Positions 1 to 39,863 of a stretch of DNA of 39,863 nt are shown here, one piece after another. The number at the start of each line of letters is the position of its first letter. Positions within the stretch are counted from its first letter, which is position 1. The DNA comes from Oceanospirillaceae bacterium (GTDB lineage: Bacteria; Pseudomonadota; Gammaproteobacteria; Pseudomonadales; Balneatricaceae): assembly GCA_013373085.1 (NCBI GenBank), contig JABXIM010000140.1, forward strand, positions 1-39,863. The letters run 5' to 3'. Under the pieces are notes generated by a model. That model searched no databases. It was not told where the DNA came from and was given only the letters and a program-made list of their open reading frames with translations. Made by a program: the position numbers and the translations under genes.

Positions 1-70
1 AGATCGCGATGCCGATATAGAGCGCGAAGGACCCCCCGATAAAGAGGTAAGTCAGAAAATCGAGACTCAT
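1..70 (-). CDS. Sodium:solute symporter, N-terminal fragment
   Basis: Only the first 23 codons are inside the window; the gene runs off the left edge. The peptide begins MSLDFLTYLFIGGSFALYIG, a hydrophobic first segment of the kind that opens SSF-family (solute:sodium symporter) transporters. It follows the DUF4212 small-subunit gene by 33 nt on the same strand, and such subunits are characteristically paired with the VC_2705-like SSF transporters often annotated as acetate or short-chain-acid symporters. Next to an acetate-sensing kinase and acs, import of acetate or a related acid is the natural guess, but substrate cannot be read from this fragment. The family call rests mainly on the pairing. 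Confidence 0.75.
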   Translation of the reverse strand, partial: MSLDFLTYLFIGGSFALYIGIAI

Positions 71-103
71 GATAATTCCGCCTTCAGGTTGCGTTTATCG
101 TTG

Positions 104-364
104 TTATTCGTGGACGTCATATTTTTCGTCGAGCTTGTTCATGCTGTGCACGTAGGCCCAGATGAGAACGACGAAGACGTAGATGGATCCCTGCTGCGCA
201 AACCAGAATCCCAGCGGGAAACCGAAGAACTGAATTTCATTGAGCTGTTCGACGAAGAGGATACCGCAGCCGTAGGATACGACGAACCAGATCACCATGT
301 AGGTAGCGATGATGCGAAGGTTCTCGCTCCAGTAGGCTTTGGCTTTTTCAACACTCAGAGACAT
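104..364 (-). CDS. DUF4212 sodium/solute symporter small subunit
   Basis: An 86-residue membrane protein with two hydrophobic segments (about residues 17-38 and 47-70), the first containing the aromatic-rich run TYMVIWFVVSYGCG. The Lys-Ala-Tyr-Trp start followed by two helices and a short charged tail is the pattern of the DUF4212 (Na_symport_sm) family, the small partner of SSF transporters. An AAGGTA Shine-Dalgarno lies about 8 nt before the ATG. The gene is 33 nt upstream of the symporter start, so the two are surely co-transcribed. It is divergent from the hybrid kinase at 627, which probably controls it as it does acs. Confidence 0.85.
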   Translation of the reverse strand: MSLSVEKAKAYWSENLRIIATYMVIWFVVSYGCGILFVEQLNEIQFFGFPLGFWFAQQGSIYVFVVLIWAYVHSMNKLDEKYDVHE

Positions 365-626
365 AGCCGCTTACCTTTATTGTTGTTGAGATGGAGGACA
401 GCTTGAATCTAACAAAGACCGGGGGGCTGCAAAGCCCCGACTTTAGTCCAAAGACAGCCCTGAAAGGCCCCTCCCATAACCGATTAAGCATTTGATTTGT
501 ATTGAATAAATACTAAAAAAAACGAATCTGGGCGCGGCACGCCCAAAGGGTTATACAATAGTCGTACGGCACGACGGTAAATTCAGGTAGACACTGTCCT
601 TTCCCAACAAATACAAGGCACTGCCC
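365..626. other. Divergent intergenic region, symporter genes / crbS
   Basis: This 262-nt gap separates leftward symporter genes from the rightward kinase and must hold both promoters. It is locally AT-rich around 481-530, unlike its surroundings. A GGGGCT stem with a GCAA tetraloop lies at 423-438 and a GGGCG/CGCCC stem at 530-544. TACAAT at 554-559 could be a -10 box for crbS, but no convincing -35 is seen. No ORF of interest was found. A CrbR binding site would be expected here on family grounds but was not recognised. Confidence 0.4.
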
Positions 627-3600
627 ATGCTGTCCGGTTGGTCCATCATTCTGATTTCCCTGGCCTATGTCGGCGTGCTGTTCGCCATCGCCTACTACGG
701 CGACTCGACGGCCAAGGGACGTTCCTACGCCGCCAACCCGGTGATCTATTCGCTGTCGCTGGCGGTCTACTGCTCATCCTGGACCTTTTACGGCGCCGTC
801 GGCCGCGCCGCCTCCAGTGGCTGGGAGTTTCTCGCCACCTACCTGGGGCCGGTACTGGTGTTCATCTTCGGCTGGCGCCTGATCGAGAAGGTCATCCTGG
901 TCAGCAAAGAACAGAACATCACCACCATTTCGGACTTCGTGTCGTCACGTTACGGCAAGAGCCAGAGCCTGGCGATACTGGTAACACTGATTGCTGTGCT
1001 CGGCACCATTCCCTATATCGCGCTGCAGCTGAAGGCGGTGGCGATCAGCTACGACGCCCTGGCCCCGGCCGCCAGCGACGCCCTTAGCAAGGGACATGAC
1101 ACGGCGCTCTTCGTGGCACTGTTGATGGCGGTATTCGCGGTGCTGTTCGGCACGCGCCATATCGACGCGACCGAACATCACGAGGGCATGGTACTGGCGG
1201 TGGCCTTCGAATCGATCGTCAAGCTCGCGGCCTTTCTATCCGTCGGCCTGTTCGTCACCTTTCAGGTGTTCGAGGGCCTCGACGACATGCTGTTCAACCT
1301 GGTCTCGCAGCTCAGCTACAACGAGAACTTCGGCACCCTGTTCAAGGAAAGCTTCCTCACCGAAACGCTGCTTGCCTGCGGTGCCGTCCTCTGCCTGCCA
1401 CGCCAGTTCCACGTCACCATCGTCGAAAACACCAACGTCAACAACCTGCGCACTGCGCGCTGGCTGTTCCCGCTTTACCTGGTGCTGCTCGCGGCGTTCG
1501 TATTGCCGATCTCGGTCGCCGGTTACCTGATGTTCGGGCAGGGTGCGGTGGATGCCGATACGTTCGTGCTGATGCTGCCGCTGGCCGCCGATTACAAGAT
1601 GCTGGCCACCTTCGCCTTCATCGGCGGCCTGTCCGCCTCGACCAGCATGGTCATCGTCGCCAGCGTGACGCTGGCGACCATGGTCTGCAACGACATCGTC
1701 ATGCCGCTGCTGCTGCGTGTTCCGCGACTGCGGCTTGACCAGAACAAGGACCTCGGCGCACTGCTGCTGCGGGTGCGCCGCATTACCATCGTCTGCCTGC
1801 TGCTGCTGGCCTACTTTTACTACCGCATACTCGGCGACCAGGGATCCCTGGCGTCTTTCGGACTGCTGGCATTCGTCGCCGCCATCCAGTTTCTGCCGGC
1901 GATCCTCGGCGGTATCTACTGGAAGGCGGGTAACCGTTTTGGCGCCCTCGCCGGCCTCTGCGGCGGCTTTTTCGTCTGGGTTTATACCCTGGTCATCCCT
2001 ACCCTGCTCGACGCCAACCTGATTTCCCACAGCATGCTGCCGCTACAGATCCGCGCCGATAGCTGGCTGGCACCGACCAACCTGTTCGGCCTCGGCGGTC
2101 CCGACGGACTCGAGCCGCTGAGCCACGGGGTATTCTGGAGCCTCGCCGTCAACGGTTTTCTCTACTTGCTGCTATCGCACTACAGCGGATCCCGACTGGT
2201 CGACCGCATACAGGCCAGCGCCTTCGTGGATGTCTACAGCAAGGAACTGCTCGACACAGGACGTCATTATGGACAGGTGACCGTTGGCGACCTGCAAATG
2301 CTCACGGAACGCTTCCTCGGCAGCAGCCGCACTCAGCACGCCTTTGCCGGTTTCTCGCTACAGCGCAATGAGAAGCCGCCGCTGTCCGGCGACCGGGCTA
2401 CACCGGAAATGATCCAGTTCACCGAACGCCTGCTCGCGGGCGTCATAGGCGCTTCCTCGGCGCGCATCGTGCTCGCCTCCATCCTGCGCGGCAAGGAGAT
2501 GCAGATCGGCGATGTCGTCACCATCGTCGACGAGGCGTCCCAGGCGCTGCGGTTCAACCGCTCTTTGCTGCAGTCGACCATCGAGAACATTACCCAGGGC
2601 ATCAGCGTGGTGGACCAGCAACTGAGGCTTGTCGCCTGGAACCGTCGCTACATCGAGATGTTCCGCTACCCCGACGGCCTGATCTGCGTCGGCCGGCCGA
2701 TCGAGGAGATCTTCCGCTATAACGCCGGCCACGGCGAATACGGCGATGGCGACGTCGAGGAACTGGTACAACAACGCCTGGAGAGCCTTCAGGACAGCAA
2801 TCCCCATGTCTACGAGCGCTACCGTCCAAACGGCACCGTGGTGGAGGTGCGCGGCAATCCGATGCCGAATGGCGGCTTCGTCACCACCTATGCCGATATC
2901 ACCAGCCACAAGCGCATCGAGGCAGCCCTGCGCGAAAGCGAGCAGAATATCCGTACCTATACCGACAACGTGCCGATCCTGATCGCCTACCTCGACAACA
3001 AGGGCCGCTACCTGTTCGTCAACAAGGCCTACGCCGATGCCTTCGGACTTGACCGCCACAACGTTCAGGGGCTGTCCTACACCGACGTACTGAGTCCGGA
3101 CGAACGGGCCGAGCGCGCCGGCCTGATCGACAAGGCCCTGAGCGGTGAGCGGGTGCGCTTCGAGTCGCGAATGCCGAGCCGGGCTCCTACCGCTCAGCCC
3201 CGTTATGCCGAGGTCACCTATATTCCGCATTTCAACGAGCGTGGACGGGTCACCGGTTACTTCACCCTGTATCAGGACATCACGGAACGGCGCATCGCCG
3301 AGCTGGCGCTGAAGGAAACCAACGAGACACTGGAACAGCGGGTCCGCGAGCGCACCCAGGCGCTATCGACCGTCAACCGGGAGCTGCGCAAGGAAAATAC
3401 CGTGCGGGCGCTGATCGAGGACGAGCTGCGCCAAGCCAAGGCCGATGCCGAGGCTGCCAATCTTGGCAAGACCCGGTTCCTCGCGGCCGCCAGCCATGAC
3501 CTGCTGCAGCCACTGAACGCTGCGCGACTCTTTACGTCGGCGCTGGATCAGCAAAGCCACGACGAGAGCACCCACCAGCTGGTACGCAACCTCGACGGCT

Positions 3601-4601
3601 CGCTGAGGGCGGCCGAAGAACTGATCACCGCGATACTGGACATCTCCAAGCTCGACGCCGGCGCCCTCGAACCCAACATCACCGATTTCCCGATCAGCCA
3701 GATGCTGACCAACCTCAGTACCGAATTCACCCTCCTGGCCGGCGAGAAGCAGCTGCAGTTGCGCTGGCGCGACAGCCGCCAGGTGGTGCGCACCGACCAG
3801 GCACTGCTGCGCCGAATCCTGCAGAACTTCCTCTCCAACGCCGTGCGCTACACCCAGCATGGCAAGATCCTGCTTGGCGCCCGCAGAAGGGGGGACAGGC
3901 TGCGGCTGGAGGTCTGGGATACGGGGGTCGGGATCGCACCGGACAAGCTGGACGAGGTGTTCGAGGAGTTCAGGCGCATCGACAACCCCAAGCACAGTCA
4001 GGTCAAGGGACTGGGGCTGGGGCTGGCGATCACCGACCGTATCGCGCGAATGCTGGGACACCGCATCCAGGTCCGCTCCTGGCCCGGCCGCGGCACCGTT
4101 TTCAGCATAGAAGTGCCGCTGGGCGACCCGGCGAAAGCCGTGAAGCCCAAGGCGGAGCAACGCGGCTGGATCCGCAGCAAGGGACTGAACGGTCTGAAGG
4201 TACTGGTGATCGATAACGAACCGAAGATACTGGAAGGCATGCGGGCGCTGCTTGGCGGCTGGTCCTGCGAAACCCTGACCGCGCTGAGCGTGGACGAGGC
4301 CCGCGTGCAACTGGATGCCTCGGGGATGGAGCCGGATATTATCCTCGCCGACTACCACCTCAACGAGACCTACACCGGCCTGATGGCTCTGCAGGAACTG
4401 ACGCCCCGCTGGGCACGGGAGATACCGGCAGTAATCATCACCGCCGATCGCACCGACGGGGTGCGCGACGAAATCGCCGACGCCGGCGCCCAACTGCTGA
4501 CCAAGCCAGTCAAGCCTGCGGCGCTTCGCGCGATGATCAACAAGCTGACCGCCAGTAGTGGGAGCGGCACCATCGCCGCGAATGCCTCAAGTTCGCTCTG
4601 A
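627..4601 (+). CDS. crbS: SSF-domain hybrid sensor histidine kinase (CrbS/MxtR type)
   Basis: A 1324-residue fusion. Residues about 1-520 form a multi-helix SSF transporter-like sensor domain. A soluble linker (about 520-645) lies where related kinases carry a STAC domain. PAS domains follow at about 648-765 and 773-895, then a coiled coil. The HisKA box SHDLLQPLN has its phospho-histidine near residue 957, the HATPase region carries DTGVGI and GLGLGLAI, and a receiver domain from about 1189 has ILADYHL with its Asp near 1242. Vibrio CrbS and Pseudomonas MxtR have this architecture and, with a LuxR-type partner, control acs in the acetate switch. Here the partner gene is convergent 30 nt away and acs follows it, which supports the assignment. 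The last ~15 residues (Ser/Gly/Ala-rich) come from a REP-like repeat and are probably not functional. Symbol by homology of architecture and context. Confidence 0.88.
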   Translation: MLSGWSIILISLAYVGVLFAIAYYGDSTAKGRSYAANPVIYSLSLAVYCSSWTFYGAVGRAASSGWEFLATYLGPVLVFIFGWRLIEKVILVSKEQNITTISDFVSSRYGKSQSLAILVTLIAVLGTIPYIALQLKAVAISYDALAPAASDALSKGHDTALFVALLMAVFAVLFGTRHIDATEHHEGMVLAVAFESIVKLAAFLSVGLFVTFQVFEGLDDMLFNLVSQLSYNENFGTLFKESFLTETLLACGAVLCLPRQFHVTIVENTNVNNLRTARWLFPLYLVLLAAFVLPISVAGYLMFGQGAVDADTFVLMLPLAADYKMLATFAFIGGLSASTSMVIVASVTLATMVCNDIVMPLLLRVPRLRLDQNKDLGALLLRVRRITIVCLLLLAYFYYRILGDQGSLASFGLLAFVAAIQFLPAILGGIYWKAGNRFGALAGLCGGFFVWVYTLVIPTLLDANLISHSMLPLQIRADSWLAPTNLFGLGGPDGLEPLSHGVFWSLAVNGFLYLLLSHYSGSRLVDRIQASAFVDVYSKELLDTGRHYGQVTVGDLQMLTERFLGSSRTQHAFAGFSLQRNEKPPLSGDRATPEMIQFTERLLAGVIGASSARIVLASILRGKEMQIGDVVTIVDEASQALRFNRSLLQSTIENITQGISVVDQQLRLVAWNRRYIEMFRYPDGLICVGRPIEEIFRYNAGHGEYGDGDVEELVQQRLESLQDSNPHVYERYRPNGTVVEVRGNPMPNGGFVTTYADITSHKRIEAALRESEQNIRTYTDNVPILIAYLDNKGRYLFVNKAYADAFGLDRHNVQGLSYTDVLSPDERAERAGLIDKALSGERVRFESRMPSRAPTAQPRYAEVTYIPHFNERGRVTGYFTLYQDITERRIAELALKETNETLEQRVRERTQALSTVNRELRKENTVRALIEDELRQAKADAEAANLGKTRFLAAASHDLLQPLNAARLFTSALDQQSHDESTHQLVRNLDGSLRAAEELITAILDISKLDAGALEPNITDFPISQMLTNLSTEFTLLAGEKQLQLRWRDSRQVVRTDQALLRRILQNFLSNAVRYTQHGKILLGARRRGDRLRLEVWDTGVGIAPDKLDEVFEEFRRIDNPKHSQVKGLGLGLAITDRIARMLGHRIQVRSWPGRGTVFSIEVPLGDPAKAVKPKAEQRGWIRSKGLNGLKVLVIDNEPKILEGMRALLGGWSCETLTALSVDEARVQLDASGMEPDIILADYHLNETYTGLMALQELTPRWAREIPAVIITADRTDGVRDEIADAGAQLLTKPVKPAALRAMINKLTASSGSGTIAANASSSL

Positions 4602-4635
4602 GTACCCATTCGCGGCGGGGCGCCGCTCCCACTAC
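4555..4635. repeat. Inverted REP-like pair spanning two convergent stop codons
   Basis: The arm at 4555-4584 and the arm at 4607-4635 are inverted copies of the same sequence. Both begin GTAGTGGGAGCGGC and end GCCGCGAATG and differ only in the 5-6 middle bases. The 22-nt spacer holds the crbS stop codon (4599-4601), and the right arm covers the crbR stop (4632-4634). The GTGGGAGC...GCGAAT form resembles Pseudomonas REP sequences. As RNA either strand gives a long hairpin, so it likely serves as a two-way transcript end, although no U-tract follows. Confidence 0.85.
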
Positions 4636-5297
4636 CCCAGTTCGGTCTTAGGCGGCTCCACGCCCAGGCGCTGTGCCGCGATTACGGCCTGGGTCCGGCT
4701 GTGAACGCCAAGCTTGCGCAGAATGGCGGTGACATGAGCCTTGATGGTGGCCTCGGAAACGTTGAGCTCGTAGGCAATCTGCTTGTTCAGCAGGCCCTCG
4801 GTGAGCATGTTGAGCACCCGGAACTGCTGCGGCGTCAGCGATACCAGCGCTTCGGCGAACTCCTGGTCTTCGGCCGATACTTCTTCGCTGCTTTCGGCGA
4901 TCTCCTGTGGCAGCCACTCCTCTCCCTGCAGAACCGCCGTGATGGCTTCGGAAATCACGTCCAGCGGCGCGGACTTCGGTATGAAACCGGACGCGCCGTA
5001 TTCGATCGCCCGCTTCATCACCTGCACTTCCTCGCTGCCGGACACCACCACCACCGGTATCCCGGGGTTCTGGCCGCGCAGAAATACCAGGCCGGAGAAA
5101 CCGTTGGCCCCTGGCATATGAAGATCCAGCAGCACCAGATCCGCATCACCATGCTGCTCGACCGCTTCCTGCACCGCTTCCAGGGTGTCCGCCTCCACGA
5201 TCTGCACGCCAGGAACAGCCTGGGTCACGGCCTGTTTCAGCGCCGCCCGAAACAACGGATGGTCGTCGGCAATGATGATCTTCTGCGCTAACTGCAT
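4632..5297 (-). CDS. crbR: LuxR/NarL-family response regulator (CrbR/ErdR type)
   Basis: A 221-residue response regulator. The receiver domain (about 6-125) has the acidic pair at D11-D12, the phospho-acceptor D58 in LVLLDLHMPG and a KSAP motif with the conserved Lys. The C-terminal LuxR-type helix-turn-helix (about 150-210) contains LTPQQFRVLNMLTEG, LNKQIA and SEATIKAHV. The ATG at 5297 was chosen because it begins MQLAQKIIIADDHP, has a GGGAGAG Shine-Dalgarno, and an upstream in-frame start would add 23 unrelated residues. It lies between the SSF hybrid kinase and acs. In Vibrio and Pseudomonas the equivalent regulator is phosphorylated by CrbS/MxtR and activates acs. Partner and target are inferred from position. 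Confidence 0.85.
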   Translation of the reverse strand: MQLAQKIIIADDHPLFRAALKQAVTQAVPGVQIVEADTLEAVQEAVEQHGDADLVLLDLHMPGANGFSGLVFLRGQNPGIPVVVVSGSEEVQVMKRAIEYGASGFIPKSAPLDVISEAITAVLQGEEWLPQEIAESSEEVSAEDQEFAEALVSLTPQQFRVLNMLTEGLLNKQIAYELNVSEATIKAHVTAILRKLGVHSRTQAVIAAQRLGVEPPKTELG

Positions 5298-5661
5298 GCA
5301 TACTCTCCCGTCTTCGCCCCTGCGCGGGCTTTTATTATATCGAGCCGGTATGAAAACACCGCTCATTCCAGATCGTGCGAGGACGTACCTCCATTACTGG
5401 AAGGCCTGTGCAATCCCTTGTAAAGACCGGATTTTGCAAAAAGCTGCCTTACTCTCCAGTGCCGGTAATTCGTGCTCGGGGCCGGTCACCGGGTGCGTAA
5501 AGCGGCTTATCCCGAATCGATTTACGCGTCGTCCGTATTTATACCGGATGCACCTGACTTTAATAGCAAAAAGCCTCCCCGGCCAGAGGCCGGAGAGGCT
5601 TTTCATCATTTCCGTTAAACCGGCGCCGACAAAAGCGACGCAGCAGGCGTCGCCGTCATCC
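5298..5661. other. Intergenic region between acs end and crbR start
   Basis: A 364-nt gap on the leftward strand. Its right part holds the acs terminator (5568-5603). The remainder is the likely crbR promoter and leader. TATAAAT, read leftward near 5537-5543, is a possible -10 element but lacks a clear -35 at standard spacing. No credible small ORF, RNA gene or dispersed repeat was recognised. Confidence 0.4.
5568..5603 (-). terminator. Rho-independent terminator after acs
   Basis: A 12-bp stem, GCCTCCCCGGCC with GGCCGGAGAGGC (one C/A mismatch), at 5573-5584 and 5588-5599 with loop AGA. It is flanked by A5 on the left and T4 on the right, so it has a U-tract in both directions. It lies about 60 nt beyond the acs stop and upstream of crbR, separating the two transcripts. 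Confidence 0.85.
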
Positions 5662-7614
<1,953 letters not shown>

Positions 7615-7874
7615 CTCGGGTGCCCTTAGCTTGCTTGTTGTAATTTTGCCTGGCGGCGGCGTCCGCCTGCCGACCATGATTGCTTAGTGTTATACCGAAC
7701 AGGCGGGTCCGGTTTGTATTAGACGTTCGTCTCCCGCCATCTGCGACCTTGGTGCCGTTCGACAAGGATAGTCAGAGTTGAGGCGGTGCGGTGCGCTTCG
7801 CTTGCCAGCACCTTCGGGACCGAAAAAACCGTTGCAGGGCGCCAGGACTGCAACTAACCGCACCGAATGCGGCA
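7615..7874. other. acs upstream region and fleR downstream region
   Basis: A 260-nt gap. The left half is the acs leader and promoter region; a TATAAC box near 7690-7695 (leftward) is a weak -10 candidate. The segment 7782-7812 contains GGTGC...GCACC arms and looks like a degraded member of the dispersed repeats also seen near 34420-34440. The fleR terminator lies at 7823-7854. No gene was seen. Confidence 0.4.
7823..7854 (-). terminator. Probable rho-independent terminator after fleR
   Basis: Read leftward, GTTGCAG and CTGCAAC (7 bp) enclose a 10-nt GC-rich loop and are followed two bases later by six Ts (the A-run 7823-7828 on the given strand). It lies about 20 nt beyond the fleR stop codon. 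Confidence 0.6.
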
Positions 7875-9239
7875 TCAAAACTCGAACCCGCTCTCGCGCA
7901 TCCTCGCCAGTTTGTAGCGCAGCGTGCGTGGGCTCACGCCCAGCTTTTCCGCCGCGCCCTTGCGACTGCCACCGGACTGTTTCAGCGCATCGGCGATCAG
8001 TTGAAATTCGTGATGACGCATATCGGAGCCGAGCTGCCCCGCCGCCTCGCAGTGCTGCGCGATATCGGCGACCTCCGCCGGCCGGGCCTCGCTGAACTGG
8101 CCGAGACTGATGGCCCCCGGAGACAGGTGCAGATCGTTCGCCTCCAGCTGCGTGCCCGGCTGGAGAATCAGCGCTCGCTGGATGACATTGTCGAGTTCGC
8201 GCACATTGCCGGGCCAGGCGTGCTCGCGCAGGCGTTGCCGCGCTTCGGCATCGAGCAGCGCCAGTGGCCGGTGCATCTTGGTGCAATGCTTGGCCAGCAG
8301 ACGCTCGGCCAGCGGCACGATATCGGCCGGGCGCTCGCGCAGCGGCAGCCACTGCAGCGGAAAAACGTTGAGGCGATAGTAAAGATCTTCGCGAAACTTG
8401 CCTTCCGCGACGTAGTTCTCCAGCGCCCGGTTACTGGTGGCCAGTACCCGGACATCGAGCCGGATCGTCTTGCGACCGCCGATCCGCTCCACTTCCTGTT
8501 CCTGCAGTACCCGCAGCAGCTTGGCCTGGAGCCCCAGGTCCATTTCGCTGATTTCGTCGAGCAGCAGCGTGCCGCCGTCGGCCTGCTCGAACTTGCCGGG
8601 GTTACTGTTGTAGGCCCCGGTAAAGGCACCCTTTTCGTAACCGAACAGTGTGGCCTCGAGCATGTTCTCGGGAATGGCGGCGCAGTTGATGGCGACAAAG
8701 GGCCTGTCGCATCGATTCGACTGCTGGTGTATATACTGCGCCAGCACCTCCTTGCCCGTTCCTGACTCGCCGGTGATCAGTACCGTCGAGTCGGTTTCGG
8801 CGACACGGCGCGCCAGTTGCAGCAACTGGCGGCTGGAAGCCTCTTCGGCTATCGGAGCCTCGTAACCGGCCGATCGCGCGCCGCCGGCGAAACGGCGGAT
8901 GGTTTCGATCAGTTGCTCCGGCGCGAACGGTTTCATCAGGTAATCGACGGCACCGGCACGAATCGCCTCCACCGCCTTCTGCACCTGACCGAAAGCGGTA
9001 ATCAGTATCACCGGCAGACAGGGGTGGCTCTGTTGCAGTTTCGCCAGCAGGCCATGGCCGTCCAGCCCCGGCATATTGACGTCGCTGACGACGATATCCA
9101 TCGTATTGCGCCGCAACAGCTCCAGCGCCTGCAGGCCGTCCCCGGCTTCGAGGTAACTCAGCCCCGCAAGCTCCAGCGTATCCGCCAGCGCCTCGCGCAA
9201 CTCCTGGTCATCCTCGACGATCAGTACCTTGATTGCCAT
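7875..9239 (-). CDS. fleR: Sigma-54-dependent response regulator FleR
   Basis: A 454-residue NtrC-type activator. The receiver domain has EDD at 9-11 and phospho-acceptor D53 (VVSDVNMPG). The AAA+ domain has Walker A GESGTGKE (about 157-164), the sigma-54 contact loop GAFTGA (about 204-209) and Walker B LLLDEISEM. A Fis-type helix-turn-helix (KGAAEKLGVSPRTLRYKL) closes the protein. An AAGGA Shine-Dalgarno supports the start. In Pseudomonas FleR is phosphorylated by FleS and turns on class III basal body and hook genes; here the sigma-54 promoters before flgB and flgF are its likely targets. It follows fleS after a 182-nt repeat-filled gap, whereas fleQ and fleS overlap. Confidence 0.93.
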   Translation of the reverse strand: MAIKVLIVEDDQELREALADTLELAGLSYLEAGDGLQALELLRRNTMDIVVSDVNMPGLDGHGLLAKLQQSHPCLPVILITAFGQVQKAVEAIRAGAVDYLMKPFAPEQLIETIRRFAGGARSAGYEAPIAEEASSRQLLQLARRVAETDSTVLITGESGTGKEVLAQYIHQQSNRCDRPFVAINCAAIPENMLEATLFGYEKGAFTGAYNSNPGKFEQADGGTLLLDEISEMDLGLQAKLLRVLQEQEVERIGGRKTIRLDVRVLATSNRALENYVAEGKFREDLYYRLNVFPLQWLPLRERPADIVPLAERLLAKHCTKMHRPLALLDAEARQRLREHAWPGNVRELDNVIQRALILQPGTQLEANDLHLSPGAISLGQFSEARPAEVADIAQHCEAAGQLGSDMRHHEFQLIADALKQSGGSRKGAAEKLGVSPRTLRYKLARMRESGFEF

Positions 9240-9279
9240 TTTGTCCTTATCAATCCCTGTTGTCGCGATCCACGATTAC

Positions 9280-9312
9280 GTAGGGTGGAATGAGCCCAAA
9301 GGCGAATTCCAC
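9280..9312. repeat. GTGGAAT/ATTCCAC palindromic repeat, copy 1
   Basis: Reads GTAGGGTGGAATGAGCC, spacer, GGCGAATTCCACC. The same sequence occurs in reverse at 12108-12135 and in diverged form at 14001-14028. The GTAGGGTGG edge reappears inverted at 9411-9419 as CCACCCTAC, so the whole 140-nt fleS-fleR spacer is bounded by one inverted pair. Confidence 0.8.
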
Positions 9313-9374
9313 CATAACGATCAGGTTACACCTTGGCTTCTTCTTACCAAGCCCTGTCGGAGCCGATGTCACCG

Positions 9375-9419
9375 GGAACGCCACCCGGTGGAACGCCACC
9401 CGGTGGAGCGCCACCCTAC
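9375..9419. repeat. 15-bp tandem repeat in fleS-fleR spacer
   Basis: The unit GGAACGCCACCCGGT occurs exactly at 9375-9389 and 9390-9404, with a third partial, altered copy at 9405-9419 that ends in CCACCCTAC. Each unit carries ACCCGGT and can pair with its neighbour. It lies just downstream of the fleS stop codon. Confidence 0.9.
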
Positions 9420-9421
9420 CT

Positions 9422-10509
9422 TCATGTCAAAAACGGTATCAATATCGCCGCCCGGGTTCCCTGCCCCGGCATCGACTCGAGTTCGAAACGCCCATGGTGC
9501 GCCCGGGCCACCACCTGGGCCACAGCCAGGCCGAGACCTGTACCGTGGGACTTGGTGGTGTAGAAGGGCTGCAGCGCCTGTTTCTTTGTCTCAGCGTCCA
9601 TGCCGGGGCCCTGATCGGCGATTTCCAGGCGCAGGTATTCGCCTTCCACCCGTGCCGTCAGCACCAGCTCGGTCCCGGCGCCACAGGCCTGCAGCGCGTT
9701 GTCGACCAGGTTCTGCAGCGCTCCGAGCAGCGTTTCGCGGTTGCACTGCAGCTGCACGCCCGGCGCCTCGTTGCGGCAATCGCAGTCGGCATCCTGCTGC
9801 GACAGCGGCGCATCGAGCATGTCCTCGATCGCCCTGAACAACTCGTCGGTCGACACCCGGTCATCGAGGCGGGTTTCGCCCCGGGCGAACACCAGCATGT
9901 CGCGCACCTGCTGCTCGAGGTTGTCCAGCCGCAGTTTCACCTTGCCGGCGAAACGTATCCGTTGATCGTCGGTCAGTTCAGAACGTCCAAGGTGACCGGC
10001 GTAGAGCAGCGCCGCCGACAAGGGCGTGCGTATCTGATGCGCCAGCGAGGCCATCATACGCCCCATCTCAGACAGCCGCTGGTAGTGCGCCAGGCGCGAC
10101 TGCAGCAGGCGGGTATCGGTCTGATTGGTCAGCAACACCAGTTGCCCCGGCTCGTTCTCCATTGCCCGCGTTGCCAGGCTGACCCGCCGGCCGTCGCGCA
10201 ACGAAACCTCATGGCCGTCGTCACTGCGGGGCGCGAAGCTGCGCCGGATGACGTCGATCCAGGGCTGCCCCAGCAAAGGCTCGCCCAGCAGGTCGGCGGC
10301 CGCGGGGTTGCACTGGGCGACGCGGCCATCGCCACCGATCAGAATCACGCCGGCCGGCAGCAGATCCAGCAGCTTGCGCATCCGCTCCACCAGCCGGGCG
10401 GCGTGCTCGCGCTCCTGGCGATGGGCCTGCCGCTCGCGTTCGAGCGCCGCCTGGGCCTGCGCCAGCTGTTGTTCCAGCGCCGCAATACGCGCCTCTGCGG
10501 AGAGCACCG

Positions 10510-10513
<4 letters not shown>
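9422..10513 (-). CDS. fleS: Sensor histidine kinase FleS
   Basis: A 363-residue cytosolic kinase with no membrane segments. A coiled coil (about 5-45) leads into a PAS domain (about 48-130). The HisKA box SLAHQIRTPLSAALLY has phospho-acceptor H159. The ATPase domain shows NLVDNALQA, IADQGPGM and GTGLGLAVAQ. It is the partner of FleR and in Pseudomonas acts in the third step of flagellar gene control. The ATG at 10513 overlaps the fleQ stop as ATGA, indicating translational coupling; an upstream in-frame start would lie inside fleQ. It is somewhat shorter than Pseudomonas FleS (about 400 residues), mainly at the N-terminus. Confidence 0.92.
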
Positions 10514-11937
<1,424 letters not shown>

Positions 11938-11970
11938 AATCCCTTGCCCGCCCCGGGTGTAGACAGTCAA

Positions 11971-11998
11971 ATTTATGACATACCTTTCGCAGGGACAA
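11971..11998 (-). promoter_or_regulatory. Possible fleQ promoter (sigma-70 type)
   Basis: Read leftward, TTGTCC (-35, 11993-11998) is followed after 16 nt by ATAAAT (-10, 11971-11976), about 25 nt before the fleQ Shine-Dalgarno. The match is moderate. No sigma-54 site was seen here, consistent with fleQ being a top-tier gene. Confidence 0.3.
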
Positions 11999-12107
11999 CC
12001 GGCGACTGTACATTTTTTTGACGCTTTGCAATTCCTTGGCGGGTATGAACGCTCAAGTTTCATACGTCCTCGAACGGCGCCCCCCCGACAGACCGGCGCT
12101 GAGTTCA

Positions 12108-12135
12108 GTGGAATTCGCCTTCGGCTCATTCCACC
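12108..12135. repeat. GTGGAAT/ATTCCAC palindromic repeat, copy 2
   Basis: GTGGAATTCGCC, TTC, GGCTCATTCCACC: the reverse complement of the 9280-9312 element, with an extra GCC-TTC-GGC inner stem. It lies between fleQ and fliC at one border of the rightward fliC-fliT block. Confidence 0.8.
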
Positions 12136-12215
12136 CTTGGCGTGCTGTATCAGTTAATTAACAGTCGTTAACCTGACCTGTTACTTACAGGAGACACAAA
12201 CCGGGAAAAATTTTC

Positions 12216-12242
12216 TAAAGTTCGATCCGGTTGCGCCGTTAA
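12216..12242 (+). promoter_or_regulatory. Sigma-28 (FliA) promoter of fliC
   Basis: TAAAGTTC, exactly 11 nt, GCCGTTAA. This is one mismatch per box from the sigma-28 consensus TAAAGTTT-N11-GCCGATAA. It is about 95 nt before the fliC start codon. Confidence 0.9.
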
Positions 12243-12336
12243 CTCCCTCACAACGAACACAGACTGTTCGCATCTGTATCCCACAGAAAACCTCCGCCAG
12301 AGACGAGTGGGCCCGGGGGATCAAGGAGAACCAGAA

Positions 12337-13500
12337 ATGGCTGTTATCAATACCAACATCGCGTCCCTGAACGCCCAGAACAACCTGATGAAGTCGCAGA
12401 ACGACCTGCAGACTTCGCTGCAGCGTCTCTCCTCCGGCCTGCGTATCAACAGCGCCAAGGACGACGCTGCCGGCCTGCAGATCTCCAACCGTCTGACCAG
12501 CCAGATTCGCGGCCTGAGCGTCGCGGTTCGTAACGCCAACGACGGTATTTCCCTGGCCCAGACAGCAGAAGGCGCCATGCAGGAATCCACCAATATCCTG
12601 CAGCGCATGCGTGAACTGGCCCTGCAGGCAGCCAACGGCTCCAACAGCGAGGAGGACCGTGCGGCCCTGCAAAAAGAAGTCACTGCCCTTCAGGACGAAC
12701 TGACACGTATCGCCGATACCACAGCCTTTGGCGATCAGAAACTGTTCGATGGCAATTTCGGCACCAAGACATTCCAGGTCGGCTCCAACGCCAATGAAAC
12801 GATCGCTATTACTCTTGGCGAAATATCGGCCGACGCGCTTTCCGAGCGGGCCGCTGTAAGCTCTGCTGACTTTGTTTCAAGTACTGAGCTCGTAACCTTG
12901 CTTAGCGAGATTGAAGACGGTACCACCAGCACGCTGACCTTTACCTATACCCCCGACGGAGGCTCCGCTCAGGATCTGGTCGCTGACCTTACCGGCGTTA
13001 CCGATGCTGGCAGCCTGGCCAAAGCGCTGAACGACGCCCTCGGAGAAATTGGCGTTGCGGCTGATGTCAATGCCAGTGGCGGCGTCGACCTCACCGGCTC
13101 CGTTGGAAACGGCGATACTCTTTCGGCAGCGCTGGACGCAGGAACAACCACCTTAACAGCCATTACTGTTGGTGCCGATGACAGCTTTGACGTATCCACA
13201 ATCGATATCTCCACCGCGGGTGGAGCCCAGGCCGCTATCGCAGCGATCGGCGAGGCGATTGCCGAGATCGACAGCCAGCGCGCGGGTCTCGGCGCCGTAC
13301 AGAACCGATTGGAAAGCACCATCAGCAACCTGACCAATATTTCCGAGAACGTCTCTGCCGCCCGCTCCCGTATTCAGGACGCCGACTTCGCCCAGGAGAC
13401 CGCCAACCTGACACGGGCGCAGATCCTGCAGCAGGCCGGCACCTCGATCCTGGCGCAGGCCAACACCCTGCCGCAGTCGGTTCTGTCGCTGCTGCAGTAA
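12337..13500 (+). CDS. fliC: Flagellin
   Basis: A 387-residue flagellin, the secreted filament subunit. The conserved N-terminal D0/D1 region (about 1-140) begins [17 protein letters not shown] and contains [17 protein letters not shown]. The conserved C-terminal D1/D0 region (about 300-387) contains [17 protein letters not shown] and ends [10 protein letters not shown]. The variable surface part between is short (about 155 residues), Ser/Thr/Asp/Gly-rich and uses less GC-rich codons. The start at 12337 was chosen over an in-frame codon 30 nt upstream because of AAGGAG and the universal MAxxINTN start. A sigma-28 promoter precedes it and a strong terminator follows, so it is mainly a single-gene unit. 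It depends on FliS and the FliD cap encoded downstream. Confidence 0.97.
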
Positions 13501-13528
13501 CGGGCCATCCCCGTTAGCGGATATACTG

Positions 13529-13554
13529 ACGGGGGCCCTTGGGTCCCCGTTTTT
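13529..13554 (+). terminator. Rho-independent terminator of fliC
   Basis: ACGGGGGCCC pairs with GGGTCCCCGT (one G-T wobble), followed directly by TTTTT. It lies about 30 nt after the fliC stop. Confidence 0.93.
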
Positions 13555-13572
13555 GGTTAATGGAGGCTAACC

Positions 13573-13947
13573 ATGACGACCATATCCCCCACTTCAGCTC
13601 AGACCTTTACGCAATCAGCGGCTGGAAACAGCGCTGAGCGCAACCCTGCCGCCAATGGCGTAATAGAACCGAAAAGCGGCAACAGTTTCCGCCAGACCGT
13701 TTCCAACGAAAACGCCAGCCTGAGCGTCGAGGAAACGGAACACATAGTCGAGTCGCTGAACAACGCAGCGCAGATGCAACAGCGCAACCTGAACTTCCGG
13801 ATCGACGACAACAATGGCCGGACCGTTATCAAGGTCATCGACAGTCAAACCGACGATGTGATCAAGCAGATCCCTTCCGAAGAGGTCATGACTCTGGTCA
13901 ACCATATGCAGGATATGCAGAGTCTCTTGTTCGACGATGAAGTGTAG
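13573..13947 (+). CDS. flaG: FlaG family flagellar protein
   Basis: A 124-residue protein. The disordered N-terminal half is rich in Ser, Asn and Thr. The C-terminal half is a typical FlaG domain: LNFRIDDNNGRTVIKVID and the signature IKQIPSEEVMTL (about 95-107). FlaG proteins sit between fliC and fliD in polar-flagellate gammaproteobacteria and affect filament length or stability; the exact role is unsettled. GGAGG lies 7-8 nt before the ATG. It starts just beyond the fliC terminator, so it is read by leak-through or an unrecognised promoter. Confidence 0.9.
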   Translation: MTTISPTSAQTFTQSAAGNSAERNPAANGVIEPKSGNSFRQTVSNENASLSVEETEHIVESLNNAAQMQQRNLNFRIDDNNGRTVIKVIDSQTDDVIKQIPSEEVMTLVNHMQDMQSLLFDDEV

Positions 13948-14000
13948 GCAGGAATGAATCCCGGGCGAATGCCACCAGAGCTACCTCCGCTTTTAGTCAC

Positions 14001-14028
14001 GGTGGAATTCACTTCGTTTATTCCATCC
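14001..14028. repeat. GTGGAAT/ATTCCAC palindromic repeat, copy 3 (diverged)
   Basis: GGTGGAATTCAC, TTC, GTTTATTCCATCC in the 120-nt flaG-fliD gap. The outer arms match the copies at 9280 and 12108. The inner bases differ, but AC/GT pairing around the TTC loop is kept. Confidence 0.65.
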
Positions 14029-14067
14029 CAAATCCACTCGATAAAAATCAAGCGTTCGAGGTAAGCA

Positions 14068-15477
14068 ATGGCGATTACGTCCACCGGCTTCGGCTCCGGC
14101 CTTCCCATATCCGACCTGGTATCACAGCTGGTGTCGGCCGAGGGCGCTCCGGTACAGAACCGCCTCGACAGCCGGGAAGCCAGACTGCAGACGGAGCTTT
14201 CGGCGGTCAGCATTCTGAAAAGCGCGCTCGCGGATTTCCAGTCGAGCCTTGCCCAGCTGGCCGATGTGGACAACTTCACCAGCCGTTCGGCGAGCAGCTC
14301 GAACAGCGAAATCGCGTCGATAAGCGCCGAGGAAAACGCCGGCCTGGGCAGCTATAGCCTCGAGGTCACCAGCCTGGCAACGGCCCACAAACTGGTCGGC
14401 CAGCAGGGATACACGGATGGCGGCACCGGCAGCCTGAGCTTTTCCAACGCCGCCGGCGACAGTTTTACCGTCAATATTGGAGATGAAGACGCCACCCTCG
14501 AAGGTATCCGCGATGCGATCAACAATGCCGACGACAACTTCGGCGTTACAGCCACGATTCTTAACCTCGCATCCGGCCCGCGCCTGGTACTGACTGCCGA
14601 CGACACCGGCGCCGATAACCGCATTACCAGTATCAGCAGCACCTCGACCAACGGCGACCTTTCGGTTTTCGATTATGACTTCGCTGCAGCGGTGGATGGC
14701 GACGATGCCAACTACGATCAGGTCACGGCCGCGGCCGATGCGATCTTTTCGCTGGAAGGTCAGGCGCTGACCTCGGCCAGCAATCGCGTCGATTCGGTGA
14801 TTTCCGGCGTGACACTCACGTTGAAGGACGCCACCGAAACGGGCAAGCCGGTGACCCTGACCGTCGGTACCAATACCATCAACGCCAAGACCATGATCGA
14901 AGGCTTTGTCGAAGCCTATAACGAGCTGCAGTCGCTGATCGCCCAGCAGACCGCCTACGACCCGGATAGCGGGCGAGCCGGCGCGCTGCAGGGCGACGCG
15001 CTGACGCGTTCGGTGCAGGGACAACTTCGAACCCTGCTCTCCGGTAGCTACAACGAGGGGGGAGGCATCACGGCACTTGCGAACCTGGGCATCACCACCA
15101 CCCGCAGCGGCTCGCTGGAGATCGACAGCAGCAAACTGACTGCTGCACTGGCGGACAATTTCGCCGACATCAACGCTTTTTTCTCGACCGAAGAAACCGG
15201 CTTTGCCAGCCGCCTCGATGCAATGCTGGAAACCTACTTGCAGAGCAACGGTACTTTCGACAGCCGCACCGACTCGATCAACAGCCAGCTGGACCGGATC
15301 GACGATGATCGTGAGTCGCTGGCGTTAAGACTGGAGAAGCTGGAAACACGACTGCTGAATCAGTTCAATGCGATGGATGCGGTGGTGGCGCAACTCGGCA
15401 GCACCGGCAATTTTTTGACCCAGCAGTTGGCGAGTATCAGCCAGATCCAGAACTTCCGAAACAGCAATAATTCCTGA
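14068..15477 (+). CDS. fliD: Flagellar filament cap protein FliD (HAP2)
   Basis: A 469-residue protein. The N-terminus MAITSTGFGSGLPISDLVSQ and following coiled segment match the FliD_N domain. The central part (about 100-280) is the Thr/Asp-rich outer domain. The C-terminal FliD_C domain has YNELQSLIAQQTAYDPDSGR and GALQGDALTRSV, then a terminal coiled coil with LSIQNF-like ending SQIQNF. It caps the filament tip and folds flagellin monomers. GAGGTAAGCA before the ATG gives the ribosome site. It is followed 17 nt later by fliS and forms a fliD-fliS-fliT unit; no sigma-28 or sigma-54 box was found in the 120 nt upstream. Confidence 0.96.
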   Translation: MAITSTGFGSGLPISDLVSQLVSAEGAPVQNRLDSREARLQTELSAVSILKSALADFQSSLAQLADVDNFTSRSASSSNSEIASISAEENAGLGSYSLEVTSLATAHKLVGQQGYTDGGTGSLSFSNAAGDSFTVNIGDEDATLEGIRDAINNADDNFGVTATILNLASGPRLVLTADDTGADNRITSISSTSTNGDLSVFDYDFAAAVDGDDANYDQVTAAADAIFSLEGQALTSASNRVDSVISGVTLTLKDATETGKPVTLTVGTNTINAKTMIEGFVEAYNELQSLIAQQTAYDPDSGRAGALQGDALTRSVQGQLRTLLSGSYNEGGGITALANLGITTTRSGSLEIDSSKLTAALADNFADINAFFSTEETGFASRLDAMLETYLQSNGTFDSRTDSINSQLDRIDDDRESLALRLEKLETRLLNQFNAMDAVVAQLGSTGNFLTQQLASISQIQNFRNSNNS

Positions 15478-15494
15478 CGGACGGAACCTATTCA

Positions 15495-15896
15495 ATGAAT
15501 TACATCAAGGCAGGCAAGGCCTACCAGCAAGTCAACATCAGCTCCGCCGTCGAAGGCGCCTCCCCCCACCACCTGATCAGCATGCTGTTCGAAGGGTTGA
15601 TCAAACGCATGGCGGAAGCCAAGGGCGCCATCGACCGCAAGGACACATCCGCCAAAGGGACCAGCATCAGTAAGGCAATCGATATCGTCGGCGAGTTGCA
15701 GGGCTCGCTGCGCGATACCGACAGCAACGAGGTCGCCGCCAACCTTGATCGTCTTTACGACTACATCGCTCGCACGCTGGTACAGGCCAACCTGGAATCG
15801 TCGCAGGAAAAACTCGACGAGGTTGCTCGCCTGGTTATCGAAATCAAGGCCGGCTGGGATGGGATTGCCAACGCAGCAACCAGCGGCGCCGAATAA
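15495..15896 (+). CDS. fliS: Flagellin export chaperone FliS
   Basis: A 133-residue, mostly helical protein. The start MNYIKAGKAYQQV and the core ASPHHLISMLFEGLIKRM are FliS signatures, as is LDRLYDYIARTLVQANL. It binds the C-terminal helix of flagellin in the cytoplasm, preventing premature assembly and delivering it to the export gate. The stop codon overlaps the next start by one base (TAATG), so fliS and fliT are translationally coupled. Confidence 0.96.
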   Translation: MNYIKAGKAYQQVNISSAVEGASPHHLISMLFEGLIKRMAEAKGAIDRKDTSAKGTSISKAIDIVGELQGSLRDTDSNEVAANLDRLYDYIARTLVQANLESSQEKLDEVARLVIEIKAGWDGIANAATSGAE

Positions 15897-16222
15897 TGGA
15901 ACGCCTGAACGAACAACAATGGCGCGAACGATTCGAGACTGCCCGGGCGGGTTTCGAGTCGCTGCGCCAATTGGCCACTGCTTCGATCGATCAGGAGATC
16001 GAGACCGATGCGGCCATGCTCAGCTGGGCCCGGCAACTGCAATCACTGGATCTCGCCCACCTGGATACGGATCCCGCATTCGCCGAACCGCTGCTACGCC
16101 AGCTCCTGGTGATGAACGAGGAGCTGGTTCGACTGTTCAGCGCCCGCCGCGAAGCCATTGCCAAAGCACATAGCCAGCAGAAAAAAACCCAAAAGGGCAT
16201 CGACGCCTACCGAAACGTCTGA
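15896..16222 (+). CDS. fliT: FliT-like flagellar chaperone
   Basis: A 108-residue protein, all predicted helix, with charged coiled segments and a basic C-terminal tail (HSQQKKTQKGIDAYRNV). The sequence is not strongly diagnostic; the call rests on size, helical character and the invariant place after fliD-fliS. FliT proteins bind FliD as export chaperones and in enterics also FlhDC. Pseudomonas has FleP at this spot. The C-terminal YRNV-like end after a Lys/Gln-rich helix is common in this group. It ends 114 nt before the convergent flgL stop, with a structured repeat between. Confidence 0.75.
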   Translation: MERLNEQQWRERFETARAGFESLRQLATASIDQEIETDAAMLSWARQLQSLDLAHLDTDPAFAEPLLRQLLVMNEELVRLFSARREAIAKAHSQQKKTQKGIDAYRNV

Positions 16223-16224
16223 AC

Positions 16225-16323
16225 GCCACAACTTCGATTGTGGAACTCGCACCTGCGCTCCACCGGCAATCGCTCCTGCATTGCCGGTATTCGCGCCATC
16301 CCTGGCGCTCATTCCACCCTACG
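16225..16323. repeat. Structured repeat with GCAGGAGC loop, copy A
   Basis: Best read on the minus strand: GTAGGGTGGAATGAGC, a GCGCCA/TGGCGC hairpin (16293-16308), a perfect 9-bp hairpin ACCGGCAAT/ATTGCCGGT around loop GCAGGAGCG (16262-16288), then GGAGCGCAGGTGCGAGTTCCAC, whose end pairs with the GTGGAA start, and a final CCACAA/TTGTGG hairpin (16226-16243). It fills the space between convergent fliT and flgL and may end both transcripts. Copies with other stems are at 34460, 24341 and 21797. Confidence 0.88.
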
Positions 16324-16335
16324 GGCGATGAGGGT

Positions 16336-17256
16336 TCAGCGGATATAGTTGAACAGGCTCAGCCCCTGTATCTGGCTGAAGCTGGAGTACGCCGCCTGCA
16401 GCACTGTCTGCTGCAGCGAGAAGCGGCTGATCGCTTCGTTGTACTCGAGGTCTTCCAGCGAAGACAACGCCTCCCGGGTGAACAGCTGGTAGTCCTCGTT
16501 GACCAGTTGCTGCTGTTCCAGCGCGTTCATGCGGGCGCCGAGAGATCCGCGGGCGCTTAGATTCAGGTCCTGGACGGTCTCGAGTTTATCCAGCGTGGTC
16601 GCGAGCAGCGTTTCCAGCTCCTGTTTGCCTGCATCGGTACTGGTATCGATATTGCGCAGGCCGTTACTTAGATCGAGAGCCACATTGAGTGGGTTCTCGG
16701 GCTCGAATATCTGCCGTCCGGAGTCCGTCGAGGCGATCTGGTTATCCGGGCCTATCTGGATATAACGCTGGCCGCTGTCCCCCTGGTAGACATACTGCTG
16801 ACTCGCATCGTCGTAAGCGTATGCCTGGGTCTCACCCTTGAACCCCGAGAACAGGTATTCGCCCTGCACGTCCTTGGTGTTCATCAGCCCGAACATCTGG
16901 TTGACGATCTCATCGACCTCGGTCGCGATGGCTTCACGATCCAGCTGCGACAGCGCTCCATTGCCGGCCTGGATCGTCAGCTCCTTGAGCCGGACCGCAT
17001 CATTGAACAGCTGGTCCAGCGTGATCTCCTCCAGGCTCAAACGCCGGTTGGAAACATCGATATTGCCCTGGAACTGGTCGGTGCGAGCAAGCTCCTTGTT
17101 CAGTTTCAGGATCTGCGCCGAGGCCAGCGGGTCGTCGGAGGGCTGCAGAATGTTCTTGCCGGTGGCGATCTGCTGCTGGGTCTTGAACAGGTCGCTGTTG
17201 GCCTGGCTGAGCGAGTCGATGTTGTTGAGAAACACCTGGCTGGTTGATATTCGCAT
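16336..17256 (-). CDS. flgL: Hook-filament junction protein FlgL (HAP3)
   Basis: A 306-residue flagellin-like protein. The N-terminus MRISTSQVFLNNIDSLSQAN with QQIATGKNILQPSDDPLASA is the FlgL signature, and the C-terminus YNEAISRFSLQQTVLQAAYSS, ending LFNYIR, is typical. It forms, with FlgK, the adaptor between hook and filament. It starts 12 nt after flgK with AAGGGG upstream, so the two are one transcript, as in most gammaproteobacteria. It is convergent with fliT. Confidence 0.96.
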   Translation of the reverse strand: MRISTSQVFLNNIDSLSQANSDLFKTQQQIATGKNILQPSDDPLASAQILKLNKELARTDQFQGNIDVSNRRLSLEEITLDQLFNDAVRLKELTIQAGNGALSQLDREAIATEVDEIVNQMFGLMNTKDVQGEYLFSGFKGETQAYAYDDASQQYVYQGDSGQRYIQIGPDNQIASTDSGRQIFEPENPLNVALDLSNGLRNIDTSTDAGKQELETLLATTLDKLETVQDLNLSARGSLGARMNALEQQQLVNEDYQLFTREALSSLEDLEYNEAISRFSLQQTVLQAAYSSFSQIQGLSLFNYIR

Positions 17257-17268
17257 ACTGTTAACCCC

Positions 17269-19215
17269 TTACACCGCCGCCAGCAGCGCGTCGAATATGG
17301 TCTGGGACGCCCGGATCAGCTGCGACGAGGCCTGATAAGCCTGTTGGAACTGGATCAGTTTCGCCGCTTCCTCGTCCAGGTTGACGCCGGAAATGCCAGC
17401 GCGGTTCTGAATATTGGCATCCAATACCGCTTTGCTGGCCTGGGCGTTGATCTGAGCCACCTGGGTCTGGGTGCCGACACGCTCGATCAGCTGGCCGTAA
17501 TTGTCCTGGAAGGAGGCGCCGTCGTTGGTCCTGGCGAATTGCAGGTCGGAAAGGGCCAGTGCGTTGCGGTTATCGGATACGCCGCCGGTATTGTACTCGA
17601 CGACAAAGCGGTCGCCGGCTACCGGACGATTGGCAATGGTGACACTGTAACCGTCCAGCTCGATGGCTTCGCCAGGCGTAAAGGATCCGCTTGCGATCAC
17701 AGCCGAAGTATCGGAATCGAGTACCTGGTACTCCAGCCCGCCGCCGCTGTCGACGAACAAAATTTCGGTCGGAGGCGTCAGTTGCCCGGGATTCAGGGCA
17801 AAACTGTCCGCTCCGCTATCCGTGACCGTCACGCTGGCTACAGCTGTACCCTGGTTATCGACGCTGGCTTCGACCTTGACCGGCGAGGCCAGCGCCAACT
17901 GCCGTGCGTCGTTCAGCACCAGGCTAAGATCGGATGCTGCGGTCCTTGCAGGCCGGATAACGAACTGGTCTTTTGCCGCGAAGGTTGCGCCAGCGCTGAA
18001 GCTCAACTCGAAACCGTCGATCTCGTTTACCACCCCACTGGTCGTGTTAAAACTCGTGGTGCCGTCGGCGGCAACCGTGCCGCTCCAGCTTGCGCCATCC
18101 GACTGGCGTATCAGGGTAAAATTGCTGCTGTCGGAAAACACCATTTTGTACTCGCTGGCTTCCAGCACCTGAGTATCGGTGATCGTAACGGTTCCCTGAA
18201 CACTGGAACTGTTATTGGCGTTGGCCAGCACCTGCCCGGCATTATCGAGCAGGTCGCCGAACAGCGGCCCGCCAAGGTCGCCATTCAGATCCATGCCCTT
18301 CGCGTGCTGCTCGTTCATCTCGGCCGCGAAGGAGATCGCAATAACCCCCAGCTCATCCCGGGCCCGGTCCAGGATGGTGTCGCGGTATGCCAGCAACCCA
18401 CCGACCTGGCCACCGGAAATCTCGTCACTGATCTCGTTGATGGTGCTACCGATCTGCAGAGACACCTGCATTTTGCTGACATCGGCCGGATCCTGCGTCA
18501 TGACCAGCCGGTTGGCATCGCCACCAACGATCAGCGGCTGGCCATTGCCGACGAAAACGTCAATCTCGCCGGTATCCGACTGTTCGACCGTCGTGAAGTT
18601 GATAAACCCCGACAGCTGCTCGAGGGCGGCATCTCGCTGGTCGAGCAGCTCGTTGGTCACGGAGCCGGCCGCCGAGGCGATACGCAGCTTGTCGTTGATG
18701 GTGGCGATATTCCGGGCCAGCGCGTTGATCTGCTCGGTGGCGCTGGCCAGACGATCATTGAGGCTCTGGCTCTGCCGTTCGAGGCTGGCGTTCAGGTCGT
18801 TGAAGCGGCGCACCAGCGCGTCAGCCTCGGCCAGGAATAGTTCGCGGTTCGGCAGGCTGATCGGATCGTCGACCACGGTCGCCAGCGCCCCGAAGTATTC
18901 ATCCATGGCGGTTGAGATACTGGTCACGTCCGACGCCAGCAGATTGTCCAGTTCGTTGGCGTAGGACTCGAACGTCTGGGCGCTGCTGTAGCTGGCGGTA
19001 TCGGACCAGATCTGGCGGTTGAGAAACTCGTCGGCGATGCGGGCAATATCGCGCACCTGGACGCCGCCGAGATCCTCGATCGAACTGAACTCGGCGCGTT
19101 GACGGCTGTAGCCCTCGGTGTTGACGTTGGCGATGTTCTGGCCAACGACGTTCAGCGCCGTGCTGTTGGACTGCAGCGACTGAATGCCGATATTGAGCAG
19201 ATTGAAACTGGACAT
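17269..19215 (-). CDS. flgK: Hook-filament junction protein FlgK (HAP1)
   Basis: A 648-residue protein. The N-terminal rod-type motif SNSTALNVVGQNIANVNTEG (about 16-35) and the C-terminal VNLDEEAAKLIQFQQAYQAS are FlgK signatures; the variable middle (about 300-550) is Ser/Thr/Val-rich. It is secreted and forms the first junction layer on the hook. GGAGAAGGGG lies before the ATG. A sigma-28-like promoter lies about 50-75 nt upstream, so flgKL is probably a late-class unit separate from flgFGHIJ, from which a 288-nt gap divides it. Confidence 0.96.
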   Translation of the reverse strand: MSSFNLLNIGIQSLQSNSTALNVVGQNIANVNTEGYSRQRAEFSSIEDLGGVQVRDIARIADEFLNRQIWSDTASYSSAQTFESYANELDNLLASDVTSISTAMDEYFGALATVVDDPISLPNRELFLAEADALVRRFNDLNASLERQSQSLNDRLASATEQINALARNIATINDKLRIASAAGSVTNELLDQRDAALEQLSGFINFTTVEQSDTGEIDVFVGNGQPLIVGGDANRLVMTQDPADVSKMQVSLQIGSTINEISDEISGGQVGGLLAYRDTILDRARDELGVIAISFAAEMNEQHAKGMDLNGDLGGPLFGDLLDNAGQVLANANNSSSVQGTVTITDTQVLEASEYKMVFSDSSNFTLIRQSDGASWSGTVAADGTTSFNTTSGVVNEIDGFELSFSAGATFAAKDQFVIRPARTAASDLSLVLNDARQLALASPVKVEASVDNQGTAVASVTVTDSGADSFALNPGQLTPPTEILFVDSGGGLEYQVLDSDTSAVIASGSFTPGEAIELDGYSVTIANRPVAGDRFVVEYNTGGVSDNRNALALSDLQFARTNDGASFQDNYGQLIERVGTQTQVAQINAQASKAVLDANIQNRAGISGVNLDEEAAKLIQFQQAYQASSQLIRASQTIFDALLAAV

Positions 19216-19263
19216 TTAACCCCTTCTCCCGCCGGCTCGACATGCTTGCGCCGGTTCCCACTG

Positions 19264-19290
19264 ATAACGGCCGGACTGGCTATTTCTTAA
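19264..19290 (-). promoter_or_regulatory. Probable sigma-28 promoter of flgKL
   Basis: Read leftward, TTAAGAAA, 11 nt, GCCGTTAT. The -10 box differs from GCCGATAA at two positions; the -35 is weaker (or TAAGAAAT with a 10-nt spacer). Its position about 50 nt before the flgK start fits. Confidence 0.55.
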
Positions 19291-19427
19291 GCGCTTTCGT
19301 TTGTTTGAACGCTGGGCAGCTATGATGGCTTACGCGATACCCATCCCATGCGAACGGCTTTCAACATCAGTGCCAAAGCATCGCTGCGCCCATCCTGCGA
19401 ATCTACCTGTTTGGTAATCCGGTATAG

Positions 19428-19465
19428 GTAGGTTGGGTGCAGCGGCGAAGCCGCGAAACCCAACA
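19428..19465. repeat. GTAGGTTGGGTG palindromic repeat, copy 1
   Basis: GTAGGTTGGGTGCAGCGGC, GAA, GCCGCGAAACCCAACA: an imperfect palindrome with a GCGGC/GCCGC inner stem. An almost identical inverted copy is at 24441-24478. Confidence 0.85.
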
Positions 19466-19503
19466 CAAAAACATCCATCCCTGCCAAGGCGTCCGGAATC
19501 GGG

Positions 19504-20532
19504 TTACCGCTCACCGTTCAGGCCGCGAGCCAGGGTTTCGCCCTCGAATATATTGCCGATTTTCTCGGCATAGGCCGGGTCCGTCGCGTATCCCGCCGCC
19601 TGCAGCTCCCGCAGGTAGGCTCTCGGGTCAGCGGCCCGCTCCAGTGCCTGCTGGTAGCGCGGGTTTTGCTTGAGGAAGCTGACGTAGTCCTCAAAACTGT
19701 CGGCGTAAGAACCATAGGCCCGGAAAGCCGCCGGCTCCCGTACCGCCAGACCGTCGCGATACTCCAGCGTGGTGACGCCGACACGCTCGCCCTGCCAGCC
19801 GCTGTCCGCCTTGATGTTGAACAGGTTGCGGCTGCTGTTGCCGGCCGTATCGCCGACGATATGGCGTCCCCAGCCGGTTTCCAGCGCCGCCTGCGCCAGC
19901 AGCACCTTCGGATCGACGCCGATCAGCGGTGCCAGTCGCTCGGCATGGGGCAGCAGTTCGGCCACAAAGTCGGCCGGCGATTCGAAGCGCGACGGCTCAC
20001 TGCCGCCGGTCTCGACCGGGACCGGACTACTGACATGCGGCGACGCCTCGGTCGGGGCATCCGGCGCAGGGGCCGTCCTGGCGAGCGCCGCCTGCCCGAT
20101 CCTCGCCTGAGTCCCCAACCCGGCACCACTGTCAAAGGCGCGCCGCAGCATCCGGTCCGACTCGCTGAGCGGTTTAAGCTCGCGTCCTTCATCGCGGTTG
20201 GCGGCGATATCCAGCTGCTGGCCTAGCTGCTGCACCAGTACCTCGGCCAGCCCCATGCCCTTGCCCTGTGCCATTTCCAGGGTCAACTGCTGGTCCAGCA
20301 GCCCCTGGTAAAACTGCACGTTGCTGCTGTTGAACGGGCTGTCCTCGCCGAAACTGGCGTTGGCCTCGCGCATGCTCTTGAGCATCATGCTCATGAACAT
20401 CTGCTCGAACTGCTTCGCCACCTGCGCCAGCGCCTCCGGGCTGTCATCCCGGGACGTCCGCTTGATCTCGCTGAGCTGGTTCAGGTCGGTATAGAGCGCT
20501 GCTTTCGCGCCGGGCAGACGGCTGTTTTCCAT
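19504..20532 (-). CDS. flgJ: Dual-domain FlgJ: rod cap and peptidoglycan hydrolase
   Basis: A 342-residue protein with both FlgJ modules. The N-terminal rod-binding domain (about 30-105) contains LAQVAKQFEQMFMSMMLKSM. A Pro/Ala-rich linker (about 145-180) follows. The C-terminal glucosaminidase domain (about 190-335) has the catalytic Glu E218 in AALETGWGR. It digests the cell wall locally in the periplasm so the rod can pass and helps cap the growing rod. The ATG shares its A with the flgI stop codon (TGATG), so it is coupled to flgI. It is the last gene of flgFGHIJ. Confidence 0.95.
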   Translation of the reverse strand: MENSRLPGAKAALYTDLNQLSEIKRTSRDDSPEALAQVAKQFEQMFMSMMLKSMREANASFGEDSPFNSSNVQFYQGLLDQQLTLEMAQGKGMGLAEVLVQQLGQQLDIAANRDEGRELKPLSESDRMLRRAFDSGAGLGTQARIGQAALARTAPAPDAPTEASPHVSSPVPVETGGSEPSRFESPADFVAELLPHAERLAPLIGVDPKVLLAQAALETGWGRHIVGDTAGNSSRNLFNIKADSGWQGERVGVTTLEYRDGLAVREPAAFRAYGSYADSFEDYVSFLKQNPRYQQALERAADPRAYLRELQAAGYATDPAYAEKIGNIFEGETLARGLNGER

Positions 20533-21641
20533 CAGATCACCACCAGTTCGGCACGCAGTGCGCCGGCCTGTTTCAGGGCTTCGAGGATCGCCATCAGGTC
20601 GCCGGGGGCGGCGCCGACCTGGTTCACCGCCTCGACGATATCCTGCAACGTCGCGCCGGGCGCGAACGCAAACATATGGCCGGAACCTTCATCAACTTCG
20701 ATGCCGCTGCGTGGCGTCACCACCGTCTGGCCTTGGCTAAGGGGCTCTGGCTGGTCGACGTCGAACGACTCGGTGATCGAGACGGTCATGCTGCCATGGG
20801 TGATCGCGACCGGCGAGATGCGCACGTTCTGTCCAATCACGATGGTGCCGGTCCGCGAGTTGATGATCACCCTGGCAACCTCCTCGGCCGGCTGGACCTC
20901 AAGGTTTTCCAGCACCGAGAGGTAGGACACGCGCTGCGACGGATCCCGCGGCGCGCGCACCTCGATCGAGGCGCCATCCAGCGCGTTGGCCACGTTCGGC
21001 CCCAGCAGCCCGTTGATCTGCTCGGCGACGCGCCGCGCGGTGGTGAAGTCGGCGTAGTGCAGGTTGAGCATCAGCGTATCGCCCCGGGCGAAGGCACTCG
21101 GTACCGACCGCTCGACGGTGGCGCCGTTGGGAATCCGGCCGACACTCGGCACATTGACGGTGATCCGGGAGCCATCGCGCCCCTCGGCCCCGAGTCCCGA
21201 CACCACCAGGTTACCCTGAGCGATGGCGTAAACGTTGCCGTCGGCGCCCTTGAGCGGCGCCATCAGCAGGCTGCCTCCACGCAGGCTCTTGGCATCGCCG
21301 AGGGCCGAGACGGTAATATCGATGGTCTGGCCGGGCTTGGCGAACGCCGGCAACTCGGCGTGAATTGCCACCGCGGCGATGTTCTTCGAAGAAGGGTTCA
21401 GGTTCGCCGGAATCGCCACGCCGAAATTGTTCAGCATGTTGCGGAATGTCTGCGAGGTGAAACTGGTCTTGTCGCCGGTGCCGTCGAGTCCGACGACCAG
21501 GCCGTAGCCCACCAGCTGGTTTGGCCGCACCCCGGCGACTGAAGCAATATCCTTAAGACGATCGGCCTGGGCAAAACCGGTAAAACCATTCAACAGCAGC
21601 ATCAGCACGAGTGCGCAGGATGGGTGGAGCCGCAATGGCAT
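20532..21641 (-). CDS. flgI: Flagellar P-ring protein FlgI
   Basis: A 369-residue protein with this start. A signal peptide (about 1-26) reads [18 protein letters not shown] and ends FAQA. The mature part begins [19 protein letters not shown], the family's opening motif, and includes [10 protein letters not shown]. It forms the P-ring around the rod in the periplasm. The start is uncertain. ATG 21641 gives the best signal peptide but has no Shine-Dalgarno. ATG 21683 (14 codons earlier) has AGGGGG 5 nt upstream. ATG 21602 would lose the basic n-region. Both plausible starts lie in a 66-nt dispersed repeat, so the repeat supplies the start and MPLRLHPS. A 248-nt repeat-filled gap separates it from flgH, unusual for this operon. 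Confidence 0.92.
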
Positions 21642-21684
21642 GGCGCGCGCTGTACGCACGTTGTCTGTTGCGGCGTAACCCATC
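21619..21684. repeat. GATGGGT/ACCCATC structured element E1
   Basis: A 66-nt element bounded by GATGGGT and ACCCATC with inner arms GCCGCAA/TTGCGGC. It has the same length and ends as the element at 38821-38886. It overlaps the 5' end of flgI, whose first residues it encodes on the minus strand. Confidence 0.85.
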
Positions 21685-21715
21685 GCTACCCCCTGCCGGC
21701 GAACCGACACCCCTT

Positions 21716-21784
21716 GATGGGTTACACGGCGCCCTGGCCGCATCGGAACCGGATACCCGGTGCCCAGACGCCGTTTCACCCATC
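21716..21784. repeat. GATGGGT/ACCCATC structured element E2
   Basis: A 69-nt element with ends GATGGGT/ACCCATC and inner arms ACGGCG/CGCCGT. Its right edge runs on as CTACGATTC, exactly as after the element at 38986-39055. Confidence 0.82.
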
Positions 21785-21796
21785 CTACGATTCTAA

Positions 21797-21845
21797 GGCC
21801 AGGGACGGTCTGTATGCCGAAAACGCAGGAGCATTTTTCGGCGAA
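21797..21845. repeat. Structured repeat with GCAGGAGC loop, copy D (degraded)
   Basis: GCCAGGGACGGTC, then GCCGAAAA (21816-21823) and TTTTCGGC (21835-21842) around a loop containing GCAGGAGCA. The 8-bp stem is perfect, the preceding small hairpin is decayed. It lies just downstream of flgH. Confidence 0.75.
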
Positions 21846-21889
21846 CCATCTTACAAAGCCGGGAGCGTCGTCCATCTTGCTATCCTCCC

Positions 21890-22564
21890 TCAGAACAGCC
21901 ACAGCGGACTCAGGAAGAACTTGCCGAGCCAGCCGGTGACGTTGGAATTGTGCACGGCGCCGGTGCCGCTGTAGGAAATGCGGGCGTCGGCCAGCCTGGT
22001 CGAGGCCACGGTATTGTCCGGTCCAATATCCCGTTCGCGCAGGATACCGCTGACCCGGATGTACTCGTCACCCTGGTTCAGCGTCAGCCACTTTTCGCCC
22101 CGTACCAGCAAAGTGCCGTTGGGCCGCACTTCATGCACGGTCACGGTGATGTTGCCGGAGAGGCTGTTGCTCATGTCCGATGTACCCTCGCTCTCGAACT
22201 CGCTGTCGCTTTCGAAAGAGGCGTTGATCGGATTGCCGAAGGCGCTCAAGGCATTGCCGAAAATTGTCGGCTGCGGCAGATCGAAGCCGCTGCTCTTGTC
22301 GATGTCGGTCTCGGCGGACTTGGACGACTGGGTGCGCTCCGACAGCACGATGGTGATGATATCGCCGACCCGGCTGGCGCGTCCGTCGCCATAGAGATTC
22401 ATGCTGGTCGCGGCGTTGTAGATGGAGCCGTTGACCGGCGCCGGCGGCTGGTAGGCCTGCGGCGGTACCGGTGCGAAATAGGGATTGTCCGGTTCCGGCG
22501 GCTTGGAGACGCAACCGCCAAGCACCAGGGCTACCACCAGGATCGAAACGCCACAGAGCTTCAT
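21890..22564 (-). CDS. flgH: Flagellar L-ring lipoprotein FlgH
   Basis: A 224-residue outer-membrane lipoprotein. The signal ends in the lipobox LGGC with the lipid-carrying Cys at 18. The mature N-terminus is Pro-rich ([16 protein letters not shown]), and the core [20 protein letters not shown] with [19 protein letters not shown] is typical. It forms the L-ring, the bushing in the outer membrane. GAGGTGAGGCG precedes the ATG. It follows flgG by 18 nt, but flgI begins only after about 250 nt of repeats. Confidence 0.96.
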
Positions 22565-22582
22565 CGCCTCACCTCGGCATGA

Positions 22583-23368
22583 TCAGAGTTGCTGCGTCAC
22601 GAACGACAGCATTTCATCCGCCGTCGAGATCACGCGGGAGTTGAGTTCGTAGGCGCGCTGGGTGGTGATCATGTTGACCAGTTCCTCCACCGCGTTGACG
22701 TTGGAGCCCTCCAGCGTACCCTGCTGTAGCAGACCGGTACCGGCTTCACCGGGAATAGCCAGCTGTGGCGCCCCGCTGGCGGCGGTTTCGATGAAGAGGT
22801 TCTGGCCTATCGCCTCCAGCCCCTGCGGGTTGACGAAGTCGGCCAGCTCCAGCTGTCCGATATCCTGCGGGTTCGGATCGCCGGCTACCGTGGCCTGGAC
22901 GGTGCCATCGAGCCCGATGGTAATGCTCAGCACCTCATCGGGGATGGTGATCGCGGGCTCGATCAGAAAGCCCTCGGCGGTCACCAGCTGTCCGTCGCTG
23001 TTGATCTGGAACTGGCCGTTACGGGTGTAGGCCAGGTCGCCGTTGGGTTGCACGACCTGGAAGAAGCCGCGGCCGTTGATCGCCACGTCCAGCGGCTCCT
23101 CGGTAATCTGCAGGTCGCCGGTGGAGAACTGCTTGTGTGTGCCGACGACGCGCACCCCGCTGCCGAGCTGCAGGCCGGACGGCAGCTGCGAGTCCTGCGC
23201 CGACTGTGCCCCGGGCTGGCGCTTGATCTGGTACAGCAGGTCCTCGAACACCGCACGGTCCTTCTTGAATCCGACGGTGCTGACATTGGCGAGGTTGTTG
23301 GAAATCACCTTCAGGGACGTATCCTGGGCGCTCAGACCGGTCTTGGCGACGAACAGGGCTCCATTCAT
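22583..23368 (-). CDS. flgG: Distal rod protein FlgG
   Basis: A 261-residue rod protein, the family's normal length. N-terminal TGLSAQDTSLKVISNNLANV with STVGFKKDRAVFEDLLYQ, and C-terminal LEGSNVNAVEELVNMITTQR with AYELNSRVISTADEML, are the standard rod motifs. It polymerises in the periplasm to form the distal rod through the P- and L-rings. It lies 23 nt after flgF and 18 nt before flgH within one transcript. Confidence 0.97.
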   Translation of the reverse strand: MNGALFVAKTGLSAQDTSLKVISNNLANVSTVGFKKDRAVFEDLLYQIKRQPGAQSAQDSQLPSGLQLGSGVRVVGTHKQFSTGDLQITEEPLDVAINGRGFFQVVQPNGDLAYTRNGQFQINSDGQLVTAEGFLIEPAITIPDEVLSITIGLDGTVQATVAGDPNPQDIGQLELADFVNPQGLEAIGQNLFIETAASGAPQLAIPGEAGTGLLQQGTLEGSNVNAVEELVNMITTQRAYELNSRVISTADEMLSFVTQQL

Positions 23369-23391
23369 AACTGCTTGGCTCCTTGGGGCGA

Positions 23392-24135
23392 TCAGCTCAG
23401 CCGCAGCACGCGGGCAGCGGCGGTGGAATTTTCTTCGGCGGTCTTCATCAGCTTGACCTGTACCTCGAACTGGCGCGCCAGGCTGATGATGTCGGTCAGT
23501 TCGCTGACCGCGTTGACGTTGCTGGTTTCGAGGTACCCAGGCCGAATACGCACATCGAGTGCCGGCGGCTGGATCAGGTTGCCCTCCGCGCGCATCAGGC
23601 CGTCCTCGCCCTTGAACAGCGTCCCGGGATCGGGATCGACCAGCTTCAGACGATCCACCAGCAGCAGCTCGGCGGCATCTTCACCAAGCGGCCGGGCGCT
23701 GATGGTGCCGTCAACGCCGATATCAACCTTCTCCGACGGCGGAATGATGACCGGAATCCCCCCGGCGCCCAGCACCGGCAATCCGCTGCCCGTCACCAGT
23801 TGGTTGGCGGCATCGATCTGCAGCTCGCCGGCGCGGGTATAGGCCTCGCTGCCATCGGGTGCCACCACCGCGAGCCAGCCGTCGCCATCGATGGCGACAT
23901 CGAGATCCCGCCCCGTCTGCGTCAGGGTGCCGGTGCTGATGTCGGTGGCGGGACGCTCGGTCTGGGCATAGACGCGGCTCGCCATGCCATCGCCAAAGAC
24001 GGGCATGGCGCGCGCCTGGGCAAGGTCGGCCTTGAAGCCGGTGGTGGTCGCGTTGGCAAGGTTGTTGGCATGGGCCTGCTGCGCCAGCATCGTCTCGCGG
24101 GCACCGCTCATCGCCACGAAGAGCACTTTATCCAT
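23392..24135 (-). CDS. flgF: Proximal rod protein FlgF
   Basis: A 247-residue rod protein. N-terminal MDKVLFVAMSGARETMLAQQ with NNLANATTTGFKADLAQARA, and C-terminal LETSNVNAVSELTDIISLAR, are FlgF motifs. The ATG at 24135 has AGGAG 9 nt upstream and matches family starts; the longer in-frame opening upstream crosses the sigma-54 promoter and is not coding. It is the first gene of flgFGHIJ, with its own sigma-54 promoter about 80-95 nt upstream and flgE's terminator before that. Confidence 0.96.
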   Translation of the reverse strand: MDKVLFVAMSGARETMLAQQAHANNLANATTTGFKADLAQARAMPVFGDGMASRVYAQTERPATDISTGTLTQTGRDLDVAIDGDGWLAVVAPDGSEAYTRAGELQIDAANQLVTGSGLPVLGAGGIPVIIPPSEKVDIGVDGTISARPLGEDAAELLLVDRLKLVDPDPGTLFKGEDGLMRAEGNLIQPPALDVRIRPGYLETSNVNAVSELTDIISLARQFEVQVKLMKTAEENSTAAARVLRLS

Positions 24136-24215
24136 CGCTCGCTCCTGTAGACGCCTGCCGGGGCGGCAAACGCCGGGGAAATCCTTTGCCGCTTTCACGG
24201 CTATATCCCTATAGA

Positions 24216-24231
24216 AGCAATGCACGTGCCA
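24216..24231 (-). promoter_or_regulatory. Sigma-54 (RpoN) promoter of flgFGHIJ
   Basis: Read leftward, TGGCACG, TGCA, TTGCT: a full match to TGGCACG-N4-TTGCW, with GG and GC elements 12 nt apart. The predicted start leaves a ~70-nt leader before flgF. FleR or FleQ would be the activator. Confidence 0.92.
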
Positions 24232-24340
24232 GGAAAGTGTCGGAGGACCGGTGACAAATCTTGGCACGGACCGGAGGGTGGGTATAGCGATGCATCCCCG
24301 GGAATTCGAACGTTTTCCGCAAGACACGGGCATCGCGTAA

Positions 24341-24390
24341 CCGCCAGGGACGGCGAAAATCCTGATAACGCAGGAGCAGTTATCAGGGAA
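24341..24390. repeat. Structured repeat with GCAGGAGC loop, copy C
   Basis: A CGCC...GGCG hairpin (24342-24355), then a perfect 9-bp hairpin CCTGATAAC/GTTATCAGG around loop GCAGGAGCA (24361-24387). The loop matches copies A, B and D while the stem differs. Confidence 0.88.
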
Positions 24391-24396
24391 CCCGCA

Positions 24397-24434
24397 ATAT
24401 CGATCGCGGTACCGATCGATTGGTATCGGTCGGC
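24397..24434. repeat. 38-nt ATATCGATCG repeat, copy 1
   Basis: ATATCGATCG, 7 variable bases, GATCGATTGGT, TCGG and GGC. It matches the reverse complement of 38948-38985 at 31 of 38 positions with no gaps. Confidence 0.85.
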
Positions 24435-24440
24435 GGAGGA

Positions 24441-24478
24441 TGTTGGGTTACGCGGCTACGCCGCTGCACCCAACCTAC
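24441..24478. repeat. GTAGGTTGGGTG palindromic repeat, copy 2
   Basis: The inverted near-copy of 19428-19465: reads TGTTGGGTTACGCGGC, TAC, GCCGCTGCACCCAACCTAC. The inner stem GCGGC/GCCGC is kept. Confidence 0.85.
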
Positions 24479-24502
24479 AAAAGACAGTCCCCGCCCGCAA
24501 CG

Positions 24503-24536
24503 AAAAAGGCGGCGCCGGTATGGGTCCGGCGCCGCC
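24503..24536 (-). terminator. Rho-independent terminator of flgBCDE
   Basis: A perfect 11-bp stem GGCGGCGCCGG/CCGGCGCCGCC (24508-24518 and 24526-24536) with a 7-nt loop, followed leftward by five Ts (A-run 24503-24507). It is about 40 nt after the flgE stop and separates the two sigma-54 operons. Confidence 0.92.
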
Positions 24537-24542
24537 TTGGAG

Positions 24543-24567
24543 ATTCGCCCGGAAGCCGGGCTCCCAC
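24543..24567. repeat. Single REP-like hairpin
   Basis: Read leftward: GTGGGAGCCCGG, CTT, CCGGGCGAAT. It shares the GTGGGAGC...GCGAAT frame with the pair at 4555-4635. It lies between the flgE stop and its terminator. Confidence 0.75.
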
Positions 24568-24576
24568 AATCTTGCG

Positions 24577-25863
24577 TCAGATCTGCAGAATGGTCTGTGT
24601 CACGGTGTTGAGCGTTTCCAGGGTCTTGGAGTTGGCCTGGAAGTTACGTTGCGCTTCGATCAGCCGCACCAGCTCCGCCGACAGGTCGACGTTGGACTGT
24701 TCCAGCGCCGCCGAGCGCAAAGTGCCGTTGAGGCCGGCGCCCGGGGGGTTTGTGATGGCGGCGCCCGAATCCAGCGTCGCCGTCCATTCGGTATCGCCGC
24801 TGGGTTGCAGACCGGATTCGTTCGCGAAGGTCGAAATCGCCACCACGCCCAGCGACTGGTTCTGGCCGTTGCTGAACGACGCCACCATTTCACCGTTGTT
24901 ACCGAAACTTACGCCGATCAGGTCACCCTTGGTATAACCGTCCTGGTCCTGGCTCTTGACGATGGAAGCCGAGGCGAACTGGGTGGTGTTGGTCAGGTCG
25001 AGCTCGATTTCAGTAGCCGGGTTGGCGAGATCCGCCCCCAGAATGGTGATTTTCGGCGCATCGCCACCCGGAACCGTGAGCACGTTGCCATTGATACTGC
25101 TCAAAAGTCCGTTGGTGGTATCGAACTGCACTTCAATCGGGCCAGGCTCCGTCCCGGTACCGGCTGTATCGAGCTTGCCGATATCCAGCAGCTGGGTGCC
25201 GTTCAGGTAGGCATACATATCGTACAGACCAGTCCCCTCGCCCTGCTCGACCAGGTTGAGCTTGATCGTATGCTCGTTACCAAGGCTGTCGAAAGTACGC
25301 ATGGTGGTGCTGTAGGAATAGGTCGCAGGATCGTCCGGATCGTAGGCGAGAGTCGGCGCAACGGCGCCGGTATCGATATTGAAGGCGAGATCCATGTTTT
25401 CGGTCGGCTTCGGCGGGCTCTCCTTTTCCGTTACCGCCAGGTTGCCGATCGGCAACAGCGCGCCCTGCTCGTCGAGTCCGTAACCTTGCAGGTAACTGCC
25501 GGTCTTGGAAATGATATTGCCATCCCGGTCCAGCTCGAAGGCGCCGGCACGGGTATAGGTCACGCTACCCTGACCATCGTTGAGCTGAAAGAAGCCGGCG
25601 CCGTTGATCGCCAGGTCGAGGTTGTTATTGGTGAACTCCGTGGTGCCGGCGCTGAAGTCCTGGGCGATATCGGACACCGTAACGCCAGAGCCGGCGATAT
25701 TGCTCGACCCCGCGCCGACGACAGTCGAGGCGTAGATGTCGGCGAACTCGGTGCGAGAGGCCTTGAAGCCGACGGTACTGGAGTTCGCAATGTTGTTACC
25801 GGTGACGTCCAGATCGGTCGAGGCCGCTTTCAGCCCGGTAATTGCCGTATTGAAACCTGCCAT
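24577..25863 (-). CDS. flgE: Flagellar hook protein FlgE
   Basis: A 428-residue hook subunit. N-terminal MAGFNTAITGLKAASTDLDV with TGNNIANSSTVGFKASRTEF, the motif NNNLDLAINGAGFFQL, and C-terminal EQSNVDLSAELVRLIEAQRN followed by FQANSKTLETLNTVTQTI are FlgE signatures. It is exported and assembles on the rod under the FlgD cap. It follows flgD by 11 nt and ends at a strong terminator, closing the flgBCDE operon. Confidence 0.97.
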   Translation of the reverse strand: MAGFNTAITGLKAASTDLDVTGNNIANSSTVGFKASRTEFADIYASTVVGAGSSNIAGSGVTVSDIAQDFSAGTTEFTNNNLDLAINGAGFFQLNDGQGSVTYTRAGAFELDRDGNIISKTGSYLQGYGLDEQGALLPIGNLAVTEKESPPKPTENMDLAFNIDTGAVAPTLAYDPDDPATYSYSTTMRTFDSLGNEHTIKLNLVEQGEGTGLYDMYAYLNGTQLLDIGKLDTAGTGTEPGPIEVQFDTTNGLLSSINGNVLTVPGGDAPKITILGADLANPATEIELDLTNTTQFASASIVKSQDQDGYTKGDLIGVSFGNNGEMVASFSNGQNQSLGVVAISTFANESGLQPSGDTEWTATLDSGAAITNPPGAGLNGTLRSAALEQSNVDLSAELVRLIEAQRNFQANSKTLETLNTVTQTILQI

Positions 25864-25874
25864 GCTGTTCTCTC

Positions 25875-26549
25875 TCAGCCAAGTTGTTTGATGTTGTCGA
25901 CGGAGGTCGAGCCGACATCGGTGTTGACCTGCATGCCGATACCGTTCTGTCCCAGGGTGACGCTGTTGATCCGGTGCCCGATATAGACATCCAGTGTTTC
26001 GAGGTTATCGCCGACCTGGGCCTGGGCGATAACCTTGTACTGGCCGGCGGGCGTGTTGTCGTTGCCGTGCCAGACGAAACTGTGATCGCCGGCGATTTGA
26101 GCGCCCATCTGCTGACGGTCCACCAGCACACCGTTGCGGTCATAAATCGACAGCCATATATCCGAGGCGGCGTTATCGAGGCTGACCAGGCCGTCCACCT
26201 GACCATCGTCCGTCAGGGTGGCAAGATCGGTCTGCACGAAGGCTCTCTGGCCCACCATCGACGAGGCCTGCAGCGCCGCCTGGCTGCTCAGCAGCGACTC
26301 GCCCATCGACTCGACGGTCTTGGTCAGGTTGGCCATGCTCTCGACGTTGCTCATGGTGGCGATCTGCTGCATGAAGTCGTTGGTATCGGCGGGGCTGGTC
26401 GGGTCCTGGTTCTGCAGCTGCGCGATCATCAGCTTCATGAACATCTCGCTGTCCGACTCGGCCTTGCTCTTCGAACTGCTGTTGGCCTGATTGGCCTGAT
26501 TTATCTGGTCAAAGACATTGCTGCCGTTGACGTTATTGACGTTACTCAT
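25875..26549 (-). CDS. flgD: Hook assembly (capping) protein FlgD
   Basis: A 224-residue protein. The N-terminal region contains the export/cap motif MFMKLMIAQLQNQDPTSPAD (about 36-55) and MQQIATMSNVESM. The C-terminal half has FlgD Tudor/FLgD-Ig-type strands including WHGNDNTPAGQYKV. It caps the growing hook and is then replaced by FlgK. It starts 19 nt after flgC. Confidence 0.96.
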   Translation of the reverse strand: MSNVNNVNGSNVFDQINQANQANSSSKSKAESDSEMFMKLMIAQLQNQDPTSPADTNDFMQQIATMSNVESMANLTKTVESMGESLLSSQAALQASSMVGQRAFVQTDLATLTDDGQVDGLVSLDNAASDIWLSIYDRNGVLVDRQQMGAQIAGDHSFVWHGNDNTPAGQYKVIAQAQVGDNLETLDVYIGHRINSVTLGQNGIGMQVNTDVGSTSVDNIKQLG

Positions 26550-26568
26550 GGCGATTTACCTCCCGGGA

Positions 26569-27000
26569 CTATTGCCCGAGCGACAATGTACGCTGCAGCA
26601 TCTGCTTGGCAGTGTCCATGATGTCGGCATTGATCTGAAAAGAGCGCGAGGCCGAGATCATGTCGGCCATTTCCTCGACGACGTTGACGTTGGGGTAGTA
26701 GATGTAACCGTTCTCGTCGGCCATCGGATGATTCGGGCTGTACTCCTGACGCAACGGGGCATCGCTTTCCACAATTCCTTCCACCCGTACACCCTGTCCC
26801 GCTTCGGTTTCGGTCGCCGGCCACAGGCTGCCCTGATCGAGCGGCTGCACCTCGAACACCGGATGACGGGCCCGGTAGGTATCGCCATAGCTGGAGCTGA
26901 TGCTGTCGGCGTTGGCCAGGTTGCTCGCAGTGGTATTGAGGCGCACGGTCTGGGCGTTCATGGCGGAACCGGCGATATTGAAGACGTTGGACAGTGACAT
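26569..27000 (-). CDS. flgC: Proximal rod protein FlgC
   Basis: A 143-residue protein with N-terminal MSLSNVFNIAGSAMNAQTVR and ASNLANADS, central YYPNVNVVEEMADMISASRS, and FQINADIMDTAKQML near the end, all standard for FlgC. It forms part of the proximal rod in the periplasm. It lies 2 nt after flgB. Confidence 0.97.
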   Translation of the reverse strand: MSLSNVFNIAGSAMNAQTVRLNTTASNLANADSISSSYGDTYRARHPVFEVQPLDQGSLWPATETEAGQGVRVEGIVESDAPLRQEYSPNHPMADENGYIYYPNVNVVEEMADMISASRSFQINADIMDTAKQMLQRTLSLGQ

Positions 27001-27002
27001 GC

Positions 27003-27404
27003 TTACTCACCCTTCAGCGCTTTGCTGAGTCCCTGGAATTTGCGATTGAGAAAGTCGAACGAGGCCTGGTAGTCGAGCGCGTTCTCGGTATAGCGCGCCA
27101 TTTCCTGCTGCACTTCGACGGTGTTGCCGTCGACGCTCGGCTGGGTCGGTGTCCGGAACATCAGGTCGGCGGCCAGCGACGGATCGGCAATCAGTTGCTG
27201 GTGACCGCCAGCAGTGGTCTGCAGCGCCAGTGTCGGCTGAGCCGACTGCTCGCCCTTGAGGATGGCTTCGAAGTCGAGGTCCCGGGCCTTGTATCCCGGC
27301 GTATCGGCGTTGGCGATATTGTTGGCCAGCACCTCCGCGCGACGGGCGCGCAACAGCGTTGCCTGCTCGTGAATTCCCAGCGCGCTGTCGAAACTGATGG
27401 ACAT
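27003..27404 (-). CDS. flgB: Proximal rod protein FlgB
   Basis: A 133-residue protein. MSISFDSALGIHEQATLLRA and AEVLANNIANADTPGYKARD are FlgB motifs; the end carries NALDYQASFDFLNRKFQGL. The ATG at 27404 was chosen from homology and a GAGAGG upstream; an earlier in-frame start would overlap the promoter. It is the first gene of the flgBCDE operon, with a near-perfect sigma-54 promoter about 35 nt upstream. Confidence 0.97.
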   Translation of the reverse strand: MSISFDSALGIHEQATLLRARRAEVLANNIANADTPGYKARDLDFEAILKGEQSAQPTLALQTTAGGHQQLIADPSLAADLMFRTPTQPSVDGNTVEVQQEMARYTENALDYQASFDFLNRKFQGLSKALKGE

Positions 27405-27438
27405 CCGATTGCCTCTCGTTAGCTCTCGGACAAGACAA

Positions 27439-27454
27439 AGCAATCCATATGCCA
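27439..27454 (-). promoter_or_regulatory. Sigma-54 (RpoN) promoter of flgBCDE
   Basis: Read leftward, TGGCATA, TGGA, TTGCT: it matches TGGCAC-N5-TTGCW with correct 12-nt spacing of the GG and GC elements. Upstream (27455-27550) there is room for an activator site; a TTGCCGC/GCGGCAA hairpin or dyad at 27527-27544 sits about 75-100 nt upstream. Confidence 0.9.
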
Positions 27455-27551
27455 ATCGCCCAAAAGCCCATATTTACAGGCTTTTCCATCAACACGGCGA
27501 ATCGGCCGCGGCAGCCGTTTGCCGCTTTGCCGCCGGAGCGGCAAGGGGGAA

Positions 27552-27613
27552 CTGGCTAGTGACTAGTGGCTAGTGGCAGGATCGCGGTTACCGCTCACCA
27601 CTCAGGGCTCACC
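27552..27613. repeat. CTAGTGR / GTGAG low-complexity tandem tract
   Basis: TGGCTAGTGACTAGTGGC followed by TAGTGGC repeats the heptamer CTAGTGR three times. The minus strand then reads GGTGAG, CCTGAG, TGGTGAGCGGT, a decayed hexamer-like run. It lies directly after the cheR stop codon. Confidence 0.75.
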
Positions 27614-27614
27614 A

Positions 27615-28466
27615 TCAAACAGCCTGATAGATGATGCCGGGCCGGCAGTGGATCATGCGGTAACAGTCGGACAGTCCCGACAGCGACTCCGACGCCCCGA
27701 GAAACAGGTAGCCGCCGGGGCGCAGCTGCTGCCGCATGCGCCGCAGGATGTCGAGCTTGAGTTCGGTGGAAAAATAGATCAGCACGTTGCGGCAGAAGAT
27801 GACGTCGAACTGGCCGAGGCTGCCGTAGGGGCCGAGCAGATTCAGACTCTGGAACCTGACCCGGGAGCGGATCGCCGGCTTCACGGCCCAGTTGCCATCG
27901 ATATCGCGAATGAAGTGGCGTTGCTGCCGCTCCTGTGACAGACCGCGGCCGATCGCCAGCATTTCGTAACGTGCCGCACGCGCCTGCTCCAGTACCCGGG
28001 TCGAGATGTCGGTGGCCAGGATCTCCTCCCCGGCGGCCAACGCGCCGGGGTTCGCCTGGCGGTATTCGTCCAGCAACATGCTGATCGAATAGGGTTCCTG
28101 CCCGGTGGAGCAGGCGGCGGACCAGATGCGCAGGCGCCGACGGCCAATCTCGCCACGCAGCTCCGGCAGCACCTTGTCGGAAAGTATCTCGAATGGATGG
28201 ACATCGCGAAACCAGAGGGTTTCGTTGGTCGTCATCGCATCGATGACGCTTTCACGCAGCCGCAGTCCCGCCGGGCTCTTCAGGCGCGTCAACAGGTCAC
28301 TGAGACAGCCGACCTGCTGCTCACGCATGATGCCGCCGAGCCGGCTCTGCACCAGGTACTGCTTGTGCTCGGCCAGCAGAATACCGCAACTGGTTTCCAG
28401 AAACTGGCAGAACTGCCGGAAATCCTCGTCGTTGATACTGAAGGAACGTCCTGTCCCTTGGATCAT
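27615..28466 (-). CDS. cheR: Chemotaxis protein methyltransferase CheR
   Basis: A 283-residue SAM-dependent methyltransferase. The N-terminal helical domain (about 10-80) leads into the catalytic domain with MTTNETLWFRD, the SAM-binding loop WSAACSTGQEPYSISM and FCRNVLIYF. It methylates glutamates on chemoreceptors in the cytoplasm for adaptation. AAGGAAAA precedes the ATG. It starts 11 nt after cheV. Placement of cheV-cheR just upstream of flgB is the standard Pseudomonas/Vibrio order. Confidence 0.97.
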   Translation of the reverse strand: MIQGTGRSFSINDEDFRQFCQFLETSCGILLAEHKQYLVQSRLGGIMREQQVGCLSDLLTRLKSPAGLRLRESVIDAMTTNETLWFRDVHPFEILSDKVLPELRGEIGRRRLRIWSAACSTGQEPYSISMLLDEYRQANPGALAAGEEILATDISTRVLEQARAARYEMLAIGRGLSQERQQRHFIRDIDGNWAVKPAIRSRVRFQSLNLLGPYGSLGQFDVIFCRNVLIYFSTELKLDILRRMRQQLRPGGYLFLGASESLSGLSDCYRMIHCRPGIIYQAV

Positions 28467-28477
28467 GCCATTTTCCT

Positions 28478-29419
28478 TCAGTGGGCCTGTCTGACCTTCT
28501 CGATACGCTCGACCACCACAGCGGCCAGGTCATTGGGGTTGAACTTGGCCAGGAAACCGTCGGCACCGACCTTTTTCACCATCGAGACGTTGAAACCGCC
28601 ACTCAGGGACGTGTGTAACACCACGTTGAGCCGCGACATCCGCGAATCCTCGCGCACCAGCGAGGTTAGGGTGTACCCGTCCATCTCGGGCATTTCGATA
28701 TCCGAGATCATCATCAGGAACACTTCGCTTGGGTTATGCCCCTTATCGGCGAGCTGGCACAAAAGGTTCCAGGCCTGGCGACCGTTGTTGGCGGCCGTCA
28801 CCTTGACGCCGAGATCCTCGAGGCTGCGCTGCATCTGGTTCCGCGCCACGCTGGAGTCGTCGACGATCAGCACATGATGTTGCTTCGCTTTGCGACGCAC
28901 CTCCTCGGTGGCGACGTCCTCGCTGACGCGGGTCGAGGTCGGATACAGGTCGGCGAGGATCTGCTCGACATCGAGGATTTCGATCAGTCGTCCCTCGTAC
29001 TCGAATACCGCAGTGAGGTAGTTCTCGGCCCCGATCTCCGCCGGTGGCGGCATGATCTGATCCCACTGGGTGTTGAAGATTCGATTGACGCTGCGCACCA
29101 GGAAGGCCAGTGTGCGCTTGTTGTATTCGGCAACGATCAGGAAGCAGCCCTGGCGCTGATCCTGCGGGATCGATGTGCGGCCGATAGCCTGGGACAGGTC
29201 CAGTACCGGGATGGTTTCCCCCCGGATATGCGCCATGCCTTTTACCGCCGTCGTCTGGCGCGGCAGCTCGGTGAGGTGCGGGCACTGCAGCACTTCACGC
29301 ACCTTGAACACGTTGATGCCGTACTGCTGATCGGTTTCCAGCCCGAACAGCAACAGCTCCAGCCGGTTCTGACCGACCATCTGGGTTCTCAGGTTTACAG
29401 TGTCCAGGATACCTGACAT
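28478..29419 (-). CDS. cheV: Chemotaxis coupling protein CheV
   Basis: A 313-residue CheW-receiver fusion. The CheW-like domain (about 17-160) has INVFKVREVLQCP and HIRGETIPVLDLSQAIG. The receiver (about 182-310) has DDSSVARNQM and phospho-acceptor D240 in MMISDIEMPEMDG. It couples receptors to CheA and probably acts in adaptation. The start is chosen at MSGILDTVNLRTQ by family alignment; an ATG directly before and a GTG nine bases before are possible, and no strong Shine-Dalgarno is seen. It is divergent from flgA by only 65 nt. Confidence 0.94.
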   Translation of the reverse strand: MSGILDTVNLRTQMVGQNRLELLLFGLETDQQYGINVFKVREVLQCPHLTELPRQTTAVKGMAHIRGETIPVLDLSQAIGRTSIPQDQRQGCFLIVAEYNKRTLAFLVRSVNRIFNTQWDQIMPPPAEIGAENYLTAVFEYEGRLIEILDVEQILADLYPTSTRVSEDVATEEVRRKAKQHHVLIVDDSSVARNQMQRSLEDLGVKVTAANNGRQAWNLLCQLADKGHNPSEVFLMMISDIEMPEMDGYTLTSLVREDSRMSRLNVVLHTSLSGGFNVSMVKKVGADGFLAKFNPNDLAAVVVERIEKVRQAH

Positions 29420-29484
29420 CATCAACACTCATAGACTTGTTTGCGTCTGTCACCAAACGCCCTGAATCCGGTCAGGACATCCTT

Positions 29485-30189
29485 GTGAGCCGTCCTTATT
29501 TAACACCACTCGTCGCGTGCCTGACCACCTTTTTGCTGAGCGCGCCGGCACAGGCCGAAACCAGCGCAGCCGACGTCGAGACTGCCGCGACGCGCTTTCT
29601 CGAGCAGCATTATCGGCAGCAGTTCCCGAAAGCTGAGATCCGATTGCACCTGAACCCGGTCAGTACCGCGTTGCAGCTACCTGACTGCGACAGCCCACTC
29701 AGTGTCGAGCCACCGCGTGGCACCGGCAGCCGCCTGACCACCCGCGTTGCCTGCGCCAGTCCTCGCAACTGGGGACTCTTCGTCACCGCCCGGGTCGAGG
29801 TACTGCGCGATGTTATCGTCAGCCGCCGCCCGCTGGGGCGCGGCGAAATACTTGGTAACCGCGATATCGTTGTCCGGCAGGTCGATATCAGCGATAACAG
29901 CCGCGGCTACTATACCCGTCCGGAGGACGTCATCGGCCGCAGCGCGAGCCGCAATATCGCCAACGGCAGCCTGCTCAACGCCGGCATGCTGACCGAGCCT
30001 ACGCTGATTCATCGCGGCGACAGCCTGATCATCGAGGTAAGACGCGGTACACTGAGGATACGCGCCCAGGGCACGGCACTGGAGGACGGCGAGAAAGGCG
30101 AACAGATACGCGTTCGTAACGACAGCTCCGGCGAGGAAATCCGCGCCCGTGTCGTTGCCCGCGGCCTGGTAAACCCAGCCGGCCGCTGA
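29485..30189 (+). CDS. flgA: Flagellar basal body P-ring formation protein FlgA
   Basis: A 234-residue periplasmic protein from the chosen GTG start. The signal peptide (about 1-24) ends SAPAQA, then ETSAADVETAA. The C-terminal SAF-type domain holds RRPLGRGEILGNRDIVVRQV, RNIANGSLLNAGML and GDSLIIEVRRGTLRIRAQGT. It chaperones FlgI during P-ring assembly. GTG 29485 is preferred because it gives a clean signal peptide with AGGA upstream; a TTG at 29437 would add 16 residues before it. It is the first gene of flgA-flgM-flgN. Confidence 0.92.
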   Translation: MSRPYLTPLVACLTTFLLSAPAQAETSAADVETAATRFLEQHYRQQFPKAEIRLHLNPVSTALQLPDCDSPLSVEPPRGTGSRLTTRVACASPRNWGLFVTARVEVLRDVIVSRRPLGRGEILGNRDIVVRQVDISDNSRGYYTRPEDVIGRSASRNIANGSLLNAGMLTEPTLIHRGDSLIIEVRRGTLRIRAQGTALEDGEKGEQIRVRNDSSGEEIRARVVARGLVNPAGR

Positions 30190-30334
30190 ACGCCAAACCG
30201 GAGCTCGGCACTTTGCGCCCGGGGCACTTGTCGGTAAACTTTTGACTGTTTACTGAGCCAGATCAAAAAATCCTAAAGATTCTCCCGGGGCGACCGATAA
30301 CCCTCAGCATACGCGAATGTGAGGAAACAACAGG
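30190..30334. other. flgA-flgM intergenic region
   Basis: A 145-nt gap containing the sigma-28 promoter of flgM (30274-30300) and a ~35-nt leader. No clear terminator follows flgA, so flgM can also be read from upstream, as is usual for flgAMN. Confidence 0.6.
30274..30300 (+). promoter_or_regulatory. Sigma-28 (FliA) promoter of flgMN
   Basis: TAAAGATT, 11 nt, ACCGATAA; each box is one or two bases from the consensus TAAAGTTT-N11-GCCGATAA. It gives FlgM feedback control by the sigma factor it inhibits. Confidence 0.9.
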
Positions 30335-30643
30335 ATGGCAATCAACTTCACGGGACTGCCTCCAAATAGTCAGACCGGCAGTACCCGTGCCAAAACCGAC
30401 AACGACTCCGTCACAGACCGGCCGGCGGCGGCCGAAACGCCGTCCAGCCACAGCGGTGACGAAGTACGCCTGAGCGAAGCCATGCAAGCCCTGCAGTCGG
30501 CAGACAAGCGCCTGGCCGACACCCCCGAAGTGGACGAAAAGCGGGTCGAAGCCCTGCGCGCCGCAATCGAGAACGGCAGCTACCAGATCGACTTCCAGCG
30601 TGTCGCCGAACGCATGCTGGACCTCGAGTCGTCGCTGGATTGA
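30335..30643 (+). CDS. flgM: Anti-sigma-28 factor FlgM
   Basis: A 102-residue protein. The N-terminal half is disordered (Ser/Thr/Pro-rich), and the C-terminal half VDEKRVEALRAAIENGSYQI plus DFQRVAERMLDLE is the sigma-28-binding FlgM domain. It holds FliA inactive in the cytoplasm until hook completion, when FlgM is exported. GAGGAAACAACAGG precedes the ATG. The stop codon overlaps the flgN start. Confidence 0.95.
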   Translation: MAINFTGLPPNSQTGSTRAKTDNDSVTDRPAAAETPSSHSGDEVRLSEAMQALQSADKRLADTPEVDEKRVEALRAAIENGSYQIDFQRVAERMLDLESSLD

Positions 30644-31134
30644 GCGCCTTGATCGTTCCGGCCGCAGACTCCTTCGCTGACCTGGCGCGCCAGGCCAGTG
30701 CTGTACTGGGTGATCTGCAGGCACAACTCGAGGTGGAACTCGTGGCCTTGCAGCAACATGACCTGGACGCGCTGCGCGGCTCCACCGAAAGCAAGCAGCA
30801 ACTGCTGGCACGTTTTTCCGAACTCAACCGGGAACGTATCGACCTGCTCAGCCGCCTCGGCGTCGAGGCGAACGCCGGCGGCGTTCGTGGCTGGCTGGAC
30901 AGCCTGCCGGAGGCACAGCGCCCCTCTGCCGACGCCGCCTGGCAGCAGCTGCAACAGGAGCTGGCGGTCATCAGCCGCCTCAACCTGCGCAACGAGCAGG
31001 TTATCCTGCGCAACAGCCGCAACACCGACCAACTGCTAAACCTGCTGCGTGGCCAGAACCAGACCCAGACCCTTTACAACGCCTCGGGCACCAAGGGCCC
31101 GTCCGCCGCACAGAACAGGCTCGGCAAGGCCTGA
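30640..31134 (+). CDS. flgN: Flagellar export chaperone FlgN
   Basis: A 164-residue helical protein. The pattern of two long helices with LEVELVALQQHDLDALRGST and KQQLLARFSELNRERIDLL, and late NEQVILRNSRNTDQLLNLLR, then a disordered tail with TLYNASG, fits FlgN, the chaperone for FlgK and FlgL. The start is a TTG at 30640 that overlaps the flgM stop (TTGA); this rare codon suggests reinitiation after flgM. It ends 6 nt before the convergent hppD stop. Confidence 0.92.
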   Translation: MSALIVPAADSFADLARQASAVLGDLQAQLEVELVALQQHDLDALRGSTESKQQLLARFSELNRERIDLLSRLGVEANAGGVRGWLDSLPEAQRPSADAAWQQLQQELAVISRLNLRNEQVILRNSRNTDQLLNLLRGQNQTQTLYNASGTKGPSAAQNRLGKA

Positions 31135-31140
31135 TCCTGT

Positions 31141-32220
31141 TCACTCTTTCCCGATCACACCACGCTGAATCTGATCGCGCTCGATCGACTCGAACAGCGC
31201 CTTGAAGTTGCCTTCCCCGAAGCCCTCGTCCCGCTTGCGCTGGATGAACTCGAAGAATACCGGTCCCAGCAACGTGTTGGAGAATATCTGCAACAGCAGC
31301 TTCGGCTCGCCGCCTTCGGTACTACCGTCGACCAGGATACCGCGTGCCTTGAGCTCCGCCACCGGTTCGCCGTGCCCCGGCAGCCGCTCGTCGAGCATTT
31401 CATAGTAGGTATCGGGTGGCGCCGTCATCAGCGGAACCCCCCGCTCCCGCAGCCGGTCGACGCAGCCAGGCAGATCGTCGCAGCGCAGCGCGATATGCTG
31501 CACTCCCTCGCCGTTGAACTGCATCAGAAACTCCTCGATCTGGCCGCTGCCGCCGGCGGACGCCTCTTCGTTGAGCGGGATACGGATCTTGCCGTCCGGC
31601 GCGGTCATCGCCTTAGAGGTGAGACCGGTGTACTCACCCTTGATATCGAAATAACGGATTTCCCGGAAGTTGAACAGGCGCTCGTAGAAGCTGGCCCAGT
31701 GGGCCATGCGGCCACGATAAACGTTATGCGTCAGATGATCGATTTCATAGAAACCGCAGCCCTCGGGGTGCCGGTCGACACCATCGAGAAACTCGAAGTC
31801 GATATCGTAGATTGACGAGCCTTCCTCGAATCGATCGATGAGGTAGATCGGCGCGCCGCCGATCCCCTTGATGGCCGGCAGCCTGAGTTCCATCGGCCCG
31901 GTCGGGATATCCAGTGGCTGAGCGCCCTGCTCGAGCACATGGGCATAGGCCTGATGGGCGTTATGCACCCGAAAGCCCAGGCCGCAGGCGGACGGCCCGT
32001 GCTCCTGGGCGAAGTAGTCGGCAAGGCTCTTGCGCTCGCGGTTGAGGATGAAGTTGATGCCGCCCTGGCGATAGAGATCGACCTGCTTGGAGCGGTGCCG
32101 GGCGACCCGCGAGAAGCCGAGCATGCGCAGCACCTCGGCAACCTTTTCGGACTCGGGCCCGGCGAACTCGACAAATTCGAAACCGCACAGGCCCGCCGGA
32201 TTTTCGAACAGATCAGCCAT
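31141..32220 (-). CDS. hppD: 4-hydroxyphenylpyruvate dioxygenase
   Basis: A 359-residue, two-domain vicinal-oxygen-chelate enzyme converting 4-hydroxyphenylpyruvate to homogentisate in tyrosine breakdown. The iron ligands are visible: H162 in EIDHLTH, H242 in VQHIALRC and E324 in FFEFIQR. The product-site helix [18 protein letters not shown] is intact. GAGGAGGG precedes the ATG. The rest of the homogentisate pathway is not in the window. Homogentisate breakdown yields fumarate and acetoacetate, so a link to the carbon genes on either side is possible but loose. It runs convergently into flgN with no visible terminator. Confidence 0.97.
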
Positions 32221-32373
32221 GGTTGCCCTCCTCTTTGCCGCATCGGGCGAAGCGTGCCGGACTGCAAGTGCAGTGCTCCGCGAGAGCCGGGATAGCCGCT
32301 CTCTGCGCTTGGCCCGATAAGTCTGTATCTGCTTTAAGGATAGCCCGGACGGGAGGGTCAGGAAGAACTTGAG

Positions 32374-33093
32374 CTAGATCCAGGCCATTAGCAGGGTTCC
32401 GGCCAGCACTGCGGTCAGTACGGCGTTAATCGCCATGCCGATGGAGCTGTAGACACCGGTAACGCTGTGCTGCTGAAAGGCCGCGGCCGTGCCGATGCCG
32501 TGGGCATTGACGCCGAGCGCCAGCCCCCGGGCGCGGCGGTCGCGGATCCGCAGCCGCTGCATCAAAGGCAACGCCAGCACCGCGCCGAATATACCGGTGA
32601 CGGCGCAGATCACCGCCGCCAGCTCCGGTATGCCGCCGATATCCTGGGCGATGCCCATCGCCACCGGCGCGGTCACCGACTTCGGCACCAGCGTTAGCAA
32701 CAGGCTGCGGTCGAGCCCGAACAGCCAGGCCAGGCCCAGCGCGCTCAGCACCGAGACCAGGGACCCGGCCAGCAGCGCCGGCAGCAGCGCGGGCAGGCTG
32801 CGCCTGAGGCTGCGGCGGTTCTGCCAGATCGGCAGCGCCAGGCAGACCACCGCCGGCCCGAGCATGACGTGGATGAACTGCGCCCCTGCGAAGTAATCCT
32901 CGTAGGGCACCCCGGTCAGCGACAGGAACAGCACCAGCAGGCAGACCGTTGTTGCCACCGGGTTGAACCACGCCGAACAGCGGGCACGGCGATACAGCGA
33001 TTGTGCCAGGACATAAGCCGCCAGGGTCACCAGCAGCCAGATCAGGGGATTTCGTTCAAGGTAGACCCAGAACGGCAGCTGTTCGATGTTCAT
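32374..33093 (-). CDS. lrgB: LrgB/CidB-family membrane protein, candidate glycolate transporter subunit
   Basis: A 239-residue membrane protein with about six or seven hydrophobic segments. The LrgB core shows FIHVMLGPAVVCLALPIW, LVPKSVTAPVAMGIA, IGGIPELAAVICAVTGIFGA and the conserved GLALGVNAHGIGTAAAF. LrgB partners LrgA; the pair is known from murein hydrolase control in Gram-positives, and the plastid glycolate/glycerate exchanger PLGG1 is an LrgA-LrgB fusion. Here the gene overlaps lrgA by 4 nt and lies downstream of iclR and the glycolate oxidase genes, so a small-carboxylate transporter role is favoured over a lysis role. The function is inferred from context. Confidence 0.9.
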   Translation of the reverse strand: MNIEQLPFWVYLERNPLIWLLVTLAAYVLAQSLYRRARCSAWFNPVATTVCLLVLFLSLTGVPYEDYFAGAQFIHVMLGPAVVCLALPIWQNRRSLRRSLPALLPALLAGSLVSVLSALGLAWLFGLDRSLLLTLVPKSVTAPVAMGIAQDIGGIPELAAVICAVTGIFGAVLALPLMQRLRIRDRRARGLALGVNAHGIGTAAAFQQHSVTGVYSSIGMAINAVLTAVLAGTLLMAWI

Positions 33094-33458
33094 GGTTCCA
33101 GCTCCTCGTCGCGCGCGGGCGCCAGGCGCCGCGCCAGCACCGCGAACACCCAGGCCGTTACCGCCATTCCGATGAGCAGGCTCAGCAACAGCACCACCAG
33201 CAGCTGCAGCAATATCGGGCTGACCAGATCAAGATGACGCACGATACCGACCGCCGCCGGCACGAACAGCAGTGACAGGTTGGCGAGGAAGAAGCGGGTT
33301 ACCTGGTCGAGTCCCGACCAGTCGCGAGGCAGGAGCGGAAGCAGCAGCAGAAACAGCAACATGCCGAGCACCGGTCCCGGTATCGGCATTGCGAGCAGTT
33401 CCACCATCAGGGTCCCCAGCACCTGGAGACCGATGATCAGTGTCAGCGCAACCAGCAT
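33090..33458 (-). CDS. lrgA: LrgA/CidA-family membrane protein, candidate glycolate transporter subunit
   Basis: A 122-residue protein with four hydrophobic segments. LrgA-family motifs include PIPGPVLGMLLFLLLL (about 25-40), DQVTRFFLANLSLLFVPAAV (about 51-70) and GIVRHLDLV, and the tail is charged (RRLAPARDEELEP). A strong GGAGG lies before the ATG, 27 nt after the iclR stop. The stop overlaps the lrgB start (ATGA). With lrgB and the adjacent glc genes it probably forms a membrane transporter for glycolate or a related acid. Confidence 0.92.
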   Translation of the reverse strand: MLVALTLIIGLQVLGTLMVELLAMPIPGPVLGMLLFLLLLPLLPRDWSGLDQVTRFFLANLSLLFVPAAVGIVRHLDLVSPILLQLLVVLLLSLLIGMAVTAWVFAVLARRLAPARDEELEP

Positions 33459-33485
33459 CTGGCGTACCTCCGTTTCAACAGCCTG

Positions 33486-34331
33486 TTATTGCCTCGCAGC
33501 GCCTCCAGACGGACGGTGGCCGCCAATGGCACGGGTGATGCCGTCGGCCGCCCTGATCACCGCGGCGCTATAGACCGGAATGCGGTCCGACTTGACCCGC
33601 ACCGAAGGCCCCGAGATCGAGACGGCGGCGATCGCTTCGGCGTTCTCGTCGTAGATGTTGGCCGCCACGCAGCGCAGGCCCGAGGTCTGTTCCTCGTTGT
33701 CGACCGAATAGCCCTGGTCACGAATGCGCCCGAGTTCCTCGAGGAAGGCGCTCGGCGAGGTAATGGTGTTGGGCGTCATCGCCTCGAGACCGGTGCGCTG
33801 GATGATCGCCATCACCGCGTCATCGTCGAGCGCCGACAGCAGCGCCTTGCCGACGCCGGCGGCATGCAGCGCGCCGCGGCTGCCGATCTGCACCACCATG
33901 CGCATCACCTCGGTGCACTCCACCTGACCGACGAATACGTGCTGCACGCCTTCCAGAACCGCAAGGTTCGAGGTTTCGCCGGTCTCGGCGACCAGCTGCT
34001 TCATGTAAGGCCGGGCCTGGGCAACGAAATCACGCTTCTTGAGATAGGCGCTGCCGACCGAGAAAGCGGTGACGCCGACCGACCAGAGTCCGCTCTGTTC
34101 GTCGTAATCAACGAAGTCCAGCTGGCGCATGCTGTTGAGCAGTCGGTGCGCGGTTGACGGCGCCAGCCCGACGCCGCCGGACAGCTCGGTCAGGTTGAGG
34201 CCGATATCGGAGGTCGCCAGACGCTGCAGCAGCGTCAGCGCCCGGGTCAGGGACTGCACCTGTCCGGCTCCGGAGGAAGCGGTTTTCTTGCTGGCGCTGC
34301 TGCTGCGCGCATCGCTGCGGCGGTCACTCAT
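33486..34331 (-). CDS. IclR-family transcriptional regulator
   Basis: A 281-residue regulator. A Ser/Lys-rich N-tail (1-22) precedes the winged HTH (about 24-85) with LNLTELSGGVGLAPSTAHRL. The IclR effector domain (about 100-270) has GVGKALLSAL, the motif RCVAANIYDENAEAIAAVSI and SGPSVRV. The ATG at 34331 has AGGGA upstream; the earlier in-frame ATG region is repeat sequence. IclR effectors are small acids such as glyoxylate or pyruvate. Between glcDEF and lrgAB it is the obvious candidate to control both. In E. coli this job is done by GlcC, a GntR-family protein, so this would be a different control. Confidence 0.9.
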   Translation of the reverse strand: MSDRRSDARSSSASKKTASSGAGQVQSLTRALTLLQRLATSDIGLNLTELSGGVGLAPSTAHRLLNSMRQLDFVDYDEQSGLWSVGVTAFSVGSAYLKKRDFVAQARPYMKQLVAETGETSNLAVLEGVQHVFVGQVECTEVMRMVVQIGSRGALHAAGVGKALLSALDDDAVMAIIQRTGLEAMTPNTITSPSAFLEELGRIRDQGYSVDNEEQTSGLRCVAANIYDENAEAIAAVSISGPSVRVKSDRIPVYSAAVIRAADGITRAIGGHRPSGGAARQ

Positions 34332-34435
34332 CGAGACTTTTCCCTGTGGCGGTCTGGGCGAAAACCGCCACAGCATAGCACCCCCACGCGTATCATCGAA
34401 GCGGGCGCTTGCGGTGCGGTTCGGGTTGCTCACCA

Positions 34436-34468
34436 GCACCCTACAGGTCCGGAAATACCGTAGGGTGC
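34436..34468. repeat. 9-bp inverted repeat, repeat edge or operator
   Basis: GCACCCTAC at 34436-34444 and GTAGGGTGC at 34460-34468, 15 nt apart. It could be an operator for the neighbouring IclR protein. However, GTAGGGTG is the usual edge of the structured repeat that begins here, so a repeat edge is more likely. Confidence 0.5.
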
Positions 34469-34545
34469 CGGTTATCGCCATGGATGGCGTGAATCCTGGC
34501 AATGCAGGAGCCATTGCCAGGGAAGCGCAGCGCACCGCAACGCTA
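34460..34545. repeat. Structured repeat with GCAGGAGC loop, copy B
   Basis: GTAGGGTGCCGG, a CGCCA/TGGCG hairpin (34476-34489), a perfect 9-bp hairpin CCTGGCAAT/ATTGCCAGG around loop GCAGGAGCC (34495-34521), then AAGCGCAGCGCACC, which can pair GCACC with the opening GGTGC. It has the same layout as copy A with different stems. Confidence 0.9.
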
Positions 34546-34553
34546 AAGCGCCT

Positions 34554-35762
34554 TCACCGGTCCAATAGCTCGATCCAGTGCTGCACCGGCACGTCGGCCT
34601 TGGTTTCAAGGTGCAGCTGGCAGCCGATATTGGCGGTAGCGATCCGGTCCGGATTGTCGACGGTCAGGGCTTTCAGCTTGTTGTTCAGCAGCCGCTGGCT
34701 CATCTCCGGCTGCAGGATCGAATAAGTACCGGCCGAGCCGCAGCACAGGTGCTTGTCGCGGGTTGCGGCCAGGTCGATGCCGGCCTTGCGCAGCACCCGC
34801 TCGACCACGCCGTTCTGCTTCATCGCATGCTGCAGCGTGCAGGGACAATGGAAGGCGACCTTGTCGCCCCCCTTGCCCGGCCCCAGCTTCGACAGGTCCT
34901 CGTCCAGCAGCACCGCGCCGAGATCCCGGGTCAGCTCGCTGACCCGGCGCGCCTTGTCGGCATACTGCGGATCGTGACGCAGCAGATGACCGTAATCCTG
35001 CACCATGGCGCCACAACCGGAGGCGGTCATGACGATCGCCTCGGCGCCGGCCTCGATCGCCGGCCACCAGGCATCGATATTGCGCCGCATGAAATCGAGG
35101 CCGTCCTCGTGCGCCGACAGGTGGTAACTGACAGCGCCACAACAGCCGGCCTTTGGCGCCTCGACCAGGGTGATGCCGAGACGGTCCAGCACCCGGGCCG
35201 CAGCAGCATTGGTATCGGGCGCGGCCGCCGGTTGGGCGCAGCCGGCCAGTGCGATCATCACCCTCGGGTGGCTGCTCGCCGGCCAGGGTTTCGCTTCGCG
35301 CCGCGGCGGCACCTTGGTCTTGAGCGGCGCCGGCAGCAGGGGGCGCAACAGCTGGCCGGCACGCAGCAGCGGAGCGAAGCGATGGCGATACGGCAGTACC
35401 TGGCGCAACCCCCAGCGCAGCAGGCGCTCCTTCGGCCTTCTCGGCAGCTGCTCTTCGACGAGACCGCGGCCGATATCCACCAGCCGCCCATACTGTACGC
35501 CGGACGGGCAGGTGGTTTCGCAGCTGCGACAGGTGAGGCAGCGGTCGAGGTGAGTGCGGGTCTTGTCGGTGACCCTGCCCTCCTCAAGCAGCTGCTTGAT
35601 AAGGTAGATGCGTCCGCGCGGGCCGTCACGCTCGTCGTTCAGTTCCTGGTAGGTGGGACAGGTCGCGGTACAAAAGCCGCAGTGCACGCAGGTGCGCAGG
35701 ATCTCTTCGGCCTCCTGCCCCTGCACGCTGTTTTTGTACTGCGGATGAATATTGGTTTTCAT
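34554..35762 (-). CDS. glcF: Glycolate oxidase iron-sulfur subunit GlcF
   Basis: A 402-residue protein. Two 4Fe-4S clusters are bound by C25-x2-C28-x2-C31-x3-C35 (CVHCGFCTATCP) and C75-x2-C78-x2-C81-x3-C85 (CLTCRSCETTCP). Two CCG-type domains follow, with KAGCCGAVSYHL and KHLCCGSAGTYS. It passes electrons from the FAD subunits GlcD/GlcE to the membrane quinone pool. It starts 3 nt after glcE within glcGDEF. The C-terminal QHWIELLDR ending is typical. Confidence 0.97.
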   Translation of the reverse strand: MKTNIHPQYKNSVQGQEAEEILRTCVHCGFCTATCPTYQELNDERDGPRGRIYLIKQLLEEGRVTDKTRTHLDRCLTCRSCETTCPSGVQYGRLVDIGRGLVEEQLPRRPKERLLRWGLRQVLPYRHRFAPLLRAGQLLRPLLPAPLKTKVPPRREAKPWPASSHPRVMIALAGCAQPAAAPDTNAAAARVLDRLGITLVEAPKAGCCGAVSYHLSAHEDGLDFMRRNIDAWWPAIEAGAEAIVMTASGCGAMVQDYGHLLRHDPQYADKARRVSELTRDLGAVLLDEDLSKLGPGKGGDKVAFHCPCTLQHAMKQNGVVERVLRKAGIDLAATRDKHLCCGSAGTYSILQPEMSQRLLNNKLKALTVDNPDRIATANIGCQLHLETKADVPVQHWIELLDR

Positions 35763-35765
35763 GGC

Positions 35766-36824
35766 TCACATCCAGCTATACAGGCGTCCGGGGTTGAACA
35801 GCCCATCCGGGTCGAAGGCTTTTTTCAGCCGCTGCTGAATCAGCTTCAGCGCCGGCGCCTGCGCAGGCATCACCTCGCCCAAGCGGTCACCGCCGCGGAA
35901 CAGAGTGGCCTGACCGCCAGCCGCCGCCGCCAGTTGCTCGATCCGTTCCCGGTCTGCATCGCCGCGGTACCAGCGCTGGGCGCCGCCCCAGTCGATCAGC
36001 CAGTCGCCGTCGAGCGGCAGGGGTTCCGCGCTTGAACGGATGGAGAAACGCCACAGCGGGGCTTCGGACTCGAAGAAGTCGAGACGCTGGTCGCGCAGCG
36101 CCTGCCAGAACGCCTGATCATCCGCCAGCAGCTCTCCGCCCCACTGGCGTACCGTGGCGTCGACGGCCGTGCGGGCCCCCGACAGGCGCAGGTAAAGACG
36201 ACCGTCGAGCCAGCACGCGGCCGACAGCGGTTTCGGTTCGCCTGCGCGCGCGTTCATCAGCTGCACCGCCTCGGCCATGCCGGCCTCTGTCACCAGGGTC
36301 AGGGTCTCGGCAGGCTTGGGCAGTACCTTCAGGCTGACCTCGGTGATCAGCCCCAGGGTCCCCATGGCGCCGGCCTGCAGCCGCGAGACATCGTAACCGG
36401 CGACGTTCTTCATAACCTGCCCCCCGAAGCGGAGCTCGTCGCCAAGACCGTTGATCAGCCGGATACCCAGCACCTGATCGCGCACCGAGCCCCACCAGGG
36501 CCGACCTGGCCCCGACTGGTTGCAGGCCAGGGTGCCGCCAAGCGTCGCGCGACCGCTATAGAGCGGCGGTTCGAACGACAGCATCTGCCCATGCTCGTCC
36601 AGTACTGCGGAGATCTCCTCGAGCGGCGTACCGGCGCGGGCCGTCAATACCAGTTCCACCGGCTCGTAGCTGACGATGCCGCGATGACGGCCGACCTCGA
36701 GTGGCCGCCCAATGGCCTCGCGGCCCATGAACCGCTTGCTTCCGCCGCCGCGAATATCGAGTTTGGTTCCGCTCTGACGCGCCTGCAGGATCTGCTCCTG
36801 CAGCTGTTTGCTGATATCGCTCAT
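35766..36824 (-). CDS. glcE: Glycolate oxidase FAD-binding subunit GlcE
   Basis: A 352-residue FAD-binding protein with PCMH-type motifs: IRGGGSKRFMG, YEPVELVLTARAGTPL, SGRATLGGTLACNQSGPGRP and GQVMKNVAGYDVSRLQAGAM. The C-terminal FDPDGLFNPGRLYSWM is typical. It is a shorter paralogue of GlcD and a required part of the GlcDEF complex. One base separates the glcD stop and its start (TGAGATG). Confidence 0.96.
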   Translation of the reverse strand: MSDISKQLQEQILQARQSGTKLDIRGGGSKRFMGREAIGRPLEVGRHRGIVSYEPVELVLTARAGTPLEEISAVLDEHGQMLSFEPPLYSGRATLGGTLACNQSGPGRPWWGSVRDQVLGIRLINGLGDELRFGGQVMKNVAGYDVSRLQAGAMGTLGLITEVSLKVLPKPAETLTLVTEAGMAEAVQLMNARAGEPKPLSAACWLDGRLYLRLSGARTAVDATVRQWGGELLADDQAFWQALRDQRLDFFESEAPLWRFSIRSSAEPLPLDGDWLIDWGGAQRWYRGDADRERIEQLAAAAGGQATLFRGGDRLGEVMPAQAPALKLIQQRLKKAFDPDGLFNPGRLYSWM

Positions 36825-36825
36825 C

Positions 36826-38280
36826 TCAGGCTCCCACGGCTTCGGGGGTGGATTCGATCGACCGGTACTCCTGGCAGCGGCGCAGCGTCGGCACCCCCTT
36901 GCCGGGATTCAGCGTTCCCTGTGGATCGAACGCGGCCTTGATCGCGTGGAACTGGCTCAGTTCCTGGTCGTTGAACTGCACCGGCATCTGACGAATCTTT
37001 TCGATCCCGACGCCGTGCTCGCCGGTGATGCAGCCGCCGACCTCGACGCAAAGCTCGAGTATCCTGGCGCCGAACTCTTCGGTTTTCTCGAACTCGCCCG
37101 GCACATTGGCATCGAACAGGATCAGCGGATGCAGGTTGCCGTCGCCGGCATGGAAGACATTGGCCACCCTGAGGCCATAGTGTTCCGACATCCGCTCCAT
37201 CTCGGTCAGAACATGCGCCAGCTGGCCGCGCGGGATAGTGCCGTCCATGCAGTAGTAGTCCGGCGAAATGCGCCCGACCGCCGGAAACGCCGATTTGCGG
37301 CCTTTCCACAGCAGCGCCCGCTCGGCCTCGTCATGGGAGGTGCGGACCGAGGTGGCGCCGAGCTGGCCGAACAGGGTCTCGACCGTTTCGATATGCTCCT
37401 GCACCTCCTCCGCCGTTCCATCGACCTCGCACAGCAGCAGCGCCCGCGCATCACGGGGATAGCCGGCCCTGGCGAAGTCCTCGGCCGCCTGGATGGCATG
37501 GGTGTCCATCATTTCCAGCCCGCCCGGAATGATGCCCGCGGCGATGATGCCGCCGACCGCATCGCCGGCCGTCTGCACATTATCGAACCCGGCCATCACC
37601 ACCCGCGCCCGCTCCGGCGTCGGCAACAGCTTCACCCGCACTTCGGTGACGATGCCGAGCAGTCCCTCGGAACCGGTCATGAGGGCCAGCAGGTCCATGC
37701 CGACACTGTCGAGCCCCTCGCCGCCGATCTGTACCCGCTCGCCCTCGACCGTGAGCATTTCGACGCTGAGAATATTGTGCACCGTCAGGCCGTACTTGAG
37801 ACAGTGCACGCCACCGGAGTTCTCGGCCACGTTTCCGCCAATGGTGCAGGCGATCTGGGACGAGGGATCGGGACCGTAATAGAGGCCGAACTCGGCCGCT
37901 GCCTCGCTGATCGCCAGGTTCCGTACGCCGGGCTGTACCCGGGCGCTGCGCGCCAGCGGGTCGATCTCGAGAATACGGTTGAACTTCGCCAGCGACAGCA
38001 CCACCCCTTCGGCATGGGGCATGGCGCCGGCGCACAGGCCGGTGCCGGCGCCGCGCGCCACCACCGGCACCTGCTCGCGGTGGCAGATGCGCAACACCTC
38101 CTGCACCTGCTCGACGGTTTCCGGCAGCACCACCAGCATCGGCCTTTCGCAGTACATCGACAGGCCGTCGCACTCGTAGGGGCGCAGCGTTTCGTCGTCG
38201 CTGATCACGTACTCCGGATCGATGAAGCGCCGAAAGCGTTCCGCCAGCTGTGCCTTTCTTGCGTTGTTCAGATTGCTCAT
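36826..38280 (-). CDS. glcD: Glycolate oxidase FAD-linked subunit GlcD
   Basis: A 484-residue catalytic FAD subunit that oxidises glycolate to glyoxylate. FAD-binding motifs are VVARGAGTGLCAGAMP, DPSSQIACTIGGNVAENSGG and GSEGLLGIVTEV. The C-terminal domain has NVFHAGDGNLHPLILFD, GGCITGEHGVGIEK and DPQGTLNPGKG. GGAGAG precedes the ATG, 40 nt after glcG. It acts at the inner face of the cytoplasmic membrane with GlcE and GlcF. Confidence 0.97.
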   Translation of the reverse strand: MSNLNNARKAQLAERFRRFIDPEYVISDDETLRPYECDGLSMYCERPMLVVLPETVEQVQEVLRICHREQVPVVARGAGTGLCAGAMPHAEGVVLSLAKFNRILEIDPLARSARVQPGVRNLAISEAAAEFGLYYGPDPSSQIACTIGGNVAENSGGVHCLKYGLTVHNILSVEMLTVEGERVQIGGEGLDSVGMDLLALMTGSEGLLGIVTEVRVKLLPTPERARVVMAGFDNVQTAGDAVGGIIAAGIIPGGLEMMDTHAIQAAEDFARAGYPRDARALLLCEVDGTAEEVQEHIETVETLFGQLGATSVRTSHDEAERALLWKGRKSAFPAVGRISPDYYCMDGTIPRGQLAHVLTEMERMSEHYGLRVANVFHAGDGNLHPLILFDANVPGEFEKTEEFGARILELCVEVGGCITGEHGVGIEKIRQMPVQFNDQELSQFHAIKAAFDPQGTLNPGKGVPTLRRCQEYRSIESTPEAVGA

Positions 38281-38320
38281 CGGGGCTCTCCGAATCAGAT
38301 TTATTTAGCGAAGCGTTGGC

Positions 38321-38746
38321 CTACCCCTGATGACGGCGCCAGTAATCGATGCCGGCCTGGGCACAGGCCATGTCCTGTTGCGGCGTACCGGAACTGATGC
38401 CGATACCGCCGACCACGGCGCCGTCGACTTCGACCGGCAGACCGCCGCCGACCACGCTGAGGCGTCCGCCAAGCGCCGTATGGATGCCGAACACCAGATT
38501 GCCCGGCGTACAGGCCTGGTTGTATTCATGGGTCGCCTTGCGCGCAGCGGCCGCGGTAAAGGCCTTGTCCTGGGCGACGGTGATACTGGTCACCTTACCA
38601 CCGTCCATACGCTCGAAGGCAATCAGATTGCCGGACTCGTCGGTGACGGCGATGCACATCGGCACCCCGATCTCGCGGGCATGGGCCGCCGCGCCTTCGA
38701 TCATCAAAGCGGCATCGGCCAGATCAAGCCTTTTAATTGACAACAT
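38321..38746 (-). CDS. glcG: GlcG/HbpS-family (DUF336) protein
   Basis: A 141-residue protein with the DUF336 pattern: CIAVTDESGNLIAFERMDGG, SITVAQDKAFTAAAARKAT, GRLSVVGGGLPVEVDGAVVG and GIGISSGTPQQDMACAQAG. The family includes E. coli GlcG, encoded in the glycolate operon, whose precise role is unclear, and heme-binding HbpS of Streptomyces. AGGAA precedes the ATG. It is the first gene of glcG-glcD-glcE-glcF. Confidence 0.93.
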   Translation of the reverse strand: MLSIKRLDLADAALMIEGAAAHAREIGVPMCIAVTDESGNLIAFERMDGGKVTSITVAQDKAFTAAAARKATHEYNQACTPGNLVFGIHTALGGRLSVVGGGLPVEVDGAVVGGIGISSGTPQQDMACAQAGIDYWRRHQG

Positions 38747-38820
38747 CTTTTTCCATTCCTGTTCGACAGAAAATTTCGTGTATTGCTTCTTTGACGGCCA
38801 AAGTGCGCATGGAACCGCAG

Positions 38821-38886
38821 GATGGGTGAAGCCGCAACGGCACCAAGCTGCCGGTACGCAGCGGAATGACTGCGGCGCAACCCATC
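38821..38886. repeat. GATGGGT/ACCCATC structured element E3
   Basis: A 66-nt element, same length and ends as E1 (21619-21684), sharing GATGGGTG, AGCCGCAA, TGCGGCG and AACCCATC blocks with a different centre. Confidence 0.85.
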
Positions 38887-38947
38887 ATAGGTGCCGAAGG
38901 CGCCTTGGTATGGGTTGTACTGCGTTTTTCGCCACCGGCAACCCCAT

Positions 38948-38985
38948 GCCAACCGAAACCAATCGATCTGGAATACGATCGATAT
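38948..38985. repeat. 38-nt ATATCGATCG repeat, copy 2
   Basis: The reverse complement matches 24397-24434 at 31 of 38 positions: shared ATATCGATCG and GATCGATTGGT blocks around a 7-nt variable centre. It abuts element E4 exactly at 38985/38986. Confidence 0.85.
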
Positions 38986-39055
38986 GACGGGTTACGCGAT
39001 GCCCGGTCGGCGTGGATACCGTTGAAGCCCGGACGGATGCATCGCTTCACCCATC
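38986..39055. repeat. GATGGGT/ACCCATC structured element E4
   Basis: A 70-nt element with ends GACGGGT/ACCCATC and inner arms GCGATGC/GCATCGC. The right edge continues CTACGATTC as at E2. It lies just downstream of glcB. Confidence 0.82.
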
Positions 39056-39062
39056 CTACGAT

Positions 39063-39863
39063 TCATCCCGTTGCACTCAGCTTCGCTTCGCGGCGCCAGT
39101 GGTGCAGCAGCGGTTCGGTATAGCCGTTGGGCTGTTCGCAGCCCTTGAAGATCAGGTCGCAGGCCGCCTTGAAGGCAACGCTGCGGTCATAATCCGGATC
39201 CATCTTGCGATAATTCGGATCACCGGCATTTTGGTTGTCCACCACCGCCGCCATCCGATGCAGCGTGTCCATCACCTGATCGTCGGTGCAGATACCGTGC
39301 AGCAGCCAGTTGGCCAGGTGCTGGCTGGAGATGCGCAGCGTCGCGCGGTCTTCCATCAGGCCGGTATTGTGGATATCGGGCACCTTGGAGCAGCCGATAC
39401 CCTGGTCGACCCAGCGCACCACATAGCCGAGAATGCCCTGGACATTGTTGTCGAGCTCGGCCTGGATCTGCTCCGGTGCGAGTCGCAGATCCCCCAGCAG
39501 CGGTGGCGTCAGCAACAGGTCGAGACTGGCACGGGGCCGCTGCGCCAGCTCGGTCTGGCGCGCCGCCACATCGACCTGGTGGTAGTGGATCGCATGCAGC
39601 GTCGCCGCCGTCGGCGACGGCACCCAGGCGCAATTCGCAGCGGCCTGGGGGTGGGCGATTTTGGCCTCCATCATCCGCGCCATCTCGTCCGGCATAGGCC
39701 ACATGCCCTTGCCGATCTGCGCCACGCCCTGCAGGCCGCACTCGAGACCGATATCGACATTGCGGTCCTCATAGGCCCGGATCCAGGGCTGTGCCTTGAT
39801 TGCCTCCTTCGGCAGCACCGGACCCGCCTCCATGCAGGTATGGATCTCGTCGCCGGTCCGGTC
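39063..39863 (-). CDS. glcB: Malate synthase G, C-terminal part
   Basis: The 266 C-terminal residues of a ~725-residue enzyme; the 5' end lies beyond the right edge. It condenses glyoxylate with acetyl-CoA to malate. Visible signatures are [15 protein letters not shown] at the edge, [20 protein letters not shown], and [19 protein letters not shown], which holds the positions of the E. coli active-site Cys617 and catalytic Asp631 (the D of MED), then [13 protein letters not shown] and [14 protein letters not shown]. It supplies the product-consuming step for the downstream glc genes and uses the acetyl-CoA made by Acs. Confidence 0.97.

Follow-up and report, generated by a model that had tools for sequence, protein, structure and literature searches.

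A conserved LrgAB pair at the tail of a TRAP-headed glycolate oxidase cluster in an Oceanospirillaceae bacterium is a probable carrier for a small organic acid from the glycolate pathway

We analyzed a window of 39,863 nucleotides, which is the entire contig JABXIM010000140.1 of a marine Oceanospirillaceae bacterium and ends inside glcB. The genes glcB-glcG-glcD-glcE-glcF-iclR-lrgA-lrgB lie in that order on the minus strand, and every one of them is backed by a Pfam or NCBIfam match. The malate synthase G gene glcB (39063..39863) is truncated by the contig end and encodes the C-terminal part of the protein (NF002825, 495 bits, model positions 460-723 of 726). It is followed by glcG (38321..38746), which encodes an HbpS-like protein (PF03928, 1.2e-38). 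Next come the three adjacent glycolate oxidase genes of the glc operon. These encode the glycolate oxidase FAD subunit GlcD (36826..38280), which has both Pfam domains and scores 774 bits with NF008408 (cut-off 897) and 532 bits with TIGR00387 (cut-off 568), the subunit GlcE (35766..36824; NF008439, 503 bits, cut-off 284) and the iron-sulfur subunit GlcF (34554..35762; NF008434, 665 bits, cut-off 333). The cluster continues with iclR (33486..34331), lrgA (33090..33458), which encodes a small membrane subunit (PF03788, 76.9 bits, cut-off 28), and lrgB (32374..33093), which encodes the putative carrier subunit (PF04172, 253 bits, cut-off 25). An earlier note had described the genes from glcG to lrgB as lying on one strand, with 27 nt between iclR and lrgA and a 4-nt overlap between lrgA and lrgB, and we confirmed this arrangement. 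The genome contains one copy each of LrgA and LrgB. The lrgB frame is open and full-length and retains the conserved family blocks PKSVTAPVA and HGIGTA; an alignment of 20 LrgB proteins has 22 invariant columns.

The same note had proposed glycolate transport by LrgAB partly because no GlcA/LldP-type permease was visible. We found no match to Lactate_perm (PF02652, LldP/GlcA type) in the genome, which agrees with that observation. Nevertheless, a second contig of the same genome (C174) shares an exact 73-nt end overlap with the window end and encodes glcC, the TRAP genes dctP-dctQ-dctM and the 5' part of glcB. The supposed lack of any permease is an artefact of the contig end, as a TRAP importer lies just past the window in the same cluster. 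The cluster thus has its own ordinary import pump, there is no need to take LrgAB for an absent glycolate permease, and the argument from absence falls. TRAP genes head the cluster in this genome and at four of the six sibling loci; none was found next to glcB within the stretch fetched from G394. In the closest relative with a name, the only one tested, the TRAP binding protein resembles a lactate binder.

The iclR frame is open to 34535. The genus shares an ATG start that lies at 34331 here, so 222 nt (34332..34553) separate iclR from glcF; this stretch has three inverted repeats and argues against tight coupling. This gap may mark a transcription-unit boundary and suggests that iclR-lrgAB is a unit separate from the glc genes; across the seven genomes of the genus it ranges from 184 to 485 nt. 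Scanning 32200-34700 retrieved no promoter-like and two terminator-like sites, no more than in shuffled sequences. The E. coli-type IclR operator, searched by its consensus, had no site near iclR and one site with three mismatches elsewhere in the window.

The regulator is of the IclR/AllR/BhcR type (IclR_C, 7.6e-52) and has its highest scores against glyoxylate- or pyruvate-binding regulators; its match to the model of BhcR, which regulates the beta-hydroxyaspartate cycle in response to glyoxylate, reaches 303 bits and is below the cut-off of 350. E. coli IclR is reported to bind pyruvate as well as glyoxylate (PMC11323563). We compared residues using eight sequences beside E. coli IclR, leaving out L192. 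Of the five residues through which E. coli IclR binds ligand oxygens (table in PMC11323563), the window regulator keeps four, namely G160, D212, S239 and S241. It also keeps M146 and L220, two of the four positions that line the methyl pocket for pyruvate. The methyl pocket of the window IclR (V, M, G, L) is intermediate between those of IclR and BhcR, and its ligand therefore cannot be assigned to glyoxylate rather than pyruvate. The suggestion that this IclR senses a glyoxylate-like acid is in line with the best scores, provided that pyruvate is allowed as an equal candidate.

We assessed the conservation of the arrangement. Within the genus (Marinobacterium-like), all seven genomes keep the glc-lrgAB arrangement, which exceeds chance; each has one GlcE and one LrgB, and LrgB identity across the loci is 73-90%. 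A shared lrgB-hppD unit was also considered and is not conserved, with hppD following lrgB in 4 out of 7 genomes within the stretches covered.

Outside the genus, the linkage takes other forms. In G156 and G074, glcC-lrgA-lrgB is divergent from glcDEFG, and in G019 glcC-lrgAB is divergent from TRAP-glcB-glcG-glcDEF. In two of these other lineages, lrgAB lies directly behind a GlcC-type regulator; against the NCBIfam cut-off of 301 bits, the GlcC of G156 scores above (439 bits) and that of G019 below (263 bits). Three further genomes (G628, G694 and G413) encode glcE-glcF-lrgA-lrgB on one strand. The distance between LrgB and GlcE is about 3 kb or less in at least five genomes from three genera, compared with about 0.26 expected from a rough chance estimate that assumes mean genome sizes of 4.0 and 4.8 Mb and 1.3 and 1.25 LrgB copies. 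On the LrgB tree, glc linkage must have changed at least five times, where the label "glc-linked" takes in G019, at 9.2 kb. Linkage counts beyond the fetched stretches are lower bounds, the genomes are samples, and pairs on the same contig were picked out by eye.

In the order, lrgB was found in 3 out of 100 GlcE stretches and 97 were without it. Of 110 GlcE places beyond the bacterium's own genome, this survey covered all but the ten weakest, and 14 of the 100 stretches were <15 kb (shortest 3.6 kb). The presence of LrgB is not tied to that of GlcE (69/110 versus 174/280; Fisher p = 1). Outside the genus, LrgB-GlcE linkage is rare yet above the rough chance estimate. The proposed joining of LrgAB to the glc operon holds in the genus and recurs in other lineages but does not extend to most of the GlcE stretches covered in the order.

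Plasmids were a separate sample. Among 131 plasmid records with LrgB, we viewed 10 lrgAB loci, none of which has glcD, glcE or glcF; among 78 with GlcE, we viewed three glcDEF loci, none of which has lrgA or lrgB. Both results were checked in the DNA. One of the 10 lrgAB loci has a type II haloacid dehalogenase gene directly before lrgAB; enzymes of this type can release glycolate or lactate. The LrgB of G628 has plasmid relatives in the Burkholderiales that are up to 70% identical, and the only one viewed (L175) has no glc genes.

Gene content, its conservation, the TRAP genes and the recurrent linkage are observed here; the substrates of both transporters, the direction of transport and its regulation we infer as follows. 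The likely cargo of LrgAB is a small organic acid from the glycolate pathway. We lean towards LrgAB as a facilitative carrier for a C2 or C3 hydroxy- or oxo-acid, placed in an iclR-lrgAB module of a TRAP-headed cluster. LrgA and LrgB would form a two-subunit inner-membrane carrier that passes glycolate, glyoxylate or pyruvate down its gradient. The TRAP transporter dctPQM would be the main glycolate importer, GlcDEF would oxidize glycolate to glyoxylate and GlcB would condense glyoxylate to malate. IclR would sense glyoxylate or pyruvate and switch LrgAB, which would either add a low-affinity, high-capacity entry or relieve acid build-up. A bolder version, which we hold only tentatively, combines importer and valve: TRAP would bring glycolate in, and a glyoxylate-reading IclR would turn on LrgAB to release excess glyoxylate or glycolate. 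LrgAB of bacteria and PLGG1 of plants would then have C2-acid transport in common, a role that glycolate metabolism would have taken up on several occasions.

Somewhat unlikely, in our judgment, is that LrgAB is a general PftAB-like pyruvate carrier whose position after glcF stems from common control by an IclR that also reads pyruvate and not glycolate transport. The bacterial relatives with data carry pyruvate, including PftAB, S. aureus LrgAB and further homologs (PMC5626966, PMC8805020, PMC6790026, PMC12632267), and both the pyruvate binding of E. coli IclR and the retained M146 and L220 fit such control. However, the repeated linkage to glcDEF and to GlcC-type regulators in other lineages would need a further reason. 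Neither GlcDEF nor GlcB is known to yield pyruvate.

The proposal of the earlier note, that LrgAB is the organism's main glycolate importer, now appears improbable. It draws on the absence of Lactate_perm from all seven genomes of the genus, on the low identity (22-32%) of this genome's best candidates for E. coli ActP, and on G394, with no TRAP gene found beside glcB in the stretch fetched. It has to contend with the TRAP genes that head the cluster here and at most sibling loci, with the lactate-type binding protein, and with the relative PftAB, described as a facilitator with an apparent Km of about 1 mM for pyruvate (PMC5626966). Displacement of LldP/GlcA by LrgAB was rejected as a rule: an LldP/GlcA-type permease is encoded at another locus in 4 of the 6 linked genomes from other genera, and Lactate_perm occurs in 4 of 13 glc-linked genomes compared with 8 of 22 others tested. 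That LrgAB is a holin/antiholin-like lysis modulator, here by happenstance, is very improbable: automatic NCBIfam names (CidB/LrgB autolysis modulator) and the pores and lysis that S. aureus LrgA can cause in addition to taking part in pyruvate import (PMC8805020) favor it, but the window LrgAB does not reach the NCBIfam autolysis-modulator cut-offs (TIGR00659, 197 versus 249.7 bits), none of the nine neighboring proteins searched has a lytic function, and the pair stays with the glc genes throughout the genus and recurs elsewhere.

Annotations still frequently call LrgAB of bacteria a lysis modulator, and little is known of what it carries apart from pyruvate. If LrgAB is repeatedly linked to glycolate oxidase, this large family gains a concrete, testable substrate, and the photorespiratory carrier of plants gains a bacterial counterpart. 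Glycolate is described as an abundant algal product (PMC11323563), and glycolate carriers thus bear on marine carbon flow. In the accessible parts of the literature on LrgAB or LrgB with glycolate, mostly non-subscription papers, we found no report of a bacterial linkage between lrgAB and glycolate oxidase, and we found no paper on a bacterial PLGG1 homolog in mostly non-subscription literature.

We compared the window LrgAB to known relatives. In a check for a carrier fold of the CPA/AT type, no solved LrgB homolog was matched by sequence in the PDB at E-values up to 1, and the LrgB structure model (mean pLDDT 55.9) is too poor for use. The argument from the PLGG1 family stands, as relatives are reported to move pyruvate or 3-hydroxypropionate and PLGG1 to carry glycolate and glycerate (PMC5626966, PMC4368765, PMC6993116, PMC8805020, PMC7642389). 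PLGG1 of plant plastids, through which glycolate leaves the chloroplast, has the same LrgA-LrgB domain pair, fused into a single eukaryotic protein, whereas LrgA and LrgB are separate genes here; the two are likened by domain pair. PftAB (YsbAB) of Bacillus subtilis is an LrgA/LrgB hetero-oligomer that carries a small monocarboxylate, but it is described as pyruvate-specific and LytST-controlled (PMC5626966), whereas the regulator adjacent to lrgAB in the window is IclR-type. The lct cluster of Fusobacterium nucleatum places lrgAB together with D-lactate dehydrogenase, and its authors speculate on pyruvate or lactate transport; this cluster has lactate dehydrogenase, ETF and Bcd, and glcE and glcF are not named in the accessible part of that source (PMC12630350). 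YohJK of Escherichia coli, a putative 3-hydroxypropionate exporter (PMC7642389), is also an LrgA/LrgB pair, with an LrgB that is 32% identical to that of the window, but its genes and the glc operon of E. coli are about 0.9 Mb apart, whereas lrgAB adjoins the glc genes here. That operon (glcC, glcDEFGBA) encodes the same oxidase subunits, GlcG and malate synthase G. It has the LldP-type GlcA, whereas our cluster has a TRAP importer at its head and iclR-lrgAB at its tail.

The window is one entire contig (C93 of the own genome, 39,863 bases, 62.1% G+C) in an assembly of 5,784,410 bases and 249 contigs. The minus strand carries the end of glcB, glcG, glcD, glcE, glcF, an iclR-family gene, lrgA, lrgB and, 153 nt past lrgB, hppD in this order, each backed by domain searches. 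GlcE and GlcF reach their NCBIfam cut-offs; GlcD falls below both of its NCBIfam cut-offs and has both Pfam domains and the expected neighbours. LrgA and LrgB are unambiguous Pfam members, and each has a single match in the own genome. An earlier note, made from the sequence alone, had described the glc genes, iclR and lrgAB on one strand, with 27 nt between iclR and lrgA and a 4-nt overlap of lrgA and lrgB, and this description is sound by domain searches, order and spacings. It had also seen no LldP/GlcA-type permease, and a domain search for this family (Lactate_perm) returned no match in the own genome. Adjoining the cluster, at 27615-31134, are ORFs that by eye resemble cheR, cheV, flgA, flgM and flgN.

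The arrangement is conserved in the Marinobacterium-like genus to which the genome belongs. All seven genomes, including M. nitratireducens, M. rhizophilum, M. profundum and M. sedimentorum, have a single GlcE and a single LrgB gene in the same orientation, LrgB lying 2.7-3.0 kb past GlcE, and the window LrgB is 73-90% identical to the others of the genus. In four of the six sibling loci, the TRAP importer genes dctP-dctQ-dctM directly precede glcB, with a glcC-type gene divergent. Another contig of the own genome (C174, fetched as stretch L231) contains glcC, dctP, dctQ, dctM and the 5' part of glcB. The final 73 bases of C174 overlap exactly with the window end at 39863, and the DctM that it encodes shares 96% identity with the M. 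nitratireducens protein. This content and overlap imply that the full cluster is glcC divergent from dctPQM-glcB-glcG-glcDEF, followed by iclR-lrgAB. The M. nitratireducens DctP best matches 2zzv among solved structures (3e-123), followed by two chains whose constructs bear the name lactate-binding protein TTHA0766, the protein that 2zzv also represents. We infer that dctPQM of the glc cluster carries glycolate, and these genes undercut the specific claim that LrgAB is the sole glycolate permease. In sibling G394 (L195), glcC and glcB are present and the fetched stretch gave no TRAP match, and sibling G390 (L191, 11965-16309) has a different TRAP set before glcB, its DctP assigned by Pfam; an ORF in that interval, before glcB, has a start that by eye resembles pyruvate kinase. 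The own genome has 28 matches to the M. nitratireducens DctM in total, mostly weak, so further TRAP systems exist.

LrgB was found in 243 and GlcE in 110 of the 390 genomes sampled from the order. Their presence is independent: LrgB occurs in 69 of the 110 genomes with GlcE and in 174 of the 280 without it. Of the 110 GlcE places of the order outside the own genome, 100 were viewed in stretches of up to 20 kb, and three of these stretches contained lrgB. Two genomes of one genus (G156 and G074) have glcC-lrgA-lrgB divergent from glcDEFG, and the G156 regulator reaches the GlcC cut-off; in G019, glcC-lrgA-lrgB is divergent from dctPQM-glcB-glcG-glcDEF, 9.2 kb from glcE. In a phylum sample of 398 genomes (GlcE in 152, LrgB in 131), among the places listed, lrgAB lies right behind glcF on the same strand in G628 and G694 (one genus) and in G413, and 8.6-9.0 kb away in G421 and G530 (one genus). 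At least eight LrgB-GlcE pairs outside the genus lie within 10 kb and at least three (G382, G318 and G467, matched by eye) lie 10-50 kb apart on the same contig, which indicates an excess at short range. The neighbourhood linkage for which the earlier note had suggested a search recurs outside the genus, with LrgB at 1.7-3.0 kb in at least five genomes of three genera, where the rough expectation within 3 kb, assuming mean genome sizes and copy numbers, is 0.26 genomes (Poisson, 0.0024 for three), but it is rare and does not extend to co-occurrence across the order. A role of LrgAB as a simple stand-in for LldP/GlcA was rejected, as 4 of the 13 linked genomes have Lactate_perm and so do 8 of the 22 others tested.

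In a tree of 61 LrgB proteins, those of the genus share a long stem (0.97) and lie apart from the group that holds their own family's other LrgB proteins. A group with starred support unites them with six plasmid-borne LrgBs, G421/G530 and one genome of the order. Given the well-supported branches, the label "next to glc", which was assigned after the loci were viewed, must have changed at least five times, and some of these changes may be losses. The tree thus supports repeated association of LrgB with glc genes and does not prove repeated recruitment. On plasmids, none of the 10 LrgB loci viewed (of 131 records) has glcD, glcE or glcF, and none of the three GlcE loci viewed (of 78) has lrgA or lrgB, counts that weigh against a tight general lrgAB-glc rule.

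The iclR start is kept across the genus (MSDRRSD, MSERRSD or MNDS...), 222 nt past glcF in the window and 184-485 nt past it in the six siblings. The gap (34332-34553) contains inverted repeats, which in the relative L192 (15071-15151) have arms of 34 nt and are possibly a repeat element or an mRNA hairpin. A consensus scan of 32200-34700 found neither promoters nor terminators above chance. The simplest reading would make iclR-lrgAB a separate transcription unit behind the glc genes. BhcR is the model with the highest score for the window IclR protein (303 bits, cut-off 350), ahead of IclR and AllR, and none of the cut-offs is reached. Aligned to the E. coli IclR ligand residues tabulated in section 5 of PMC11323563, the window protein has G,V,D,S,S at the oxygen-binding positions and V,M,G,L in the methyl pocket; the corresponding residues of IclR are G,A,D,S,S and L,M,L,L, and those of BhcR are G,I,D,S,S and T,A,S,M. 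The ligand is likely an oxo-acid, with glyoxylate and pyruvate indistinguishable by these residues. In two genomes of another family, an IclR-family gene also lies right behind glcF (L113, 11687-12508, BhcR-like; L126, 3435-4241); lrgAB was not found in either stretch, and near both loci is a gene for a sensor kinase that combines PAS and Diacid_rec domains.

On Komagataeibacter xylinus plasmid pC (L179, 6851-8726), one of the ten plasmid LrgB loci viewed, a type II haloacid dehalogenase gene is directly followed by lrgA and lrgB, with a LysR-type gene divergent upstream, a second hint that LrgAB may handle hydroxy-acids. The family-level idea of LrgAB as an acid carrier is reasonable and has partial support from the recurrent linkage; the TRAP genes tell against its being the only glycolate permease. 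By analogy with known relatives that carry small acids, the window LrgAB most likely serves the glycolate pathway as a small-acid carrier beside the TRAP importer, alongside which it would add acid entry or relieve acid excess. Among these relatives, PftAB is described as a pyruvate facilitator with an apparent Km of ~1 mM that operates either way along the gradient (PMC5626966), S. aureus lrgAB is reported to take part in pyruvate import, LrgA also forming pores (PMC8805020), and YohJK to reduce internal 3-hydroxypropionate (PMC7642389). PLGG1 is cited as a glycolate/glycerate carrier in PMC5626966, PMC4368765 and PMC8805020, and PMC8396727 assigns LrgB to the CPA/AT transporters and quotes a family name in which glycolate/glycerate transporter already figures.
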